Of a stretch of 64,000 bases of DNA, positions 1 to 64,000 are shown piece after piece. Numbering within the stretch: position 1 is the first letter of the stretch; every line of letters begins with the position of its first letter. The stretch is from Novosphingobium sp. AAP83. GTDB taxonomy: Bacteria > Pseudomonadota > Alphaproteobacteria > Sphingomonadales > Sphingomonadaceae. Made by a program: the position numbers and the translations under genes. Location: NCBI RefSeq assembly GCF_001295795.1, contig NZ_LJHY01000022.1, positions 248,001 through 312,000 on the forward strand, in the 5' to 3' direction. The notes beneath the pieces were generated by a model. The model was given only the letters and a program-made list of their open reading frames with translations, was not told the origin of the DNA and ran no database searches.

Positions 1-990
1 TTTGGCGAGGTAGGGGAAGTCCATCTCGTCAATCGTATCGCCGAATTTGATGCCGTTTTCGGTGCGCAAATCCTGATGCTGATGCTCGTAATCCTCGACC
101 GCCACGCTGAAGCGGATTGCGGGAAAGCCCTTGTCCGAGAACGGCAATTGGTCCCCGCCCCGGCCCATCCGGTCTGCCCGCCAAATCTGCCGCGCGGCCA
201 AGCCTTGGACATCGTCAGCTGCAAGGCCACCTATCCAGCGTGCGATGTTCCGCGAAGGGCTATCATTCTCACCGCCAAAGCGGCGCATCTGCGCGCGCAA
301 TTGATCGGTTGCATCGGCGCGCGGCCCTTCGGACAGGACGCGGACATGGCTATCGTCTTTATAGCCATCGGACCCGCGCGAACCACCGACGATATCGTTA
401 TTGAGCACGGCTTTGACGGTCCAGCCCTGCACTGCCGCATAATCGGCCAGCAATTTGCCCCCCATCAATCCCTGTTCCTCGCCCGACAGCGCGGCATAGA
501 CGATGGTTCCGGCATACTTGTGCTTTGACAGCATACGCGCTGCTTCCATGACCAAAGCAACGCCCGAGGCATCATCATTGGCCCCTGGTGCATCGCGGGT
601 AGCATCGAGGATTTGGCTGACGCGGCTGTCAATATGGGCCTGAACGATCACCACTTCGTTGGGCCGTTCGGTGCCGCGCTGGATTGCCACGACATTGACG
701 AGGCGCGTTGGCACCGGAACGCGATCACCGGTGACTATGCGTTCGGGCAAGGCAATCTCAAGGCATCCGCCACACTGCGCAGACGTTTTGCGGAATTCGG
801 CTTCTGCCCATGTTCGCGCAGCGCCGATGCCGCGCTTGGGATCGGTTTGAGTGGACAAGGTATGCCGCGTGCCGAAGCTGACCATGCGTTCCACATCGGC
901 GCGCAAGCGTGCTTGTGTGATTGCGTCTTCGGGTGCGGCATAGGCAGCGGTGGAGGCGAGCAGCGATATCAGATACAGGGCGTTTCTCAT
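1..990 (-). CDS. Secreted M28-family zinc metallopeptidase (C-terminus outside window)
   Basis: Predicted exported aminopeptidase/carboxypeptidase of family M28. The ATG at 988-990 opens with MRNALYLISLLASTAAYAA, a signal peptide with an AYA-A cleavage site. The 330 visible residues carry the family metal-ligand motifs in order: AHIDSR, then GANDDASGVAL, then the catalytic SGEEQGLMGG, with a late His-rich stretch DYEHQHQD. The frame is open to position 1, so the last part of the protein is missing from the window. It is transcribed away from proS, with 243 bases between them. Substrate cannot be told from sequence. Confidence 0.88.
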   Translation of the reverse strand, partial: MRNALYLISLLASTAAYAAPEDAITQARLRADVERMVSFGTRHTLSTQTDPKRGIGAARTWAEAEFRKTSAQCGGCLEIALPERIVTGDRVPVPTRLVNVVAIQRGTERPNEVVIVQAHIDSRVSQILDATRDAPGANDDASGVALVMEAARMLSKHKYAGTIVYAALSGEEQGLMGGKLLADYAAVQGWTVKAVLNNDIVGGSRGSDGYKDDSHVRVLSEGPRADATDQLRAQMRRFGGENDSPSRNIARWIGGLAADDVQGLAARQIWRADRMGRGGDQLPFSDKGFPAIRFSVAVEDYEHQHQDLRTENGIKFGDTIDEMDFPYLAK

Positions 991-1091
991 AGTCCAGACC
1001 TTACCCGCACACAGCCTGACGCCAAGCCCCCCCTGTCAAAAAGGGTGATATTGCAAGAAGATGTTTCGCACAGCAGGCGCAGGAGAGTTCG

Positions 1092-1203
1092 TTCGCGCGG
1101 AGGTGCGGAGGGAAGAGGAGCAGAAAGGAGAAATCCTTAAATGCCTGCGGCGCAGCAGCTCTACCCCCCTTCTCTCTCTATCTCTCCGCGTCTCCGCCCG
1201 GAA
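1092..1203. repeat. Imperfect inverted repeat, GCGGAG-rich arms
   Basis: The arm at 1092-1128 (GCGCGGAGGTGCGGAG core followed by purine-rich sequence) is mirrored by 1166-1203 (pyrimidine-rich, then CTCCGCGTCTCCGC). The arms are about 37 bases and imperfect, around a 37-base spacer. It lies in the 243-base gap between the M28 peptidase and proS, which otherwise shows no gene. It may be a dispersed palindromic element or a transcription-ending structure for proS. Confidence 0.45.
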
Positions 1204-1233
1204 AATTCCTTATTCTAGCGAAGTACGCTCGAC

Positions 1234-2781
1234 CTAATAAGACCGCGCGATCAGGATTGTTTCGACCGCGGGTTCGCCGGTGAACGGGCACAGGCCGTCG
1301 GGTTTGGGCGCACCCAGCGGGGTGTTGCGTATGGTGAGCTTGAGCGCTTTCAATTGTTCCACCACTTTATCAAGCGCTTCGCCGGTCGGTTTGGACCAGC
1401 CCATTTCGACCCAGCCCGGGAACTTCGCGCTTTCATTGAAGTAGGCGGTGAGGCCCGCAAGATCCTTCACATCGCGCACGATCTGCGCATCGCGGCGGCT
1501 GCGGGCTTCTTCATAGAGGCCGGACTGGATGGCTTCCAATTGGGCTGCCGCGCCTGCGATAAAGTCCTCTTTGGACTGGCCGACAAAGTTCGGCTTGGCA
1601 TCGGCGCGCCAGAGCTGATCACGGCGCAGCGCGGAAACCTGTCCGCCTTCGGCATCGCGGCCACCAATTTCGAGGATGAGCGGAACGCCCTTCTTGACCC
1701 ATGCCCAACGCTTTTGCGTGGCCTTGCCCGGGCGCTTATCAAGCAGGACGCGCACGCGTTCATCGAATACCGATTGCTTGGCCAGAGCCGTGCGGATTTC
1801 CTCGCAATAGGCGAGCAAGGCGGCGTCGCCATCGTTATCGCGCAGCATCGGCAGGATCACGATTTGCTGCGGCGCGACTTGAGGGGGCACACGCAAGCCA
1901 TCGTCATCACCGTGGGTCATGATCACGCCGCCGATCAACCGCGTCGACACGCCCCAAGATGTGGTGTGTGCGAGCGCTTGCTGGCCTTCCTTGTCCTGAT
2001 AGCGGATGCCAGCGGACTGCGCGAAGGTGGTACCGAGATAATGCGAAGTACCTGCTTGAAGCGCTTTGCCGTCCTGCATCATCGCTTCGATCGAGAATGT
2101 CTCAACCGCGCCGGGGAAACGCTCGTTCTCGGGCTTGGGTCCGGCGATGACCGGCATGGCCAGCGGACCTTCGGCAAAGGCGCGGTACATTTCGAGCGCC
2201 CGCAGCGTTTCGACCATAGCATCGGCTTCGTTGGCGTGGGCGGTATGGCCTTCCTGCCACAGGAATTCGCTGGTGCGCAGGAACATGCGGGTGCGCATTT
2301 CCCAGCGCACGACATTGGCCCACTGGTTGGTCAGCAGCGGCAAATCGCGCCACGATTGCACCCAGCGCGCCATGGCCGCACCGATCACCGTTTCCGATGT
2401 GGGGCGCACGACCAGCGGTTCTTCCAGCTTGGCTTCGGGATCGGGGACGAGGCCGCCCTTGCCATCGGCAATGAGGCGGTGGTGGGTGACGACCGCCATT
2501 TCCTTGGCAAAGCCATCAACATGTTCGGCTTCTTTGGCAAAGTAGGACAGCGGGATGAACAGCGGGAAGTAGCAGTTTTCAACGCCTGCTTCCTTGATCT
2601 GTGCATCCATCAGCTTCTGGATGCGCTCCCAAATGCCATAGCCCCAAGGCTTGATCACCATGCAGCCGCGCACGCCGGATTCCTCGGCGAGTTCGGCTTC
2701 GGCGATCACGGCCTGATACCATTGGGCGAAGTCTTCGGCGCGCTTGACGTTGAGCGCGTGCTTTATCGTAAGCTGGTTCAT
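1234..2781 (-). CDS. proS: Proline--tRNA ligase, archaeal/eukaryal (ProS3) type
   Basis: Charges tRNA-Pro with proline in the cytoplasm. The 515-residue protein shows class II motifs: RPTSET in the N-terminal catalytic part, RTSEFLWQEGHTAHA (motif 2) and GGVIMTHGDDDGLRVPP (motif 3). An anticodon-binding domain follows, and a C-terminal zinc-domain-like tail ends in ARSY. It has no YbaK-type editing insertion, as expected for this type. I chose the ATG at 2779-2781 (MNQLTIKHALNV). An upstream in-frame TTG at 2817 would place the start inside a hairpin and adds residues not expected in the family. It lies downstream of phaR on the same strand. Confidence 0.96.
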   Translation of the reverse strand: MNQLTIKHALNVKRAEDFAQWYQAVIAEAELAEESGVRGCMVIKPWGYGIWERIQKLMDAQIKEAGVENCYFPLFIPLSYFAKEAEHVDGFAKEMAVVTHHRLIADGKGGLVPDPEAKLEEPLVVRPTSETVIGAAMARWVQSWRDLPLLTNQWANVVRWEMRTRMFLRTSEFLWQEGHTAHANEADAMVETLRALEMYRAFAEGPLAMPVIAGPKPENERFPGAVETFSIEAMMQDGKALQAGTSHYLGTTFAQSAGIRYQDKEGQQALAHTTSWGVSTRLIGGVIMTHGDDDGLRVPPQVAPQQIVILPMLRDNDGDAALLAYCEEIRTALAKQSVFDERVRVLLDKRPGKATQKRWAWVKKGVPLILEIGGRDAEGGQVSALRRDQLWRADAKPNFVGQSKEDFIAGAAAQLEAIQSGLYEEARSRRDAQIVRDVKDLAGLTAYFNESAKFPGWVEMGWSKPTGEALDKVVEQLKALKLTIRNTPLGAPKPDGLCPFTGEPAVETILIARSY

Positions 2782-2810
2782 GGCATGCGCGTTAAGGCGC
2801 AAAAGCGTTT

Positions 2811-2838
2811 CCCGCAATGCCGGATTGGCTATTGCGGG
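2811..2838 (-). terminator. Hairpin between phaR and proS
   Basis: CCCGCAAT at 2811-2818 pairs with ATTGCGGG at 2831-2838, an 8-bp perfect stem just past the phaR stop. Only a short T-run follows on the minus strand, so it may attenuate rather than fully end transcription into proS. Confidence 0.4.
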
Positions 2839-2847
2839 AGCGCATTT

Positions 2848-3399
2848 CTACTTCACAAGCTGGTCGAGCTTTTTCTGCATTTCGGCCATTTGCGAACGCA
2901 GGGCATCAAGCTCGCCACCTTCGGCGGCGGGCTTTTCATCGTCCTTGCCGACAGCGCCGGGCACGAACGCTGCGGCGGCAGCCTTGAACATTTCCATGTT
3001 GCGCTGCGCAATCTGCGCCAAGGGATTGGTGCCGATGCTTTCTTCGATCGCTTTACGCATTTTGGCCTGATTATCGCGGAAGTGATCCATTGATGCTTCA
3101 AGATAGCCCGGCAGGAAGGCCTGCATCGAGTTCCCGTACATCGAGATCAGTTGGCGCAGAAAATTGGTCGGCAGGATCTGCTCGCCCGTGGCCTCTTCGT
3201 CCATGATGATTTGCGTCAGGATCGCGTGGGTGAGGTCAGCACCCGTTTTGGCATCCAGCACTTTGAAATCAACATTATCCTTCACCATCTGCGCGAGATG
3301 GTCGAGCGTGATATAGCTGGAGGTACTTGTATTATAGAGCCGGCGGTTGGCGTATTTTTTGATTATGACAACTTCGCCGGACTTGGATTCACTGGACAT
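2848..3399 (-). CDS. phaR: Polyhydroxyalkanoate synthesis repressor PhaR
   Basis: DNA-binding repressor that senses PHA granules and controls phasin and PHA genes. The N-terminal PHB_acc_N domain is clear: VIIKKYANRRLYNTSTSSYITLDHLA, then VLDAKTGADLTHAILTQII (residues about 10-65). A PHB_acc domain and a charged, coiled-coil C-terminus (LRSQMAEMQKKLDQLVK) follow. The ATG at 3397-3399 begins MSSESKSGEVV. A longer in-frame extension to 3483 adds unrelated residues and runs through the promoter region. The protein is 183 residues, normal for alphaproteobacterial PhaR. No PHA synthase or phasin lies in the window. Confidence 0.93.
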   Translation of the reverse strand: MSSESKSGEVVIIKKYANRRLYNTSTSSYITLDHLAQMVKDNVDFKVLDAKTGADLTHAILTQIIMDEEATGEQILPTNFLRQLISMYGNSMQAFLPGYLEASMDHFRDNQAKMRKAIEESIGTNPLAQIAQRNMEMFKAAAAAFVPGAVGKDDEKPAAEGGELDALRSQMAEMQKKLDQLVK

Positions 3400-3436
3400 G
3401 GATTGCGACCCCAACGTGTGATCGACCCTTTTAGCA

Positions 3437-3460
3437 TGTGCAGTATGTGCAGCGCAACAA
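3437..3460. promoter_or_regulatory. Candidate PhaR autoregulatory site
   Basis: Upstream of phaR, TGTGCAG occurs twice in tandem (3437-3443 and 3446-3452) and runs into CGCAACAA, which reads TTGTTGCGCTGCACA on the minus strand. TGC/GCA-rich sites are typical PhaR targets, and the position 38 bases before the start fits autoregulation. This is inference from motif character only. Confidence 0.3.
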
Positions 3461-3487
3461 TTCTTAATAGTCTCGCTTAACAACAGG

Positions 3488-4537
3488 TTATCGTGAAAAG
3501 CGCTGGCCCATCAGCGTTAGCAATTCATACTGCGATAGGCCACTGGCTTTTGCCGCAGCAGGCAGATCATAGATGGCGCCCAACCAATCGCCTTCCTGAC
3601 AATCAGGCACCTGGCCCAGATCAACGATGGTGAGGTCCATTGAAACACGGCCCAGAACCGGCACTTCGCGTCCTGCAAACACAAACCGCCCCTTGCCGGA
3701 CCAGCACCGCAAGTAGCCATCGGCATAGCCGAGTGCCAGCACGCCGACCCGCATGGGATGGTCTGCGGTGAAGGTGGCATTGTAGCCGACCTGATCGCCT
3801 GCCTGAAGCGTGCGGATCTGGATGATGCAGGCTTCGGGGAATGCGACCTGTGCGATGGTGTTTGCAAATTCGGGCCGGGGGATGCCGCCATAAAGCGCAA
3901 GGCCGGGCCGCGTGAGATCGGCATGATAGGCGCTGCCGAGCGCGATACCGGCGCTGTTGGCCAAGCTATAGCGTTTGGCTTGGACGTTAAGGCGAACTTG
4001 CCGGAAGGCGCGCAATTGACTTTCGTTTTGCGCAACATCTTCGTCAGCGCTGGCGAGGTGGCTGAGGCACAGGTCAATATCGAGGCCATCCAGCACGCAA
4101 TCGCCAAGATCGTTCAAGGATAGGCCCAAGCGGTTCATGCCAGTATCGATCATAATATGGCACAAACCACCGCCGCTGCTTTGCCACAGGCGCGCTTGGG
4201 CAAGGCTGTTCAGGACAGGGCGCGCACCTGTTGCGCGCGCATAGGCTATATCTTGCGCAGTTATCGGCCCGTGAAGCACCGCGATCTGGCTTGCAGGGAC
4301 ATGCGGCAGCAGATCGGCGACTTCGCGCCAGTGCGCCACGAAGAAGTTGCGGCACCCGGCCTTCGCCAGGGCTTGGGTGACCCGCCCTGCCCCGAGCCCA
4401 TAAGCATTCGCCTTGACCGCAGCGCCCGCCTCGGCTGAGCCAGACATCGCCGACAGCGCCTGCCAATTGGCGACAAGCGCGCGGGCATCCATCGCCAGGC
4501 GTAGCGCTGAAGGTGGCGGCGCGATGGTATCAGTCAT
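3488..4537 (-). CDS. alr: Alanine racemase
   Basis: PLP enzyme interconverting L- and D-alanine for peptidoglycan. The PLP lysine sits in AAVKANAYGLG (K42). The TIM barrel is followed by the GYNATF segment with the second catalytic tyrosine and by RVSMDLTIVDL, typical of the C-terminal beta domain. At 349 residues it matches proteobacterial Alr. Its ATG (4535-4537) overlaps the stop of the upstream transporter by 8 bases, so the two are probably co-translated. Transcription continues towards phaR with an 88-base gap. Confidence 0.95.
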   Translation of the reverse strand: MTDTIAPPPSALRLAMDARALVANWQALSAMSGSAEAGAAVKANAYGLGAGRVTQALAKAGCRNFFVAHWREVADLLPHVPASQIAVLHGPITAQDIAYARATGARPVLNSLAQARLWQSSGGGLCHIMIDTGMNRLGLSLNDLGDCVLDGLDIDLCLSHLASADEDVAQNESQLRAFRQVRLNVQAKRYSLANSAGIALGSAYHADLTRPGLALYGGIPRPEFANTIAQVAFPEACIIQIRTLQAGDQVGYNATFTADHPMRVGVLALGYADGYLRCWSGKGRFVFAGREVPVLGRVSMDLTIVDLGQVPDCQEGDWLGAIYDLPAAAKASGLSQYELLTLMGQRFSR

Positions 4538-6158
4538 CCTGAAAATCGGTGGGCAAACCGGGTTTCAACCCCCATACCGCCACAAGCAGTCCGACCAACA
4601 CGATGACCCAAGTATACCATAGGCCCGCATAAGGATCGCCGGTACGCGCCACGATGTAGCTGGAAATCAGCGGCAGAAAACCGCCGAAATAGCCGGTTCC
4701 GATGTGATAGGGGATCGACATTGAACTGTAGCGGATGCGCGGCGGAAACATTTCCGAGAGGATCGCCGCCGTTGGCCCGTAAGTAGCGCCAGACAACGCC
4801 ATCAGCCCGAGCAATGCGGCGATAACCGCAATGGTCCTGCCCAAGGAAGGCTTTACTTTGGCAAAATCATAGCCGTGTTTCGCCAATTCGGTTTGCAAAG
4901 CCTCGCTGCGCGCTGCGGATTTGCGATCCCAAGGAAACACCGACAGATCGACCGCCGATCCGCCCACCGTCATGGCGAACACGGATGCTTCGCGCACGCT
5001 GTAGGTAACACCCGATGCGGCCAGATCACCAAGCAGCTTTCCGCAATTGCTATCCTGTTCCGAAGCAAATGGGCTGTAATGGCAATCAGCACCGCTGACG
5101 ACGACAGGGTTGCGTGCAGCATTTGCCGCAAGTTCGGGGTTGGCGGCGGCCCCAAGCAGCCAGAATGTCGGGAACAAAAGCAACAGCGTTGCAATATAGC
5201 CGAACACCATCGGCTTTTTGCGACCGATCCGGTCTGATAGCGCGCCAAACAGAATATAAAACGCCATGCCGATGCCCGCACCAAGCCCGACTACGATTTC
5301 GGCGTAAGTATCATCGAGATGCATGGCCGATTTGAGGAAGCCGAGGCCAGTGAACATCGCGGTGTACCAGATTACGGTGATGCCCGCGGAAATCCCGAAC
5401 AGCGCCACGAAAATGCGCTTCTTGTTGCCGGGATAAGTGAAGCTTTCGACGAAAGGATTGCCGGCCAGTTCGCCTTGTTCCTTCATCGTCTGGAACACCG
5501 GGCTTTCCGATAGCTTCAGCCGCATCCACAGCGACACCGCCAGCAACGCAATGCTGAGCAGGAAGGGCACGCGCCAGCCCCATGCCAGCCAGAACTCCTG
5601 CGTCATCAACGCCTTGCTGGAAAGCACCACGATCAGGCTGAGCACGAAACCACCCACGACACTGGCCTGAATGAAGCTGGTGTAATAGCCGCGCCGTCCG
5701 CCCGGGGCATGTTCGGCTACATAGATGGCCGCGCCGCCATATTCGCCACCAAGCGCAAGCCCTTGCAAAACACGCAGGAAGATCACGATGGCAGGGGCAA
5801 ACAGGCCGATGGAAGCTGCCGAAGGGATCATGCCGACCCCGGCTGTGGCCACGCCCATCAGCGTGACCGTGACGAGGAAAGTATATTTGCGGCCTAGCTT
5901 GTCGCCCAGATAGCCGAACAGGATTGCGCCAAGCGGCCTGAAGCCGAACCCGACGGCAAAGCCCGCCCATACGAGGAGAACTTGCAGGGTGGCATTATCA
6001 GACGGGAAAAAGGTCTTGCCGATGATCGAGGCGAGCGTGCCGTAAATGAAAAAATCGTACCATTCGAACACGGTGCCAGCCGAACTTGCTGCGATCACCA
6101 ACCGGATGTCCGAGGCGCTCGGCTCGCCTGCGAGATCCTTAACGTCTGTAGCGCTCAC
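4530..6158 (-). CDS. MFS transporter, metabolite:H+ symporter (MHS) type, with a long extracytoplasmic insert
   Basis: Twelve-helix inner-membrane carrier. FEWYDFFIYG in TM1, the GYLGDKLGRK loop 2-3 signature and LQGLALGGEYGGA in TM4-5 are hallmarks of MHS/sugar-type MFS proteins such as KgtP and ProP. At 542 residues it exceeds the usual 420-450 because of a roughly 100-residue soluble insert (about 339-440) between two late helices, containing two cysteines (359, 372). The start is GTG at 6156-6158 with a GGGGGA Shine-Dalgarno about 8 bases upstream. It overlaps alr, so a link to amino-acid or small-acid uptake is possible, but the substrate is unknown. Confidence 0.88.
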   Translation of the reverse strand: MSATDVKDLAGEPSASDIRLVIAASSAGTVFEWYDFFIYGTLASIIGKTFFPSDNATLQVLLVWAGFAVGFGFRPLGAILFGYLGDKLGRKYTFLVTVTLMGVATAGVGMIPSAASIGLFAPAIVIFLRVLQGLALGGEYGGAAIYVAEHAPGGRRGYYTSFIQASVVGGFVLSLIVVLSSKALMTQEFWLAWGWRVPFLLSIALLAVSLWMRLKLSESPVFQTMKEQGELAGNPFVESFTYPGNKKRIFVALFGISAGITVIWYTAMFTGLGFLKSAMHLDDTYAEIVVGLGAGIGMAFYILFGALSDRIGRKKPMVFGYIATLLLLFPTFWLLGAAANPELAANAARNPVVVSGADCHYSPFASEQDSNCGKLLGDLAASGVTYSVREASVFAMTVGGSAVDLSVFPWDRKSAARSEALQTELAKHGYDFAKVKPSLGRTIAVIAALLGLMALSGATYGPTAAILSEMFPPRIRYSSMSIPYHIGTGYFGGFLPLISSYIVARTGDPYAGLWYTWVIVLVGLLVAVWGLKPGLPTDFQDD

Positions 6159-6254
6159 ACCAGATTCCCCCGAAGACCTATCTCTTGTTGCGATTGCTCT
6201 AGCGAAGTGGGCTGCCCCATGAAAGCCCTACAGATAGACAGTTTGCATACGACG

Positions 6255-6674
6255 TTATTGGCCCAGCGCACTGAGTGCCGCATCCCATGCGAGCAGAATG
6301 GCCGGGTGACGGGCCGGAAAACTACGCGCAGGTTCGAGCAGTGAGATGCCGGGCCAAGCAGGTTGTGCCCCGCCCTCTTGCAACCAGCGCGCAAGACTTT
6401 GCCGGGCTTCCCGCAAGGCGGCAGGGCTTTGCCCGACCGCGCTTTTCGCAAACAGCGCTGCGGCGGCTTGTCCGATCGCGCAAGCGTGCGATTTTATACC
6501 GATGGCTGACACGTTGCCAGCAGTATCGATCGCGAGGCCTATTTCGATAGCACTGCCGCAACTGCGCGAGCGTGCTGTTGCCTGCAAGCGCAGCCCTTCG
6601 TCCCACGGGTAAGCCGTCAACTCCATCGCGGCGCTAAGAATTTCGGGGGTGTAAAGCCTGGCAGCGCCGTTCAT
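6255..6674 (-). CDS. NifU/IscU-like iron-sulfur scaffold family protein, lacking the third cysteine
   Basis: The 139-residue protein (MNGAARLYTPEIL) resembles the SufU/IscU scaffold fold. It has SRSCGSAIEI (C39) and SHACAIGQAAAALF (C65). Where active scaffolds have a third ligand in an RxxC motif near the C-terminus, this one reads ARHPAILLAW, with no cysteine. It may therefore bind clusters differently or act as an accessory protein. The ATG at 6672-6674 begins one base after the stop of cvpA, so it is probably co-transcribed with cvpA. Confidence 0.75.
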   Translation of the reverse strand: MNGAARLYTPEILSAAMELTAYPWDEGLRLQATARSRSCGSAIEIGLAIDTAGNVSAIGIKSHACAIGQAAAALFAKSAVGQSPAALREARQSLARWLQEGGAQPAWPGISLLEPARSFPARHPAILLAWDAALSALGQ

Positions 6675-6675
6675 G

Positions 6676-7230
6676 CTAATCCGTTGCGCCGGGGCGGTGC
6701 ACCCTGACCTGACTGGCTTGAGAGGCCTGACTGGTCGCTTCTTTGCGGCGATCACCGATCATGGTCATCAGTTCTTCGCTGGCGGCGTTAAGGAAGGGAT
6801 AGCTGCGCGACGCGGTCATCCATTCGGGTCTGCCATCTGCGCCTTTGATAATGTCATAACCAAAGACGACCACGGAATAACCCAGCACGATGATGATGAA
6901 GCCTTTGATCGCGCCGAAGCCGAAGCCCAGCAGCCGGTCAATCGGCCCCACCGCCGAACTGCGACTTGCCCGCCCCATCCGCCGCGCCACAAACCGCCCG
7001 GCAAACAACGGGAGGAACGACAGCAAAAAGAACGCCAGAATGCCTGCGCCGGTTTCATATGGGAGATAGGCCGACAGATAATACGTGGCCGTTTCATGGA
7101 AATAGTGGACGGCGAGCAGCGAAAGACACCACGCAGCCAGCGCCATCACTTCCTGAACGAAGCCTCGCAAGAACCCGCCAACGGCGCAAACGCCCACGAG
7201 AAACAGGACGGAATAATCAAAACCAGTCAT
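6676..7230 (-). CDS. cvpA: CvpA family inner-membrane protein
   Basis: This 184-residue protein has four predicted hydrophobic segments: FDYSVLFLVGVCAVGGFLRG, an Ala/Leu-rich second helix, ILAFFLLSFLPLFAG, and the conserved VGPIDRLLGFGFGAIKGFIII motif of the colicin V production/CvpA family. The family acts in the inner membrane in envelope homeostasis; biochemical activity is unclear. It lies 11 bases downstream of radA and 1 base upstream of the NifU-like gene, giving a likely radA-cvpA-scaffold operon. Confidence 0.88.
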   Translation of the reverse strand: MTGFDYSVLFLVGVCAVGGFLRGFVQEVMALAAWCLSLLAVHYFHETATYYLSAYLPYETGAGILAFFLLSFLPLFAGRFVARRMGRASRSSAVGPIDRLLGFGFGAIKGFIIIVLGYSVVVFGYDIIKGADGRPEWMTASRSYPFLNAASEELMTMIGDRRKEATSQASQASQVRVHRPGATD

Positions 7231-7241
7231 AGCGCTTTAGC

Positions 7242-8609
7242 CTATGTCCCGCCCATGACCCGGTCAATCAGATTTGGCAGCAACCGTAGCGGAGAATACT
7301 TCAGGCCCGCAACTTTCTCTGCACCTGCCTCTGGTCCGCAGCCACGCGTAAAGCCAAGCTTTGCCGCTTCACGCATGCGCACAGGGGTATGTGCGACGGG
7401 GCGTACTTCGCCCGAAAGCGAAATCTCGCCAAACCAGATAGAATCGGCAGGCAGCGGCTTATCGGACAAGGCCGAAACCAACGCGGCGGCCACGGCAAGA
7501 TCGGCTGCGGGATCGGTCAACCGATAGCCGCCTGCCACGTTGAGATAGACTTCTGCGGTTGAGAAATTGAGCCCGCAGCGCGCTTCGAGCACGGCCAGCA
7601 GCATGGCAAGACGCCCGCTATCCCATCCTACCACCGCCCTTCGCGGCGTGGCACCACTGGCAAGCCGGACAGTGAGCGCCTGAATTTCAACCAATACCGG
7701 GCGCGTTCCTTCGAGCGCGGGGAACACCGCGCTGCCGGGAACTTCCTGTTCTCGTCCGGATAGAAACAGCAACGAGGGATTGCCGACTTCTTCGAGGCCC
7801 GATCCCGCCATGGCGAAAACGCCGATTTCATCCACCGCGCCAAAGCGGTTCTTGATCGCGCGCAGGATGCGGTACTGGTGGCTGCGTTCACCCTCAAAGC
7901 TCATCACAACATCGACCATGTGTTCGAGCACACGCGGTCCGGCGATGGAGCCATCTTTGGTGACGTGGCCAACCAGCACCAATGCCGTGCCGGTTTCCTT
8001 GGCATAGCGGATCAGTTCAAAGGCACAGCCGCGCACCTGGCTTACGGTTCCGGGAGCGCCTTCGATCTGATCGGAGTGCATCGTCTGGATCGAATCGATC
8101 ACCAGCAAGGCTGGCGGTTCCATCGTGCCCAGCGTGGTTAAAATGTCGCGCACCGAGGTGGCGGCGGCAAGCCGGATAGGCGCTTTGCCAAGGCCCAGAC
8201 GATCGGCGCGCAATCGCACCTGATCCGAGGCTTCTTCCCCGCTGATATAGACCGCAGTCCCGCCTTCCATCGCCACCTTTGCCGAAGCCTGGAGTAGGAG
8301 CGTAGATTTGCCGATACCCGGATCACCGCCCATAAGGATTGCGCTGCCCGGAACCAACCCACCGCCCAAGGCACGGTCAAATTCGGCAATCCCGGTTTTG
8401 CGGCGTTGCGGCAGCGCGATGGGCGCATCAAGCGAGACGAAAGCGACGCGGCGGCCCCCGCTGGATAGATCATGCTTGGCAGAAAATACCGTTTCCGGCG
8501 CTTCTTCGGCCAGCGTGTTCCATTCGCTGCAATCCGCGCACTGACCCTGCCAGCGGTGCGTAACACTGCCACAAGCCTGGCAGACATAGCGGCGTTTCGG
8601 TTTTGCCAT
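7242..8609 (-). CDS. radA: DNA repair protein RadA
   Basis: RecA-like ATPase that promotes branch migration in recombination intermediates. From the ATG at 8607-8609 (MAKPKRRYVCQACG) the protein has an N-terminal zinc finger (C10, C13, C24, C27), Walker A GGDPGIGKSTLLLQ, the RadA-specific KNRFG motif, and a C-terminal Lon-protease-like domain. Its 455 residues match the family. An in-frame extension to 8699 precedes the zinc finger and is not part of the family. Confidence 0.95.
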   Translation of the reverse strand: MAKPKRRYVCQACGSVTHRWQGQCADCSEWNTLAEEAPETVFSAKHDLSSGGRRVAFVSLDAPIALPQRRKTGIAEFDRALGGGLVPGSAILMGGDPGIGKSTLLLQASAKVAMEGGTAVYISGEEASDQVRLRADRLGLGKAPIRLAAATSVRDILTTLGTMEPPALLVIDSIQTMHSDQIEGAPGTVSQVRGCAFELIRYAKETGTALVLVGHVTKDGSIAGPRVLEHMVDVVMSFEGERSHQYRILRAIKNRFGAVDEIGVFAMAGSGLEEVGNPSLLFLSGREQEVPGSAVFPALEGTRPVLVEIQALTVRLASGATPRRAVVGWDSGRLAMLLAVLEARCGLNFSTAEVYLNVAGGYRLTDPAADLAVAAALVSALSDKPLPADSIWFGEISLSGEVRPVAHTPVRMREAAKLGFTRGCGPEAGAEKVAGLKYSPLRLLPNLIDRVMGGT

Positions 8610-8739
8610 GACTAATGCATATTCAGAACATACAAGGAACGCAAGGCCACGCCGATGCAATTTGATGCCAAAATCGCAAGGATTTTGTAACCATGCCAAT
8701 TGGGATCATCGTTAACGCTGGCGTGGTATCTCCTGCCAC

Positions 8740-9264
8740 ATGGCTACAACATCACCGCACATGCTGGGCATTGATCCCAAGCTTTATCGCCATTTCGCGA
8801 TTGGCACGATTGCCATCGCAATCATCGTGGCGGTCTTTTCGAGCGGCGGCGCGCAAGAATCAATGGCTTCCAACGAGAAACACGCCGAACTCAAAAAGGC
8901 CGAGGAAGCAAAGTTCGGCAAAACCAAGTTGGTCGACAATCGAAACGACAGTTCAAAGCAGCGCTCTGCTAACGCTGCTTTTGCTGCTGATGCGGGGCCA
9001 CCTGCGAATTTTGGTGGTAATAGTGCCGGCGGTGGTGAAGCTCCGCCGACCCCGCCGCCCCCTGCGAAAATGGAGGTCATCATCGAGCACAGCCAAGCTT
9101 TGCTTGCCAAACTGAGCCCCGAAAGCCGCGCGGCTGCTATTAAAAAGCTTAAAGAAAGTGCTGCCAAGCAAGCCGCGAAAGGAAATGTAATCCCTTCGCC
9201 GGAACAGATTGAAGCCCTCGCTGCGGCATCAGCGGCACGCTCGGGACCGCCAACTACCGAGTAA
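8740..9264 (+). CDS. Hypothetical membrane-anchored protein with a low-complexity linker
   Basis: I do not recognise a family. The 174 residues hold one N-terminal transmembrane helix (about 20-38, FAIGTIAIAIIVAVF), then a charged Lys/Glu/Ala stretch, a Gly/Pro-rich linker including PPTPPPPAK (about 85-110), and an Ala/Lys-rich helical C-terminus ending in PPTTE. The layout (anchor, flexible spacer, helical tail) suggests a periplasmic tethered protein. It is divergent from radA across about 130 bases. A second start at 8761 (MLGIDPKLYRHF) is possible. Confidence 0.6.
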   Translation: MATTSPHMLGIDPKLYRHFAIGTIAIAIIVAVFSSGGAQESMASNEKHAELKKAEEAKFGKTKLVDNRNDSSKQRSANAAFAADAGPPANFGGNSAGGGEAPPTPPPPAKMEVIIEHSQALLAKLSPESRAAAIKKLKESAAKQAAKGNVIPSPEQIEALAAASAARSGPPTTE

Positions 9265-9272
9265 TGCGACTG

Positions 9273-10589
9273 TTACTTCTTCTGCATCAAATCCAACGCT
9301 GAAACAACAAGCGCCTCCGCGCCTGCTGCGATGACCTTATCGGCTTCGGGGGCGAAAAACGGGCTGTGCAAAGACGGTAAGGCGGTGCCTTCTTTACGGG
9401 CTTTTTCAAGCTCTTCGGCGCGTCTTGCACCAACCCACAGGATCGTGGTTTGAATATTCGCGCTATCGGCCAAGCCGAACTCGCCAAAGTCTTCGCCGGC
9501 CATGGTGGGTGTGGTTTCAACGACCCGGCCAGTACCCAGCTTTTGCGCAAGCAATGCGTGGATTCTCCGCGTGAAGTCAGGCGTGTTCCACGTTGCACGG
9601 GTGTGGGGTTCACGCACCAGCATGGTCGGCATACGCTCTTCGGGTAAACCGGCTGCGATGCCCTCTCCTTTGGCAATGCGGGCGATACCATCGAGCAGGC
9701 GCTGGCGATGAGCATCGCCATAACTGCGCACGGTCAATTGCAACTGCGCCTCATCGGGAATGATGTTGTGTTTGGCGCCTGCGTGAAAGCTACCCACGGT
9801 GACGACCGATGGTTCGAACGGGCTCATCTCGCGGCTGACCAGTGTTTGCAACCGGGTGACGATGGCGCTGGCAAGAACGATGGGGTCCTTGGTGGTTTGC
9901 GGGTAGGCACCGTGCCCGCCAAGGCCGCGAACGGTGAGATCGACGCTATCGACATTGGCAAAGGAATAACCCGGAAGGGTGCCGATCACGCCGCCCGCCA
10001 GATCACCGCTATCGTGAAAGGCGATGGCATAATCGGGTTTGGGGAAGCGGGTGTAGAGCCCGTCTGCCAGCATAGCCCGCGCGCCCAGCCCCACTTCTTC
10101 GGCAGGCTGCCCGACCATGACCAGTGTGCCCGACCACATCTTGCGGTTTGTGGCCATAAGCCGCGCGACCTCGATCCACGCGGTCATATGGGTATCGTGG
10201 CCGCAGGCGTGCACGATGCCGCTTTCGACGCCCGCCGTGGACGTGCCGCGTGCTTTGGAAGCATAAGCAAGGCCGGTCTGTTCGATCACCGGCAAGCCGT
10301 CCATATCAGCGCGAATCAGGACAACCGGCCCTGCCCCGTTGCGCATGACCGCAACGACGCCGGTCTTGCCGACTTTTTCGGTAACCTCGAAGCCGACCTT
10401 GCGCGCTTCAGCCGCAAGGCGCGCGGCTGAGCGGACTTCCTGAAAGCTAAGTTCGGGGTTGGCGTGAAAATCACGGTAGATCTCCATCAACCCGGGCAGA
10501 TCGCGGGTGATGGTATCGCTGATGGCGTCAGCCTGTGCGGGTGATGCGGTAAGTGCGAGAGCCGACACGGCGGCGAGCAAGGATTTCAT
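9273..10589 (-). CDS. Secreted M20-family amidohydrolase
   Basis: Predicted exported metallo-amidohydrolase of the hippuricase/AmaB-like M20D group. The ATG at 10587-10589 starts MKSLLAAVSALALTASPAQA, a Sec signal peptide. Metal-site motifs follow: RADMDGLPV, HACGHDTHM, GQPAEEVGLGARAML, and AFHDSGDL in place of the usual AxH motif. A dimerisation domain sits in the middle (GLGGHGAYPQTTKDP). The gene is 438 residues. It stands alone between the plus-strand hypothetical gene, whose stop lies 8 bases away, and tRNA-Leu. Substrate is likely an N-acyl amino acid or dipeptide, by inference. Confidence 0.88.
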   Translation of the reverse strand: MKSLLAAVSALALTASPAQADAISDTITRDLPGLMEIYRDFHANPELSFQEVRSAARLAAEARKVGFEVTEKVGKTGVVAVMRNGAGPVVLIRADMDGLPVIEQTGLAYASKARGTSTAGVESGIVHACGHDTHMTAWIEVARLMATNRKMWSGTLVMVGQPAEEVGLGARAMLADGLYTRFPKPDYAIAFHDSGDLAGGVIGTLPGYSFANVDSVDLTVRGLGGHGAYPQTTKDPIVLASAIVTRLQTLVSREMSPFEPSVVTVGSFHAGAKHNIIPDEAQLQLTVRSYGDAHRQRLLDGIARIAKGEGIAAGLPEERMPTMLVREPHTRATWNTPDFTRRIHALLAQKLGTGRVVETTPTMAGEDFGEFGLADSANIQTTILWVGARRAEELEKARKEGTALPSLHSPFFAPEADKVIAAGAEALVVSALDLMQKK

Positions 10590-10638
10590 GGCGCGCAAGC
10601 TAACCGCTTCGGCGCGACAGACAATCAATTTATGCGGA

Positions 10639-10722
10639 TGGTGCCCCTGGCCCGACTCGAACGGGCACGTCTCTCAACAAACGATTTTGAGTCGTTCGCG
10701 TCTACCATTCCGCCACAGGGGC
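10639..10722 (-). tRNA. tRNA-Leu(CAA)
   Basis: On the minus strand, acceptor GCCCCTG pairs with CAGGGGC; there is a D-arm with GCGGAATGGTAGACGC, anticodon stem AACGA/TCGTT around loop CTCAAAA (anticodon CAA), a long variable arm typical of tRNA-Leu, T-loop TTCGAGT, and an encoded ACCA 3' end. Confidence 0.95.
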
Positions 10723-10768
10723 ACGGGTACTTCTGGGGACGGGCCTTAGCCACGCCCCCAGCGTTACG

Positions 10769-11593
10769 TCAAGTGTTGCGAAGCGCTTCTGCCAAAAGCT
10801 TGTGCAACTTTGAGTGGAGAGCATCATTTCCGGCAAGGATCGTTTCATCGCAGATGGGCTGCGAACGGCCCCTATAATCGGAAACAAAGCCGCCTGCCTC
10901 ACGCACGAGCAAGCATCCTGCCGCCGTGTCCCAAGGCTGAAGGCTGCTTTCCCAGTAGCCGTCATAACGGCCAGCGGCGACCCATGCGAGATCGAGCGAC
11001 GCAGCACCATTGCGGCGGATACCGGCGATGCGCGGGCCAAGTTCGGCGTAAATCCGCGCCCATTCGTTGATGTCGCCATGCCCGGCAAAAGGAATGCCCG
11101 TGGCGATCAACGCTTCGTCCATATAGCGCCGCGCCGAAACGCGCAGGCGGCGGTCCTGCAACCACGCGCCACGGCTCTTTTCAGCCCAGAAGCTTTCGTC
11201 TGTGATCGGCTGATAGACGATCCCGGCGGTGACTTCGCCCCAATCTCTGCCATCCAGCGTGCGTTCCTGCACGGCAATCGAGATAGCGAAGTGCGGGATG
11301 CCATGGAGGAAATTGGTGGTGCCATCCAAGGGGTCGATGATGAAGCGCGGCTTGCCGTCTTCACCGGGGATTTCACCGCCCTCTTCCATCAGGAAGCCCC
11401 AGTCGGGGCGCGCTGCACGCAATTCGTCCCATAGGGTACGCTCAGCCGTCTGATCGGCCTTGGACACGAAATCCGCAGGCCCCTTTTTGCTGACCTGCAG
11501 ATGTTCGACTTCGCCGAAATCCCGGCGCAGGCGCTGTCCGGCCTTGCGGGCCGCACGCTCCATCACCCGGATTATGCCGGAAATAGCTGCCAT
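10769..11593 (-). CDS. suhB: Inositol-1-monophosphatase family protein (SuhB-type)
   Basis: Mg2+-dependent phosphatase of the IMPase superfamily; SuhB also binds RNA polymerase/Nus factors in some bacteria. The metal site is intact: EEGGE (about residue 70), IDPLDGTTNF, and QPWDTAAGCLLVREAGG near the C-terminus. At 274 residues it is of normal length. It lies 4 bases downstream of efp, so the two are probably one transcript. A second, different IMPase is encoded at 43773-44579. Confidence 0.88.
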   Translation of the reverse strand: MAAISGIIRVMERAARKAGQRLRRDFGEVEHLQVSKKGPADFVSKADQTAERTLWDELRAARPDWGFLMEEGGEIPGEDGKPRFIIDPLDGTTNFLHGIPHFAISIAVQERTLDGRDWGEVTAGIVYQPITDESFWAEKSRGAWLQDRRLRVSARRYMDEALIATGIPFAGHGDINEWARIYAELGPRIAGIRRNGAASLDLAWVAAGRYDGYWESSLQPWDTAAGCLLVREAGGFVSDYRGRSQPICDETILAGNDALHSKLHKLLAEALRNT

Positions 11594-11597
11594 CTAA

Positions 11598-12161
11598 TCA
11601 GCCCACCTTGCCGACGTACGAACGCTCGTAAACGTCGACGATGATGCGGGTGCCGCTGCCGATGTGCGGCGGAACCATCACGCGCACGCCATTATCGAGA
11701 ATGGCAGGCTTGTAGGATGACGAGGCGGTTTGGCCTTTTACGACAGCGTCAGCCTCGACGATGGTGGCTTCAACTTGATCGGGCAACTGCACCGAGATCG
11801 GGCGTTCGTCATACATTTCGAGAAGGACGGTCATGCCGTCTTGCAGGAAGGCGGCGGCATCGCCCAGAAGATCGGAAGGCAGCGTGATCTGGTCGTAGGT
11901 TTCGACGTCCATGAACACCAGATCCTCGCCCTCGGCATAGAGGAACTGAAAGTCCTTGGTATCAAGACGCACGCGTTCGATCGTGTCCTGGCTGCGGAAG
12001 CGGACGTTGGTTTTGCGGCCGTCGATGAGGTTCTTCATCTCGACCTGCATGAACGCGCCACCCTTGCCGGGTTGGGTGTGCTGGGTCTTGGCAACTTTCC
12101 AGATGCCCTTTTCGTATTCCAGGATATTGCCCGGACGGATGTCCACGCCGCTGATCTTCAT
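11598..12161 (-). CDS. efp: Translation elongation factor P
   Basis: Rescues ribosomes stalled at polyproline. All three OB/KOW domains are present in 187 residues. The loop that carries the modified lysine reads QPGKGGAF (K33). The C-terminal signature [16 protein letters not shown] is typical. The start ATG is at 12159-12161. It heads an efp-suhB pair. No EpmA/EpmB lysylation genes are seen in the window. Confidence 0.97.
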
Positions 12162-12268
12162 GATGGAAAGAGCCTTGCAAGAGAAACGGGTTGTAATAAT
12201 CTGAAGCGCGGCCCTTAGCCGTTCGTGGCGGTTGCTTCAAGCAGGCGTCGCATGCTAGCGCAAATTGA

Positions 12269-12646
12269 ATGAAACGCATCATGCTTCTCGCCCTTGGGCT
12301 GATCAGCCTTGCCTCTACGGCCAACGCAGTGCCGGGCGGCAAGCTGAAGACGCTGCAATTGGGCAATTGGTCTTGCGAAGTGCCCGGCGATGCGACGGTC
12401 ATGCCAGTTGCCAAGCCAGAACTCAGCTTCACCACAATCGCTGATTCGAGCTATATTGCACCTGATGGCGTGCGCGGTTCGTATCTGCGGCTTGCGGGCG
12501 ATGTGACGCTGACCAGCGGCACATTTGCCGGTCGGCGCTTCACTTTGGATGGTGAAGAGATCATGCGCGAAACGGGTGATGGCGACAGGCAAACAGGTTT
12601 GCGCTGCGTCCACGCCAGCCCGGTCAACATCGCGACCCCGGGTTAA
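12269..12646 (+). CDS. Small secreted protein of unknown function
   Basis: The 125-residue product starts MKRIMLLALGLISLASTANA, a good Sec signal peptide cut before VPGG. The mature part is about 105 residues with two cysteines (GNWSCEVPGDA and GLRCVHASP) that could form a disulfide. No family recognised. Its TAA overlaps the TAA of the converging OPT gene by three bases (12643-12646). Confidence 0.7.
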   Translation: MKRIMLLALGLISLASTANAVPGGKLKTLQLGNWSCEVPGDATVMPVAKPELSFTTIADSSYIAPDGVRGSYLRLAGDVTLTSGTFAGRRFTLDGEEIMRETGDGDRQTGLRCVHASPVNIATPG

Positions 12647-14589
12647 GCCGACTTTCCATCTCGCCGCATGCGCCAATAGGCATAGGCCAGAATAGCGGCA
12701 AACAAGGCGAGCCCGAACGGAAGGCTCGTGGGGAACCCTTCCGCCAAAGCCAATGCATCAGGGTTGTCCGTCGCCGCAACGATGGCAGCATAGGCGATGT
12801 TGAACAGGCTATCGCCCACGATCAGGCCGGTAGCCGTCAGAACACCCATGCGCTCTGCAAGGTCCGGCGCGGTTTGGCGGGCGGCCCAGCGGTTATAGAG
12901 ATGGCCCAGCACGGCACCCACGATCACCAGCATGGTGACCTGCGTTGGCAGATACATCCCCATCCCCACGGCAAGCGGTGGCAGGCTTTTGCCTGAGCGC
13001 TTGAGCAGTTCATCCACCGCGATCACGCCTGCGCCGATGGCCGCGCCTAGCCCGACGAGGTTCCAATCGAGGCTGCCGCCCAGCACACCTTGGGCAATGG
13101 CGGAGATCAGTGCGGCTTGAGGCGCGGATAGTGCGTTTTCGCCCGCGCCGGGAGCGCCTTGAAATCCGAAGGTTGAATTGAGCAGATCGAGGATCGGCGG
13201 GATCACCAGCGCACCAAACAGCACGCCAAGCACGAGCGCCACTTGCTGACGCCAAGGTGTTGCGCCGACAAGCTGGCCGGTTTTAAGGTCTTGGAGATTG
13301 TCGTTCGAGATCGTCGCCACCCCAAACACGATGGCGGTGACGAACAGCGCGAAGGCGACGAGAGCCTTGGTATCGGCCTCGCTGCCGCCCTGCCCGAACA
13401 GGCCGAGCAGCAGCAGCGAAATGCCGAGCGCGGCTAGAATGCCAACGCCCGAGATCGGGCTGTTCGATGCGCCGATAAGTCCCGCCATATAGCCGCAGAC
13501 CGAGGCGATGATGACGCCTGCGACCAGCACATAGACCACCGAGGCGATCAGCGTGAGGCCGAGCGCGCCTGCAACCGGGCCGCCGACCGCAAAATCGGCC
13601 AGCAACAGCGCAATCGGGATCATCGAAAGCAGGATCGTGGCCCCGACGATGCCGATGGGAATATCGCGCTCGGTCAAGGCGAGGCTTTCATAGCCCGCGC
13701 CTTTGCGTGCCTTGTTGGCGGCAAGCGCGCCGGTGATGCCGCGGATGATCGGGCCGATCACGCGCAGCAGCGTCCAGATAGCGGCAACGCCAATCGTGCC
13801 CGCACCAATGAAGCGGATTTTCTGGCGGAACACGGTGCCGACAAAGTCTGCCAGCTCTGTTCCCGCAGGTGCGCCACCGGCGGTAAACTGCGGCAGTAGC
13901 ACGCCGAAGCTGATGACGATGCCGGTGAGCATGGCGATGCCCACCGCGATGCCGACAAGATGGCCGACGCCCACAAGGGCGAGCGACAGGCCGCCGAACA
14001 GCATCGAACCGCCTGTGCCCACTTTGAACACGCCACCCACTTCCTCAACCGCGAATTTCATCTTGGCGAGCAAGGGGTAGAGCGCGGCGAGCAAGCCACC
14101 AGTGGTGACGGCAGCAAGGCCCTTGCGGTTTTCGTCTTCCCCGCCAACGCCCGCGCCTACTTTCAGCACTTCGGCAGCGGCAACGCCTTCAGGATAGGGC
14201 AGATCGGAACCGGTGACGAGTGCGCGGCGCAGCGGCACCGAATACATAACGCCCAGAATGCCGCCCACCGCGATCACGGCGACCGATTCCCAATAGGGGA
14301 AATCTGCCCACCAACCGACCATGACCAGACCCGGCAGCACAAACACAATCGCCGACAGCGTGCCCGCCGAGCTGGCGATGGTCTGGACGATATTGTTTTC
14401 CTGAATGGTTGCGCCGGAGAAGGCGCGCAGCACCGCCATCGAGATAACCGCAGCCGGAATCGAGGTGGCAAAGGTCAAGCCGATCCGCAGCCCGAGGTAG
14501 ACGTTGGCCGCGGTGAACACGACCGTCAGCAACGCGCCGAGGATAACGCCCCGGATGGTCAGTTCCCTTGGGGTCGTAGTCCCGATCAT
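12643..14589 (-). CDS. OPT-family oligopeptide transporter
   Basis: Inner-membrane carrier of the OPT superfamily (648 residues, about 15 hydrophobic segments). The N-terminus (RELTIRGVILGALLTVVFTAANVYLGLRIG) and the middle motif SGVGILAALGISLLL after NSPISG are typical. Family members move peptides or metal chelates by proton symport. The gene is monocistronic or leads its own transcript, 67 bases downstream of the ldt stop on the same strand. Confidence 0.9.
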   Translation of the reverse strand: MIGTTTPRELTIRGVILGALLTVVFTAANVYLGLRIGLTFATSIPAAVISMAVLRAFSGATIQENNIVQTIASSAGTLSAIVFVLPGLVMVGWWADFPYWESVAVIAVGGILGVMYSVPLRRALVTGSDLPYPEGVAAAEVLKVGAGVGGEDENRKGLAAVTTGGLLAALYPLLAKMKFAVEEVGGVFKVGTGGSMLFGGLSLALVGVGHLVGIAVGIAMLTGIVISFGVLLPQFTAGGAPAGTELADFVGTVFRQKIRFIGAGTIGVAAIWTLLRVIGPIIRGITGALAANKARKGAGYESLALTERDIPIGIVGATILLSMIPIALLLADFAVGGPVAGALGLTLIASVVYVLVAGVIIASVCGYMAGLIGASNSPISGVGILAALGISLLLLGLFGQGGSEADTKALVAFALFVTAIVFGVATISNDNLQDLKTGQLVGATPWRQQVALVLGVLFGALVIPPILDLLNSTFGFQGAPGAGENALSAPQAALISAIAQGVLGGSLDWNLVGLGAAIGAGVIAVDELLKRSGKSLPPLAVGMGMYLPTQVTMLVIVGAVLGHLYNRWAARQTAPDLAERMGVLTATGLIVGDSLFNIAYAAIVAATDNPDALALAEGFPTSLPFGLALFAAILAYAYWRMRRDGKSA

Positions 14590-14656
14590 GCGCTACTCCG
14601 CTCAGCGAGGTTTAAGGCGCTTGTCTGGCACGCCAAACGCGCTGGGGGAAGCGGGA

Positions 14657-15775
14657 TCAACTGGTAAACGTAACCTTGGTTGATCCGCTGACCATTTGCG
14701 CGAGCCGCGCTGCGTCCCAATTCGTCAGGCGCACGCAGCCATGACTTTGCGCACGACCGATTGTCTGCGGCTCTGGCGTGCCGTGGATGCCGTAATGCTC
14801 TTTGGACAAGTCTATCCACACCACGCCCACCGGCCCGTTTGGCCCCGGTGGCAGCAGATGTTCGCCCTTGCTATCGGGCACATCCCAAAACAGGCCGGCG
14901 TCATAGCTGAATTCCGGATTGTACGATTTGCCGTCGATGGACCAATCGCCGAGGGGCAGCGGGTCCTTGGCGGAACCGGTGGTGACGGTGAAGACCGCAA
15001 CAAGCTTGTCGGACCTGTCGAACACCTTGAGCGAGCCTGCGGCTTTGCTCACGACGATCCGCGCGGCATCGGGCTGTGATGTTCCCACGCCGAGGCTGGC
15101 TAGCGTTGCTGCCCATTCCTTGTTTTCGACCGTCGCGCCATCAAAAGCATCGGCTCCGACATTGGGAACGCGCAATTGCTGCCCGGCGCGATAGACCGCC
15201 GGTTCTGGCGCGGCTGCTTGTGAAGCGACTTCATGGCGTGTGGCTGCGGGATTGAGCATGCGCAGAACTTCGGGGGTGGTGTGGAACCGCTCTGCCAGCT
15301 TTTCTTCCAGAGAAACATATCCCATCGCCGGAAGCTTTGCCTGTTCGGCAGGTGCTTTGGGGAGCGGCGCGAACGGCCCGCGCGCGAATGCTTCGGGGAT
15401 TGTCACCGCGCGCGTTGCCGCGATGTTCGACCACGGAGCAAGCGCTTTGATCGTGTCAGGATCAAACGTTCCGGTCACGGGCAGATTGCTCGCCGATTGA
15501 TAGGCCTCCAGCGCATTGCGCGTGGACAGGCCCAATTTGCCATCGATGACACCCGGCGCAAAGCCGAAGCGCTCAAGCACGACTTGCGCCTGCATGATCG
15601 GCAATGGGGTATCCTCACGCTCGCCCGGTTGGCCGGAAGCGGGATCGCGCGACATCATGGGATCAGGCGCCAGAGCCGCCGTCGTCTCCCCGGCCGTTTG
15701 TGGCTGCCCAGGATCCGAATTGCATGCTGAGAGTGAAACCAGAACGAGTGCGGCGGCAGTGGCGTGGCGAAGCAT
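14657..15775 (-). CDS. L,D-transpeptidase (YkuD) lipoprotein with peptidoglycan-binding domains
   Basis: Cell-wall cross-linking or protein-anchoring enzyme. A lipobox LSAC places the lipidated cysteine at residue 18. A PG_binding_1-like domain (VLERFGFAPGVIDGKLGLSTR) follows, then a LysM-like stretch (RFHTTPEVLRMLNP ... YRAGQQLRVPNV). The C-terminal YkuD catalytic domain has HGIHGTPEP and the active-site SHGCVRLTNWDA. It is 372 residues long, with start ATG 15773-15775. Confidence 0.93.
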   Translation of the reverse strand: MLRHATAAALVLVSLSACNSDPGQPQTAGETTAALAPDPMMSRDPASGQPGEREDTPLPIMQAQVVLERFGFAPGVIDGKLGLSTRNALEAYQSASNLPVTGTFDPDTIKALAPWSNIAATRAVTIPEAFARGPFAPLPKAPAEQAKLPAMGYVSLEEKLAERFHTTPEVLRMLNPAATRHEVASQAAAPEPAVYRAGQQLRVPNVGADAFDGATVENKEWAATLASLGVGTSQPDAARIVVSKAAGSLKVFDRSDKLVAVFTVTTGSAKDPLPLGDWSIDGKSYNPEFSYDAGLFWDVPDSKGEHLLPPGPNGPVGVVWIDLSKEHYGIHGTPEPQTIGRAQSHGCVRLTNWDAARLAQMVSGSTKVTFTS

Positions 15776-15840
15776 CTGAATTCCCGGACAGTTATCCGGT
15801 CAGAACGTTCGGGAAGGTGCTGGAGTTCCCCCCTGCCCGC

Positions 15841-16482
15841 TTATTGATCGGTGCTGCGGGGATTGGCGCGGATGGCTTCGTGGAAGGCTACTATGGCGGC
15901 GGCTTCGTCGCCGCCCCAGACGGCGTTGGAGACGGCAATGAAATCTGCGCCTGATTGCACAATCGTGCCGCAGTTTTCAGGCGTAATGCCGCCGATGGCA
16001 ACGCAGGGGAGTTCGAAAATGCCCTGCCACCATTCCAGCAGATCGAGGCCAGCTGCGAATTCTGTTTCCTTGGTGGCTGAGGGGAAGAATGCGCCGAACG
16101 CGACGTAATCAGCCCCTGCCTCGCCCGCTGCCATCGCAAGGTGGCGGCTGTCGTGGCAGGTCACGCCGATCTGCGCATCGCGGCCAAGCCGTTCGCGCGC
16201 CTCACGCACATCGCCGTCCTTCTGACCGAGGTGCACGCCATCGGCATCGAGCCGTTTGGCAAGGCTGACCGAGTCATTGATGATGAACGCTACTTCGCGG
16301 TCAGCACAAATGCGCTGGAGGGGTTCGGCAAGTTTGGCCGCAGCGTGATCATCCAACCCTTTAACGCGAAACTGGAATGCCGCGACCGGCCCTGCATCAA
16401 GCGCGCGGGCGAGCCGATCAGGGAACTGGCCCGTCACATCGAGGGGGGAGATCAGGTAAAGTTCGCTGGCAAGTTCAGTCAT
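15841..16482 (-). CDS. thiE: Thiamine phosphate synthase
   Basis: Joins HMP pyrophosphate and thiazole phosphate to thiamine monophosphate. The TIM-barrel protein (213 residues) has the expected NDSVSLAKRLDADGVHLGQKD, GVTCHDSRHLAMAAGEAGADYVAFGAFFPS, IGGITPEN and GADFIAVSNAVW segments. The usual GPVFPTxTK phosphate-binding region reads GAFFPSATKE here, an acceptable variant. It stands alone from other thi genes, between fba and the L,D-transpeptidase on the same strand, separated from fba by a terminator. Confidence 0.92.
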   Translation of the reverse strand: MTELASELYLISPLDVTGQFPDRLARALDAGPVAAFQFRVKGLDDHAAAKLAEPLQRICADREVAFIINDSVSLAKRLDADGVHLGQKDGDVREARERLGRDAQIGVTCHDSRHLAMAAGEAGADYVAFGAFFPSATKETEFAAGLDLLEWWQGIFELPCVAIGGITPENCGTIVQSGADFIAVSNAVWGGDEAAAIVAFHEAIRANPRSTDQ

Positions 16483-16519
16483 GGCTGTGGCCCATATCCC
16501 TGCACTGCCGTTACCGCAA

Positions 16520-16559
16520 GAAAAACGCCCCGCCCCGGCTTTTGCCGGGTGCGAGGCGT
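16520..16559 (-). terminator. Rho-independent terminator of fba
   Basis: On the minus strand the stem CGCCTCGCACCCGGC / GCCGGGGCGGGGCG closes an AAAA loop and is followed by TTTTT (16521-16525). It lies directly downstream of the fba stop at 16585. Confidence 0.85.
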
Positions 16560-16584
16560 GCCTTTCCGTCCTCTCAAACAGGAA

Positions 16585-17490
16585 TTAGGCTGGTACTGCG
16601 ATCTTGTTGGTTGATCCAGCGTAGATATCGTCAATCGCGGCGCCAAGCGCTGCATCGAATTCCGCGTCGGTCATCTGGTGGCGCAGGTCTTCCAGAAGGG
16701 CGCGGCTGAAGCTGGCGATGATGCCGGTGTTTTTGGCCAGTTCCACGCAAGCTTCGGGGCGCTTGTAGCCACCCGAGAGAGCAACAACGCGCAGCACCTT
16801 GGGATGCGACACCAGCGGATCGAAGGTGCAAGGCGCAACGGGCAGCGAAAGCTTGAGCATGACCTGCACGCCTTCGGGCAGCGCGTCCAATGCCTTGAGG
16901 ATTTCGTCGAGCAGGATCGTGTCACATTCGGCGCGGGTGGCGCTCTTGATGTTCACTTCAGGTTCGATGATTGGCATCATGCCGTGGCCAAGCACCTGCA
17001 TGCCGACTTCGAACTGCTGCTTTACTACAGCGGCGATGCCTTCGCGGTTGGCCGAATTGATGACCGAGCGTTCCTTGGTGCCGAATACGCCGAGCGCCTT
17101 TGACCGGGTGAGAAGTTCGTCAAGCGTTGGCATCGGCTTCATCAGTTGGACGCCGTTTGCTTCGTCCTCAAGACCTTTGTCGATCTTGATGAAAGGAACC
17201 ACGCCCTTTTCGATCAGCGCCTGTGGTACAGACTTGCCATCCACCATGCCGTCCATCGTGCGTTCGAACAGGATCGCGCCGATCACCTTTTCGCCGTGGA
17301 ACACATCGGAGCTGATGATGCGGGCGCGCATACCGTGAATCAGACCGAACATTTCTTCTTCGGTGGTCCAGGCATCTTCGGTGACGCCGTACCCTGCCAG
17401 TGCCTTGGGGGTGGAGCCGCCCGACTGGTCAAGAGCGGCGATGAAGCCGTTACCGGAGGCCATCTTTGCGGTCATTTCGGTCGTGTTCAT
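16585..17490 (-). CDS. fda: Fructose-bisphosphate aldolase, class I
   Basis: Splits fructose-1,6-bisphosphate to GAP and DHAP through a Schiff base. The 301-residue protein opens GNGFIAALDQSGGSTPKALAGYG, the signature of bacterial class I aldolases, and carries PFIKIDKGLE, GMMPIIEPEVNI and VMLKLSLP with the candidate Schiff-base lysine. It is near tkt-gap-pgk on the same strand but is separated from pgk by 172 bases that hold a hairpin and an operator-like cluster, so it is probably transcribed and regulated on its own. Confidence 0.93.
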   Translation of the reverse strand: MNTTEMTAKMASGNGFIAALDQSGGSTPKALAGYGVTEDAWTTEEEMFGLIHGMRARIISSDVFHGEKVIGAILFERTMDGMVDGKSVPQALIEKGVVPFIKIDKGLEDEANGVQLMKPMPTLDELLTRSKALGVFGTKERSVINSANREGIAAVVKQQFEVGMQVLGHGMMPIIEPEVNIKSATRAECDTILLDEILKALDALPEGVQVMLKLSLPVAPCTFDPLVSHPKVLRVVALSGGYKRPEACVELAKNTGIIASFSRALLEDLRHQMTDAEFDAALGAAIDDIYAGSTNKIAVPA

Positions 17491-17537
17491 GAGCCCATCC
17501 TGTGTTCATTGAAGCCCGGAATACAGGCTCCGCATAC

Positions 17538-17583
17538 CTATGCGCCAGTGCGCCAAAATAATGCGCCAATAATTGGCGCATAG
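17538..17583. promoter_or_regulatory. Operator-like cluster of TGCGCCA half-sites upstream of fda
   Basis: Three direct TGCGCCA copies (17541, 17549, 17562) and one inverted copy (ending 17580). CTATGCGCCA at 17538-17547 is a perfect inverted repeat of TGGCGCATAG at 17574-17583, and TGCGCCAAT / ATTGGCGCA at 17562-17580 forms a second, 19-base palindrome. The cluster starts 48 bases before the fda ATG, where a regulator or promoter would act. Confidence 0.6.
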
Positions 17584-17605
17584 CTATTCGTTGACTCGCC
17601 ATAAT

Positions 17606-17636
17606 AAGGCGCGTGCCGCAGTGCAACACGCGCCTT
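17606..17636 (-). terminator. Hairpin downstream of pgk
   Basis: AAGGCGCGTG (17606-17615) pairs perfectly with CACGCGCCTT (17627-17636), a 10-bp stem, 27 bases past the pgk stop. The minus-strand 3' side is only moderately T-rich (TTATTATGG), so termination may be partial. Confidence 0.55.
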
Positions 17637-17662
17637 TAAAAAATCATCAACGCAGCCGAAAT

Positions 17663-18850
17663 TTATGCAACAAGGGCGGCAACACCGGGCAATTCCTTGC
17701 CTTCCATCCATTCCAGGAAAGCCCCGCCGGCGGTCGATACATAAGAAAAGTCTCCGCCAACACCAGCGTGATTAAGCGCCGCAACGGTATCACCGCCGCC
17801 CGCTACTGAAACAAGCGAACCTTCTTTGGTCAGCGCAGCCGCGGTGCGCGCAAGCGCGACAGTGGCGGCGTCAAACGGTTCGGTTTCAAACGCACCCATT
17901 GGTCCGTTCCAGACCAGTGTCTTGCAGGTTTTGAGGACATCGGCCAGCGCCTCGACCGCAGTCGGGCCGACATCGAGGATCATCTCGTCCGCTGCCACTT
18001 CATGGACATTGCAGGTACGCAGGGACGCCGGATTTGCGGCGAATTCCTTTGAAACCACAACGTCATAAGGCAGGTGGACGGTGCAGCCTGCTTTATCAGC
18101 GTTGTCGAGGATTTCGTCTGCCGTGGCGGTGAGATCATGTTCGCACAGCGATTTGCCGACGGCGACGCCGCGGGCGGCAAGGAAGGTGTTGGCCATGCCG
18201 CCGCCGATGATCAGGTGATCGACTTTGCCCACCAGATGCTTGAGCACGTCAAGCTTGGTGGAAACCTTGGCACCGCCGACAACGGCTGCCACCGGATGCT
18301 CGGGCTTGCCCAGCGCCTTTTCAAGCGCAGTCAATTCAGCTTCCATCGCGCGTCCGGCAAATGCGGGCAGCACGTGGGCAAGGCCTTCGGTTGAAGCATG
18401 CGCGCGGTGCGCGGCAGAGAACGCATCGTTGACATAGAAATCGCCAAGGCTGGCAAAGCGTTCGATCACGGCGGGATCGTTCTTTTCCTCGCCACCGAAA
18501 AAGCGGGTGTTTTCAAGGATGGCGATATCGCCAGCCTTCAGCGCGGCGACGGCTTCCTTGTCGCCTTCCCAATCGATGAAGCTGACCGGACGGCCCAGCA
18601 CTTGCGACAGCGGTGCGGCAAGCTTCCTGAGCGAGAACTCTTCGGAAGGCTCGCCCTTGGGGCGTCCGAAATGCGCCAGAACGAGCACTTTTGCACCCTT
18701 GTCTGACAGTTCGTTGAGCGTCGCGACGGTGGCGCGCAGGCGGGTGTCATCGGTGACAAGGCCATCAGCCATCGGCACGTTCAGGTCTTCGCGGACGAGC
18801 ACGGCCTTGCCGGTGACATCGCCAATATCGTCAAGGGTTTTGAAGCTCAT
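17663..18850 (-). CDS. pgk: Phosphoglycerate kinase
   Basis: Glycolytic/gluconeogenic kinase making ATP from 1,3-bisphosphoglycerate. The 395-residue protein has the N-terminal [17 protein letters not shown] and [10 protein letters not shown] substrate-binding segments, [24 protein letters not shown] and [12 protein letters not shown]. The ATG (18848-18850) overlaps the stop of the upstream MOSC gene in an ATGA, so translation is coupled. It is the distal gene of tkt-gap-MOSC-pgk. Confidence 0.97.
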
Positions 18851-19323
18851 TCCTCGATCCTCACTTCATCACCGATGGCAATATCGCCATCGGTCAGCAC
18901 CCGGCCGAGCACACCGCCGCGCCAATCAGGCAGGAGTGCGTCTTTCAGACCGGGCTGGATTTCGTCCATGCGGCTGCACGGATCGCATTCGCAGGTAATT
19001 ACTATGCGCAAGCTTTCGCCAATGGCGATGACTTTTCCGGCCTCACGCGGCAGGCGGATGCCTTGCACAAGCAGGTTGGCACGGCGGACGTGCCAAGGCA
19101 GCGCAGTATCGGCGCCAGGAGGCAGGTCGGCCAGTGCGGCGTCCCAGCTTTCCGCTTCAATCAGTGAAATCTGGCGCCGCCCCTTGCCGCCGGGACGAAT
19201 AACGCCGCTCTTGTCACCGGCGACGCCCGATGCGCGGGTTACCGAAATGCTTTGGAGCGTCTCGATAGCACTGCGCGACCGTTCATGCCGTGCAATGCCA
19301 CCAAGACGCCCCATGTTGCGCAT
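18847..19323 (-). CDS. MOSC-domain protein inserted between gap and pgk
   Basis: The 158-residue protein ([13 protein letters not shown]) has a MOSC sulfur-carrier core: [41 protein letters not shown], and the conserved-cysteine region [20 protein letters not shown] with [25 protein letters not shown] proteins use a cysteine to move sulfur or to bind molybdopterin-type ligands. The start ATG at 19321-19323 is 5 bases after the gap stop, and the stop overlaps the pgk start. It is thus locked into the glycolytic operon, although no Moco gene is nearby. An alternative start is ATG at 19314. Confidence 0.85.
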
Positions 19324-19328
19324 CAACC

Positions 19329-20336
19329 TTAGAGGAACTTTGCCATCACGCCTGCGGTATCGAGCATGCGGTTCGAGAAGCCCCACTCATTATCGTACCA
19401 CGAAAGCACGCGAACCAGCTTGCCTTCGAGCACGGCGGTTTCGAGGCTGTCGATGGTTGACGAGTGCGAATCGTGGTTGAAATCGATCGAAACCAAAGGC
19501 TCTTCGGTATAACCGAGAACGCCCTTGAGCGGACCTTCCGCAGCAGCCTTGAGCACGGCGTTCACTTCTGCCAGCGTGGTATCGCGCTTTGGCGTGAAGG
19601 TGAGATCGACGACCGAGACGTTTGGCGTGGGCACGCGGATCGACGAACCATCGAGCTTGCCCTTGAGGTCTGGCAGAACTTCGCCAACGGCAACGGCAGC
19701 GCCGGTGCTGGTAGGGATCATGTTCATCGCAGCAGCGCGGGCGCGGCGCGGATCGCTGTGGATCTGGTCAAGGATCTTCTGGTCGTTGGTATACGAGTGG
19801 ATTGTGGTCATCAGGCCACGCTCGATACCGATGGCTTCATGCAGAACCTTGGCCATCGGGGCGAGGCAGTTGGTGGTGCACGATGCGTTCGACACGATCT
19901 TATGATCGCCGGTGATCTTGTCATCGTTCACACCGAATACAACCGTGAGGTCAACATTCTTGCCCGGAGCCGAGATCAGCACGCGCTTGGCACCTGCATC
20001 CAGGTGCTTCTGGCCACCTTCGCGGGTCGTGAAGAAACCGGTGCATTCCAGAGCGATGTCGATGCCATTGGCGGCATGCGGCAGGTTGGCAGGATCGCGC
20101 TCTGCGGTCACCTGAATGCGCTTGCCGTTGACGATCAGATCATTGCCATCGACCGAAACATCACCCCCAAAAGCGCCGTGCACGCTATCGCGCTTGAACA
20201 GCAGGGCGTTGGCTTTGGCGTCTGCCAGATCGTTGATCGAGACCAGTTCAAGGCCGCAATCGGGCCGTTCGAGGATGGCGCGTGCTACATTGCGCCCGAT
20301 ACGTCCGAAACCGTTGATTGCAACCTTGGTCGCCAT
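19329..20336 (-). CDS. gap: Glyceraldehyde-3-phosphate dehydrogenase, type I
   Basis: Oxidises GAP to 1,3-bisphosphoglycerate. The NAD-binding start [16 protein letters not shown], the catalytic [12 protein letters not shown] and the C-terminal [15 protein letters not shown] are all present; 335 residues. An Asp-type residue after strand 2 (SINDLAD) suggests NAD preference. It follows tkt by 21 bases. Confidence 0.97.
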
Positions 20337-20357
20337 GATGAGGATCTCCTGTTTAGA

Positions 20358-22346
20358 TTACGATACCCGCGAAAGGATTTGCGGAACAATCTTGTCAGCC
20401 GTCAGACCGAAATGGTCGAACAGCGCTTCGATGGGCGCCGAGGCACCGAACGAATCGATACCAATCGTCAGCCCGTCGCCAACGTACTTCTGCCAGCCTA
20501 AGGTTACTCCCGCCTCAACAGAGACCTTGAGAACGTCTGAAGGCAAAATATCTGCGCGATAAGAAGCGTCCTGTTCGTCGAACAGTTCCCAGCATGGCGC
20601 GGAAACGACGTCTGCACCGATGCCCTGCGCTTCGAGCGCTGCGGCCACATCCTTGGCGATGGCAACTTCCGAGCCGGTAGCGATCAGTACAACCTTGCGC
20701 GCAGCTTGCGCTTCAACCAGGCGATAAGCACCCTTGGCGCTCTTCATTTCGGCATCGAAGCGCACCGGGGTAAGGTTCTGGCGGGTAAGCGCGAGGACCG
20801 ATGGACGATCCTTGCTGGCCAGCGCCAGCGCCCATGCTTCAGCCGTTTCGATGGCATCGGCAGGACGGAACACCAGCAGGTTCGGGATCATGCGCAAGGA
20901 CATGACATGCTCAACCGGCTGATGGGTCGGGCCATCTTCGCCAAGGCCGATCGAATCGTGCGTCAGCACATAGACCACGCGCTGGTGCTGCAATGCCGAC
21001 ATGCGGATCGCGTTGCGGCAATAGTCCGAGAAGATCAGGAAGGTGCCGCCATAGGGAATCACGCCGCCATGCAGCGCCATGCCGTTCATCGCCGCCGCCA
21101 TGCCGAATTCGCGAATACCGTAATAGACATAGCGGCCATCATAGCTGTCAGGCGTAAACGGCAGGGTCGATTTGGTCTTGGTGTTGTTCGAGCCGGTAAG
21201 GTCAGCCGAGCCACCGACCATTTCAGGCACGTTGGCGGTGAACGCTTCCAATGCCATTTCGCTGGATTTGCGGGTAGCAACTTTGGGCGGGTTGGCGATT
21301 AGCGACTGGATATAGGCATCAAAGCCGGTTTCCGCCGGAAGCACGCCATCCATGCGGCGTGCGAGTTCGGCAGCCTTGGGGTTGCTTGCAGCGCGTGCAG
21401 CCCAAGCGGCATGGTCAGCCTGGCCCAATGCATCGGCAGCCCGCCAGTTGGCGAGGATTTCGGCGGGCACTTCAAATGGAGCGGAGGTCCAACCCAGATA
21501 TTCGCGCGCGGCGGCGATTTCATCAGCGCCCAAAGGTGAGCCGTGGACATTGTGGCCGCCCTGCTTGTTGGGCGCGCCTTTGCCGATCACGGTGCGGCAA
21601 GCAACCAGTGACGGACGTGGATCAGTTGAAGCTTCGGACAGAGCGCGGGCGATATCAGCAAAATCATGGCCATCGCATGTCGTGACGTGCCAACCGCTGG
21701 CGGTGTAGCGGCCAAGGATATCCTCGGTGGTCGAAAGCGAGGTATCGCCATCGATCGTGATCTTGTTATCGTCCCACAGCACGTTGAGACGGCCAAGCTT
21801 CAGCGTGCCGGCAAGGCCGATGGCTTCGTGGTTGATGCCTTCCATCAGGCAACCGTCACCGGCGACGACCCATGTTTTGTGGTCAACCAGATCGTCGCCA
21901 AATTGCGCGTTCAGGTGACGCTCTGCCATGGCCATGCCAACGGCCATCGCCAGACCCTGCCCGAGTGGACCGGTCGTGCACTCAACGCCATCGAGCATGA
22001 AGTTTTCAGGATGGCCTGCGCAAGGGCTGTTCAATTGGCGGAAATTGCGGATGTCATCCATCGTGGGCGCGGCGTAACCTGTGAGGTTAAGCAGCGCATA
22101 GATGAGCATCGAGCCGTGACCGGCTGACAGCACGAAACGGTCACGGTCGGACCACTTGGGAGCTGCCGGATCATGCTTGAGGAACTGCGTCCACAATACG
22201 GTGGCCACATCGGCCATACCCATGGGCATGCCGGGATGGCCGGAATTTGCAGCCTGAACGGCATCCATAGCGAGCGCGCGGATTGCATTGGCCATAGGAG
22301 CCAACTGGTCCTGACTGTGCGCCAGCGTGGCGGATTGGCGTGTCAT
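20358..22346 (-). CDS. tkt: Transketolase
   Basis: TPP enzyme of the pentose phosphate pathway, 662 residues from ATG 22344-22346 (MTRQSATLAHSQDQL). Visible motifs: ANSGHPGMPMGMAD, LSAGHGSMLIYALL, the TPP motif GDGCLMEGINHEA through WDDNKITIDG, and the pyrimidine domain THDSIGLGEDGPTHQPVEH. The frame remains open up to 22835 but that region runs antisense through zapA and is not coding. It is the first gene of tkt-gap-MOSC-pgk. Confidence 0.97.
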   Translation of the reverse strand: MTRQSATLAHSQDQLAPMANAIRALAMDAVQAANSGHPGMPMGMADVATVLWTQFLKHDPAAPKWSDRDRFVLSAGHGSMLIYALLNLTGYAAPTMDDIRNFRQLNSPCAGHPENFMLDGVECTTGPLGQGLAMAVGMAMAERHLNAQFGDDLVDHKTWVVAGDGCLMEGINHEAIGLAGTLKLGRLNVLWDDNKITIDGDTSLSTTEDILGRYTASGWHVTTCDGHDFADIARALSEASTDPRPSLVACRTVIGKGAPNKQGGHNVHGSPLGADEIAAAREYLGWTSAPFEVPAEILANWRAADALGQADHAAWAARAASNPKAAELARRMDGVLPAETGFDAYIQSLIANPPKVATRKSSEMALEAFTANVPEMVGGSADLTGSNNTKTKSTLPFTPDSYDGRYVYYGIREFGMAAAMNGMALHGGVIPYGGTFLIFSDYCRNAIRMSALQHQRVVYVLTHDSIGLGEDGPTHQPVEHVMSLRMIPNLLVFRPADAIETAEAWALALASKDRPSVLALTRQNLTPVRFDAEMKSAKGAYRLVEAQAARKVVLIATGSEVAIAKDVAAALEAQGIGADVVSAPCWELFDEQDASYRADILPSDVLKVSVEAGVTLGWQKYVGDGLTIGIDSFGASAPIEALFDHFGLTADKIVPQILSRVS

Positions 22347-22560
22347 GCTTGCAAAAAACCTTCCATGTCGTGCAGGCTCTGGGAACCTTACGCATCTTTT
22401 CCGATGATTCGGAGCGCCGCCTCTTTGATCACGCAGGCCCTTATGGTCAAGGCCGGGGGTACTTAACAGAAGCGCCATTCGGGCAATATTCGCAGCAAGA
22501 CACTGTCGGTATTCGGCTTGGCTGTTGCGATAAACCAACAATGTGTTAGCGTCGTCCTCT

Positions 22561-22767
22561 ATGGCAACTGAAGCATTGGATGCCGCGCTGGATCGGCTTG
22601 AGCAAGCACTCGATACGGTTGAGGTGGCACTTTCCCGACGGGGCAATAATGGCGGCGGGGCTGACGAGGAGCTCGCTGTCCTCAAAGTGCGGCATCGCAA
22701 ATTGAAAGATACGGTGGCGCAGGAATTGCACCAGCTTGATCTTCTTCTGGCAGGATTGCCAAAATGA
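22561..22767 (+). CDS. Small coiled-coil protein upstream of zapA
   Basis: The 68-residue product (MATEALDAALDRLEQALDTVEVAL) is almost wholly helical with heptad-like Leu/Val/Ala spacing and a Gly/Asn break (RRGNNGGGAD). Its TGA overlaps the zapA ATG (22764-22767), so it is translationally coupled to a Z-ring protein and may work with it, in the manner of ZapB. That role is inferred from position and coiled-coil character only. A GTG at 22543 would add six residues. Confidence 0.7.
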   Translation: MATEALDAALDRLEQALDTVEVALSRRGNNGGGADEELAVLKVRHRKLKDTVAQELHQLDLLLAGLPK

Positions 22768-23102
22768 GCAACGTCAGCCTTCCAATTGGCGGACGCTCCT
22801 TTGTTGTCTCTTGCGCCGAGGGCGAGGAATCGCACATCGAAATGCTCGGGCGTATGCTGGACGACCGCGCGCGCAAAATGGGCGGTGCGCCGAACGAGGC
22901 GCGGATGCTGCTGGTCGTGGCGCTAATGCTGGCCGATGAATTGCATGAGTTGCATAAGCAAGCACCTCCACCCACGGACCCGGCAAAACCAAGCGCTGCG
23001 GCAAGCCCAGTTGACGAGCGCACAGTTGCGCGGATCAATCTTCTGGCCGAACGCTTGGAAAAACTTGGGTTAGCCCTTGAGCATGGGCCTGCGAAGGCCT
23101 AA
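22764..23102 (+). CDS. zapA: Cell division protein ZapA
   Basis: Promotes FtsZ bundling at the Z-ring. The 112-residue protein has the ZapA globular head (VSLPIGGRSFVVSCAEGEESHIEMLGRMLDDRARKM), the LLVVALMLADELHEL helix, and a C-terminal coiled coil (INLLAERLEKLGLAL). It overlaps the upstream coiled-coil gene and is followed directly by 6S RNA and fau, a conserved arrangement. Confidence 0.92.
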   Translation: MSNVSLPIGGRSFVVSCAEGEESHIEMLGRMLDDRARKMGGAPNEARMLLVVALMLADELHELHKQAPPPTDPAKPSAAASPVDERTVARINLLAERLEKLGLALEHGPAKA

Positions 23103-23104
23103 CT

Positions 23105-23280
23105 AGGGGGTGACGGGATCTGCCCGGCACGAGCCGCATGAATATCCCTGAGGCTATAAGCAATCCAAGGGGGCTGCCCCTGCATGGGACCCTGGTCCTG
23201 AGTAAGCGGTCCCCACCTGACGTCGAGGCGTCAGAGGATTTTCCGAGCTAACGACCCATGGTGGGCCCGTCACCCTCCCC
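23105..23280 (+). ncRNA. ssrS: 6S RNA
   Basis: The 176-base gap between zapA and fau folds as a long closed rod. GGGGGTGACGGG at the 5' end pairs with CCCGTCACCCTCC at the 3' end, with an interrupted central region (CCTGAGGCTATAAGCAATC / GAGCTAACGACCC) as in 6S RNA, which mimics an open promoter and binds sigma70 RNA polymerase. Position between zapA and the 5-formyl-THF cyclo-ligase is diagnostic. Exact ends are estimates. Confidence 0.9.
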
Positions 23281-23305
23281 TCCAAGAACCACTGCGGAGT
23301 TGTGC

Positions 23306-23893
23306 GTGGATCAAAAAGCATCGTTGCGCCGCGATTTAAGAGCCAAGCGCAATGCCCACGTTCTTGCTTTAGACCCGCGCTTCCAGGCGCTCATGTTCAA
23401 GCAGCCGCCTTCGCCCGTTGCGGCGCTGGTTCCGGCGGGTGCAACGATTGGCCTCTATCTGGCTGGCCCGGGCGAAGCGCCTGCCACGTCCTATGCCCGC
23501 CACTTCCATGAAGCAGGTCACAAGATCGCCCTGCCGTGGTTTGCGAACAGGGGCGCGCCGATGATCTTTCGCGAATGGGGATCGCCATGGGTGGATGATA
23601 TGTTAGCGCCAAGCCCGTGGCAGCGCATCAAGCAGCCCGAAGCAGACGCTGCCGAGATTGTTCCGGATGTTGTGTTTGTCCCGCTGGTCGGCTTTACAGC
23701 GCAAGGCGACCGGTTGGGCCAAGGCGGTGGCCATTATGATCGCTGGCTGGCGGCGAATCCTTCTGCTTTGCCCATAGGTCTTGCGTGGGATTGCCAGCTT
23801 GTGGGCGAACTGCCCTGTGAGACGCATGACCGTCCGCTCCACGCCGTGGTAACGCCGACACGAATCTATGGCCCATGGGAAAATGCAGCATGA
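23306..23893 (+). CDS. fau: 5-formyltetrahydrofolate cyclo-ligase
   Basis: Returns 5-formyl-THF to the folate pool as 5,10-methenyl-THF. The 195-residue protein has an N-terminal basic helix (KASLRRDLRAKRNAH), IALPWFANRGAPMIFREW, the phosphate-binding LVGFTAQGDRLGQGGGHYDRWL and a C-terminal VVTPTRIY. I chose the GTG at 23306-23308, preceded by GGAG at 23296-23299; an upstream ATG at 23258 would lie inside 6S RNA. Confidence 0.92.
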   Translation: MDQKASLRRDLRAKRNAHVLALDPRFQALMFKQPPSPVAALVPAGATIGLYLAGPGEAPATSYARHFHEAGHKIALPWFANRGAPMIFREWGSPWVDDMLAPSPWQRIKQPEADAAEIVPDVVFVPLVGFTAQGDRLGQGGGHYDRWLAANPSALPIGLAWDCQLVGELPCETHDRPLHAVVTPTRIYGPWENAA

Positions 23894-24120
23894 AACAAGA
23901 CGAGCGCCCCGATTGGCAGCCCACATGGCGCAAGCCCATCGGCATCATTGCGCTGCTAATCGGTTTGACGCTTTACGCAGTGGCGGTGGCATCTGCTTCA
24001 TCAATCATCGGACAGTGGCACGTGCTGTTGCAAACCGTCGTCTATGTCATTCTGGGCGTAGCATGGCTGCTGCCGCTGCGGCGTTTTCTGATCTGGATGG
24101 AAACCGGCCGCTGGAGTTGA
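23890..24120 (+). CDS. DUF2842 family small membrane protein
   Basis: This 76-residue protein has PTWRKPIGIIALLIGLTLYAVAV and a second hydrophobic segment, then the terminal PLRRFLIWMETGRW typical of DUF2842, a two-helix inner-membrane family of alphaproteobacteria with no known function. The ATG overlaps the fau stop (23890-23893), so it is co-translated with fau. Confidence 0.8.
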   Translation: MKQDERPDWQPTWRKPIGIIALLIGLTLYAVAVASASSIIGQWHVLLQTVVYVILGVAWLLPLRRFLIWMETGRWS

Positions 24121-24185
24121 ATCAGCGCTGGTCCCGTTAACGGAACCGCGCATCTATCCGACATTTGTGGGAAAATTCCCCAAGG

Positions 24186-24262
24186 TGGCGCGAGTGACGG
24201 GACTTGAACCCGCGACCCTCGGCGTGACAGGCCGATACTCTAACCAACTGAGCTACACCCGC
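24186..24262 (-). tRNA. tRNA-Asp(GTC)
   Basis: Minus strand: 5' GCGGGTG acceptor, D-loop AGCTCAGTTGGTTAGAG, anticodon loop CTGTCAC (GTC), T-loop TTCAAGT, and 3' CACTCGCG with encoded CCA. 77 bases. Confidence 0.96.
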
Positions 24263-24362
24263 TCACCCTTGGGAGCGCCGCCTCTATGGCAGTGATCGCA
24301 CCGTGTCAACGATGATCGCGCAGCATTTTTGAGCAAAGCCGAAAATTAGGGTTTCGCGCGCG

Positions 24363-24377
24363 TTAACCACGATTTAG
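24363..24377. promoter_or_regulatory. Near-consensus CtrA-type site
   Basis: TTAA-N7-TTAG (TTAACCACGATTTAG) lies 55 bases before the secreted protein at 24432. The CtrA consensus is TTAA-N7-TTAA, so there is one mismatch. Single near-matches occur by chance; the call is tentative. Confidence 0.25.
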
Positions 24378-24431
24378 CGTCTCTGTGGCAAACCCCGCTG
24401 TGGCGCAGATCCTGCGCCGGAAGGGCTTGTT

Positions 24432-24902
24432 ATGCTTGCACGTTCAATCATCCTGGGCGCAGGAACCGGCGCTGCCTTGTGCGCACCGTTTGCCGTACAG
24501 GCCGCCGATACGGTCCACTTTGCCAGCGATGTGTTTGTGGAAAAGTTCGTGTCTGCGCCCGGTGGCGGCAAAAGCCGCATCCTTGCACGGGCGGACCGGT
24601 TGAATCCGGGCGATCAGGTGATCTTCATCGTCAATTGGACTGCACGGCGGGGCAAGGATTTTGTCGTCACCAATCCCCTGCCCCGCGCGGTTGCTTTCCA
24701 GCGCAGCGCTGATGGCACAGAGGAAGTGTCTGTCGACGGTGGCCATAGCTGGGGCCGCCTGGAAGACTTGCGCGTGGCAGGGCGCGACGGCTTTATCCGC
24801 GCAGCCGCACCCGAAGACGTCACCCATTTGCGCTGGCGAGTGCCGGGCTCCCTCGCCCTGCGCGGCAGCGGCCAGATCACCTATCGCGGAATCATCCGCT
24901 AG
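24432..24902 (+). CDS. Secreted protein of unknown function (DUF11-like)
   Basis: The 156-residue product has a signal peptide (MLARSIILGAGTGAALCAPFAVQA, cut before ADTVHF). The mature part resembles a single beta-sandwich of the DUF11/conserved-repeat type: LNPGDQVIFIVNWTARRG, VTNPLPRAVAFQ, WRVPGSLALRGSGQITYRGIIR. Such proteins occur singly in many sphingomonads; role unknown. It converges with the E2 gene, two bases apart. Confidence 0.75.
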   Translation: MLARSIILGAGTGAALCAPFAVQAADTVHFASDVFVEKFVSAPGGGKSRILARADRLNPGDQVIFIVNWTARRGKDFVVTNPLPRAVAFQRSADGTEEVSVDGGHSWGRLEDLRVAGRDGFIRAAAPEDVTHLRWRVPGSLALRGSGQITYRGIIR

Positions 24903-24904
24903 GG

Positions 24905-26149
24905 TCAGCTCGCAAGCAACAGCACCGGCGTTTGAATCAAAGTCTTCACCGCCTGCACAAAACTGGCGGCATCGTGGCCATCGACGACGCGGTGATCGCA
25001 ACTGATCGAGATATTCATCAGCTTGCGCTTCTCGATCCGTTCGCCGCCCATGCTATCCGATACGAACATCGGGCGTTCAACGATGCGGTTCGGCCCGATG
25101 ATCGCAACTTCAGGGCGGTTGATCACCGGCGTTGTCGCAATGCCGCCCAAGGGGCCAAGAGAAGTGACTGTCAGCGTTGAGCCGGACAGTTCCGCGGGCT
25201 TTGCCGATCCGTTACGCGCCGCCTCGGCAAGCCGTCCGATCTCGCGCGCCAGTTGCCACAAATTGAGCGCCTGCGCATCGTGGATGACAGGCACCATCAG
25301 GCCTGCCGGGGTCTGGGCGGCGATGCCAAGATGCACAGAACCGTAACGCGTTACGATTCCTGCCTCGTCATCATAGCGCGCATTGAGCATCGGAAACTGC
25401 GGCAGAGCGCGGCAAATGGCGGTTATCAGCAAGGGCAGCATCGTCAGCTTGGGCTTGTCACCCTTGCTGCTGTTGAGCTGGGCGCGCATAACTTCCAGCG
25501 CCGTTACGTCACACTCTTCGACATAGGAGAAGTGCGGGATGTTGCGCTTTGATGCGGCCATGTTTTCCGCAATGCGGCGACGCATGCCGATAACTTTGAT
25601 GTGTTCATCGGCACTTTGCCCACCGGCAGGACGATAACCGCCTGCACTGTTATAAGCGAGGAACTGGTCAAGATCGGCGTGGCGGATACGGCCTTCTTCC
25701 GACGGGCGGACCTGGGCCAGATCAATGCCAAGGTCTTTTGCGCGCTGGCGCACGGCGGGGCTGGCGAGCACTTTGGTCCCTTCCATGGGCCGGTTCGTAT
25801 CCGGTGATGGCGGGGCGTCTGGTGTCTCGACTTCGCTCGACACGAACGGTTCCAGGGATTTGGATACAGTGGCAGGTTCAGCCACCGGTTCTTCAACCTC
25901 CCCTTCCCCTTCCGTTTCGATCACGACCAGTGCCGAGCCAATCGCAATCACATCGCCCACTTCGCCTGCGACAGCGACGATGCGGCCGGAAACGGGGCTT
26001 TCCATCTCGACCGTGGCCTTGTCGGTCATCATGTCGGCGATGCGGGCGTCCTCTTCGATCAGGTCACCAACAGAGACATGCCATGCGACGATTTCAGCCT
26101 CGGCGATGCCCTCGCCAATGTCGGGCAGGCGGAATGTGTAGGTTGCCAT
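24905..26149 (-). CDS. bkdB: Branched-chain 2-oxoacid dehydrogenase E2 (dihydrolipoyl acyltransferase)
   Basis: E2 core of the complex. From ATG 26147-26149 the order is: lipoyl domain (FRLPDIGEGIAEAEIVAW, lipoylated lysine in MTDKATVEMESP, residues 1-80), a variable linker (about 90-120), the E1/E3-binding domain (LASPAVRQRAKDLGIDLAQV), and the acyltransferase domain ending with the catalytic ISCDHRVVDGHDAASF. It is 414 residues. The linker codes FVSSEVETP from DNA that forms a REP-like stem-loop (25822-25843). It is the third gene of E1a-E1b-E2; the E3 gene is not adjacent. Confidence 0.92.
   Translation of the reverse strand: MATYTFRLPDIGEGIAEAEIVAWHVSVGDLIEEDARIADMMTDKATVEMESPVSGRIVAVAGEVGDVIAIGSALVVIETEGEGEVEEPVAEPATVSKSLEPFVSSEVETPDAPPSPDTNRPMEGTKVLASPAVRQRAKDLGIDLAQVRPSEEGRIRHADLDQFLAYNSAGGYRPAGGQSADEHIKVIGMRRRIAENMAASKRNIPHFSYVEECDVTALEVMRAQLNSSKGDKPKLTMLPLLITAICRALPQFPMLNARYDDEAGIVTRYGSVHLGIAAQTPAGLMVPVIHDAQALNLWQLAREIGRLAEAARNGSAKPAELSGSTLTVTSLGPLGGIATTPVINRPEVAIIGPNRIVERPMFVSDSMGGERIEKRKLMNISISCDHRVVDGHDAASFVQAVKTLIQTPVLLLAS
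25822..25843. repeat. REP-like stem-loop inside the E2 linker
   Basis: GTGTCTCGA-CTTCGC-TCGACAC: GTG/CAC and TCGA/TCGA pair around a CTTCGC loop, followed by GAACGG. The minus-strand reading codes SSEVETP in the inter-domain linker. Short stem-loops of this general form are scattered in sphingomonad genomes, from general knowledge; only one copy is in this window. Confidence 0.5.
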
Positions 26150-26154
26150 AGCGA

Positions 26155-27186
26155 TCAGGCCTTCATCAAACGGTCGATTGCCTCGCCAATGCGGACAGGG
26201 CCGGGAAAATAGGCCCATTCGAGGCTGTGGGGATAAGGTGTATCAAAGCCCGTGACGCGCTCGATCGGGGCTTCAAGATGGTAGAAGCAGCGCTCTTGCA
26301 CCAAAGCGGAAAGTTCAGCACCAAAACCGCAGGTGCGCGTGGCTTCGTGGACGATCAGACATTTGCCGGTTTTCTCCACCGACTTTTCCACAGTCGCTAT
26401 ATCCAGCGGGACGAGCGAGCGTAGATCGATGATTTCGGCATCCACGCCCTTTTCTGCGCAAACCGCCGCCGCCACATGGACCATCGTGCCATAGGCGAGA
26501 ACCGTGAAAGCCTCGCCCGGACGCACGATCCGCGCCTTGCCCAAGGGGATGGAATAATAGCCATCGGGCACTTCGCTGTCGGCATGTTTGGACCAGGGCT
26601 CGACCGGCTTGTCGTAATAGCCGTTGAACGGGCCGTTATAGATGCGCTTGGGTTCGAAGAAGATCACCGGATCATCGTCTTCAATCGCGGCGATCAGCAG
26701 GCCCTTGGCGTCATGCGGGGTGGACGGGATCACCGTCTTGATGCCCGAAACATGCGTAAACAAGGCTTCGGGGCTTTGGCTGTGGGTTTGCCCGCCAAAG
26801 ATGCCGCCGCCGAACGGGGAGCGGACAGTCATCGGTGCGATGAATTCCCCGGCTGAACGATAGCGGAGCCGCGCGGCCTCCGACACAAGCTGGTCAAGGC
26901 CGGGATAGATATAATCGGCAAACTGGATTTCGGGCACCGGCCGCAGGCCATATGCGCCCATGCCCACGGCCACGCCGATGATCCCGCATTCGCTGATCGG
27001 GGTATCGAACACGCGCGTCTTGCCATATTTCTTCTGCAAGCCGGCAGTGGCGCGGAACACGCCGCCGAAATAGCCGACATCCTCGCCCATCACAACCACA
27101 TCAGGATCGCGCTCCATCATGATATCGAGCGCATCGTTTATCGCTTCGATCATGTTGAGACGGCGGATGGAGACAGGCTCTGTCAT
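26155..27186 (-). CDS. bkdA2: Branched-chain 2-oxoacid dehydrogenase E1 beta subunit
   Basis: Pairs with E1 alpha to decarboxylate branched-chain 2-oxoacids. The 343-residue protein begins MTEPVSIRRLNMIEAINDAL and has VMGEDVGYFGGVFRAT, ETPISECGI-type segment (DTPISECGIIGVAVGMGAYG), FGGGIFGGQTHSQSPEA and LIVHEATRTCGFGAEL near the end. Its ATG overlaps the E1 alpha stop (27183-27186). A longer open frame upstream is antisense noise over E1 alpha. It is 5 bases ahead of the E2 start. Confidence 0.93.
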   Translation of the reverse strand: MTEPVSIRRLNMIEAINDALDIMMERDPDVVVMGEDVGYFGGVFRATAGLQKKYGKTRVFDTPISECGIIGVAVGMGAYGLRPVPEIQFADYIYPGLDQLVSEAARLRYRSAGEFIAPMTVRSPFGGGIFGGQTHSQSPEALFTHVSGIKTVIPSTPHDAKGLLIAAIEDDDPVIFFEPKRIYNGPFNGYYDKPVEPWSKHADSEVPDGYYSIPLGKARIVRPGEAFTVLAYGTMVHVAAAVCAEKGVDAEIIDLRSLVPLDIATVEKSVEKTGKCLIVHEATRTCGFGAELSALVQERCFYHLEAPIERVTGFDTPYPHSLEWAYFPGPVRIGEAIDRLMKA

Positions 27187-28472
27187 GCCTCGTCCTCCTT
27201 CCATTCCGGCCATTTGATCTTTCGCTCGCGGATCGCCTGTTCGCTTTGTTCCTTGAGATGCCACGGCAGTTCTTCGAACACGTCTTCGAACATGGTGCGG
27301 AACGGGTGATGCAAACCATGGCCAAGGATACCGTTCTTTTCGGCTTCCTTGGTTGCCGCTTTGACTTGCTCCACAAGTTCGCGGTCCATCGCCACTTGCT
27401 GCTCTTCCGACCATTCGCCCAGCGCGATCAAATGCTGCTTCAGCCGCATGACCGGATCGCCCAGCGGCCATTCCTCGCGCTCCTGCGCCGAACGATACTG
27501 GCCCGGATCGTCGGAGGTGGAATGCCCCTCGGCGCGATACGTAAAATGTTCAATCAGTGTTGGCCCCGCGTTTGAACGCGCGCGGTTGGCGGCCCATTGC
27601 GTTGCGGCATAGACCGCTAGCGGATCGTTGCCATCCACACGAAGCCCGGCGATGCCATAGCCGATCGCGCGCGCAGCAAAGGTTGTCCGTTCAGCCCCGG
27701 CAAAGCCCGAAAAGCTCGAAATTGCCCACTGGTTGTTGACGACATTGAAGATGACAGGCGCGTTATAAACCGCGGCAAAAGTCATCGCCGCATGGAAATC
27801 GCTCTCGGCAGTGGAGCCTTCGCCGATCCATGTAGCCGCGATCCGGCTATCACCCTTGATCGCGCTGGCCATCGCCCACCCCACAGCTTGCGGATATTGT
27901 GTGGCAAGGTTGCCCGAGATCGAGAAGAACGAAACCTCACGCGCCGAATACATGATCGGCAACTGGCGGCCCTTCAGCTTGTCGGCGCGGTTGGAATAGA
28001 TCTGGTTGACCATATCAACCAGCGGATAGCCACGCGCAATCAGGATGCCCTGCTGACGATAACTCGGGAACACCATGTCATCATGCGCCAGCGCCATGGC
28101 GGGGGCGACTGACGTCGCCTCCTCGCCGGTGCATTTCATATAGAAGCTAGTCTTGCCCTGCCGCTGGCTGCGATACATCCGGTCATCGAATGCACGGGTG
28201 AGCGCCATGGTGCGCAGCATCCGGCGCAGGGTTTCGCCATCCAGCTTGGGGTCCCACGGCCCTGTCGCGCGATGGCCCTCGTCCAGCACGCGCACCATAT
28301 CAAGGCACAGCGGGTGCGTTTCAACCGGCGCGCATTGTTCATCAGGGCGCGGTTGCATGCCTGCTGGCGGGATGGCCAAGTGCGAATAATCGACCACATC
28401 GCCGGGCCGGAACTTCGGCTCTGGCACGTGGAGCGATAGGGGCGGCAAGTTGCCGCGCGCTTTATCGATCAT
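27183..28472 (-). CDS. bkdA1: Branched-chain 2-oxoacid dehydrogenase E1 alpha subunit
   Basis: TPP-dependent decarboxylase subunit, 429 residues from ATG 28470-28472 (MIDKARGNLPPLSLHVPEP). The N-terminal extension is the one seen in Pseudomonas-type BkdA1. The TPP motif is IGEGSTAESDFHAAM ... VVNNQWAIS; the phosphorylation-loop-like segment YRAEGHSTSDDPGQYR and FPSYRQQGILIARG are present. It heads the E1a-E1b-E2 operon. Confidence 0.93.
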   Translation of the reverse strand: MIDKARGNLPPLSLHVPEPKFRPGDVVDYSHLAIPPAGMQPRPDEQCAPVETHPLCLDMVRVLDEGHRATGPWDPKLDGETLRRMLRTMALTRAFDDRMYRSQRQGKTSFYMKCTGEEATSVAPAMALAHDDMVFPSYRQQGILIARGYPLVDMVNQIYSNRADKLKGRQLPIMYSAREVSFFSISGNLATQYPQAVGWAMASAIKGDSRIAATWIGEGSTAESDFHAAMTFAAVYNAPVIFNVVNNQWAISSFSGFAGAERTTFAARAIGYGIAGLRVDGNDPLAVYAATQWAANRARSNAGPTLIEHFTYRAEGHSTSDDPGQYRSAQEREEWPLGDPVMRLKQHLIALGEWSEEQQVAMDRELVEQVKAATKEAEKNGILGHGLHHPFRTMFEDVFEELPWHLKEQSEQAIRERKIKWPEWKEDEA

Positions 28473-28601
28473 GACTGATCCGCATGCATCTGACTGACTC
28501 TCCCGCGCCAAGACTTCCAGCATAAGCAAAAAGCCGCAAGACGCAATATTCTCGGTGTTTGTTATTTTATTTCACACACCTTTATGAGTCAATCAAAGAG
28601 G

Positions 28602-29558
28602 TTACACAGCGACAGGTGCGCTCAATTGGCCCTGTGGCGCATATCCGGTCACTTCAAAGTCCTCGATCCGGTAGTCAAAAATGCTCTCGGGCCGCCGGAG
28701 GATGGACAGGCGCGGCTCGCCCTCAGGCGCGCGCGCAAGCTGCGCTTCGACCAGTTCGGAATGGTTGAGATAAAGGTGCGTATCGCCGCCCATCCAAACC
28801 AGTTCACCCGGTTCCAGATCGCATTGCTGCGCCAGCAGTCGCAAAAACAGTGCACCGCCCCACAAGTTGAATGGAAGGCCCAGCGCCACATCGCAACTGC
28901 GCTGGTAGAGCAGCCCGTTAAGGCGGTTGCCGCTGACATGGAACTGATATGTCTTGTGGCACGGCGGCAGTGCCATCTGGTCAAGCTCGGCCACATTCCA
29001 CCCTTCGACGATGTGGCGGCGGCTGCCCGGAGTGTTGCGCAGGGATTCGACCAGATCGGCCACCTGGTTGACGCCTGCGGGGCGCTGGCGGAACAGGCCC
29101 TCACCTGCTGGCTCATAGACCGGCCAGTTGACCCATTGCTTGCCGTAAACCGGGCCAAGATCGCCCCATTGCGCGGCAAAGGCGGCATCAGCAACGATCC
29201 GCGCGGAAAACGCCTCGCGCGTGATCGCCTCGCCGCTTGCCTTGCGGTATTTGTCGAGCGGCCAATCGGTCCAGATCTGCACGCCTTGCGCGCACAACTC
29301 ACGGATGTTTGTATTGCCGGTGAGGAACCACAGAAATTCGCGGGTGGCGGTTTTCCAAAACACCCGCTTGGTCGTCAGCAGCGGCATCTGCCCATCGGCC
29401 AGATCAAAGCGCAGTTGCGCGCCAAAGACCGACCGCGTGCCAATGCCCGTCCGGTCCACCCGCTCGTCCCCCTGCTCCCAAATCTGGCGCATGAGATCGA
29501 GATATTGCCATTCGGGATGGCGGCTGGAATCATTGTTTCGATGGGGCGCATTGGACAT
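28602..29558 (-). CDS. thyA: Thymidylate synthase
   Basis: Methylates dUMP to dTMP with methylene-THF. The 318-residue protein has DRTGIGTRSVFG, TTKRVFWKT, the catalytic LPPCHKTYQFHVSG, QRSCDVALGLPFN and DTHLYLNH. It belongs to the long form with an about 50-residue insert in the small domain (DWPLDKYRKASGEAITREAF). The ATG is at 29556-29558; further in-frame sequence upstream crosses the tRNA-Pro gene on the other strand and is not coding. DHFR is not next to it in the window. Confidence 0.95.
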   Translation of the reverse strand: MSNAPHRNNDSSRHPEWQYLDLMRQIWEQGDERVDRTGIGTRSVFGAQLRFDLADGQMPLLTTKRVFWKTATREFLWFLTGNTNIRELCAQGVQIWTDWPLDKYRKASGEAITREAFSARIVADAAFAAQWGDLGPVYGKQWVNWPVYEPAGEGLFRQRPAGVNQVADLVESLRNTPGSRRHIVEGWNVAELDQMALPPCHKTYQFHVSGNRLNGLLYQRSCDVALGLPFNLWGGALFLRLLAQQCDLEPGELVWMGGDTHLYLNHSELVEAQLARAPEGEPRLSILRRPESIFDYRIEDFEVTGYAPQGQLSAPVAV

Positions 29559-29696
29559 GCCGACGCTTCTATCGGGCGATGGCCGATCACGCAAAAGCGT
29601 GAGGCAAAAAACTTGTTCCCACCCGCTTGTCACTGCGCAAACGCATAAGTATACGGCCTGCCTGCCTTGCGATCGGGTGACTGATCGTTGATCGGT

Positions 29697-29773
29697 CGGG
29701 GAATAGCTCAGCCTGGTAGAGCACTGTCTTCGGGAGGCAGGGGCCGGAGGTTCGAATCCTCTTTCCCCGACCA
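29697..29773 (+). tRNA. tRNA-Pro(CGG)
   Basis: CGGGGAA acceptor, D-arm AGCTCAGCCTGGTAGAGC, anticodon stem CTGTC/GGCAG around TTCGGGA (anticodon CGG), T-loop TTCGAAT, and 3' TTCCCCGACCA with encoded CCA. 77 bases, divergent from thyA. Confidence 0.96.
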
Positions 29774-29782
29774 AATCATCCA
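29743..29782 (+). repeat. Direct repeat copy 1: tRNA-Pro 3' end and flank
   Basis: A 40-base stretch covering the T-arm, acceptor 3' strand, CCA and AAATCATCCA of the flank. It recurs at 29852-29891 with 33 of 40 bases identical. Confidence 0.7.
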
Positions 29783-29829
29783 TCGTGCAGTAAACTCCTG
29801 CTCCGGCAGGCCCCTGCGGCTGTTCTGTT

Positions 29830-29848
29830 TGTCTTGCTGTGCAAGACA
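29830..29848. other. Perfect hairpin between the two tRNA-Pro repeat copies
   Basis: TGTCTTGC (29830-29837) and GCAAGACA (29841-29848) pair around a TGT loop, and the flanking GGCT/AGCC can extend the stem. There is no T-run after it, so it is not a simple terminator of the tRNA. Confidence 0.45.
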
Positions 29849-29851
29849 GGA

Positions 29852-29891
29852 GCCGGAGGAAAGAACCCTCTTTCCCCAACAAAATCATGCA
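29852..29891 (+). repeat. Direct repeat copy 2: degenerate tRNA-Pro 3' end
   Basis: GCCGGAGG, then CCTCTTTCCCC and AAATCAT, match copy 1, with changes in the T-loop (TTCGAAT becomes AAAGAAC) and CCA region. It cannot be part of a functional tRNA because the rest of the cloverleaf is absent. It lies between tRNA-Pro and the recG stop. Confidence 0.65.
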
Positions 29892-29904
29892 TGCGGTGAA
29901 AGGT

Positions 29905-31962
29905 CTACCCTCCCCGCAGCAACTGCACACCCCAATCACGTTCGAACAGATAGAGCAGCAGGCGCGCTGCCTCGCCGCGCGGCGATGACAGGCCGCCATC
30001 GCGCTCCATCAGCAGCCGTGCGTCGTCATGCGCCATCGGGAGCAGGCGCGCGATCTGTTCGAAATCAGCAACTTTGAAAGGCGTATCGCCCGATTGGCGG
30101 GTGCCGAGCAGTTCCCCGCCGCCGCGCAGCCGCAAATCCTCTTCGGCCAGCCGGAACCCGTCCTGCGTTTCGCGCATCAGCGCCAACCGTTCGCGCCCGG
30201 TTTCGGAAAGGGCCTCGCCACGCAGCAGGAGGCAGGTTGATTGCTGGCTGCCGCGCCCGACGCGTCCGCGCAACTGGTGTAACTGGGCAAGGCCGAAGCG
30301 TTCGGCCTGCTCGATTACCATCAGCGTGGCATTGGGCACATCGACGCCCACTTCGATAACCGTAGTAGCGACGAGGACTTTGGCTTCACCACGCGAAAAC
30401 TGTTCCATCGCTGCGTCCTTGGCCTCGGGTCGCATCTGGCCGTGAACCATGACCACGGTATCGCCGAACCGTTCCCTCAGAGCTGCATAGCGTGCTTCTG
30501 CCGCAGCAATATCCTCTGTCTCCAGCTCGCGCACCATCGGGCACACCCAATAGGCCTGCGCGCCTTTTTCAACGTGGCGGCCAACGCCATCAACCACATC
30601 GCCAAGCCGTTCGAGCGCGATCACGCGGGTATCGATCGCTTGTCGGCCCGGCGGCATCTCATCAAGCCGCGAGACGTCCATCTCACCATACTGCGCCAGT
30701 GTCAGCGTGCGCGGTATCGGGGTTGCGGTCATCGCCAGGCAGTGCGGCGTGCGCTTGGCCTTTTGCGTGAGCATGAGCCGCTGGCCCACGCCAAAGCGGT
30801 GCTGTTCATCAATCACGACCAGCCCGAGATTGCGGTAGGATACGCTGTCCTGAAAGATGGCGTGGGTGCCGACACAGATATCGATACTGCCATCGATCAG
30901 GCCCATCAGGATCGATTCCCGTGCCTTGCCTTTGTCGCGCCCTGTCAGCAGCGTGATGGTGACGTCGGTGCCGACGGCCATGCGCGTCAGCGTTTCGGCG
31001 TGCTGGCGCGCGAGGATCTCAGTCGGTGCCAGCAAAGCGGCCTGACAGCCTGCCTCGACCGCGATCAACATGGCGTGCAGCGCGACAGCGGTTTTGCCCG
31101 AACCCACATCGCCTTGCAGCAAGCGCAGCATCGGTGCGCCTTGGGCCACATCGCCCTCGATCTCGGCAATCGAGCGGGTTTGCGCACCGGTCAGCGCAAA
31201 CGGCAGATTAAGCTTGGCACGGATGCGGCCATCGCCCACCAAGGGCGTGCCCTGACGGTTGCGATTGCTTGTCCGAACAAGCATCAGCGCCAGACTGTTG
31301 GCGAGCAATTCGTCATAGGCCAAGCGATCGCGCGCCAAGACGTTCTGCGCCTTGTGCGCTAGCGGCAAAGCCTCGTGCCAGCGCGGCCAATCCATCTTGG
31401 CGGCAAGGCCCGGCTCGATCCATTCGGGCAATAGCGGGAGCTGCGCCAAGGCTTGATGCACCAACCCCTGCAACCGGCCCTGCGTCATGCCATCGGACAA
31501 GGGATAGACCGGCTCGTTCAACTGGCCGATCATGCCGCCGCTCTCTTCGCTGACATGATCGGGGTGGACCATCTGCCAAGTCTGCCCGAACTGTTCGAGC
31601 TTTCCGGCAACCCAGCGCTTTTCGCCCAAGGGAAGCTGCTTTTTGCCGGTATAGGAGGCGCGGCCGAAATAGGTGAGCGCGACATAATTGCCGACCGCAT
31701 CTTCGGCCATCACGCGGAATGGCCCGCGTCCTGCGGCCTGTTTGTAGTCGCGCGGGGTCAGCGCGATCACGATCTGCTCACCCAGCCCGGCTTCATCTAG
31801 GTTGCCCACCGCACGGCGCAGCACGAAGCGGTCGGGCAGATGGTATGCCAAGTCCCTGATCCGGTTCAGCCCCAGCTTTTCTAGCGGACGCGCCAATCCC
31901 GGACCGACGCCTTTAAGGCTGCCGGATTCGGCGAACAGGGGATTGAGCACATCGGGACGCAT
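29905..31962 (-). CDS. recG: ATP-dependent DNA helicase RecG
   Basis: Regresses stalled forks and branch-migrates Holliday junctions. The 685-residue protein has the N-terminal wedge domain (DLAYHLPDRFVLR), Walker A LLQGDVGSGKTAVALHAML, DEQH box VIDEQHRFGVGQR, TATPIPRTL, and QLHQLRGRVGRGSQQS (motif VI). I take the ATG at 31960-31962 (MRPDVLNPLFAESG), typical for the family; an in-frame TTG at 31998 would add 12 residues. It is divergent from the host-attachment-type gene. Confidence 0.95.
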   Translation of the reverse strand: MRPDVLNPLFAESGSLKGVGPGLARPLEKLGLNRIRDLAYHLPDRFVLRRAVGNLDEAGLGEQIVIALTPRDYKQAAGRGPFRVMAEDAVGNYVALTYFGRASYTGKKQLPLGEKRWVAGKLEQFGQTWQMVHPDHVSEESGGMIGQLNEPVYPLSDGMTQGRLQGLVHQALAQLPLLPEWIEPGLAAKMDWPRWHEALPLAHKAQNVLARDRLAYDELLANSLALMLVRTSNRNRQGTPLVGDGRIRAKLNLPFALTGAQTRSIAEIEGDVAQGAPMLRLLQGDVGSGKTAVALHAMLIAVEAGCQAALLAPTEILARQHAETLTRMAVGTDVTITLLTGRDKGKARESILMGLIDGSIDICVGTHAIFQDSVSYRNLGLVVIDEQHRFGVGQRLMLTQKAKRTPHCLAMTATPIPRTLTLAQYGEMDVSRLDEMPPGRQAIDTRVIALERLGDVVDGVGRHVEKGAQAYWVCPMVRELETEDIAAAEARYAALRERFGDTVVMVHGQMRPEAKDAAMEQFSRGEAKVLVATTVIEVGVDVPNATLMVIEQAERFGLAQLHQLRGRVGRGSQQSTCLLLRGEALSETGRERLALMRETQDGFRLAEEDLRLRGGGELLGTRQSGDTPFKVADFEQIARLLPMAHDDARLLMERDGGLSSPRGEAARLLLYLFERDWGVQLLRGG

Positions 31963-32105
31963 TTGGTGGACATAGGCGGAACGCAGCGGGTTCGCCAATG
32001 GCCAGCGCGCTAAAATTCACCCCTATTTTTGACCCAGCGCATGGAAAGGGGGACCAACTCGGCGCTTCATCCGTTCAACGCAGTGAAGAATAGGAGAAGA
32101 ATACA

Positions 32106-32510
32106 ATGTTGATCCCCCATGGCGCCGTGATTGCCCTTGTCGATGGTGAAAACTGGGAAGTGCTGCGCAACAGCGGCACAGAGGCCGAACCCGAATTGAC
32201 TGTTATGCCAACGCCCGCGCTTGCCGAAACCAATCACGGATCGGGCGGACGCCATGGTGTGAGTTCTGCCAATCCATCTGGCAACCAGCGGGACGAAGAT
32301 GCGCACGCCGCCGCCGTGGGCGATTGGCTGAACGGACAAGTGCAAACGCACAAAATCGAGAAGTTGGTCGTCATCGCCTCGCCCCGCACGTTGGGCGAAT
32401 TGCGCCATCGTTACAGCAAGGCCGTGCAGGCAGCCTTGATTGGGGAATTGGCGAAGGACCTGATTGGCCGTCAGCCGTCGGATGTGCTGGCGGCTCTGCA
32501 CCACAAGTAA
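32106..32510 (+). CDS. Host-attachment family protein
   Basis: The 134-residue protein resembles the Host_attach family (protein required for attachment to host cells, Agrobacterium AtsE-like). It opens IPHGAVIALVDGENWEVLRN, has a Gly/Asn-rich middle with DEDAHAAAVGDWLN, and ends KLVVIASPRTLGELRHRYSK and DLIGRQPSDVLAAL. The fold resembles a truncated release-factor/eRF1-like domain, so a ribosome-linked role is possible; the family name rests on an old phenotype. A strong AGGAG precedes the ATG. It is monocistronic with its own terminator. Confidence 0.85.
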   Translation: MLIPHGAVIALVDGENWEVLRNSGTEAEPELTVMPTPALAETNHGSGGRHGVSSANPSGNQRDEDAHAAAVGDWLNGQVQTHKIEKLVVIASPRTLGELRHRYSKAVQAALIGELAKDLIGRQPSDVLAALHHK

Positions 32511-32514
32511 GTGC

Positions 32515-32552
32515 AAAGGCATCCCGGCGATCAGTAGCGGGGATGCCTTTTC
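32515..32552 (+). terminator. Rho-independent terminator of the host-attachment-type gene
   Basis: AAGGCATCCC (32516-32525) pairs with GGGGATGCCTT (32539-32549) and TTTT follows. Confidence 0.85.
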
Positions 32553-32604
32553 GTCCCGGTCTTGCCGCCTTGTTTCCACCTGCGGAAACGCCTAACGGCC
32601 TTTT

Positions 32605-32886
32605 ATGACTGATGCCCCCTCCTTTGATCCGGCGTACTTCCGGCGCATTCACTTTCGCGCGTGGCATCGTGGCACGCGTGAGGCGGATTACATGATCGGC
32701 TGCTTCTTCGATCACTTTCACAAAGAGTGGAATGCCGAGCAGATTGCGTGGTTTGAAGAGCTGATCGAGGAAGAGGATGTCGAGATCATGGCTTGGGCGC
32801 TGGGCACCCTTCCCGTACCCGAGAAATACACAGGGCCGATGATGGACGCCATGCGCAAGCTTGATTACGTCGTCATTCCGCGCTGA
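32605..32886 (+). CDS. sdhE: Succinate dehydrogenase assembly factor SdhE
   Basis: Helps attach FAD covalently to the SdhA flavoprotein. The 93-residue all-helical protein has the diagnostic RGTREADYMIGCFF (RGxxE motif), AWFEELIEEEDVEIMAWALG and PEKYTGPMMDAM. It is 12 bases ahead of mfd, with which it is probably co-transcribed. The sdh genes themselves are not in the window. Confidence 0.93.
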   Translation: MTDAPSFDPAYFRRIHFRAWHRGTREADYMIGCFFDHFHKEWNAEQIAWFEELIEEEDVEIMAWALGTLPVPEKYTGPMMDAMRKLDYVVIPR

Positions 32887-32898
32887 TCCCTTAACGTC

Positions 32899-35800
32899 AT
32901 GTCTGATTTCAACCGCATCCTCTCGGCCACGACGCCGCTCACGCTAGCCTCGGTTGCGCGCGGGGCGCAGCCGCTTGTCTTGGCGGATCTGGCGCGTGCC
33001 GCCAAAGGCCGGACGGTTTTTATCGCGCCGGACGACGCCGCCATGCGCGCGATTGCCGATAGCGCGGCGTTCTTTGCGCCTGATCTTGAGGTGATAGATT
33101 TTCCCGCGTGGGATTGCTTGCCGTTTGATCGCGCCTCACCCGCCATGTCGGTCAGCGCCAAACGCCTTGCGGCGCTGCAAAAGCTGCAACACAAGCGCAG
33201 CGGACCGCAACTGCTGGTCACTACGATCAACGCCGTGCTCCAGCGCGTGCTTACCCCGTTCCGCATTCGCGAATCCACGCGACTGCTTTCGCCGGGTGCC
33301 GAGATCGGCCGCGAAAGCCTGATCGCGTTGCTGCAACGCCAGGGCTATTCGCGCACCGATACGGTGGTGGATGCCGGTGAGTATGCCGTGCGCGGTTCAG
33401 TGTTCGACATCTTCCCCTCAGGGCTAAATCACGGTTTGCGGCTCGATTTCTTTGGCGACGAACTGGAAACGCTGCGCCTGTTCGATCCCAATACGCAGCG
33501 TTCGGTGCAGCCGGTCGATACGCACCTCTTGCTGCCTGCCAGCGAAGCGCTGCTCGATGAAGACAGCATCAAGCGCTTCCGCAGCCGTTATCGCGAACAG
33601 TTTGGTGCGACCGCAACCGGCGATCCGCTCTATCAGGCGATCAGCGAAGGCCGCCGCCTTGCCGGGATGGAACACTGGCTGCCGCTGTTCGAAGACCGGT
33701 TGGTGACGCTGTTCGATCATCTGGCCGAGGATGACCTTGTTCTGATCGATGGCAGTGCGGCCAAGGCGACCGAACAGCGCATCGCCGATATCCTCGATTA
33801 TCACCAATCGCGGCTGGATAGTTCATCCAAAGCCCCCGGCAGTTATCGCCCGCTGGCCGAAACCGCGCTATACCTTACGCGCGACGAAATTGACCGCGCG
33901 CTGCTGGGCTGGCCTGTCCACCGCACAACGCTGTTTGCCGAACCGGAATCAAAGAGCGTCATCGATTTCGGATTCACATCAGGCCACGATTTCACGCCGG
34001 AACGCGCCGCAGCCACCAGCGGCGGCACCAACATCTATGAAGTTGCGGCAAAGTATCTTTCGGCCTTGGGCACGCGCGGCCTCAAGCCAATCATCGCAGC
34101 CTATAGCACTGGATCGCGCTCCCGCCTTGCCTCGCTGCTGGCCGAGGCTGGCAAGCAAGTGCCGCTTATGGCCGATACATGGCAGGAGGCGCTGGGCCTT
34201 GCCGCCACCGGCAAGCCGGTCGCTATCGTGCTGCCGCTGGAACAGGGCTTTGCCAACGCCGAACTGGAACTGCTGACCGAGCAGGACATCCTCGGCGACC
34301 GCCTCGTCCGCCGCAAGAAGAAGCGCAAGGACGCCGATGCGTTTCTGGCCGAGCTTTCCGCGCTCACCCCCGGCGATCTTGTGGTTCACATGGACCACGG
34401 CATCGGGCGCTATATCGGGCTTGAAGCCATCGCGGTGGGCGATAGCCCGCACGATTGCGTCCAGCTTGAATATGCAGGCCGCGACAAGCTCTACATCCCG
34501 GTCGAAAACCTCGACGTCCTTTCGCGCTATGGCTCGGATGCCGAAGGCGTCAGCCTCGACAAGCTGGGCGGCGAAGCGTGGCAGCGCCGCAAGGCGCGGA
34601 TGCGCGAACGTATCCTTGAAATGGCAGGCCAGCTTATGGCCACCGCCGCCCACCGTGCGCTTCGTGAAGGCGCGGTGCTTGCGGTTGATTCGACCAGCTA
34701 CGGTCCGTTCGTGGATCGCTTCCCGTGGGATGAAACCGACGATCAGGAACGCGCGATTGACGACGTGTTGAACGACATGGCCAGCGGCAAGCCGATGGAC
34801 CGCCTCGTGTGCGGCGATGTCGGCTTCGGCAAAACCGAGGTTGCGCTACGTGCGGCCTTCGTGGCGGCGATGGCGGGGATGCAAGTCGCCATCGTTGCGC
34901 CAACCACACTGCTCGCCCGCCAACATTACACAAACTTCGTCGAACGCTTCAACGGGTTCCCTCTGGAAATAGGCCGCCTATCGCGCCTTGTTCCCGCCAA
35001 GGAAGCGGCTGAGACCAAAGTCGGCCTGGCCAATGGCACCGTCGATATCGTGATCGGCACGCATGCCTTGCTGTCCAAATCGATCGATTTCAAGCGGCTC
35101 GGCCTCGTCGTGGTCGATGAAGAGCAACGCTTTGGCGTGACTCACAAAGAAAAGCTCAAAGAGCTTAAAGCCGACGTCCATGTGCTGACGCTGACCGCCA
35201 CGCCGATCCCGCGCACGCTGCAAATGGCGATGTCCGGCCTGCGCGAATTGTCGACGATCCAGACCCCGCCAGTCGACCGTCTGGCCACGCGCACTTACGT
35301 GATGCCGTGGGACGATATGGTGATGCGCGAGGCTTTGCTGCGCGAACACCAGCGCGGCGGGCAAAGCTTCATCATCGTGCCGCGCATTGCCGATATGGCT
35401 GATCTTGAGGAATGGTTGCGGCTCAATGTTCCCGAAGTCCGCTTCGTCACCGCGCACGGCCAGATGAGCCCGACCGAGGTCGAGGACCGCATGGGCGCGT
35501 TTTACGAGAAGAAGTACGAAGTCCTGCTTTCGACCACCATCGTGGAAAGCGGTATCGATATTCCTTCGGCCAACACCATTGTCATTCACCGCGCCGACCG
35601 CTTTGGCCTTGCGCAGCTCTACCAATTGCGCGGACGCGTCGGGCGCGGAAAAATCCGCGCTTACGCCTATCTCACGCATTCGGAAAACATGGCGCTGTCC
35701 GAAGTTGCCGAAAAGCGGCTCAAGGTTCTGGGCGATCTTGATAGCCTTGGCGCGGGCTTCCAGCTTGCCAGCCATGATCTTGATCTGCGCGGGGCGGGTA

Positions 35801-36393
35801 ACCTGTTGGGCGATGAACAATCGGGCCACATCAAGGAAGTAGGCTTCGAGCTCTACCAATCGATGCTAGAAGACGCGATCCTTGCGGCCAAGGCTGGTGA
35901 CATCTCTCTCGCACGCGAACGCGATGCGCTGAGCCCACAGATCACGGTCGATGCGCCGATCATGATCCCGGAAGATTACGTGCCTGATCTGGCTGTGCGC
36001 ATGGCGCTTTATCGCCGGATGAGCGATGCCGAAGGACCGGATGCCGTCGAGGCCCTCGCCGCCGAGATGATCGACCGCTTCGGCCCTCTGCCGCAACCGA
36101 CAACGAACCTGCTGCGCCTGATCGAAATCAAGCGTCAGGCCATCGAGGCCAACATCGCCAAGATCGATGTGGGGGCCAAGGGCGCGCTGGTCAGCTTCCA
36201 CAAGGACACCTTCCCCGATCCGATGGGGCTGATCGCCTATGTCGAGCGGTTGAACGGCATCGCCAAGCTGCGACCCGACAACAAGCTGGTCATCACCCGC
36301 GCTTGGGGCACCCCGGAAGGGCGGCTCAACGGCCTTGTGCAGATGACCAAGGGCCTTTCCGCCATTGCACGCCGCGCACGCAAAGCGGCCTAA
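32899..36393 (+). CDS. mfd: Transcription-repair coupling factor Mfd
   Basis: Removes stalled RNA polymerase and recruits UvrA. The 1164-residue protein has UvrB-like N-terminal domains (DFPAWDCLPFDRASPAMS; YAVRGSVFDIFPSG), the RNA-polymerase-interacting domain (LTPGDLVVHMDHGIGRYIGLE), and a RecG-like motor with LVCGDVGFGKTEVALRAAF, VVDEEQRFGVTHKEKL, LTATPIPRTLQMAM and QLYQLRGRVGRGKIRAY. A TRCF C-terminal domain follows. Its TAA overlaps the stop of the converging EAL gene at 36390-36393. Confidence 0.97.
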   Translation: MSDFNRILSATTPLTLASVARGAQPLVLADLARAAKGRTVFIAPDDAAMRAIADSAAFFAPDLEVIDFPAWDCLPFDRASPAMSVSAKRLAALQKLQHKRSGPQLLVTTINAVLQRVLTPFRIRESTRLLSPGAEIGRESLIALLQRQGYSRTDTVVDAGEYAVRGSVFDIFPSGLNHGLRLDFFGDELETLRLFDPNTQRSVQPVDTHLLLPASEALLDEDSIKRFRSRYREQFGATATGDPLYQAISEGRRLAGMEHWLPLFEDRLVTLFDHLAEDDLVLIDGSAAKATEQRIADILDYHQSRLDSSSKAPGSYRPLAETALYLTRDEIDRALLGWPVHRTTLFAEPESKSVIDFGFTSGHDFTPERAAATSGGTNIYEVAAKYLSALGTRGLKPIIAAYSTGSRSRLASLLAEAGKQVPLMADTWQEALGLAATGKPVAIVLPLEQGFANAELELLTEQDILGDRLVRRKKKRKDADAFLAELSALTPGDLVVHMDHGIGRYIGLEAIAVGDSPHDCVQLEYAGRDKLYIPVENLDVLSRYGSDAEGVSLDKLGGEAWQRRKARMRERILEMAGQLMATAAHRALREGAVLAVDSTSYGPFVDRFPWDETDDQERAIDDVLNDMASGKPMDRLVCGDVGFGKTEVALRAAFVAAMAGMQVAIVAPTTLLARQHYTNFVERFNGFPLEIGRLSRLVPAKEAAETKVGLANGTVDIVIGTHALLSKSIDFKRLGLVVVDEEQRFGVTHKEKLKELKADVHVLTLTATPIPRTLQMAMSGLRELSTIQTPPVDRLATRTYVMPWDDMVMREALLREHQRGGQSFIIVPRIADMADLEEWLRLNVPEVRFVTAHGQMSPTEVEDRMGAFYEKKYEVLLSTTIVESGIDIPSANTIVIHRADRFGLAQLYQLRGRVGRGKIRAYAYLTHSENMALSEVAEKRLKVLGDLDSLGAGFQLASHDLDLRGAGNLLGDEQSGHIKEVGFELYQSMLEDAILAAKAGDISLARERDALSPQITVDAPIMIPEDYVPDLAVRMALYRRMSDAEGPDAVEALAAEMIDRFGPLPQPTTNLLRLIEIKRQAIEANIAKIDVGAKGALVSFHKDTFPDPMGLIAYVERLNGIAKLRPDNKLVITRAWGTPEGRLNGLVQMTKGLSAIARRARKAA

Positions 36394-37682
36394 CGCAAAA
36401 GCGCTGCAATCTCGTCTGCGGCCATTGGCCCCGCGCGGAAGAAGCCTTGAAACGTATCGCAGCCTTCGTGTGCTAAGACCGCAAGCTGCGTTTCGCGTTC
36501 AATCCCTTCGACCACAACCTTCTGTCCCAGCGCCCGTGCCATTGCGATAATCGCCCGCAAGATCGCCCGGTCGCGTGGGTCTTGATCGATGTCGCGCGCC
36601 AGCGATCCATCAAGCTTGAGCGTGTCGATCGGCAAGGCCTTAAGGGTTTGAAAATTGGCATAGCCAGTGCCGAAATCATCGAGCGCAATCCGCATTCCCA
36701 ATCCGGCCAGTTCGCCCAGTACTTGCGCGGATCGGACAAAGTCAGCCACCAGAGCATGCTCGGTCACTTCCAGTGTCAGCAGCTTGGGCGCAAAGCCCGT
36801 GCGAGCAAGGAGCACACGAAAGTTTTCGGCAAATTCCTCATCACCCAGATCCTCGGCAGTGACGTTGAGCGATAGCGCCAAGGGCGGCTGCCATTCGGCC
36901 GCAATCGCCAAAGCACGCTTGGCAATATGGTGCGATAGCTGCGCAACATGATCACCCCGCTCGGCGATGGCAAACAAGGTTTCCGCGCCGATCCGCCCCA
37001 GTTGCGGGTGATCCCAGCGCGCCAATGCCTCAACCCCCGCCAAGGCTCCGGTGGAGACAGTATACTGCGGTTGAAACACCAGACCGATCTCGTTCCGGGC
37101 CATGGCTCCGATCAAATCGGCCTCAAGCCGCGCGGCACTGCGTCCGCGCGCGCGGTGTGATCCATCGGCCCATGACACGCGCTTTGCCGTCTGCTGCTGC
37201 AAAGATGATAGCGCCTGATCCAGCCTGTCGAGCATCGCCGCCCCACCCTCGCCCGGTTGCGCGCGCAACAGCGCCGTGCGCGGCGCCAGATGCAGCACAT
37301 CGCCGCGTATCGCCAAGGATCGTGCAACCGTGCGCGCGAAAGCTTCGGCAAGCCATTGCCAGCGCTCGCGGCTTATAGTTCCGGCGCTTGCCACCAGAAA
37401 ATCACCACCACTGACGCGCGCCACTAGCGCGTCCGGCCCCAGTTCTTCGGCAACGCAATCCCTGATCCGCCGCGCTATTTCCGCAAGCGCAAGATCGCCG
37501 CCCGCCTGCCCATAGGCCAGATTGACCGAGCGGAAGCGATGCAGCCCGATCAACATCGCATGGACAAAACCGTCCTGCCCGGCCTTTTCCAACCAGCCCA
37601 AAGCATCGGCCGCCTCCGGAAGACCGGTCAGGCGATCCCGGCTCGGAGTGGTTGGGGGCAATGCTTTTGGAAGTTCCGCCAT
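36390..37682 (-). CDS. Degenerate GGDEF - EAL cyclic-di-GMP phosphodiesterase
   Basis: Predicted soluble c-di-GMP phosphodiesterase of 430 residues from ATG 37680-37682. The GGDEF domain (about 17-175) has SGGDF (91-95) instead of GG(D/E)EF, so no cyclase activity is expected; it may bind GTP. The EAL domain (190-430) keeps E218-A-L, N273, E308, D335-D336 in LDDFGTG, K356, E392 in VEGIE and Q412, so hydrolysis is likely. No transmembrane segment or sensory domain is visible. It is divergent from nadK. A TTG at 37745 is a less likely start. Confidence 0.88.
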   Translation of the reverse strand: MAELPKALPPTTPSRDRLTGLPEAADALGWLEKAGQDGFVHAMLIGLHRFRSVNLAYGQAGGDLALAEIARRIRDCVAEELGPDALVARVSGGDFLVASAGTISRERWQWLAEAFARTVARSLAIRGDVLHLAPRTALLRAQPGEGGAAMLDRLDQALSSLQQQTAKRVSWADGSHRARGRSAARLEADLIGAMARNEIGLVFQPQYTVSTGALAGVEALARWDHPQLGRIGAETLFAIAERGDHVAQLSHHIAKRALAIAAEWQPPLALSLNVTAEDLGDEEFAENFRVLLARTGFAPKLLTLEVTEHALVADFVRSAQVLGELAGLGMRIALDDFGTGYANFQTLKALPIDTLKLDGSLARDIDQDPRDRAILRAIIAMARALGQKVVVEGIERETQLAVLAHEGCDTFQGFFRAGPMAADEIAALLR

Positions 37683-37822
37683 CCGCCATACATAGCGCGC
37701 AACCCTTGCCAAAGCGTAGCGCTGCGCAAAAACACTTCGCAGCAAAATGCATGATTGTGCATTGCGCGCATCACCTCGGCCTCATATCCAACACCGGTCT
37801 GTTTTTCCGGGGCCTGTTAAGT

Positions 37823-38602
37823 ATGTCTGAATTTGCGCGCCTTGCCCTGCTGGCCTCACCCACAGATCGCGCACAGGATGCCTATGAGGCTTTACTCCAA
37901 AGCCGCGAGTGGGTTGCGTTGGAAGATGCGCAAGCCGTCGTTGTCATTGGTGGCGATGGCTTCATGCTGCAAACGCTGCACGCGATGATCGACATGGATC
38001 ACATCATTCCGGCCTTTGGTCTCAATCTCGGGACTGTAGGCTTCCTGATGAACAAGTACCGGTCAAGCCGCTCCATCGATGAACGAATCGCCAAGGCGAC
38101 GAAGATCGCGATTTCACCGTTGCGGATGGTGGCCACCACCAATTCCGGGCAGGTCCATTCTGTCTGCGCGATCAACGAGGTTTCCCTGCTGCGCGAAACG
38201 CGCCAGACCGCGAAATTGGAAGTGAGTGTAAACGGCAAGGTCCGTATGCCCGAACTGGCATGCGATGGCGTGCTGGTGGCAACACCGGCAGGATCGACCG
38301 CCTACAACCTGTCAGCGAATGGGCCGATCCTGCCGCTATCGTCGAACATGCTGGCGCTCACCCCTATAAGTCCGTTTCGCCCCCGCCGCTGGCGCGGCGC
38401 AATCCTACCCGAGACATACGAGATCGTCTTCAAGGCGCTGGAATCGGTCAAGCGCCCGGTCCTTGTCGTGGCGGATCAGAAGGAAGTCCGCGATGTCCGC
38501 GAGGTGCGTGTGAAGGCTTGGCCGGAGCACCGCTTGACGCTGATGTTCGATCGCGGGCAAAGCCTGGAGGACCGTATCTTCGCCGAACAGTTCATGGTCT
38601 GA
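37823..38602 (+). CDS. nadK: NAD kinase
   Basis: Phosphorylates NAD to NADP. The 259-residue short form typical of alphaproteobacteria has VVVIGGDGFMLQTLH (GGDG motif), GLNLGTVGFLMNKY, CAINEVSLLRETRQTAKLEVSVNG and ACDGVLVATPAGSTAYNLSANGPI. The ATG at 37823-37825 begins MSEFARLALLASP. Confidence 0.94.
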   Translation: MSEFARLALLASPTDRAQDAYEALLQSREWVALEDAQAVVVIGGDGFMLQTLHAMIDMDHIIPAFGLNLGTVGFLMNKYRSSRSIDERIAKATKIAISPLRMVATTNSGQVHSVCAINEVSLLRETRQTAKLEVSVNGKVRMPELACDGVLVATPAGSTAYNLSANGPILPLSSNMLALTPISPFRPRRWRGAILPETYEIVFKALESVKRPVLVVADQKEVRDVREVRVKAWPEHRLTLMFDRGQSLEDRIFAEQFMV

Positions 38603-38681
38603 GAAAAATATGAAAACAGGTGCTTGCCAAACCGGAAACGCCTGTTATTAGCACGGCCCTGCCCCGGGCAACCGTGGCTGC

Positions 38682-38756
38682 TCCCTGATAGCTCAGCGGT
38701 AGAGTAGGTGACTGTTAATCACTTGGTCGTAGGTTCGAATCCTACTCAGGGAGCCA
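38682..38756 (+). tRNA. tRNA-Asn(GTT)
   Basis: TCCCTGA acceptor, D-loop AGCTCAGCGGTAGAGT, anticodon loop CTGTTAA (GTT), T-loop TTCGAAT, 3' TCAGGGAG with encoded CCA. 75 bases. Confidence 0.96.
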
Positions 38757-38783
38757 ATTTTTTCCTCTGGATGAGGATCGCGA

Positions 38784-38807
38784 GGGTCGCCGAAAGGCGG
38801 CCTTTTT
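38784..38807 (+). terminator. Rho-independent terminator after tRNA-Asn
   Basis: GGTCGCC (38785-38791), GAAA tetraloop, GGCGGCC (38796-38802), then TTTTT. Confidence 0.85.
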
Positions 38808-38839
38808 GCGTTTCGGTCCCTTTGCGTTTCGGTCTGGGC

Positions 38840-39163
38840 TCAGTGATAGCTGCGGATCGAACCGTTCAGGAACGCGTCGAGGACGGCCGGATGGAACGGT
38901 TGGGCAAAGCGGATGAAAGCGCGGAAGTCCTCGCTGGTTTCGACGATGGCTGCGCGCGCCTCAAGGCCCGGTAATGTTAGCCAAACTAGCGTACCGACCG
39001 GCGGGTTTTCCATGCCGTCGATCGCGGCAGCCGTGCAGGATAAGTCACACACGTTAACTTTCGTGCGCAAGATACCCCGGCGGTAGGATGCCTGGATTGG
39101 CGCAGCAATAGTGCTGCAAGGCGCTTGCTGGCGGGCATGATAAGCGTCACGATCAAGCCACAT
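38840..39163 (-). CDS. PilZ-domain protein
   Basis: The 107-residue single-domain protein has YRRGILRTKVNVCDLSCTAAAIDG and GTLVWLTLPGLEARAAIVETSEDFRAFIRFAQPFHPAVLDAFL, the beta-barrel pattern of PilZ. The c-di-GMP-binding RxxxR/(D/N)xSxxG signature is degenerate: DLSCTAAAIDG lacks the usual xxG spacing, so binding is uncertain. It lies 2.5 kb from the EAL gene on the same strand. It follows secA on that strand with 177 bases between. Confidence 0.8.
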   Translation of the reverse strand: MWLDRDAYHARQQAPCSTIAAPIQASYRRGILRTKVNVCDLSCTAAAIDGMENPPVGTLVWLTLPGLEARAAIVETSEDFRAFIRFAQPFHPAVLDAFLNGSIRSYH

Positions 39164-39214
39164 AATCCGTCTCCGGCCCTATGTTGGTGCTGGTAGGAAG
39201 GACGGTGTGTTAAC

Positions 39215-39239
39215 CAGCACTTATAGCCTGCCAGTGCTG
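39215..39239. terminator. Hairpin between secA and the PilZ gene
   Basis: CAGCACT (39215-39221) pairs with AGTGCTG (39233-39239). TTTT follows on the plus strand but not on the minus strand, where secA is read, so a termination role is doubtful. Confidence 0.3.
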
Positions 39240-39340
39240 TTTTGCGGGGCGCCTGCGTGTTCATACGTAACCCGCAAGGCAACGGCGCGGGAATTGCTCC
39301 GCGCGCCGCATCGTGTTGCGCCAGAATGCTGCCCTGCCGG

Positions 39341-42070
39341 TCAGGTGGCGACCCCGTGACAGTGCTTGTACTTCTGGCCCGAACCGCACGGGCATGGCGC
39401 GTTGCGGCTGATGCCCTGCCCCGCATAAGGATCGCCAATTGGCTCACCCAGTGTGAGAGAGCCTCCAGCTTGCGGTGGAAGCGCGCCAAACATTGCCGGT
39501 TGGGCGGGGATAGCGTCGTTCTCGCCGGTGAACGGATCGATATGACTGGTGAGGAAATCGGGCAATTCGGGAAGCTGGAATTCATCTGCCGGACGCATGC
39601 GGATTTCGCTGGTCATCAAGATGCGTGTCACGTCCTCGCGGATCGCATCGAGCATCTTTTCGAACAGACCGAAGGCTTCCTGCTTGTATTCGTTGATCGG
39701 CGTCTTTTGCGCATAAGCGCGCAAGAACACGACCTGACGCAGTGCATCGAGCGTGGCCAGATGCTCTTTCCAGTGATGGTCAAGCCGTTCGAGCAGGATT
39801 GACTTCTCAAGGCTCCGCCACGCCGCAGCATCAACCTCGGTGATCTTCGTGTCCATGTGCCCATCGGCCAGTGCCTGAACGCGCTCTTCGATCACATCGG
39901 GCTCGATAGCCTCTTCCTGAAGCCACTCGTCAATTGGAATTTCAAGGCCCAGAACATCGGCAACGCGCGCCTTCAGGCCTTCTACATTCCATTGTTCAGG
40001 ATAAGATCCCGGCGGGCAGGCATCAGCGACCAGCGCATTGACCGTATCATTGCGCATATCGGTGACGACATCGGCGACCGCTTCGGCATCCATGATATCG
40101 GCGCGCTGTTCGTAAATAACCTTGCGCTGGTCGTTCATCACATCATCGTATTCGACGACCTGCTTGCGGATGTCATAGTTGCGCGCTTCAACCTTCTTCT
40201 GCGCGGTCTCGATCGCCTTTGACAGCCACTTCGAGCCGATCGCTTCACCATCGGCGAGGTTGGAGTTCATCATCTTGGAAAACAGCGTGTCCGGCCCGAA
40301 AATACGCAGCAGATCATCCTCAAGGCAGAGGTAGAACTTGCTCATGCCCGGATCGCCCTGACGGCCAGAGCGCCCACGCAACTGGTTATCGATGCGGCGG
40401 CTTTCATGGCGCTCGGTGCCGATCACGCACAGACCACCAGCTTCCAGCACCTTGCGCTTGTCCTCGGCCACTTCGGCGCGGATCTTGGCAATGCCTGCAT
40501 CGCGTTCCGGCCCTTCGGGCACATCGCGCAACTCATCATCAATGCGGAATTCGATGTTGCCGCCAAGCTGGATGTCGGTGCCACGCCCGGCCATGTTGGT
40601 GGCGATGGTGACCGCGCCTAAACGCCCGGCCTGTGCCACGATACGGGCTTCCATTTCGTGGAAACGGGCGTTCAGCACATTATGCGTGACGCCTTCCTTG
40701 GTCAGGAATTCCGAGAGCAATTCGGACTTTTCGATAGAGACCGTGCCCACCAGCACCGGCTGGCCGATTTCATATTTTTCACGGATCAACTTGGCGATGG
40801 CCTGGAACTTGTCCGTCGTGTTCTTGTAGAACTCGTCCTCGTCATCAATGCGCAGCACTGGCACATTGGTGGGGATCGAGACGACATTCATCTTGTAAAT
40901 GTCGAAAAATTCCGGCGCTTCGGTCGCGGCGGTGCCCGTCATCCCTGAAATTTTGGGGTACATGCGGAAGTAGTTCTGGAACGTGATCGAGGCCATCGTC
41001 TGGTTTTCGGGCTCGATGTTCACGCCTTCCTTGGCTTCCACCGCCTGATGCAAGCCGTTGGACCAGCGCCGCCCGTCCATCATGCGGCCGGTGAATTCAT
41101 CAATGATGACGATCTTTTCGTCCTTCACGATATAATCGATATCGCGTTTGAACATCACGTTGGCTTTAAGCGCCTGGTCAAGATGATGGACAACCATCGT
41201 ATTCTCGACATCATAGAGGTTCGAACCTTCGAGCAATCCCGCTGTTTCCAGCGCACGCTCGACCCATTCGACGCCATCTTCAGTCAGCGAGATGTTCTTG
41301 GTCTTCTCGTCCGCCTCGTAAAGATCGGGCTGGATCGTTTTCACCACCGCATCGACCGACAGGTAAAGATCGCTCTTGTCGTCTGTCGGGCCGGAGATGA
41401 TCAGCGGAGTGCGCGCTTCATCGATCAGGATCGAATCCACCTCGTCGACAATCGCGAAATTGAACGGTTTGTGGACCATCTGATCGCGCGAATGCTTCAT
41501 GTTATCGCGCAGATAATCGAAGCCCAGCTCGTTATTGGTCGCGTAAGTGATGTCGCTTTCGTAGGCCTCGCGGCGGCGTTCCTCGTTCATGTTCGGAACG
41601 ATCACGCCCACGCTCAGGCCAAGGAAATTGTAGAGCACGCCCATCGTCTCGGCGTCGCGGCGGGCGAGATAATCGTTCACGGTCACCACGTGAACGCCCT
41701 TGCCCTCCAGCGCGTTGAGATAGACCGCCAGCGTCGCCACCAGCGTCTTGCCTTCGCCTGTACGCATTTCGGCAATTTCGCCCCGGTGCAGCACGATACC
41801 GCCGATCATCTGCACATCAAAGTGGCGCAAGCCCAACGTGCGGACCGAAGCCTCGCGCACGGTGGCAAAAGCCTCAGGCAGAAGATCGTCGAGCGCGGTC
41901 CCTTCGGCCAGCATCTGCCTGAACTTTAGCGTCTGCGCAGCCAGTTCTGTATCCGAAAGCGCCTGCATCGCGGGCTCAAAAGCGGCAATCTGGCGCACGA
42001 TCTTGTCGAGCGATTTAACGTAACGGTCGTTTGATGAACCAAAAAGCGCTTTGGCGATGGAACCGAACAT
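39341..42070 (-). CDS. secA: Preprotein translocase ATPase SecA
   Basis: Motor of the Sec pathway. The 909-residue protein has Walker [23 protein letters not shown] box [19 protein letters not shown], the preprotein cross-linking domain, [35 protein letters not shown], the helical scaffold/wing, and a C-terminal zinc finger ([17 protein letters not shown]) that binds SecB and phospholipid. ATG 42068-42070. It may be read through from the small secreted-protein gene upstream. Confidence 0.97.
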
Positions 42071-42174
42071 GGGCGGAACAATCCTGTTGAATCAGAAGGA
42101 ATACAAACCAGCGCGCCAATCGGGCACCGGCGGGGGCATAAAGCTGCCAGATTAAAGTGAGGCTAAGACACGCG

Positions 42175-42441
42175 CTATTCGCGGGCGCGGTCGGTCAATT
42201 CGATGCCGCAGGCACGCACAAAGGCGGGCGCGGGTGGCCAGACCGTTTTGCGCGGGGCGCTGCTACGCCTTTGCGGAAGTGCGCCGCCGCGTTCGATACA
42301 GCGTTGTTGCCGGCGTTCGGCGGAGGCCGTTCCAGCGCCAACCACGCCTGTATTTGCAATCTCTGTGCGCGATGCGGCAAAGGCCACCTCTGGCAGCGAA
42401 AGGCCCGTAATTATGGCCAACAGAGCGAGCAAAATCCGCAT
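42175..42441 (-). CDS. Small secreted basic protein of unknown function
   Basis: The 88-residue product has a signal peptide (MRILLALLAIITGLSLPEVAFA, cut before ASRTE). The mature 66 residues are Arg-rich with two cysteines (QQRCIERGG and RACGIEL). No family recognised. Its ATG overlaps the stop of a 36-codon ORF in TAATG (42439-42443). It lies 104 bases upstream of secA on the same strand. Confidence 0.55.
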   Translation of the reverse strand: MRILLALLAIITGLSLPEVAFAASRTEIANTGVVGAGTASAERRQQRCIERGGALPQRRSSAPRKTVWPPAPAFVRACGIELTDRARE

Positions 42442-42551
42442 TACTGCTTCAGATAGGCATTCAAGCGCGTTTCGTCCATCTTGAAAACGCGCATTCTTGC
42501 CATGTCGTCACGGTTGAACCGCACTGCATGGCGCGCTAGGCGCAATGCCAT
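42441..42551 (-). CDS. Candidate micro-ORF coupled to the secreted protein gene
   Basis: A 36-residue frame reads MALRLARHAVRFNRDDMARM and ends DETRLNAYLKQ before TAA, and its stop overlaps the next ATG (TAATG). The most upstream ATG (42549-42551) overlaps the argJ ATG on the other strand, so the true start may be an internal Met (codons 16, 19 or 24). Composition looks protein-like (basic start, amphipathic end), but there is no recognised family. Confidence 0.35.
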   Translation of the reverse strand: MALRLARHAVRFNRDDMARMRVFKMDETRLNAYLKQ

Positions 42552-43776
42552 GTCAGACGCTGTATCTCCGCTCGCCTCGCCGTTCCCCGCGCTCCCCGCC
42601 ATTGCCGGAGCCACACCGCACGTGGTCCGTGCAGGCTATAAAGACTGGGGCCGGTGTGATCTTACCTATGTTGAAATGGCGCAAGGCACTGCGGTTGCAG
42701 GCGTTTTTACCCGTAATGTGTGCTGCTCGTCTGAAGTGGAACTGGGCCGCCAGAACATCGGCCAAGGCCGCGCCCGCGCGCTGGTGGTCAATGCTGGCAA
42801 CTCAAATGCCTTTACCGGCTATCGCGGGCGCGAAGCGGTGGAACAGATCATGGAGCAGGTTTCTGCCCATCTCGGTTGCGCAAAAGAGGAAGTTTTCGTC
42901 TCGTCCACCGGCGTCATCGGCGTGCCCTTGCCCAAGGACAAAGCGCGCGCCGGGGTTGAGGCCGCACTGCAAGCTGCGCCATGCTCATGGGAAGACGCGG
43001 CGCGCACCATCGGCACGACCGACACCTTTACCAAAGGCGCGACCGCCTCGGCCATGATCGGTGACACACGTGTCAACTTCAGCGCGATCATCAAGGGCAG
43101 CGGCATGATTGCGCCCGATATGGCCACGATGCTGGGCTATATCTTCACCGATGCCGCGGTTGATCCGGTGTTCCTGCAAGAATGCCTCTCTGCCGCCAAC
43201 ACGCGCACATTCTCGTGCATAACGGTCGATAGCGATACCTCGACCAGCGATACCGTGCTGGCCTTTGCCACCGGCGCAGCAGGCAATGCGCCCTTGACCG
43301 GTTTTGACAGCCCCGGCGCAGATGCCTTTGCTGCCGCCCTTGCCGCCATCTGCCGCCAGCTCGCGCACCTTGTCGTCAGGGACGGCGAAGGCGCGCAAAA
43401 GTTTATCGCGGTCAGTGTTTCGGGCGCGGTTTCGGACGAGAGCGCGCGCAAGGTCGGCCTTGCCATCGCCAACTCCCCCTTGGTCAAGACGGCCATCGCG
43501 GGCGAGGATGCCAATTGGGGCCGCGTTGTTATGGCGGTGGGCAAAGCAGGTGAACCGGCGGATCGTGATCGCCTCTCCATCGGCTTTGGCGGCATTTGGG
43601 CCGCGCGCAATGGTCAGCCCCTCACCGATTATGATGAAGCGCCGGTGACTGCGCACCTCAAAGGGCGTGACATCTCGCTGGAAGTCGACCTCGGCCTTGG
43701 CGATGGCTGCGCGACCGTGTGGACCTGCGATCTGACGCACGGATACATTTCGATCAACGCCGATTACCGTTCATGA
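42550..43776 (+). CDS. argJ: Bifunctional ornithine acetyltransferase / N-acetylglutamate synthase
   Basis: Recycles the acetyl group in arginine synthesis. The 408-residue protein is a self-cleaving Ntn-type enzyme; the cleavage region is KGSGMIAPDMATMLGY, with the threonine of MATML becoming the nucleophile. ALVVNAGNSNAFTG and VFVSSTGVIGVPLP are typical. The ATG at 42550-42552 (MSDAVSPLASPFPALPAIAG) fits family starts. The TGA overlaps the next gene's ATG. Confidence 0.95.
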   Translation: MSDAVSPLASPFPALPAIAGATPHVVRAGYKDWGRCDLTYVEMAQGTAVAGVFTRNVCCSSEVELGRQNIGQGRARALVVNAGNSNAFTGYRGREAVEQIMEQVSAHLGCAKEEVFVSSTGVIGVPLPKDKARAGVEAALQAAPCSWEDAARTIGTTDTFTKGATASAMIGDTRVNFSAIIKGSGMIAPDMATMLGYIFTDAAVDPVFLQECLSAANTRTFSCITVDSDTSTSDTVLAFATGAAGNAPLTGFDSPGADAFAAALAAICRQLAHLVVRDGEGAQKFIAVSVSGAVSDESARKVGLAIANSPLVKTAIAGEDANWGRVVMAVGKAGEPADRDRLSIGFGGIWAARNGQPLTDYDEAPVTAHLKGRDISLEVDLGLGDGCATVWTCDLTHGYISINADYRS

Positions 43777-44579
43777 CCCGCACCCTTGATACTGCCGTCG
43801 CCGCGCTGATGCGCGAAACGGCTGAAAAAACGCTGCTCAAGCATTACCGGAAACTCGGCCTTGGGGATGTGACCGACAAGGCGTCGAACGATGTGGTGAC
43901 CATTGCCGATACCGAGAGCGAAGTGATGCTCGCCGAAGGTCTGGCCAGAATCCTGCCCGAAGCGGCAATTGTCGGCGAAGAGGCAGCACACGCTGATCCG
44001 GCGATTTTTGAACGCCTGTCAGACAAGCTGTGCTGGATCATAGATCCCTTGGACGGCACCAACAATTACGCCGTCGGCAAGCCCCCGTTCGGTATTCTGC
44101 TAGCTTTGGCGGAAAAGGGCGAGACGGTTGCAGGCTGGATTTACGATCCGCTTTCGGGCCGCCTGTGCACCGCGCATCGCGGGCAAGGGGCATGGCTGAA
44201 CGGGGAGCGCTTCACGGCGCGGACCAGTGGGGCCGAAAAGCCCATCGCCGCAATCTCGCTGGTTTTCGTCGATCCGGTCAAACGCGCAGCCCTGCTTGAA
44301 CACATCGCCCCGCATTATACACTGGTCGACATCCCGCGCTGCGCGGCCGAGCAATACCCGCGCATCGGACTTGGTACCAACGACGTATCGCTGTTTGAAA
44401 AAACGCTGGCTTGGGATCACGCAGCGGGCGTGCTGTTCCTCAATGAATCCGGCGGAAAAGCCGCGCGCCCTGATGGCACGCCCTATCGCGTGGACCGTCA
44501 CCTTGAGCCCGGCCTTATCGGCGCATCAAGCCCGGCCCTGTTCGATGCAATGGCCGAACGTCTGGCGAAAATGGGATAA
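43773..44579 (+). CDS. Inositol monophosphatase family phosphatase
   Basis: Metal-dependent sugar/nucleotide phosphatase (268 residues). The metal site is complete: VGEEAAH, WIIDPLDGTNNYAVG and LAWDHAAGVLFLNESGGK. The ATG at 43773 overlaps the argJ stop in ATGA. Coupling to argJ hints at an amino-acid pathway role such as histidinol-phosphatase, but the motifs do not decide between that, CysQ-like or IMPase activity. It differs clearly from the SuhB-type gene at 10769. Confidence 0.85.
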   Translation: MTRTLDTAVAALMRETAEKTLLKHYRKLGLGDVTDKASNDVVTIADTESEVMLAEGLARILPEAAIVGEEAAHADPAIFERLSDKLCWIIDPLDGTNNYAVGKPPFGILLALAEKGETVAGWIYDPLSGRLCTAHRGQGAWLNGERFTARTSGAEKPIAAISLVFVDPVKRAALLEHIAPHYTLVDIPRCAAEQYPRIGLGTNDVSLFEKTLAWDHAAGVLFLNESGGKAARPDGTPYRVDRHLEPGLIGASSPALFDAMAERLAKMG

Positions 44580-44586
44580 TTGTAGG

Positions 44587-44617
44587 CCCCTCCTGCGAGT
44601 ACAGGAGGGGTTTCTTT
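44587..44617 (+). terminator. Rho-independent terminator of argJ-IMPase
   Basis: CCCCTCCTG (44587-44595) pairs with CAGGAGGGG (44602-44610), and TTTCTTT follows. It sits between the converging IMPase and trxA genes. Confidence 0.85.
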
Positions 44618-44623
44618 GAAAAC

Positions 44624-44944
44624 TTAAAGCACGCTTTCCAGCCAGCTCTTCAACTGGGTCTTCGGCGCAGCGCCCAGCTTCTGGGCGACCGGCTTGCCAT
44701 CCTTGAACAGGATCATCAGCGGGATCGACTGCACGCCAAACTGGCTGGCGGTGTCGGTGTTCTCCATGATGTCGACTTTGACGATCTCGACGCTGTCGGC
44801 CAGTTCGTTGGAAATTTCCTCAAGCGCGGGTGCGATCATCTTGCATGGGCCGCACCAATCCGCCCAAAAATCCACGAGTACGGGCTTGCTGCTGCCCAGC
44901 ACATCTGCGGCGAAGCTGGCGTCGGTTACGGCTTTGGTTGGCAT
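44624..44944 (-). CDS. trxA: Thioredoxin
   Basis: General disulfide reductant. The 106-residue protein has the active site DWCGPCK (C31, C34), IVKVDIMENTDTASQFGVQSIPLMILFKDG with the cis-Pro, and LKSWLESVL at the end. It is the last gene of the ahcY-to-trxA minus-strand block, 59 bases after addA. Confidence 0.97.
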   Translation of the reverse strand: MPTKAVTDASFAADVLGSSKPVLVDFWADWCGPCKMIAPALEEISNELADSVEIVKVDIMENTDTASQFGVQSIPLMILFKDGKPVAQKLGAAPKTQLKSWLESVL

Positions 44945-45003
44945 CGAATGAACTCCTGTCTATGCGTCACTAAAGTAGGGCCAGCGCTCCACAGCGCAAC
45001 CGA

Positions 45004-48000
45004 TCAGGCGGAAAAGGATTCCTGCTGTCCGATAAGGCGCAACTTTTGCGCCTCGATCACATCTGCTGGTACCACGAACAATTGCGGCGTGTGGGTATAA
45101 AGCAAAGCCGCCTCAACCGGCACACCGGGATGGATTGCCTCAAGCGCCGCAGCATAGGCCGCCATCTGGCGCACATAGGCCGCCGGTATCTCGGCAAAAC
45201 TCATGGGCGGCCGCCGCGCTGTCTTGAAGTCTATGATACGAATGCGGTCTGCGCCGATCACCAACCGGTCCACCGTTCCGCTCACCACGCGACCGCCCAC
45301 CACGGCAGCCAGTGGCACTTCGGCCAGCGAATCCGGCCCGAACACATCAGCCCATTCGGAATGCTCAAGCACGGCAAGGGCCGATTGCACCATCAACTCA
45401 CGCTCACCCGCGCTGAATTCAGCGCCTGATCGCGAGAGCCAGACACGGCCTGCCGCCAACCGCGCCTCAGCCGCAACCTCGGGCAAACGCTCGATCAACC
45501 GGTGCAGCAACGTCCCGCGTCGCGCCGCCAACATCGCACCGGGCCCCGATGGCGCGGGCGGATCGGGTGCGTCATCCTCGCCCAGCGATGATGGAGCCAA
45601 GGGGCGCGGTGGGCGCGGCTCTGCGCCAACAGGCGTTAACAAAACCTCGGGCAGAGCCATCCGCGCCGGTGCAACGGCTGGCGCGGTCTTTGTGGCAAAA
45701 GGCAGCGGCGCACCGATGGTCTTGCGCCCGCCCCATAGTGCGCAAGGTTCCCAATCGGTATCGCCAAACAGCGGCTCAAGCTGGGCAAACCAGCTATCCT
45801 CGGGCAATTCCCCGCCGCCGCGCGGCTTCTTCTTGCCCTTGGCCCCGGCAATAAACAGCGCCTCTTCGGCGCGAGTCATCGCCACGTACAACAAGCGCCA
45901 ATGCTCCTCGCGCTCGGCCAACTTGGCTGCTGCCTCGGCCTCAAGCACGGCAGGCGCCTTCTCTTCCTTGCGCAACGGCGGCAGCGGAACCTTGCGGCGC
46001 GCGCCCAGCACATCTTCGACAATTTCCAACCCGCGCGGCGGCGACAAGTCGGGATCATCGGCAGAATCGGCCAGGATCACGATCGGCGCCTGCAATCCCT
46101 TCGATCCGTGCACGGTCATCACCCGCACCAGACCATCGCTCTTGCCCGCCTCGCGCTTAAGCTCGCCCTCGCCCGCATCGAACCACTGCAAAAAGCCAAC
46201 GAGGCTGGGCACATTGGCACTGGAATAGGCCATTGCGGCATTGAGCAACTCGTCAATCGGGTCGTTCGCCTCACGCCCCAACCGCGCGATCAGTTTGCGC
46301 CGCCCATCCCACGGCCCCACCAGCAACCAGTGCAACAGCACTTGCGGCGGATCATAATCCGCCCGCGCCAGCAGACTGCGCAACCGCTCCATCGCGGAAA
46401 ACGTCGCGGGGCCTTCATTGCGCCGCAGCCAGCTCCACAGCCGTTCGCCATGCGGGCGATAGGCATGTTGAAGAAGCTCTTCCTGCGTCCACCCGATCAG
46501 CGGAGAAACCAGCAGGCCTGCCAGATTGAGATCGTCCAGCGGCTGCGCGGCAAAGCGCAAGGCGGCCACCAGATCCTTCACCGCCAGCGGCGCGCCCAGA
46601 CGGAGCCGGTCAACCCCTGCCACAGGAACTCCGCGCGCATGCAGCCGCGCGACGATCAGCCCTGCCAGTTCCTTGCGTTTGCGCACAAGGATCATCACAT
46701 CGCCCGCATTGGCCAACTTTGGCCCGCCCTTGGCCAGCGGAAAGCCTACGTCGATCCACGCGCGCACTTGCCGCGCGATGCGATCAGCCAGTTCACGGTC
46801 AGGGCGTGAGAGCCAACCTTCCTCGCCCTCGTCCTCGTCACTTGCGTCTTCGGCCTTGATCTCGTCACCGACCACCCGCCACAGGCCAACTGTGCCGGGA
46901 ATGGGCAATCCGCGATGCGGCTCGGGCGGTTGGCTCAACCCGAAACGGTCCCATCCGATCCGCGCAATCGCCCCATCCACGAAATCGAGGATCGGATTGG
47001 CGGTGCGGAACGATTGGCCAAGCCCCAGTTCGAGCAGCTTGCGTTCCGGATCGCGCAAAACATCGGCCACTTGCGCCAACTGGCTTTTGACCTTGCCACT
47101 GGCGCGCGCAAAGTTCTCGGGGCTGGTCCCCTGAAAGCCGAAAATCGCCTGCTTGTAATCGCCCACCACAAACAGCGTGCGCATCTTCGGCCCGCGCTGG
47201 CCCTCGCCGGTGAAGAAATCGGACACCAGCCCTTCGAGCACGATTTCCCACTGCGAGGCGTTGGTATCCTGCGCTTCATCGACAAGGATATGGTCGAACC
47301 GCCGGTCCAGTTTGAACCGGATCCAGTCCGCCGTCGTGCGTTTGGTCAGCAGGTCTGCCGCCGCGCGGATCTGGTCGTCAAAATCGATAAAGCCTTCGCG
47401 CGTCTTGGCCTCGTCCCATGCCAGGGCAAACCGCCGCCCGACTGTCAGCGCAGTATCGAGCAAAGCCGCCAGATCAAGCTTGGCCCGCAACGCGCGTGCG
47501 TCTTCGATCGAGACGATCACCCGCTGCGCCGCCTCGCCATAGGAGCCATCGACTTTGAGCAGGTTTTTCAGCCACTTCGGCTCGCCCTTATCGTTCAGCA
47601 GCGCGCCAGCCATCTCCTCCAGATCGCGTGCGCGCTCTTCCGGTGATGCGGCCAGCCAGCGGGCGATCGGCTCAGACATCTTGGCGCTTGTCGGTGTGCC
47701 CCAATCGAGTTGCACCTCAAGGCACGACCGCAAGGCCCGCACATCGAACGCATCATCGGCACAAATCGCTGCAAGGCTGTGCGGCCCGTCGTCCTCATCA
47801 AGCCCCAGCACGGCGTTGATGCGTGGTCGCAGCGGGGGAATCCACGATCCTGCCCCCCACCACAGATCGCGTGCGCCTGCACTGCGCAACAGGAAAGACT
47901 CAACCTGATCCTCGCTCATCCGCAAGGACAGCGAGGCCAGCGCCTCAAGCAAGGCATCATCCCCGCGCGCCTCGGCCTCGACCAATACGTCGGCCAGAAC

Positions 48001-48477
48001 CTGACGTACCAGAAGCGCGCGGTCACGGTCCTCCATCGCGCGGGTGCCGGGGCGCAAGCCGGCCTCAACCGGGAATGATGCCAGCAACCATTGGCAGAAC
48101 GCGTGGATCGTCTCGATCCGCAAGCCGCCGCCCGAGCAATCGAGCACTGCGGCAAAGCGGCTGCGCGCTCGCGCCACAGTTTCAGGGCCAATCGGCGCAC
48201 CAATCGCCAACAGGTCTGCGGCAAGATTGGCATCATTCATCCGCACCCAGCCCGCCAGCACCTCATTCACGCGGGTAGCCATTTCGGCGGCACCCGCCTT
48301 GGTGAAAGTCAGGCACAGCAATTGTTCGGGCTCTACGCCATCTTGCAGCAATAAGCGCAGCACACGCGCGGAGAGCACTTGCGTCTTACCCGTGCCTGCC
48401 GAAGCCGAAAGCCACACCGTGCGCTGCGGATCAACCGCATAAGCTTGATTTTCCTTGAGCGTATAGACTTTGCTCAT
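45004..48477 (-). CDS. addA: Double-strand break repair helicase-nuclease AddA
   Basis: Helicase/nuclease subunit of AddAB, the alphaproteobacterial counterpart of RecBCD. The 1157-residue protein has UvrD-type motif I (WLSASAGTGKTQVLSARV), motif II (ILVDEAQDTNASQWE), VVGDYKQAIFGFQG, motif V (MTVHGSKGLQAPIVILADS) and a C-terminal PD-(D/E)XK nuclease with VDRLVIGADRIRIIDFKT. The ATG overlaps the addB stop in ATGA (48474-48477). Confidence 0.95.
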   Translation of the reverse strand: MSKVYTLKENQAYAVDPQRTVWLSASAGTGKTQVLSARVLRLLLQDGVEPEQLLCLTFTKAGAAEMATRVNEVLAGWVRMNDANLAADLLAIGAPIGPETVARARSRFAAVLDCSGGGLRIETIHAFCQWLLASFPVEAGLRPGTRAMEDRDRALLVRQVLADVLVEAEARGDDALLEALASLSLRMSEDQVESFLLRSAGARDLWWGAGSWIPPLRPRINAVLGLDEDDGPHSLAAICADDAFDVRALRSCLEVQLDWGTPTSAKMSEPIARWLAASPEERARDLEEMAGALLNDKGEPKWLKNLLKVDGSYGEAAQRVIVSIEDARALRAKLDLAALLDTALTVGRRFALAWDEAKTREGFIDFDDQIRAAADLLTKRTTADWIRFKLDRRFDHILVDEAQDTNASQWEIVLEGLVSDFFTGEGQRGPKMRTLFVVGDYKQAIFGFQGTSPENFARASGKVKSQLAQVADVLRDPERKLLELGLGQSFRTANPILDFVDGAIARIGWDRFGLSQPPEPHRGLPIPGTVGLWRVVGDEIKAEDASDEDEGEEGWLSRPDRELADRIARQVRAWIDVGFPLAKGGPKLANAGDVMILVRKRKELAGLIVARLHARGVPVAGVDRLRLGAPLAVKDLVAALRFAAQPLDDLNLAGLLVSPLIGWTQEELLQHAYRPHGERLWSWLRRNEGPATFSAMERLRSLLARADYDPPQVLLHWLLVGPWDGRRKLIARLGREANDPIDELLNAAMAYSSANVPSLVGFLQWFDAGEGELKREAGKSDGLVRVMTVHGSKGLQAPIVILADSADDPDLSPPRGLEIVEDVLGARRKVPLPPLRKEEKAPAVLEAEAAAKLAEREEHWRLLYVAMTRAEEALFIAGAKGKKKPRGGGELPEDSWFAQLEPLFGDTDWEPCALWGGRKTIGAPLPFATKTAPAVAPARMALPEVLLTPVGAEPRPPRPLAPSSLGEDDAPDPPAPSGPGAMLAARRGTLLHRLIERLPEVAAEARLAAGRVWLSRSGAEFSAGERELMVQSALAVLEHSEWADVFGPDSLAEVPLAAVVGGRVVSGTVDRLVIGADRIRIIDFKTARRPPMSFAEIPAAYVRQMAAYAAALEAIHPGVPVEAALLYTHTPQLFVVPADVIEAQKLRLIGQQESFSA

Positions 48478-51455
48478 GCCTCATCTTCCGCATTGGCGCG
48501 TTCACGCCCTTGCCATTCATCAAGCCGCATCAATTGATCGTAATCCGAATAGCCTGCCAAATCCGGGTTCTTCCGCGCAGTGAACGGTTCATCGCCAAGC
48601 AGCCAGAGCGCAATCGCATCGCGCAGGTAATCCGCGGTCTTGATCAGGAAGTCTTCCAGCGGAATGCCTGATTTCTTTTTGCCTTCAAGCACTGGCGTAT
48701 CCATATAGCCGAAGCTTCCCTCCTTATTGCGCCCCAAGGACCAGTATTCAAACCGTGCCGGTTCGCCCGCCACGCCCGCTATACCGCCGCCTTGTGCAAT
48801 CAGGCCAAGCAGACCCAGTTGCAGGGCAAAGCCTTGTTCGACCATCTTGCCCGAAGGTGGCTTTCCGGTCTTGTAATCCACCACACCAATCGTGCCATCG
48901 GCGAGCTTATCGATGCGATCTGCCCGCCCGTGAATGCGGATGCCATCGACGACAATTTCGCCCTTCTGTTCGACGGACAACACCTCGCGGCCCTCGCCTG
49001 CAAGCCGGTCCGTCTCTTCTTCAATCCAGTGAAGCGCATTGAGAAGGCGCGGCTTCCACATTGTGCGCATGAACGGATGCGCGCTCATTTCGTCAAACAT
49101 GCGCTCGGCCAGTGGCACGAGCTCACCCGGCACACCGCCCGCTTCGTGCCACGCCTTGAGCACATTATGCACCGCCGTTCCCTTCCACGCAGGCGTCGGA
49201 TCGGCATCTATCGGATCAAGGCTGCGCAGGCCCAGAATGGCCGAGGCATAGAACTGGTAAGGATCGCCGCGCAACCGGTCGAGCGCGGTCACCGCTATCG
49301 GCACACGGCGTTGATCGGCTGACGGCATTGGTTCGGGTCGCGGATATGCAGGCGCAGGTTCGGCATCGCCCAGCGCTTTTGCCAATTCGACCGCGCGGGT
49401 TTCCAAACGCAATTGATCGCCCAGCATCGCCTGAATGCGCAGCAAGAAGCGCGACGGGATCGCAGGTCCGGTGGCATCGCGATGGGCAAAGCTCAACACG
49501 ACTTCAGGTGCGCCCAAAGCAGCGGCCAGATCGTGCGCGGCAAGGCCGATGCGGAAATCAGCGCCGGGAATTCCCAGCGCACGCAAGATCGGCGGGGCAA
49601 GCAGCGGATCGGGCGCGGGATTGCCGGGCCAAGTACCCTCGGTCAGCCCGCCGCAAATCACCAGATCAGCCCGGCTCATCCGCGCTTCCAGCAAACCGTA
49701 AATCGCAAGGCGCGGATGCCCGCCGTAGGGCGGACGGACCGAAGTCTCGTCCATCGCATCGCGCAGCAACGCGGGCAGATCGGCGCAATCAAGTTGTGAC
49801 GGCACACCGCCTGCCGCCTCGCGCCAACGCTCAACAAATTGTGCCAGACACCGCCCGTCGGCCATTGCCCACAAGCCCGTGCCACACAGTGCCTCGCCAG
49901 TTTCTGTAAGCGCCACCAACGCTGCATCAAGCGCTATTGCACCCTCCAACACCACAAGCGGGAACAGCAAGTCCTCAACGCCTGACCACCAGTCGGTCAG
50001 CCCCGGGAAACGCTTTTCTTGGCTCTCCACGGCCTGACGCGTGGCGGGCAATCCAGGCCCCGGCCTCGGTCCGCGCAACACCAGATCAAGCTGGCGCACG
50101 CGCTCCAGCCATAGCGCACGCCCTTCACCGGCCTGCACCAGCGGATGGCCGAGCAATGCGACAAGCGTTACCGGCGAAACCCGCTCAGCCACAACTTCTG
50201 CCAATTGCAGGAACAGCCGCCCCGCCGCCGTCTGCGGCAAGGGCCTGCCTGCGGTATCATCGGCCACAATGTTCCACCGGCCCAGATGCGCAACAACCCG
50301 CGCGGCAAGGCTGCGATCGGGCGTGATCACCGCCACGCGCCGTTCCGGTTCAGCCAAAGCCTCGCGCACCAGCACAGCGATGGCCTGCGCCTCTTCCTCA
50401 GGCTGTGCCGATTGCATCGCTCGCACGCCCGAAAGCCGCCGGTCCTTCGCCTCAAGCGATACCCATGCGGCGCTGGCCTCTGGCGGCAGGAACAGGTTGG
50501 AGATCGCGCGGCTGCGTTCCGGCGGCGCAGGCGAAAGGCCCGCGCGGTGCCAGGGTTGCACTTCGTCGCGCGCAATGCCCATGCGGTTCAACAGCAGCTT
50601 CAGATGGTATTGCGGATGCGTGACCACATCGCCGCGATCAAACACCGCGCCATCAGGGCCGCCTGCGCTGCCCAGCGCGTCCCACACATCGGCATCCAGC
50701 GCCAGATCAAGATCGGGCAGGATCACCCCGCCATCGGGCATATCGGCCACCACCCGCAGCAATTTCGCAACGGCAGGCGAGGCCGAGGTGACGCCTGCTG
50801 CAATCACTGGATGGGCAGGCGGGCGGGTCCGCCATGTTTGCGCGGCATGTTCGAGCAGACGGTTGCGACGCTCGGGCGCGTCAATCCGGCCGAGTTCCTC
50901 CAGTTCTTTCTGCCAGATAGTGAATACCGATGCGAAAATGCGGGTATTCTCGATCCAGTGGACGGACAAGTCGGAAGCGATCCCGACAACCGTCTCATCC
51001 AGCAATTGCGCCGGATGGATACCCTCCACCAGCAACCGGTCAATTCCCTGCGCCAAGCCCCGCGCCTGCCGCAGTAACGCGGCTTCGCCCGGCGCTTCAT
51101 CGCCCAGAACCTGCCGCAGAATACCGGCAAGGCGCAGCAATCGCCACACCGGATCGACCGCCTCGGGAATATCCAGCCCTGCGCCTATCGGGTCGAGCAA
51201 CGGCCCCAGTGTCTCGTCAAGATCAAGGTCGCCCACCACGGCCATGCGCGGCAGCAACAGTCCCTGCCCGCTGGCGCGGATAAACGCCTCGGTCACGGTG
51301 CGGATCGCGCGCTGGCTGGGCAGCAGCAGCGTCAACCGCGCGAGGCCGAAACGGTCCTCGCGATACCTTGGGATCAGCCCCGCCACCAGCGCATCGGCGA
51401 AACCACGGTGCGCCGCGATGGACCACACGCGCGGGCGGGAGGCCCCATCTGTCAT
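48474..51455 (-). CDS. addB: Double-strand break repair protein AddB
   Basis: Partner of AddA. The 993-residue protein has an inactivated helicase-like N-terminus (LTLLLPSQRAIRTVTEAF) and a C-terminal nuclease (HGRADRIDKLADGTIGVVDYKTGKPPSGKM). It belongs to the alphaproteobacterial AddB type, which lacks an obvious Walker A. I take the ATG at 51453-51455 (MTDGASRPRVWSIAAHRG), one base after the murU stop; an in-frame extension to 51491 lies inside murU. Confidence 0.93.
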   Translation of the reverse strand: MTDGASRPRVWSIAAHRGFADALVAGLIPRYREDRFGLARLTLLLPSQRAIRTVTEAFIRASGQGLLLPRMAVVGDLDLDETLGPLLDPIGAGLDIPEAVDPVWRLLRLAGILRQVLGDEAPGEAALLRQARGLAQGIDRLLVEGIHPAQLLDETVVGIASDLSVHWIENTRIFASVFTIWQKELEELGRIDAPERRNRLLEHAAQTWRTRPPAHPVIAAGVTSASPAVAKLLRVVADMPDGGVILPDLDLALDADVWDALGSAGGPDGAVFDRGDVVTHPQYHLKLLLNRMGIARDEVQPWHRAGLSPAPPERSRAISNLFLPPEASAAWVSLEAKDRRLSGVRAMQSAQPEEEAQAIAVLVREALAEPERRVAVITPDRSLAARVVAHLGRWNIVADDTAGRPLPQTAAGRLFLQLAEVVAERVSPVTLVALLGHPLVQAGEGRALWLERVRQLDLVLRGPRPGPGLPATRQAVESQEKRFPGLTDWWSGVEDLLFPLVVLEGAIALDAALVALTETGEALCGTGLWAMADGRCLAQFVERWREAAGGVPSQLDCADLPALLRDAMDETSVRPPYGGHPRLAIYGLLEARMSRADLVICGGLTEGTWPGNPAPDPLLAPPILRALGIPGADFRIGLAAHDLAAALGAPEVVLSFAHRDATGPAIPSRFLLRIQAMLGDQLRLETRAVELAKALGDAEPAPAYPRPEPMPSADQRRVPIAVTALDRLRGDPYQFYASAILGLRSLDPIDADPTPAWKGTAVHNVLKAWHEAGGVPGELVPLAERMFDEMSAHPFMRTMWKPRLLNALHWIEEETDRLAGEGREVLSVEQKGEIVVDGIRIHGRADRIDKLADGTIGVVDYKTGKPPSGKMVEQGFALQLGLLGLIAQGGGIAGVAGEPARFEYWSLGRNKEGSFGYMDTPVLEGKKKSGIPLEDFLIKTADYLRDAIALWLLGDEPFTARKNPDLAGYSDYDQLMRLDEWQGRERANAEDEA

Positions 51456-51456
51456 A

Positions 51457-52179
51457 TCAATCCTGACGCAATGCGATTTCAGTCGGCGCAATCATCTCGG
51501 GCTCACCCACTTCATACCACAGGCCAAGGTGCGATGTGCCGAACAGACGGCCCTCTGCAATCGCCCGGTCCCACAGCTTTGACGTGGAGAACGCACCTTC
51601 AGGCGCATCACGCATCAAGCGGTGCGATACGATCTGGATGCCGCTATAGATGAACGGCGCAATCCGTCCCGTCCGGCGGCGGGAAATCGCGCCAAGCGGG
51701 TCCATGTGAAAATCGCCCTTGCCGCGATAATTGAACGCGCGGGTATGGGGCACAAGCAAAAGCAGGGCATCCATCCGATCCGCATCCCAATTGTCGGACA
51801 GATGCTGGAACACATTGCGCGGGCCATCGAGCCAGATGTTGTCGCTGTTCAGGGCAAAGAAGGGATCGCTGCCGATCAGCGGCAAGGCCTTGACCATTCC
51901 GCCACCGGTTTCCAGCAGTTCCGCACGCTCGTCCGAAATCGCAATTTCAGGCGTTTCGCGGCGCGCAAGATAGGCCTCCAGCGCATCGGCAAGGTAGTGC
52001 ACATTCACCACCGCCCGTGCCACACCCGCATCTTGCAGCTTATCAAGGCAATGATCGATCAGCGGTTTGCCCGCCACTTGCACCAACGGCTTGGGCCGCG
52101 TTGCCGTCAGCGGGCGCATGCGCTTGCCCAGCCCTGCCGAAAGCACCATCGCCACGTCGCTCGCCAGCGGTTTGCTCAT
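51457..52179 (-). CDS. murU: N-acetylmuramate-1-phosphate uridylyltransferase MurU
   Basis: Makes UDP-MurNAc from MurNAc-1-P in the peptidoglycan salvage route. The 240-residue nucleotidyltransferase has VLSAGLGKRMRPLTATRPKPLVQVAGKPLI, ETGGGMVKALPLIG, and FFALNSDNIWLDG. Its ATG overlaps the amgK stop (52176-52179). With amgK it forms the recycling pathway that bypasses MurA and confers intrinsic fosfomycin tolerance in other Gram-negative bacteria. Confidence 0.9.
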   Translation of the reverse strand: MSKPLASDVAMVLSAGLGKRMRPLTATRPKPLVQVAGKPLIDHCLDKLQDAGVARAVVNVHYLADALEAYLARRETPEIAISDERAELLETGGGMVKALPLIGSDPFFALNSDNIWLDGPRNVFQHLSDNWDADRMDALLLLVPHTRAFNYRGKGDFHMDPLGAISRRRTGRIAPFIYSGIQIVSHRLMRDAPEGAFSTSKLWDRAIAEGRLFGTSHLGLWYEVGEPEMIAPTEIALRQD

Positions 52180-53159
52180 AACGTGAATGTACCGCCCAGA
52201 TTGGCCCGAAGATCGGCAGATATATTGGCATCAAACCACGCCGCCACAGGCGCAAGCGCGGGATGTGCCAGATCGCGCTCCATCGCCGCCCAAACGCGGG
52301 GGATGTAATCCAGATAGCGCGGCTTGCCGTCACGTTTCCACAACCGCACAAAAATACCCACGATCTTGGCGTTACGTTGCGCGCCAAGGCGGGCGTAATC
52401 GGCGCGGAAATCATCGGCCTCGCCCGTTTTGGCAAGGTAATAGTCCAGCATCTTCGCCTCAAGTTCGGGCGAAACATCGCGCCGCGCATCTTGCAGCAGC
52501 GATACCAGATCATAGGCCGCATGGCCCACCAATGCGTCCTGAAAATCAAGCAGGCCCTGCTTTTCCAAGCCGCCGAGCAGCATCACGTTTTCCGCATGAT
52601 AATCGCGCAGCACCGTAACGCCGGGGCGCTGTCGTGCCAGCAAGGGTGCCAGCACCTCATCCCAAGCCTGCGTCCAACTGCGGGCATCAACGTAAAGTTC
52701 GCGCGCGGGCACGTACCATTCGGTAAAGAGCCGCGCCTCGCGCTGGTATTCGGCCAGCGTATAGTTGGTAAACGGTCCAGGCGGCAATGTGCGCAACTGG
52801 ATCAGGGCATCAATCGCAACCCTGTAAATCTCTTCCTCGTCCTGCGGCCACGCATCCAGATATTCGCGCATCCGCACTTCGCCGAAATCTTCGAGCAACA
52901 CGAAGCCCTCTCCTGCTTGTTCGGCCAGAATGATCGGCGCGCGCAAGCCATTGCCTTCCAGCCATTTGGCTGAACGGAGGAACGGTTCGGGGTCTTCATT
53001 GGGCGGCGGGGCATACATCAACATCGCCGTGCCGCTGGAACGGCGGATGCGGAAATAGCGGCGGAACGATGCATCGCCCGGCAAAGGCTCGATCGTCGCG
53101 CCGATCCAGCCTGCCTTGTTGAGGAAAGCTTCGGTGCCCAAAGGAATATTCAGATCCAT
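52176..53159 (-). CDS. amgK: Anomeric MurNAc/GlcNAc kinase AmgK
   Basis: Phosphotransferase of the aminoglycoside-kinase fold that makes MurNAc-1-P. The 327-residue protein has LPGDASFRRYFRI, a catalytic loop VLRDYHAENVMLLG, and LLDFQDALVGHAAYDLVSLLQDAR. Start ATG 53157-53159 (MDLNIPLGTEAFL) overlaps the tsaE stop by 10 bases. The murU neighbour decides the substrate over a choline or antibiotic kinase. Confidence 0.9.
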   Translation of the reverse strand: MDLNIPLGTEAFLNKAGWIGATIEPLPGDASFRRYFRIRRSSGTAMLMYAPPPNEDPEPFLRSAKWLEGNGLRAPIILAEQAGEGFVLLEDFGEVRMREYLDAWPQDEEEIYRVAIDALIQLRTLPPGPFTNYTLAEYQREARLFTEWYVPARELYVDARSWTQAWDEVLAPLLARQRPGVTVLRDYHAENVMLLGGLEKQGLLDFQDALVGHAAYDLVSLLQDARRDVSPELEAKMLDYYLAKTGEADDFRADYARLGAQRNAKIVGIFVRLWKRDGKPRYLDYIPRVWAAMERDLAHPALAPVAAWFDANISADLRANLGGTFTL

Positions 53160-53599
53160 GATCCCCGCTCTAGCCAATCGCGGCCCGCCCGCACAATGGC
53201 CCTGCGCCCGTTTTCAGTGGATTCAAGCGTAACCGATAAACAACCCGCCTCATGCGCAAAGCCGCCCGCGTTCTCGGGCCACTCCGCCAGCAGCGCCGCG
53301 CCTTGCCGGTAATCATCCAGACCGATCTCGTCAGCCTCAGAGGGATGTTCTAACCGATAGAAGTCTGCATGGACCAAAGGCAAGCGCACCAATGGCGGAT
53401 CATAGACCTCGATAATCGCAAAACTCGGGCTCGGCACTTCGCCCTGATGACCCAATGCGGCAATGATCGCGCGGGCCAGCGTCGTCTTGCCCGCCCCCAA
53501 CCCGCCCGTCAGCGCCACCACATCGCCCGCGCGCAAATCCGCCGCAATCCGCGCCGCCAAGACTTGCGAAGCGTCCAGATCAGGAAGCTCGAATATCAC
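53150..53599 (-). CDS. tsaE: tRNA threonylcarbamoyladenosine biosynthesis ATPase TsaE
   Basis: P-loop ATPase needed for the t6A37 modification with TsaB/TsaD. The 149-residue protein has Walker A GGLGAGKTTLARAI, PSPSFAIIEVYD, HADFYRLEHPSEADEIGLDDY and LAEWPENAG. I take the GTG at 53597-53599, whose GTGA overlaps the divL stop; longer frames upstream are antisense-like and run back through divL. Confidence 0.92.
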   Translation of the reverse strand: MIFELPDLDASQVLAARIAADLRAGDVVALTGGLGAGKTTLARAIIAALGHQGEVPSPSFAIIEVYDPPLVRLPLVHADFYRLEHPSEADEIGLDDYRQGAALLAEWPENAGGFAHEAGCLSVTLESTENGRRAIVRAGRDWLERGSWI

Positions 53600-55944
53600 G
53601 GCAGCACGACAATCGCGGCAGTGCCAAGGCCCGGTTCGGACATCAATTCCAGCGTGCCGCCATGCGCCTCGACCAGTTGCCGCACCAAAGGCAAGCCCAA
53701 GCCCTGACGTCGCTCGACCGCGCGCCCATCGGCACTCACGCGCAAGCCGTCCAGCGCGCGTGCCAGCACCTCGGGCTCCATGCCGCATCCGTTGTCTGAA
53801 ACCACCACTTGCAACCGCGCACCCGGCTTGCGCGATGCCTCAACCAGTATGCGGCCCCCTTCTGGCGTTGCCGCAATGGCATTGTCGATCAACTGGCCGA
53901 AAGCGCGCCGCAAACGCCGCGCATCCCCCGTCACCACGCCCGCCGATTTATCGCCGCGCAGATCGAGCGTCAGCTTGGCCGCAGTTAGCCGTTCCTCGCG
54001 TTCGTGCACCACTTCGGTCAAAAGAGGGAACATCTCGACGCGATCTTGCGCCAGCGGCAGCGTGCCCGCCTCGCTTTGCGAAAGATCGAGCACATTCTCG
54101 ATCTGCTCGCCAAGCCGCTCCACCGATGCAAGGATCGCATCGACATATTCGTTCTGCTGATCGGTCAGTTGCCCGGCCAGCCCGCTTTGCAACAGCTCGG
54201 CAAACCCGCCGATGGATGTGAGAGGCGTGCGGAATTCATAGCTCATATTGGCGATGAACCGCGTCTTCACCGCGTCGGCCTCAACCAGCGCGGCATTGCG
54301 TTCGCGCAGCGCGAGTTCGGCCTTCTGGCTGTCGGTAATATCAAGCACGGTCAGCATGCCGTTGCCATCGGGCAGAGGCACGCCCGCAATCGCCAGATGT
54401 CGCCCATCGGCCAGCGTCAACCGCCCACTGCGCTGCTTGCGCTCAAGCGTAGCGCCTTGAATGACTTGCGCAATCGTGCCCACTTGCGCGGGACGCTTAA
54501 GCTGGGAGGCAATCTGGTTGAGCAGCACATCGGCGCGCGGATGGGTGGCAAGGAAGGCCTCGTCCAGCCCCCAGTCAGCCGCAAACCGCCGGTTCCACAA
54601 TTGCAGTTTGGCATCGGGCGCAAACACCGCCAGCGATTCAAACAGGTTGTCAAACGTCGCTGTACGGGTCCGCAGCAAGGTGTCGCGCGTGGCCGATAGC
54701 TGCAACTGTTCGGTGCGATCTTCAAAGATCATCAGCATGCCGCCATCGGGCATCGGCTGCGCAATCACGCGCAGATGCGTCCCGTCCGACAAGTGCCACG
54801 ATTCTTCAACGGGTTCGCGTGACAGGAACCAGCCTTGTCGTTCGCGCCGCCATTCGGGGAAATCGCGCACTTCGGGCAGGCGCCCACCATCGCGCATCCG
54901 GTCAATCACCCGGTCAAACGGCGGCGTATCGATCACCCAGGCGTGTGGCACCGCAAAAATGCGCAAGAATGGCTGGTTGGCGAACACCAGATTGCGCTTC
55001 TCGTCAAACTGCGCAATTCCGGCGGACAACGTATCGAGCATTTCGCGCTGCGCTTCGCGGAAACGGCGGAACTGGCGGGTGATTTCCTCCATTTCCTCAA
55101 TATCAACCGCGTATCCGGCCACGCCTTCATCGCCCAAAGGCAGGTCGGTAACGCGCAAAGCCCGGCGCTGGCCCTTGATCGTGGCAAGCATCGAACGCTC
55201 GACCGGCACTTTGCGCGCATGGGCTTGCCGCGCCACTTGGGCCGCAGAAAGCCCGTCAACCGGCTCGATCAGTTCCGTGCCTTGGGCGATCACAGCCTCG
55301 GCATTTGCTGCACCAACCGCTTTGACATAAGCACTATTGACCAGTCGCAATTTGAAGTCCGGCCCCCGGAACCACATCGGCAACGGCGCAGCCTCGATCA
55401 GACCGGAAAGCCCGGCAAAATCCGCCTTGGCATTGCTGGTTTCAGCGCGCAGCTTCACCAATTCCACTGCGCTATCGGAAAAGTCGAAGAACCACACCAA
55501 CGCTGCGCCGCCGGGCGAGACTTGCGGATCTGCCAAATGGCCGTGCGCAGCCAGACTGCGGGCACCCTTGCGCGGCGTAATCGCCATGCGGAATGGCGTC
55601 GCCGTTTTCTGCGCGCGCCGCACCGCTTCGCTTAATTCCGCTAACTCTTGTGCGCCAAGCCCGCGATCGCCTGCGTCGAGTTCGGAGAGATATTCCGGCA
55701 TGGCATCGAATCCAAGCCACCCCGCAAGCCGCGACGGACCTTCGATCCGCCCGTCTGCGCGCACTAGAAGAGGCAGCGCTGGCGATTCGTCTATCAGCCG
55801 CGCCAAGCGCCGCGCCTGACGCTGCACCGCTTCGGCCCGCCGCGCGCGGCCCCGCGCTTGCAGCACAAACCAGCATGCCCCCACCGTCCATGCGGCAAGG
55901 AGCAATCCGATCAGCAGCAAAGCAGTCTGGTTCAGCAGCGGCAT
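53596..55944 (-). CDS. divL: DivL-like PAS histidine-kinase homologue with tyrosine in the H-box
   Basis: The 782-residue membrane protein has one N-terminal TM (LLIGLLLAAWTVGACWFVL), three or four PAS-like domains (about 50-540), a dimerisation helix and a HATPase domain (LIDNAIAATPEGG, SDNGCGMEP, RRQGLGLPLVRQLVEAHGG). At the phospho-acceptor position it reads MSYEFRTPL, so Tyr569 (codon TAT, 54238-54240) replaces the histidine. This is the mark of Caulobacter DivL, a DivK-binding regulator of CckA/CtrA. It lies upstream of tsaE-amgK-murU-addBA. It is probably not a conventional kinase. Confidence 0.88.
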   Translation of the reverse strand: MPLLNQTALLLIGLLLAAWTVGACWFVLQARGRARRAEAVQRQARRLARLIDESPALPLLVRADGRIEGPSRLAGWLGFDAMPEYLSELDAGDRGLGAQELAELSEAVRRAQKTATPFRMAITPRKGARSLAAHGHLADPQVSPGGAALVWFFDFSDSAVELVKLRAETSNAKADFAGLSGLIEAAPLPMWFRGPDFKLRLVNSAYVKAVGAANAEAVIAQGTELIEPVDGLSAAQVARQAHARKVPVERSMLATIKGQRRALRVTDLPLGDEGVAGYAVDIEEMEEITRQFRRFREAQREMLDTLSAGIAQFDEKRNLVFANQPFLRIFAVPHAWVIDTPPFDRVIDRMRDGGRLPEVRDFPEWRRERQGWFLSREPVEESWHLSDGTHLRVIAQPMPDGGMLMIFEDRTEQLQLSATRDTLLRTRTATFDNLFESLAVFAPDAKLQLWNRRFAADWGLDEAFLATHPRADVLLNQIASQLKRPAQVGTIAQVIQGATLERKQRSGRLTLADGRHLAIAGVPLPDGNGMLTVLDITDSQKAELALRERNAALVEADAVKTRFIANMSYEFRTPLTSIGGFAELLQSGLAGQLTDQQNEYVDAILASVERLGEQIENVLDLSQSEAGTLPLAQDRVEMFPLLTEVVHEREERLTAAKLTLDLRGDKSAGVVTGDARRLRRAFGQLIDNAIAATPEGGRILVEASRKPGARLQVVVSDNGCGMEPEVLARALDGLRVSADGRAVERRQGLGLPLVRQLVEAHGGTLELMSEPGLGTAAIVVLP

Positions 55945-56017
55945 AATGCTCTCGCTATGCGCACAAAGCCCTTAATACAATGCTTGATATCGGACAGATA
56001 CCGCCGAAAATATCCAC

Positions 56018-56050
56018 AAAAAAGGGCGGCGAAGCCAAGCTACGCCGCCC
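56018..56050 (-). terminator. Rho-independent terminator of ahcY
   Basis: Minus strand: GGGCGGCG (56043-56050) and CGCCGCCC (56024-56031) close a TAGCTTGGCTT loop and are followed by TTTTTT (56018-56023). It separates ahcY from divL. Confidence 0.9.
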
Positions 56051-56076
56051 ATCTTTCAAGTAGCCCGAAAAGGCCC

Positions 56077-57486
56077 TTAGTAGCGGTAGTGATCCGGCTT
56101 GAACGGGCCTTGCGCCGAAACGCCGATATAATCGGCCTGCTTCTTGGAAAGCGTGGTCAGCTTGACGCCCAGCTTTTCAAGGTGAAGCGCGGCAACCTTC
56201 TCGTCGAGGTGCTTTGGCAGCACGTAAACGTCGTTCTTGTAGTTTTCGTTCTTGGTGAACAGTTCGATCTGCGCCAGCACCTGATTGGTGAAGCTTGATG
56301 ACATCACGAAGCTAGGGTGACCGGTGGCGCAACCGAGGTTGACCAAGCGGCCCTTGGCGAGGACAAGGATCTGCTTGCCATCTGGGAATTCGACCAGATC
56401 GGTGCCGGGCTTCACTTCGGTCCACTTGTAGTTGTCGAGCGCCGCAATCTGAATTTCGCTGTCGAAGTGGCCGATGTTGCACACGATGCTCATGGGCTTC
56501 ATCGCCATCATGTGTTCGGCGGTGATCACGTCTTCGTTACCGGTTGCGGTCACGAAGATATCGCAGCGGGTTACCGCTTCTTCCATGGTGACAACTTCAT
56601 AGCCTTCCATCGCGGCCTGAAGTGCGCAGATCGGATCGACTTCGGTCACCATCACGCGCGCGCCGCCCTGACGCAGCGAAGCGGCTGAACCCTTGCCCAC
56701 ATCGCCGAACCCGGCAACGCAAGCCACCTTGCCGGCAAGCATTACGTCGGTCGCACGACGGATCGCGTCAACAAGCGATTCCTTGCAGCCATAAAGGTTG
56801 TCGAACTTCGACTTGGTGACAGAATCGTTCACGTTGATCGCGGGGAAAGGCAGCTTGCCGTCCTTGGCGATCTGGTAAAGGCGGTGAACGCCCGTGGTGG
56901 TTTCTTCCGAAACGCCCTTGATCGCCTTGACCGAAGCGGAGAGGTAACCCGGCTTGCGCTTCAGGAAAGCATTGAGCGCGCGGACGAATTCAATTTCTTC
57001 TGCGTTCGATGGTTCAAACAGCGTTTCACCTGCTTCCACGCGCGCGCCCCACAGCGCAAACATCGTGGCATCGCCGCCATCGTCAAGGATCAGGTTTGTG
57101 GTAATATCGTCACCCCAATCAAAGATCGAACCGACATAATCCCAGTATTCGGCAAGGCTCTCGCCCTTGATCGCGAAGACCGGAATGCCCGCAGCGGCAA
57201 TAGCGGCAGCGGCGTGATCCTGCGTCGAGAAGATGTTGCAGGTGGCCCAACGGACGTCTGCGCCCAGCGCAACCAGCGTTTCGATCAGGACGGCGGTCTG
57301 GATCGTCATGTGCAGCGAACCGGTGATGCGCGCGCCCTTGAGCGGCTGCGATGCGCCGAATTCCTTGCGCAGTGCCATAAGGCCCGGCATTTCGGTTTCA
57401 GCAATGCGGATTTCGGCGCGGCCAAATTCGGCAAGGCCGATGTCGGCGATCACATAATCATTCTTGGCATCAACTACGCTGGCCAC
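56077..57486 (-). CDS. ahcY: Adenosylhomocysteinase
   Basis: Splits SAH to adenosine and homocysteine and relieves product inhibition of methyltransferases. The 469-residue protein has [30 protein letters not shown] with the catalytic lysine, NAD-binding [20 protein letters not shown], and KPDHYRY at the C-terminus. The start is GTG at 57484-57486, with AGGAG eight bases before. A perfect AT-rich palindrome about 84 bases upstream is a candidate operator. Confidence 0.96.
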
Positions 57487-57569
57487 GAGCTATTCTCCTG
57501 AAAAATCGACATGCGCAATAGCGCCATAGCCGCCCCTTAGCGCGGCTTTGGCGTTCGTGCAAACATAAC

Positions 57570-57585
57570 ATAAAGATTTCTTTAT
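57570..57585. promoter_or_regulatory. Palindromic operator candidate upstream of ahcY
   Basis: ATAAAGA-TT-TCTTTAT is a perfect 7-2-7 inverted repeat about 84 bases before the ahcY start, in an otherwise G+C-rich region, in the divergent ahcY/prx gap. Its form and place fit an ArsR-family SahR operator of the methionine cycle; this is an inference. Confidence 0.5.
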
Positions 57586-57707
57586 ATCCCGACTGAGGGC
57601 TAGCCCTGCACGTGACCCGTTGCGCCGTGGCACAGGCATCCTATATCGCTTCGGCAAGTCCCTGCCGCATCCACGCGCGGACCGGGCATATCGAAAGGAA
57701 TTTCAGG

Positions 57708-58187
57708 ATGACCATCGCTGTTGGAGACAAGCTGCCCGACGTCAAAATCGTCAAGGCCACCGCCGAAGCGAACGAGGCGGTTCAGTCCTCTGATTACTTC
57801 AAGGGCAAGAAAGTCGTCCTTTTCTCGGTTCCCGGCGCTTTCACGCCAACCTGTTCGGCCAAGCACCTGCCGGGCTTTGTCGCCAAGGCTGCCGAACTGA
57901 AAGCAAAGGGCATCGACGAAATCGCCTGCACCGCTGTCAACGATGCATTTGTGATGAAGGCTTGGGGCGCAGCTTCGGGTTCGGCTGACGTCACGATGCT
58001 GGCCGATGGCAATGGCGACCTTGCCACGGCGCTTGGCCTCACGATGGACGGTTCGGGCTTTGGCCTTGGCACACGCGGCCAGCGCTTCTCTATGGTGGTC
58101 AACGATGGCGTGGTCGAACATCTGTTCGTTGAAGCACCGGGCGACTTCAAGGTGAGCACCGCCGAGCACCTGCTCGAAAGCCTGTAA
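57708..58187 (+). CDS. Peroxiredoxin (Prx5-type)
   Basis: Thiol peroxidase of 159 residues. The peroxidatic site is VPGAFTPTCSAKHLPGF. ACTAVNDAFVMKAWG and LGLGTRGQRFSMVV are typical of the glutathione/glutaredoxin-linked Prx5 group. The ATG at 57708-57710 follows AAAGGA by eight bases. It ends at a strong shared terminator. Confidence 0.92.
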   Translation: MTIAVGDKLPDVKIVKATAEANEAVQSSDYFKGKKVVLFSVPGAFTPTCSAKHLPGFVAKAAELKAKGIDEIACTAVNDAFVMKAWGAASGSADVTMLADGNGDLATALGLTMDGSGFGLGTRGQRFSMVVNDGVVEHLFVEAPGDFKVSTAEHLLESL

Positions 58188-58194
58188 TGCAAAT

Positions 58195-58220
58195 TGGCCC
58201 CTGCTCCATGGCAGGGGCCA
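58195..58220. terminator. Bidirectional hairpin between prx and the TorF-like gene
   Basis: TGGCCCCTGC (58195-58204) and GCAGGGGCCA (58211-58220) close a six-base loop; CTTTCCCTT follows on the plus strand. It serves the converging genes. Confidence 0.75.
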
Positions 58221-58245
58221 CTTTCCCTTAGAAAGCCACCTTCCT

Positions 58246-58989
58246 TTAGAACGATAGCCTGACGCGACCAACCACGCGGTCTCCTGCGTGGCGCAGATCG
58301 GCAAACGGCGATACCGATATCAGCGAAGTATCGATATTGGTCCCCACATAATCAACGCCGACAGTAAACGGGAACTGGTTGTATTCTAGGCCAATTTTCC
58401 AATCCGTGTAATTGCCAGCAGGACGCAACCGGGCAGCCCGCAAGGCGTTGTTCGCATCCCCTGTTGTATAGCCGACAGATGCAGCCAGACTGACCGGAAA
58501 CGCGGGAATTCCCGCAAGGGCATTGGCCCGCACATGCAGATTATCGCCGCCAATCGCACTTTGGCTAGGCGCATAAAAGGCACCGGCACCCACTTGCAGC
58601 GGCCCAATGGAATAACGCGCGCCAAGCCCCAGCTCGGCGTAATTCATGCCCGCATCAGCGCCGCCAAACAGGTGGCCAATCGCTTCTGTGCGCAGGGTAA
58701 ACCCGCTGACGTTCCAATCTTTGCCCAAGGCAATGTCGGCCACAACATCGGCATTCGCATGGCGATCAGACTTGCGTAAAGCCGCGATGCGAACAGATGC
58801 ATCCAGCCCCGCAAACGAAGCAAAGACATCGGTCGATGCCGAAACCTCACCGTCGCTCCAGCTAAGGCCACGGCGCACCTCGTCGCTTGTGGCCTCAACG
58901 CCAAAATCAACCGGTTGTGCATAAGCTGCGGAGCTGATTGCCCCCACGGCCAGCAAGCCCAGTCCTATACGAAAAACTAGACTGGCCAT
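58246..58989 (-). CDS. TorF-family outer-membrane porin-like protein
   Basis: The 247-residue protein has a signal peptide (MASLVFRIGLGLLAVGAISSAAYA) and alternating beta strands ending RVVGRVRLSF, with a C-terminal aromatic residue as in outer-membrane barrels. The start of the mature part, FGVEATSDEVRRGLSWSDGE, matches the TorF signature (SDYxxRGxSxS-like). Substrate unknown. Confidence 0.75.
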   Translation of the reverse strand: MASLVFRIGLGLLAVGAISSAAYAQPVDFGVEATSDEVRRGLSWSDGEVSASTDVFASFAGLDASVRIAALRKSDRHANADVVADIALGKDWNVSGFTLRTEAIGHLFGGADAGMNYAELGLGARYSIGPLQVGAGAFYAPSQSAIGGDNLHVRANALAGIPAFPVSLAASVGYTTGDANNALRAARLRPAGNYTDWKIGLEYNQFPFTVGVDYVGTNIDTSLISVSPFADLRHAGDRVVGRVRLSF

Positions 58990-59003
58990 GCAAAACGCCC
59001 TTT

Positions 59004-59468
59004 TTATCCAATACTGTCGCGCTTTTTTGCGCCAGAGGTTTCGACAAGGATCACAGCGCGATCTTGCTCCACCATTGCCATCATCTTTTCACGCAACGTG
59101 TCGCGCCGCGCCTCGACCGTGCGCTGAATGCCCTTGCTGCCAGATGAACACCACCCCGGCGCAGAGCCTTTCAGGACGTCGTCCTGCGTCATGGAACGCG
59201 ATGCCTGCATCCCGGCATCGGCTACGGCGGTGCGCTCAACAGTCAAGGAAACCGACCATCGGCAGTGCAACGAGTTTGGCCGGCCAGCTGCACCAACAGA
59301 ACCAACCTGCTTTTCGACGATCACCGTCGAACCGCGATAATCTGCCGATATCGGCCCGACTTCAGGGTGCTCGATCGTGGTTTTGTGCTCCAGCGCCTGT
59401 GCGGGCACTGCCACCAGCGCGCCAAGCACAAGGCCAGTATAGGCTCCGATTTGGGCAAAGCGTTTCAT
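59004..59468 (-). CDS. Secreted protein of unknown function
   Basis: This 154-residue product has a signal peptide (MKRFAQIGAYTGLVLGALVAVPAQA). The mature part has cysteines in SLHCRWSVSLTVERTA and APGWCSSGSKG and a charged helix (RRDTLREKMMAMVEQDRAVILVE). The ATG at 59466-59468 follows AGGAG by nine bases; a TTG further upstream is less likely. It lies between folE and the TorF-like gene on the same strand, with 14 bases to the latter. Confidence 0.7.
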   Translation of the reverse strand: MKRFAQIGAYTGLVLGALVAVPAQALEHKTTIEHPEVGPISADYRGSTVIVEKQVGSVGAAGRPNSLHCRWSVSLTVERTAVADAGMQASRSMTQDDVLKGSAPGWCSSGSKGIQRTVEARRDTLREKMMAMVEQDRAVILVETSGAKKRDSIG

Positions 59469-59582
59469 CACAAAAGTCTCCTGCAAAGCCCCGCCCTTAT
59501 TGGTACGGTAATAACATACACTTGGGCCATTGTCATAAACGCCGGGAGACTGGTCTGTTACGTTTCATTGCCGACTTTTGCG

Positions 59583-60197
59583 TCAGTAGCCCATCAGGCT
59601 CAACACTTCCTTCCGGCTTTTTGTATCATCCAGAAATGTTCCCATCATCCGGCTGGTCACCATGCCCACGCCGGGTGTGCGCACACCGCGTGCAGTCATG
59701 CAGGCATGGCTCGCCTCGATCACAACGGCAACGCCATGGGGCCGCAAGTTATCCCAGATGCACTGCGCCACTTCGGCAGTCAGTCGCTCCTGAATTTGCA
59801 ACCGGCGGGCAAAGGCGTGCAGCACGCGAGCCAGCTTTGAAATGCCCACCACTTTATCGCGCGGCAGATAGGCAATCGCCGCCTTGCCGATGATCGGTGC
59901 CAAGTGGTGTTCGCAGTGGCTTTGGAACGGAATGTCCTTCAGCAGCACGATTTCCTCATAGCCGCCGACTTCTTCGAACTGGCGCTCAAGATGCTTGGCC
60001 GGGTCTTCGCCATACCCCAAGCAGTATTCTTTCCACGCCCGCGCCACGCGCTTTGGCGTGTCCAGCAAGCCTTCGCGCGCCGGATCATCGCCAGACCAGC
60101 GGATCAGGGTGCGGATCGCTTCTTGTACGTCGGCCGGGACCGGGATTTTACCACGGGCCAGATCATCAGCGTCTTCAGGCCTCGTAACATCATTCAT
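59583..60197 (-). CDS. folE: GTP cyclohydrolase I
   Basis: Makes dihydroneopterin triphosphate, first step of folate and pterin synthesis. The 204-residue protein has DTPKRVARAWKEYC, the zinc-binding SHCEHHLAPIIGKAAIAYLP and TARGVRTPGVGMVTSRMMG (variant of the usual SMRGV region). The substitution of Val/Arg for conserved residues there is not disabling by eye. It is 12 bases downstream of the PLD gene. Confidence 0.95.
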   Translation of the reverse strand: MNDVTRPEDADDLARGKIPVPADVQEAIRTLIRWSGDDPAREGLLDTPKRVARAWKEYCLGYGEDPAKHLERQFEEVGGYEEIVLLKDIPFQSHCEHHLAPIIGKAAIAYLPRDKVVGISKLARVLHAFARRLQIQERLTAEVAQCIWDNLRPHGVAVVIEASHACMTARGVRTPGVGMVTSRMMGTFLDDTKSRKEVLSLMGY

Positions 60198-60209
60198 TGT
60201 ACGTCCCTC

Positions 60210-61751
60210 TTATCCCTTGGGCCGTTTTAAAATCCGGCTCGTAAACAGACCCTTGCGATAGAACGAGATGATCTCTTCCGGGCGCTCGGGGTCCAGCACT
60301 TCATTATCGGCCAGGGCTTTTTCGGTATCGCTCAATTGGTGTGGAACGAACGGAACCAAGCGCTTGCCGACCTTGGTGGTAGACGCGATCATTGCCGCCA
60401 TCCCGCCATGCTGGTCAAGCCGTTCCGCTACCCGCTCAGGCGTAACACCGCAATGCTCGGCCAGTAATGAAATACGCAAATTGCGGATTGTAGGCCCGCA
60501 ATGGCCATTGGCAGGGCGCGCACTGTCAATAAAAACGTCGCATTCGCTATCTAGCCCCATCGAACGGTTGTTGAGGTTTGCCGAACCGATCCGCAACACC
60601 TCATCATCTACAATCGTAAGCTTCGAATGGACGTAAATGGCTGTTCCGCCAGCGGTAACAGGGTGCCAGATCGAGAACCGGCGCTTGTGGTCCGCTTCCT
60701 GAATGGCATGTATCAACCGTACCCTGGCCCCGTCCATCGCGGCTTGCTCCAGCCAGCCATCGGAACTTTGCGGATTGATCAGCATCACCTCGGGCGGATC
60801 AGGCTCGGCCATCCGCACCGCGATCGCTTCAGCGATCTTGCGGGAAGCGAAATACTGGTTTTCGAAATAGATATGCCTCTTTGCGCGCGCGATATGCTCA
60901 AGAAACAGTGCTTCGATCTCGCGAATCTCGCCCGCGTCGGCATATTGGGATCGCGTACGCGCAATCCCCACTTCCACATTACGAAACTCCGCCTCAATTT
61001 GCGCAGGCCAAGGCGATGCCTCCTGCGGCGCGCAGGGCAACAGCCGCTTGCCCCCCGCCTGCTCCCAGCGGGTCCGCCCGAACTTGCCCAGCAACGCCGC
61101 CGCCTCGCCTTCCAGCAGCATCGTGCAATCGTGCCACGGACCGTAAGGTCTGCCGCCGGGGCCACGCCGCCGCTTGTCATTATCCAGATGACCGCGCGTG
61201 TCCCAGCGGTCGCCTGCCATGTCGATCCCGCCGCACACGGCAAACTTGTCATCAATCACCACGATCTTCTGATGATGGCTGCATCCCAGTGGATGGGCGC
61301 TATCCAGCTTGAACACGATCCGCGGGTGCCGCCACCAGCGCAGCAGATCCAGCATCATCGATCCGCGAAAAAAGGCCTTCAGCGCGCCGAAGTTCCATTT
61401 CAGCACGCGCACGTCCAGCGTTTTGCGCCGGTTGGCAAGCCACACGATAAACGCCCCGAGCCGCGCGGGTGCGACTTTGCGACGCGGCAGATTCCACCAC
61501 CTTCGCCCGCCGCCTATCCTGATACGGGTATCAAAATCCCAGCCAATCAACATTATGCGCTGCTGCGCCCGCATCATGGCTTCGCGCATCAACGCGAAAT
61601 AGTCTGCCACATCGATGACCGCATGCGCCCGCGTCGCCATCGCATATCGCCACACTGATGGCGTCTGGCCTGCATGGTCGCTCTCGTCGTGATCTGATTG
61701 CTGATCGCCCGATTGCGTCACAAAATCCCCGCCGCCTGCATACCCCGCCAC
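60210..61751 (-). CDS. Phospholipase D / cardiolipin synthase-like protein
   Basis: Two HKD phosphodiesterase motifs are clear: HHQKIVVIDDKFAVCGGID and HSKLTIVDDEVLRIGSANLNNRSMGLD, both with GGxD/GSAN partners. LIGWDFDTRI near the N-terminus is typical of the membrane-associated PLD group. The frame starts with GTG at 61751 (513 residues); an internal ATG at 61638-61640 would give 476 residues, but the VWRYA motif just before it seems family-like, so I keep the longer form. It is co-oriented with folE. Confidence 0.85.
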   Translation of the reverse strand: MAGYAGGGDFVTQSGDQQSDHDESDHAGQTPSVWRYAMATRAHAVIDVADYFALMREAMMRAQQRIMLIGWDFDTRIRIGGGRRWWNLPRRKVAPARLGAFIVWLANRRKTLDVRVLKWNFGALKAFFRGSMMLDLLRWWRHPRIVFKLDSAHPLGCSHHQKIVVIDDKFAVCGGIDMAGDRWDTRGHLDNDKRRRGPGGRPYGPWHDCTMLLEGEAAALLGKFGRTRWEQAGGKRLLPCAPQEASPWPAQIEAEFRNVEVGIARTRSQYADAGEIREIEALFLEHIARAKRHIYFENQYFASRKIAEAIAVRMAEPDPPEVMLINPQSSDGWLEQAAMDGARVRLIHAIQEADHKRRFSIWHPVTAGGTAIYVHSKLTIVDDEVLRIGSANLNNRSMGLDSECDVFIDSARPANGHCGPTIRNLRISLLAEHCGVTPERVAERLDQHGGMAAMIASTTKVGKRLVPFVPHQLSDTEKALADNEVLDPERPEEIISFYRKGLFTSRILKRPKG

Positions 61752-61850
61752 ACTCCATTGCAGCGCACCGCATCAAGGGCAGTACAGCCCCACCGCCTGA
61801 TGGCAAGGCTACGCTTCACGGCATTGACGGTTCCTGTAATGCAGATGCCA

Positions 61851-62165
61851 TCAAGGCTGGACAGGAATAACCAGTTCGTCAGGGTGCGCCACGTTCAGAT
61901 TGCTGCGGAGCAACTCGCCAACCAGATCAGGATCGGCATGGCGGGGATCAAGCAAGGCAACGCGGTTCTTGATCCGGTCACGCTCAGCCGAAAGCACCGC
62001 GATTTCCCCCTCACGCTGCTCAAGCAAGCGGGCATGTTCACCCCAAGCCAGCAACCCGCTTGGCCCGGCAACCCCGATGGCGCCCAACACAAGCAATGCC
62101 ACCAGCGCAAGCGACTGGGTCACACTGTCTTTAGGAAGAAAAGGAGTTCGACGCGACTTCATCAT
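61851..62165 (-). CDS. ftsB: FtsB/DivIC-like septum formation initiator
   Basis: The 104-residue protein has a single TM (LALVALLVLGAIGVAGPSGLLAW) followed by a coiled coil (ARLLEQREGEIAVLSAERDRIKNRVALLDP) and the short RHADPDLVGELLRSNLNVAHPDELVI, as in alphaproteobacterial FtsB. It starts at ATG-ATG (62160-62165); either may be used. The usual eno/pdh neighbours are absent here. Confidence 0.82.
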   Translation of the reverse strand: MMKSRRTPFLPKDSVTQSLALVALLVLGAIGVAGPSGLLAWGEHARLLEQREGEIAVLSAERDRIKNRVALLDPRHADPDLVGELLRSNLNVAHPDELVIPVQP

Positions 62166-62382
62166 TTCACTGAATCACAAATTCCATGCCGATTCAAGCG
62201 CTAATGACAGTGTTTTGCCAGATGCTACGGAAAGACACTTAAAATTGGTATCAGACGCATTCCAGCCTCGCTCAGCTGCCATCGTCCACCCTAATGCTGT
62301 ATATGCGCTGTTCGCCGTATTCCCGTGGTGCTGCATGCCTGACCTTTATCGGTCCGCTTAACAGCCCAACCGGAGCGGCCTT

Positions 62383-63006
62383 ATGGATTTAACAGTACCG
62401 TCGCGGCGTCAGTTTTTGACCGCCATCGGCAATCTGGCCAGCGCGGGCTGGATTGCCACCAATTGGCCGCAAATCGCTGCTGCTGCCGAACACTCCAGCC
62501 ATGGCGCTCACGATGCCGACGCGCCTCCCGCCACGATCAAAACGCTGTCGCCGGGTGAAGCAGCCCAGATCGATGCCATGACAAACCTGATCGTGCCGGG
62601 CGGAACAACCCCCGGCGCGCGAGATGCACATGTGCTGTATTTCATCGATAATGCACTGGGCAGCTTTTTTGCCGCACAATTGCCAGCATTCCGCCAAGGC
62701 CTCGGCGAATTTACGGCCGCTTATGCCAAGGCCTACGGAGCTGATGCACCGTTCTCGTCCGCTCCTGAACCGCAACAGGTCGCTTTCCTGAAACAGGTAG
62801 AAACAACGCCCTTCTTCCTCGCCGTGCGCAGGCTCACCGTGCTCGGACTGCTCGCCCTGCCCAAATACGGCGGCAACAGTGATTACCTTGGCTGGAAGCT
62901 GATCGGGGTGGAAAACAACCACGCGTGGGAGCCGCCCTTTGGCTTCTACGATCAGGATTACCCGGGGTTTGAGCCCTATCCCGGCACCAAGCCCTACACC
63001 GCCTGA
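62383..63006 (+). CDS. Gluconate 2-dehydrogenase subunit 3 family protein (Tat-exported)
   Basis: Small gamma-type subunit that helps fold and export the GMC flavoprotein. The N-terminus has a Tat motif (PSRRQFLTAIG). LSPGEAAQIDAMTNLIVPGGTTPGARDAHVLYFIDNAL and PKYGGNSDYLGWKLIG are typical. It is 207 residues. It is followed after 12 bases by the flavoprotein gene, so the two are an operon. Confidence 0.9.
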   Translation: MDLTVPSRRQFLTAIGNLASAGWIATNWPQIAAAAEHSSHGAHDADAPPATIKTLSPGEAAQIDAMTNLIVPGGTTPGARDAHVLYFIDNALGSFFAAQLPAFRQGLGEFTAAYAKAYGADAPFSSAPEPQQVAFLKQVETTPFFLAVRRLTVLGLLALPKYGGNSDYLGWKLIGVENNHAWEPPFGFYDQDYPGFEPYPGTKPYTA

Positions 63007-63018
63007 CGGAGCAGCCCG

Positions 63019-64000
63019 ATGCAGCGCAAAACATTCAAAACAAGCGAAACAGTCGATTTTATCGTGGTCGGCTCTGGCGCATCCGGCGGCATCATGGCCC
63101 GCGAACTGGCACGCGCCGGCAACAGCGTGGTCGTGATGGAGCAGGGCCCGCGCCTTGACGCCCATGAATTCGAACATGACGAACTCAAATACCGCAACCT
63201 GTCGGGCATCACCAACAATCCCGCCACCAACCCGCAGACCTTCCGCAACACCGAAGACCAGAAGGCGGAAAAAGTCTCTGGTCGAAATCCTCTGACCTAT
63301 GCCCGCGTCGTCGGCGGCAGCAGTTCGCACTTTAACGCCAATTTCTGGCGCCTGCACGAAATCGACTTTATCGAGCGCAGCCGCCTTGGCGCAATCGAAG
63401 GGGCAGACCTCGTCGATTGGCCGATAACTTACGCCGAACTTGAACCCTATTACACAAAGGTGGAATGGGAAGTCGGCGTATCCGGCCTTGCCGGGGCCAG
63501 CCCGTTCGATCCATGGCGCAGCAAGCCCTATCCGATGCCGCCGTTGCCGGTGAAATCATCCGGCGTCTTATTCGAACGCGGCGCCAAAAAGCTTGGCCTC
63601 CACCCCTTCCCAGCCCCGATGGCAATCAATTCGGTAATGTATAAGGACCGCCCTGCGTGCATCCAATGCGGGCTGTGCGGCGGCTTTGCCTGCGAAGTGA
63701 AGGCAAAATCATCCTCGGTCTGGACCGTCATCCCGGAAGCCGAGGCCACCAAGCGTTGTGAAGTACGCCCGGAAAGCTATGTCTTCCGCATCGGCATGAA
63801 CAAGGCTGGCCGCGCAACCGGCGTTCATTACTATGATCGTGATCGCAAGGAACAGTTCCAGAATGCCCGCGCGGTGGTGGTTTGTGCCAATGGCGCAGAA
63901 ACGCCCAGACTGCTCCTCAACTCCGCCACCGGATCTGCGGCACAAGGCCTCGCCAATTCCAGCGGAGCAGTTGGCCGCTACCTGATGTTCAACAAAGGCG
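63019..64000 (+). CDS. GMC-family flavoprotein dehydrogenase (partial)
   Basis: Periplasmic FAD dehydrogenase of the gluconate 2-dehydrogenase/sorbitol dehydrogenase kind. MQRKTFKTSETVDFIVVGSGASGG gives the FAD-binding GxGxxG; ARVVGGSSSHFNAN and GAETPRLLLNSA follow. A cysteine cluster, ACIQCGLCGGFACEVKAKSS, recalls an iron-sulfur or FAD-proximal site of this group. ATG at 63019-63021. The frame is open to the window end; about 327 residues are visible, and any cytochrome c subunit would lie beyond it. Confidence 0.9.
   Translation, partial: MQRKTFKTSETVDFIVVGSGASGGIMARELARAGNSVVVMEQGPRLDAHEFEHDELKYRNLSGITNNPATNPQTFRNTEDQKAEKVSGRNPLTYARVVGGSSSHFNANFWRLHEIDFIERSRLGAIEGADLVDWPITYAELEPYYTKVEWEVGVSGLAGASPFDPWRSKPYPMPPLPVKSSGVLFERGAKKLGLHPFPAPMAINSVMYKDRPACIQCGLCGGFACEVKAKSSSVWTVIPEAEATKRCEVRPESYVFRIGMNKAGRATGVHYYDRDRKEQFQNARAVVVCANGAETPRLLLNSATGSAAQGLANSSGAVGRYLMFNKG

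Follow-up and report, generated by a model that had tools for sequence, protein, structure and literature searches.

Results

Organization of the region upstream of fda

The window, by which we mean the whole 64,000-nucleotide stretch that was analysed, comes from Novosphingobium sp. AAP83, whose genome (G000) comprises 4.23 Mb in 84 contigs and whose relatives within the GTDB genus are mostly named Novosphingobium. The region of interest lies between pgk and fda, the latter being the presumed target of the elements described below (Table 1). The aldolase gene was identified by matches to NF003784 (458.8 bits; cut-off, 392) and to the class I family Pfam PF00274 (32.3 bits). The name pgk was based on gene length and on a partial match to the best NCBIfam model, a bifunctional pgk/tpi model (440.8 bits, below the cut-off of 883).

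Table 1. Features of the pgk-fda region, in window positions
Feature	Positions	Strand	Remarks
fda, class I fructose-bisphosphate aldolase	16585..17490	-	presumed target
O2, proximal operator	17532..17543	-	GCATAGGTATGC read toward fda; core YGCATASSTATGCR; 41 nt from fda start codon
TGCGCCA cluster	17538..17583	.	made up of hairpin arms and the inner halves of both operator copies
T-rich tail of terminator-like hairpin	17553..17560	-	TATTTTGG; stem end to O2, 17 nt
Terminator-like hairpin, presumed fda leader	17561..17581	-	ATGCGCCA...TGGCGCAT; 9 pairs (scan); the second palindrome
O1, distal operator	17578..17589	-	GAATAGCTATGC, degenerate, one mismatch from GCATANNTATGC; 46 bp between the centres of O1 and O2
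Promoter-like element	17598..17626	-	TTGCAC (17621-17626), 17-bp spacer, TATGGC (17598-17603); presumed fda driver
Hairpin downstream of pgk	17606..17636	-	overlaps fda promoter-like element; -25.1 kcal/mol, z -5.4
pgk, phosphoglycerate kinase	17663..18850	-	upstream neighbour, same strand as fda

A cluster of TGCGCCA repeats ends 47 bases from the fda ATG (17490, - strand). Its description in a preliminary account was borne out by inspection: there are four exact TGCGCCA half-sites (17541-17547, 17549-17555, 17562-17568 [+] and 17574-17580 [-]), a perfect 10-bp inverted repeat in which CTATGCGCCA at 17538-17547 pairs with TGGCGCATAG at 17574-17583 across 26 bases, and a second palindrome, TGCGCCAATAATTGGCGCA, at 17562-17580, which is perfect in a 9+1+9 arrangement. 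The window contained 49 copies of TGCGCCA against 28.7 expected from shuffled sequences, and none of 20,000 random placements of 49 uniformly distributed points, a simple null, put four points within 46 bp. These results confirmed that the cluster is real and more than chance.

In the same account the cluster was said to look like an operator, its regulator being dedicated to the aldolase or to central carbon flux. The kind of element was very probably recognized correctly, but the site was not, as TGCGCCA is not conserved upstream of fda. Phylogenetic footprinting, which had been proposed as a check, found at least three copies upstream of fda in only 3 of 111 genus genomes (the window genome, G231 and G189) and exactly two in 3 more; the remaining 105 lacked two or more, as did all 68 further Sphingomonadaceae genomes. 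The 19-base palindrome was present in the window genome alone among the fda upstream regions compared, and a genome-wide search allowing up to three mismatches returned its own locus and two others, both with three mismatches. TGCGCCA was accordingly rejected as the operator, being absent upstream of fda in relatives and absent elsewhere in the genome. Each end of the cluster overlaps a copy of a different palindrome (GCATACCTATGC, 17532-17543; GCATAGCTATTC, 17578-17589), and the 10-bp inverted repeat is composed of the inner halves of these copies plus the hairpin arms. Comparison of sequences indicated that the conserved element, a putative operator, is GCATASSTATGC, which lies mostly outside 17538-17583 and overlaps the fda-proximal end of the cluster.

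A conserved palindrome downstream of a promoter-like element

GCATASSTATGC is an even-length palindrome with symmetric half-sites, the form that is typical of LacI-family operators. Within the window alone the palindrome GCATNSSNATGC was not beyond chance (2 occurrences versus 1.7 expected). In relatives, the copy nearest fda read GCATAGGTATGC, GCATACGTATGC, ACATACGTATGC or GCATACGAATGC. A footprint profile was built from 90 of 93 regulator-bearing regions, selected by site match with the three regions without a site omitted; in these 90 fda regions six core columns were invariant (C, A and T at positions 2-4 and A, T and G at 9-11), and information content was 1.0-2.0 bits in the core and fell to ~0.1-0.4 bits a few bases outside. 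Counterparts of O1 were detected 65-68 bp from O2, as exact copies in ten genomes (G268, G273, G187, G276, G308, G196, G123, G206, G249 and G143) and with one mismatch in four (G309, G248, G188 and G152).

A strict sigma-70 scan of the fda upstream region found no promoter. A pattern consisting of TTGCNN, a 16-17 bp spacer and a TATGG- or TAAGG-like hexamer was observed 4-18 bp upstream of the operator (mode, 9) in 50 of the 90 regions, the pattern having been picked after the regions were viewed and the other 40 being unmatched. If the element in the window drives fda, O1 would occupy about +3 to +14 of the putative transcript. An operator covering the transcription start is the usual position for a repressor. 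The preliminary description regarded the cluster as separate from the pgk hairpin, which is not quite so, in that the loop and tail of this hairpin contain the presumed fda promoter hexamers; within 17598-17636, the -35-like TTGCAC is inside the 3-base-loop arm of the hairpin and the -10-like TATGGC follows the stem.

The same palindrome upstream of zwf and glpX

Exact copies of GCATANNTATGC were rare, with 61 sites in 20 genus genomes (2-5 per genome), and a reversed control pattern gave 4 in total. Forty-three of the 61 were upstream of fda (22 sites in 18/20 genomes) or zwf (21 sites in 19/20 genomes); the remaining 18 were elsewhere, several of them within coding sequence. Sites in coding sequence were not counted as operators, an example being GCATATCTATGC in G289, G188 and G189, where the flanks are common; for L423, L425 and L436 no long frame was listed across the site and coding status was judged from the shared flanks.

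All 30 zwf upstream regions fetched contained GCATAC[T/A]TATGC. The gene that follows the site is zwf (TIGR00871), which shares its operon with edd (TIGR01196), a pgl-like frame and a glucokinase-like gene that scored slightly under its cut-offs. The end of the operator was separated from a -10-like hexamer resembling TCTAGG by 24 nt in 28 of 29 genomes and by 25 nt in the other (L180); 29 of the 30 loci were profiled, and L165 was read afterwards. Two operators 13 bp apart, GCATAGCTATGC and then GCATACTTATGC, were observed at zwf in the window genome (L145:13880-13904; also L165), G231 and G189, and many relatives carried a decayed upstream copy, GCATAGCTATCC.

At glpX (TIGR00330), 20 of 30 genomes had a site that was judged real, within one mismatch of GCATNNNNATGC and resembling GCATACGTTTGC or GCATACGTCTGC; 20 of the 30 loci were profiled, with a consensus chosen after viewing. 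A convincing glpX site was missing in 8 of 28 regulator-bearing genomes, and neither of the two genomes without the regulator described below (G200 and G175) had one.

Further occurrences were noted as leads. In the window genome, TCATACCTATGC lies upstream of an ATP synthase delta gene (L154:2209) and GAATACGTATGC spans codons 2-6 of the pyruvate phosphate dikinase gene (L149:2602), each a single-genome observation. Two genomes (L426:1249 and L428:1256) had exact GCATAGCTATGC upstream of an MFS transporter gene of the glucose/galactose type, at a distance of 62-77 bp, the one transporter scanned scoring 0.5 bits below cut-off. In G273 (L420:1245), exact GCATACGTATGC separates a GH13-like gene from a LacI paralog whose helix is VSQPTVSRALRG; the site precedes the paralog frame by 78 bp, and the paralog may read a similar site. 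A single genome (G165; L431:1264) had exact GCATAAGTATGC 78 bp upstream of a sucC-containing frame, sucC being a tricarboxylic acid cycle gene listed for the PckR and GluR regulons in the cited part of PMC4052901.

Co-occurrence of the site with an orphan LacI-family regulator

Five LacI-family proteins are encoded by the window genome. The candidate regulator (G000:C8:353829-354854) is outside the window, just downstream of a glyoxalase II-like gene and not beside sugar genes. It matched PF00356 (53.2 bits; cut-off, 27) and PF13377 (99.7 bits; cut-off, 26.5), corresponding to a LacI helix-turn-helix and a periplasmic-binding-protein-like sensor domain. The helix-turn-helix reads RVTSFDVAEAAGVSQSTVSRALAGD, and the recognition helix VSQSTVSRALAG was almost unchanged in orthologues.

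The distribution of the regulator was compared with that of the fda site in 111 genus genomes with an fda hit and a fetched upstream region, 106 of which were within a 149-genome regulator search; of the five outside, four (G123, G143, G134 and G130) were tested later and G111 separately. With up to one mismatch allowed, the site was present in 60 of 65 genus genomes with the regulator versus 3 of 41 without it, and with up to two mismatches in 64 of 65 versus 5 of 41. The three regulator-negative genomes with a site at up to one mismatch are assemblies that are 80-90% complete, from which the regulator gene may merely be missing. The association was repeated in a family-wide sample of 69 genomes, one of them in the genus, with proportions of 23/25 versus 2/44 at up to one mismatch and 23/25 versus 6/44 at up to two. 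In the four genomes whose site had been scored before the regulator was looked for, the two agreed in every case, both being present in G123, G143 and G134 and both absent in G130.

Exceptions were found in both directions. The regulator occurred without an fda site in G290 (71% complete), G047 and G103. An exact site was present in G077, which has only a 38% homologue, a two-mismatch site in G006, which has a 41% paralog, and a site in G092, whose 46% homologue is below the cut. An fda tree of 88 proteins had 9 changes of regulator label on the best tree and provided 3 independent contrasts on supported branches; on average 1.9 of the 3 agreed with the association and none was contrary, a number with which a sign test cannot reach significance. 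The phylogenetic independence of the association is weak.

The other LacI-family proteins were also considered. All 21 genomes examined in which the regulator was the sole LacI hit had the site, against 3 of 25 with a paralog hit only, these three being the same 80-90% complete assemblies. A LacI paralog of 38-42% identity, whose helix-turn-helix was VSQPTVSRALRG in the seven checked (L410-L415 and L419), was rejected as the fda regulator, its presence not tracking the site. Four more were set aside as local regulators, with neighbour names read from the sequence by eye: a sucrose-cluster protein near zwf (L163; helix-turn-helix, VSAGTVSRALAG) and the proteins beside an altronate-dehydratase-like gene (L159), a glucosidase gene (L160) and a xylulokinase-like gene (L161).

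No operator was detected within 4.5 kb around the regulator gene, where the only match with up to two mismatches, GCATCGATCTGC, is downstream of the gene, and autoregulation was set aside on this ground. The regulator was present in ten genus genomes without an fda hit at E <= 1e-60 (G141, G146, G157, G172, G185, G190, G208, G232, G240 and G171) and is thus retained where an fda-type aldolase is absent or diverged.

A terminator-like hairpin between the two putative operators

A terminator scan of 17440-17720 detected one terminator-like site, against 0.3 expected. The predicted structure, at 17561-17581 plus its tail, has the form of an intrinsic terminator, with a GC-containing stem followed by a T-rich tract. 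The fold of 17553-17589 had an energy of -12.8 kcal/mol (z -3.2), and an Rfam search gave no match above threshold. From the sequence, the TGCGCCA arms appear to be a lineage-specific terminator-like hairpin between two copies of the operator.

In 14 relatives the hairpin position was occupied by a stem of unrelated sequence, GACGC...GCGTC, again followed by a T-rich tail. The distance from the end of this stem to O2 was exactly 18 nt in 14 of 14, whilst the loop, the outer stem and the spacing to O1 varied; in the four genomes with the other stem (the window genome, G231, G189 and G289) the distances were 17, 17, 17 and 18 nt. In an alignment of the 14 sequences, one stem pair varied with pairing preserved (C-G, G-C and T-A), and changes at the neighbouring pair mostly preserved pairing as well. 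Fold energies had z values of -3 to -5 in 13 of the 14 genomes and -1.8 in G152, and in the four window-like genomes they were weak or not unusual (-2.1, -1.2, -2.0 and +0.2). In most folds of the 14 relatives, TGCGCC/GGCGCA arms formed an outer stem round the inner hairpin, and hence the TGCGCCA arms of the window would be a remnant where the inner hairpin is missing. An antiterminator formed by the 10-bp inverted repeat, which was favoured by the full leader fold, was discounted, as the proximal hairpin is the first to form.

Discussion

We consider with good confidence that the region is the regulatory leader of fda and carries a LacI-type operator of a central-carbon regulator, which is most likely the orphan LacI-family protein, and that the operator is a repressor site. 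The operator YGCATASSTATGCR would act through two copies, of which O2 is good and O1 degenerate. As these are just downstream of the promoter-like element, a protein bound there would obstruct transcription at initiation or early in elongation, and hence we infer repression. The protein bound would most likely be G000:C8:353829-354854, and by analogy its effector may be a sugar phosphate.

Three LacI-family regulators of central carbon metabolism, namely, PckR, GapR/CceR and GluR, have been described in Alphaproteobacteria (PMC4052901, PMC5507952); the descriptions cited concern Rhizobiales, Rhodobacterales and Caulobacterales, and the cited part of PMC4052901 mentions no sphingomonads. CceR/GapR is likewise a global regulator of Entner-Doudoroff and gluconeogenic genes, is not clustered with its targets and has zwf-pgl and fba among them (PMC4052901, PMC5507952), but it is described there for Rhodobacteraceae with a 20-bp palindrome, the comparison here being by description. 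In Paracoccus it represses glycolysis and activates gluconeogenesis, according to the cited part of PMC11323563, whereas only repression is likely at the fda site. The 18 NCBIfam hits of the candidate regulator were all below cut-off, and no CceR/GapR model was among them. GluR and PckR were also compared by description. GluR of Caulobacter has zwf-pgl-edd-glk, ppdK and sucABCD as targets (PMC4052901), to which zwf-pgl-edd-glk and the single-genome leads at ppdK and sucC correspond here. Unlike gluR, which is described as immediately downstream of the zwf operon, the present regulator gene is on contig C8 and the zwf operon on C15, and the same source, in the part cited, gives no GluR orthologues in other Alphaproteobacteria (PMC4052901). 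PckR is a dual regulator of zwf-pgl-edd, fba, pckA and tricarboxylic acid cycle genes (PMC4052901) that is ascribed there to Rhizobiales only, and pckA was not among the sites seen here. HexR of Gammaproteobacteria controls zwf, edd, eda and glk in the cited account (PMC5343134) but has an RpiR-family fold and another motif, the present candidate belonging to the LacI family. Searches of the literature matched only unrelated papers for GCATACGTATGC and nothing on the palindrome for LacI regulation in Novosphingobium or sphingomonads, among the matches listed. By analogy, the regulator would work like CceR, PckR and GluR, and we file it under none of them.

The sign of control may differ between targets. 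Repression is favoured for fda and glpX, and zwf may be activated or repressed. The spacing between hexamer and operator varies at fda, as blocking allows, and this fits repression. At zwf, the 24-nt distance to the hexamer would place the operator centre near -42.5, a position used by activators and repressors alike, and so activation would fit as well as repression. A related Novosphingobium has no phosphofructokinase and a full Entner-Doudoroff set, according to the cited part of PMC10866074, and its aldolase would therefore serve sugar synthesis or a cycle, not glycolysis proper. A regulator that holds zwf-pgl-edd-glk, fda and glpX repressed as a set, and is released by a sugar phosphate, would follow HexR-type logic on genes of a cyclic Entner-Doudoroff route. 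This uniform mode is a real possibility that we rate somewhat short of even: sites are present at all three loci, the zwf site abuts the -35 position and the gene content of the related strain is in keeping with it. Against this, the near-constant spacing at zwf and the lack of a good -35 there suit activation, and the variable spacing at fda suits repression, in which case control would be reciprocal.

Three other explanations were weighed against the preferred reading of an fda operator bound by the orphan regulator. One concerns the hairpin, which may act with O2 as a clamp. On this account transcription of fda would start at the promoter-like element and pass through the hairpin, and repressor bound at O2 would stall polymerase in the T-rich tract while the hairpin releases the RNA, making a leaky terminator efficient; repression would then combine a block of initiation at O1 with roadblock-assisted termination at the hairpin and O2. 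The reading uses roadblock distances and resembles intrinsic terminators and roadblock repression in its hairpin, T-rich tract and DNA-bound protein just downstream. The occurrence in 18 genomes (14 + 4) of a hairpin and T-rich tract flanked by the operators, the constant (14 relatives) or near-constant (the other four) distance from stem to O2, the pair-keeping changes, the fold energies in 13 of the 14 relatives and the scan result in the window all speak for it, and an architecture that outlives its sequence suggests coupling of terminator and operator. The folds in the four window-like genomes speak against it. The 14 genomes are close relatives, whose constant spacing may be inherited, and the hairpin may do no more than stop read-through from pgk, or may be left over from a tandem duplication of promoter and operator, all of which are simpler explanations than coupling. 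We regard the clamp as unlikely; among the matches listed, no report of an operator at a fixed distance from a terminator hairpin was found. If true, it would mean that one protein controls both initiation and termination at fda and would show how a repressor can exploit a terminator by simple means.

Slightly more doubtful still is the proposal that the hairpin terminates pgk and has no further role, and that the palindrome belongs to another regulator, which shares the phylogeny of the orphan LacI protein by chance. The weak phylogenetic independence and exceptions such as G077 leave room for it, but the four forward predictions held, the family-wide sample repeated the association and the site has the even, symmetric form of a LacI-family operator. 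The TGCGCCA half-sites are themselves most improbable as the operator of a separate regulator. Their clustering is nonrandom and perfectly symmetric, and the two nearest relatives retain three to four copies; the absence of two or more copies from nearly all the genomes compared, the want of a second genomic place below three mismatches for the full 19-base palindrome and the folding of the arms into a hairpin with a T-rich tail count heavily against that role.

By analogy with CceR/GapR, PckR and GluR, the site is probably the operator of an undescribed central-carbon regulator of the Sphingomonadaceae. Lignin aromatics are degraded by Novosphingobium and its relatives, which must alternate between using sugar and making it from aromatics, and a candidate site, a regulator gene and three target operons make this switch directly testable.
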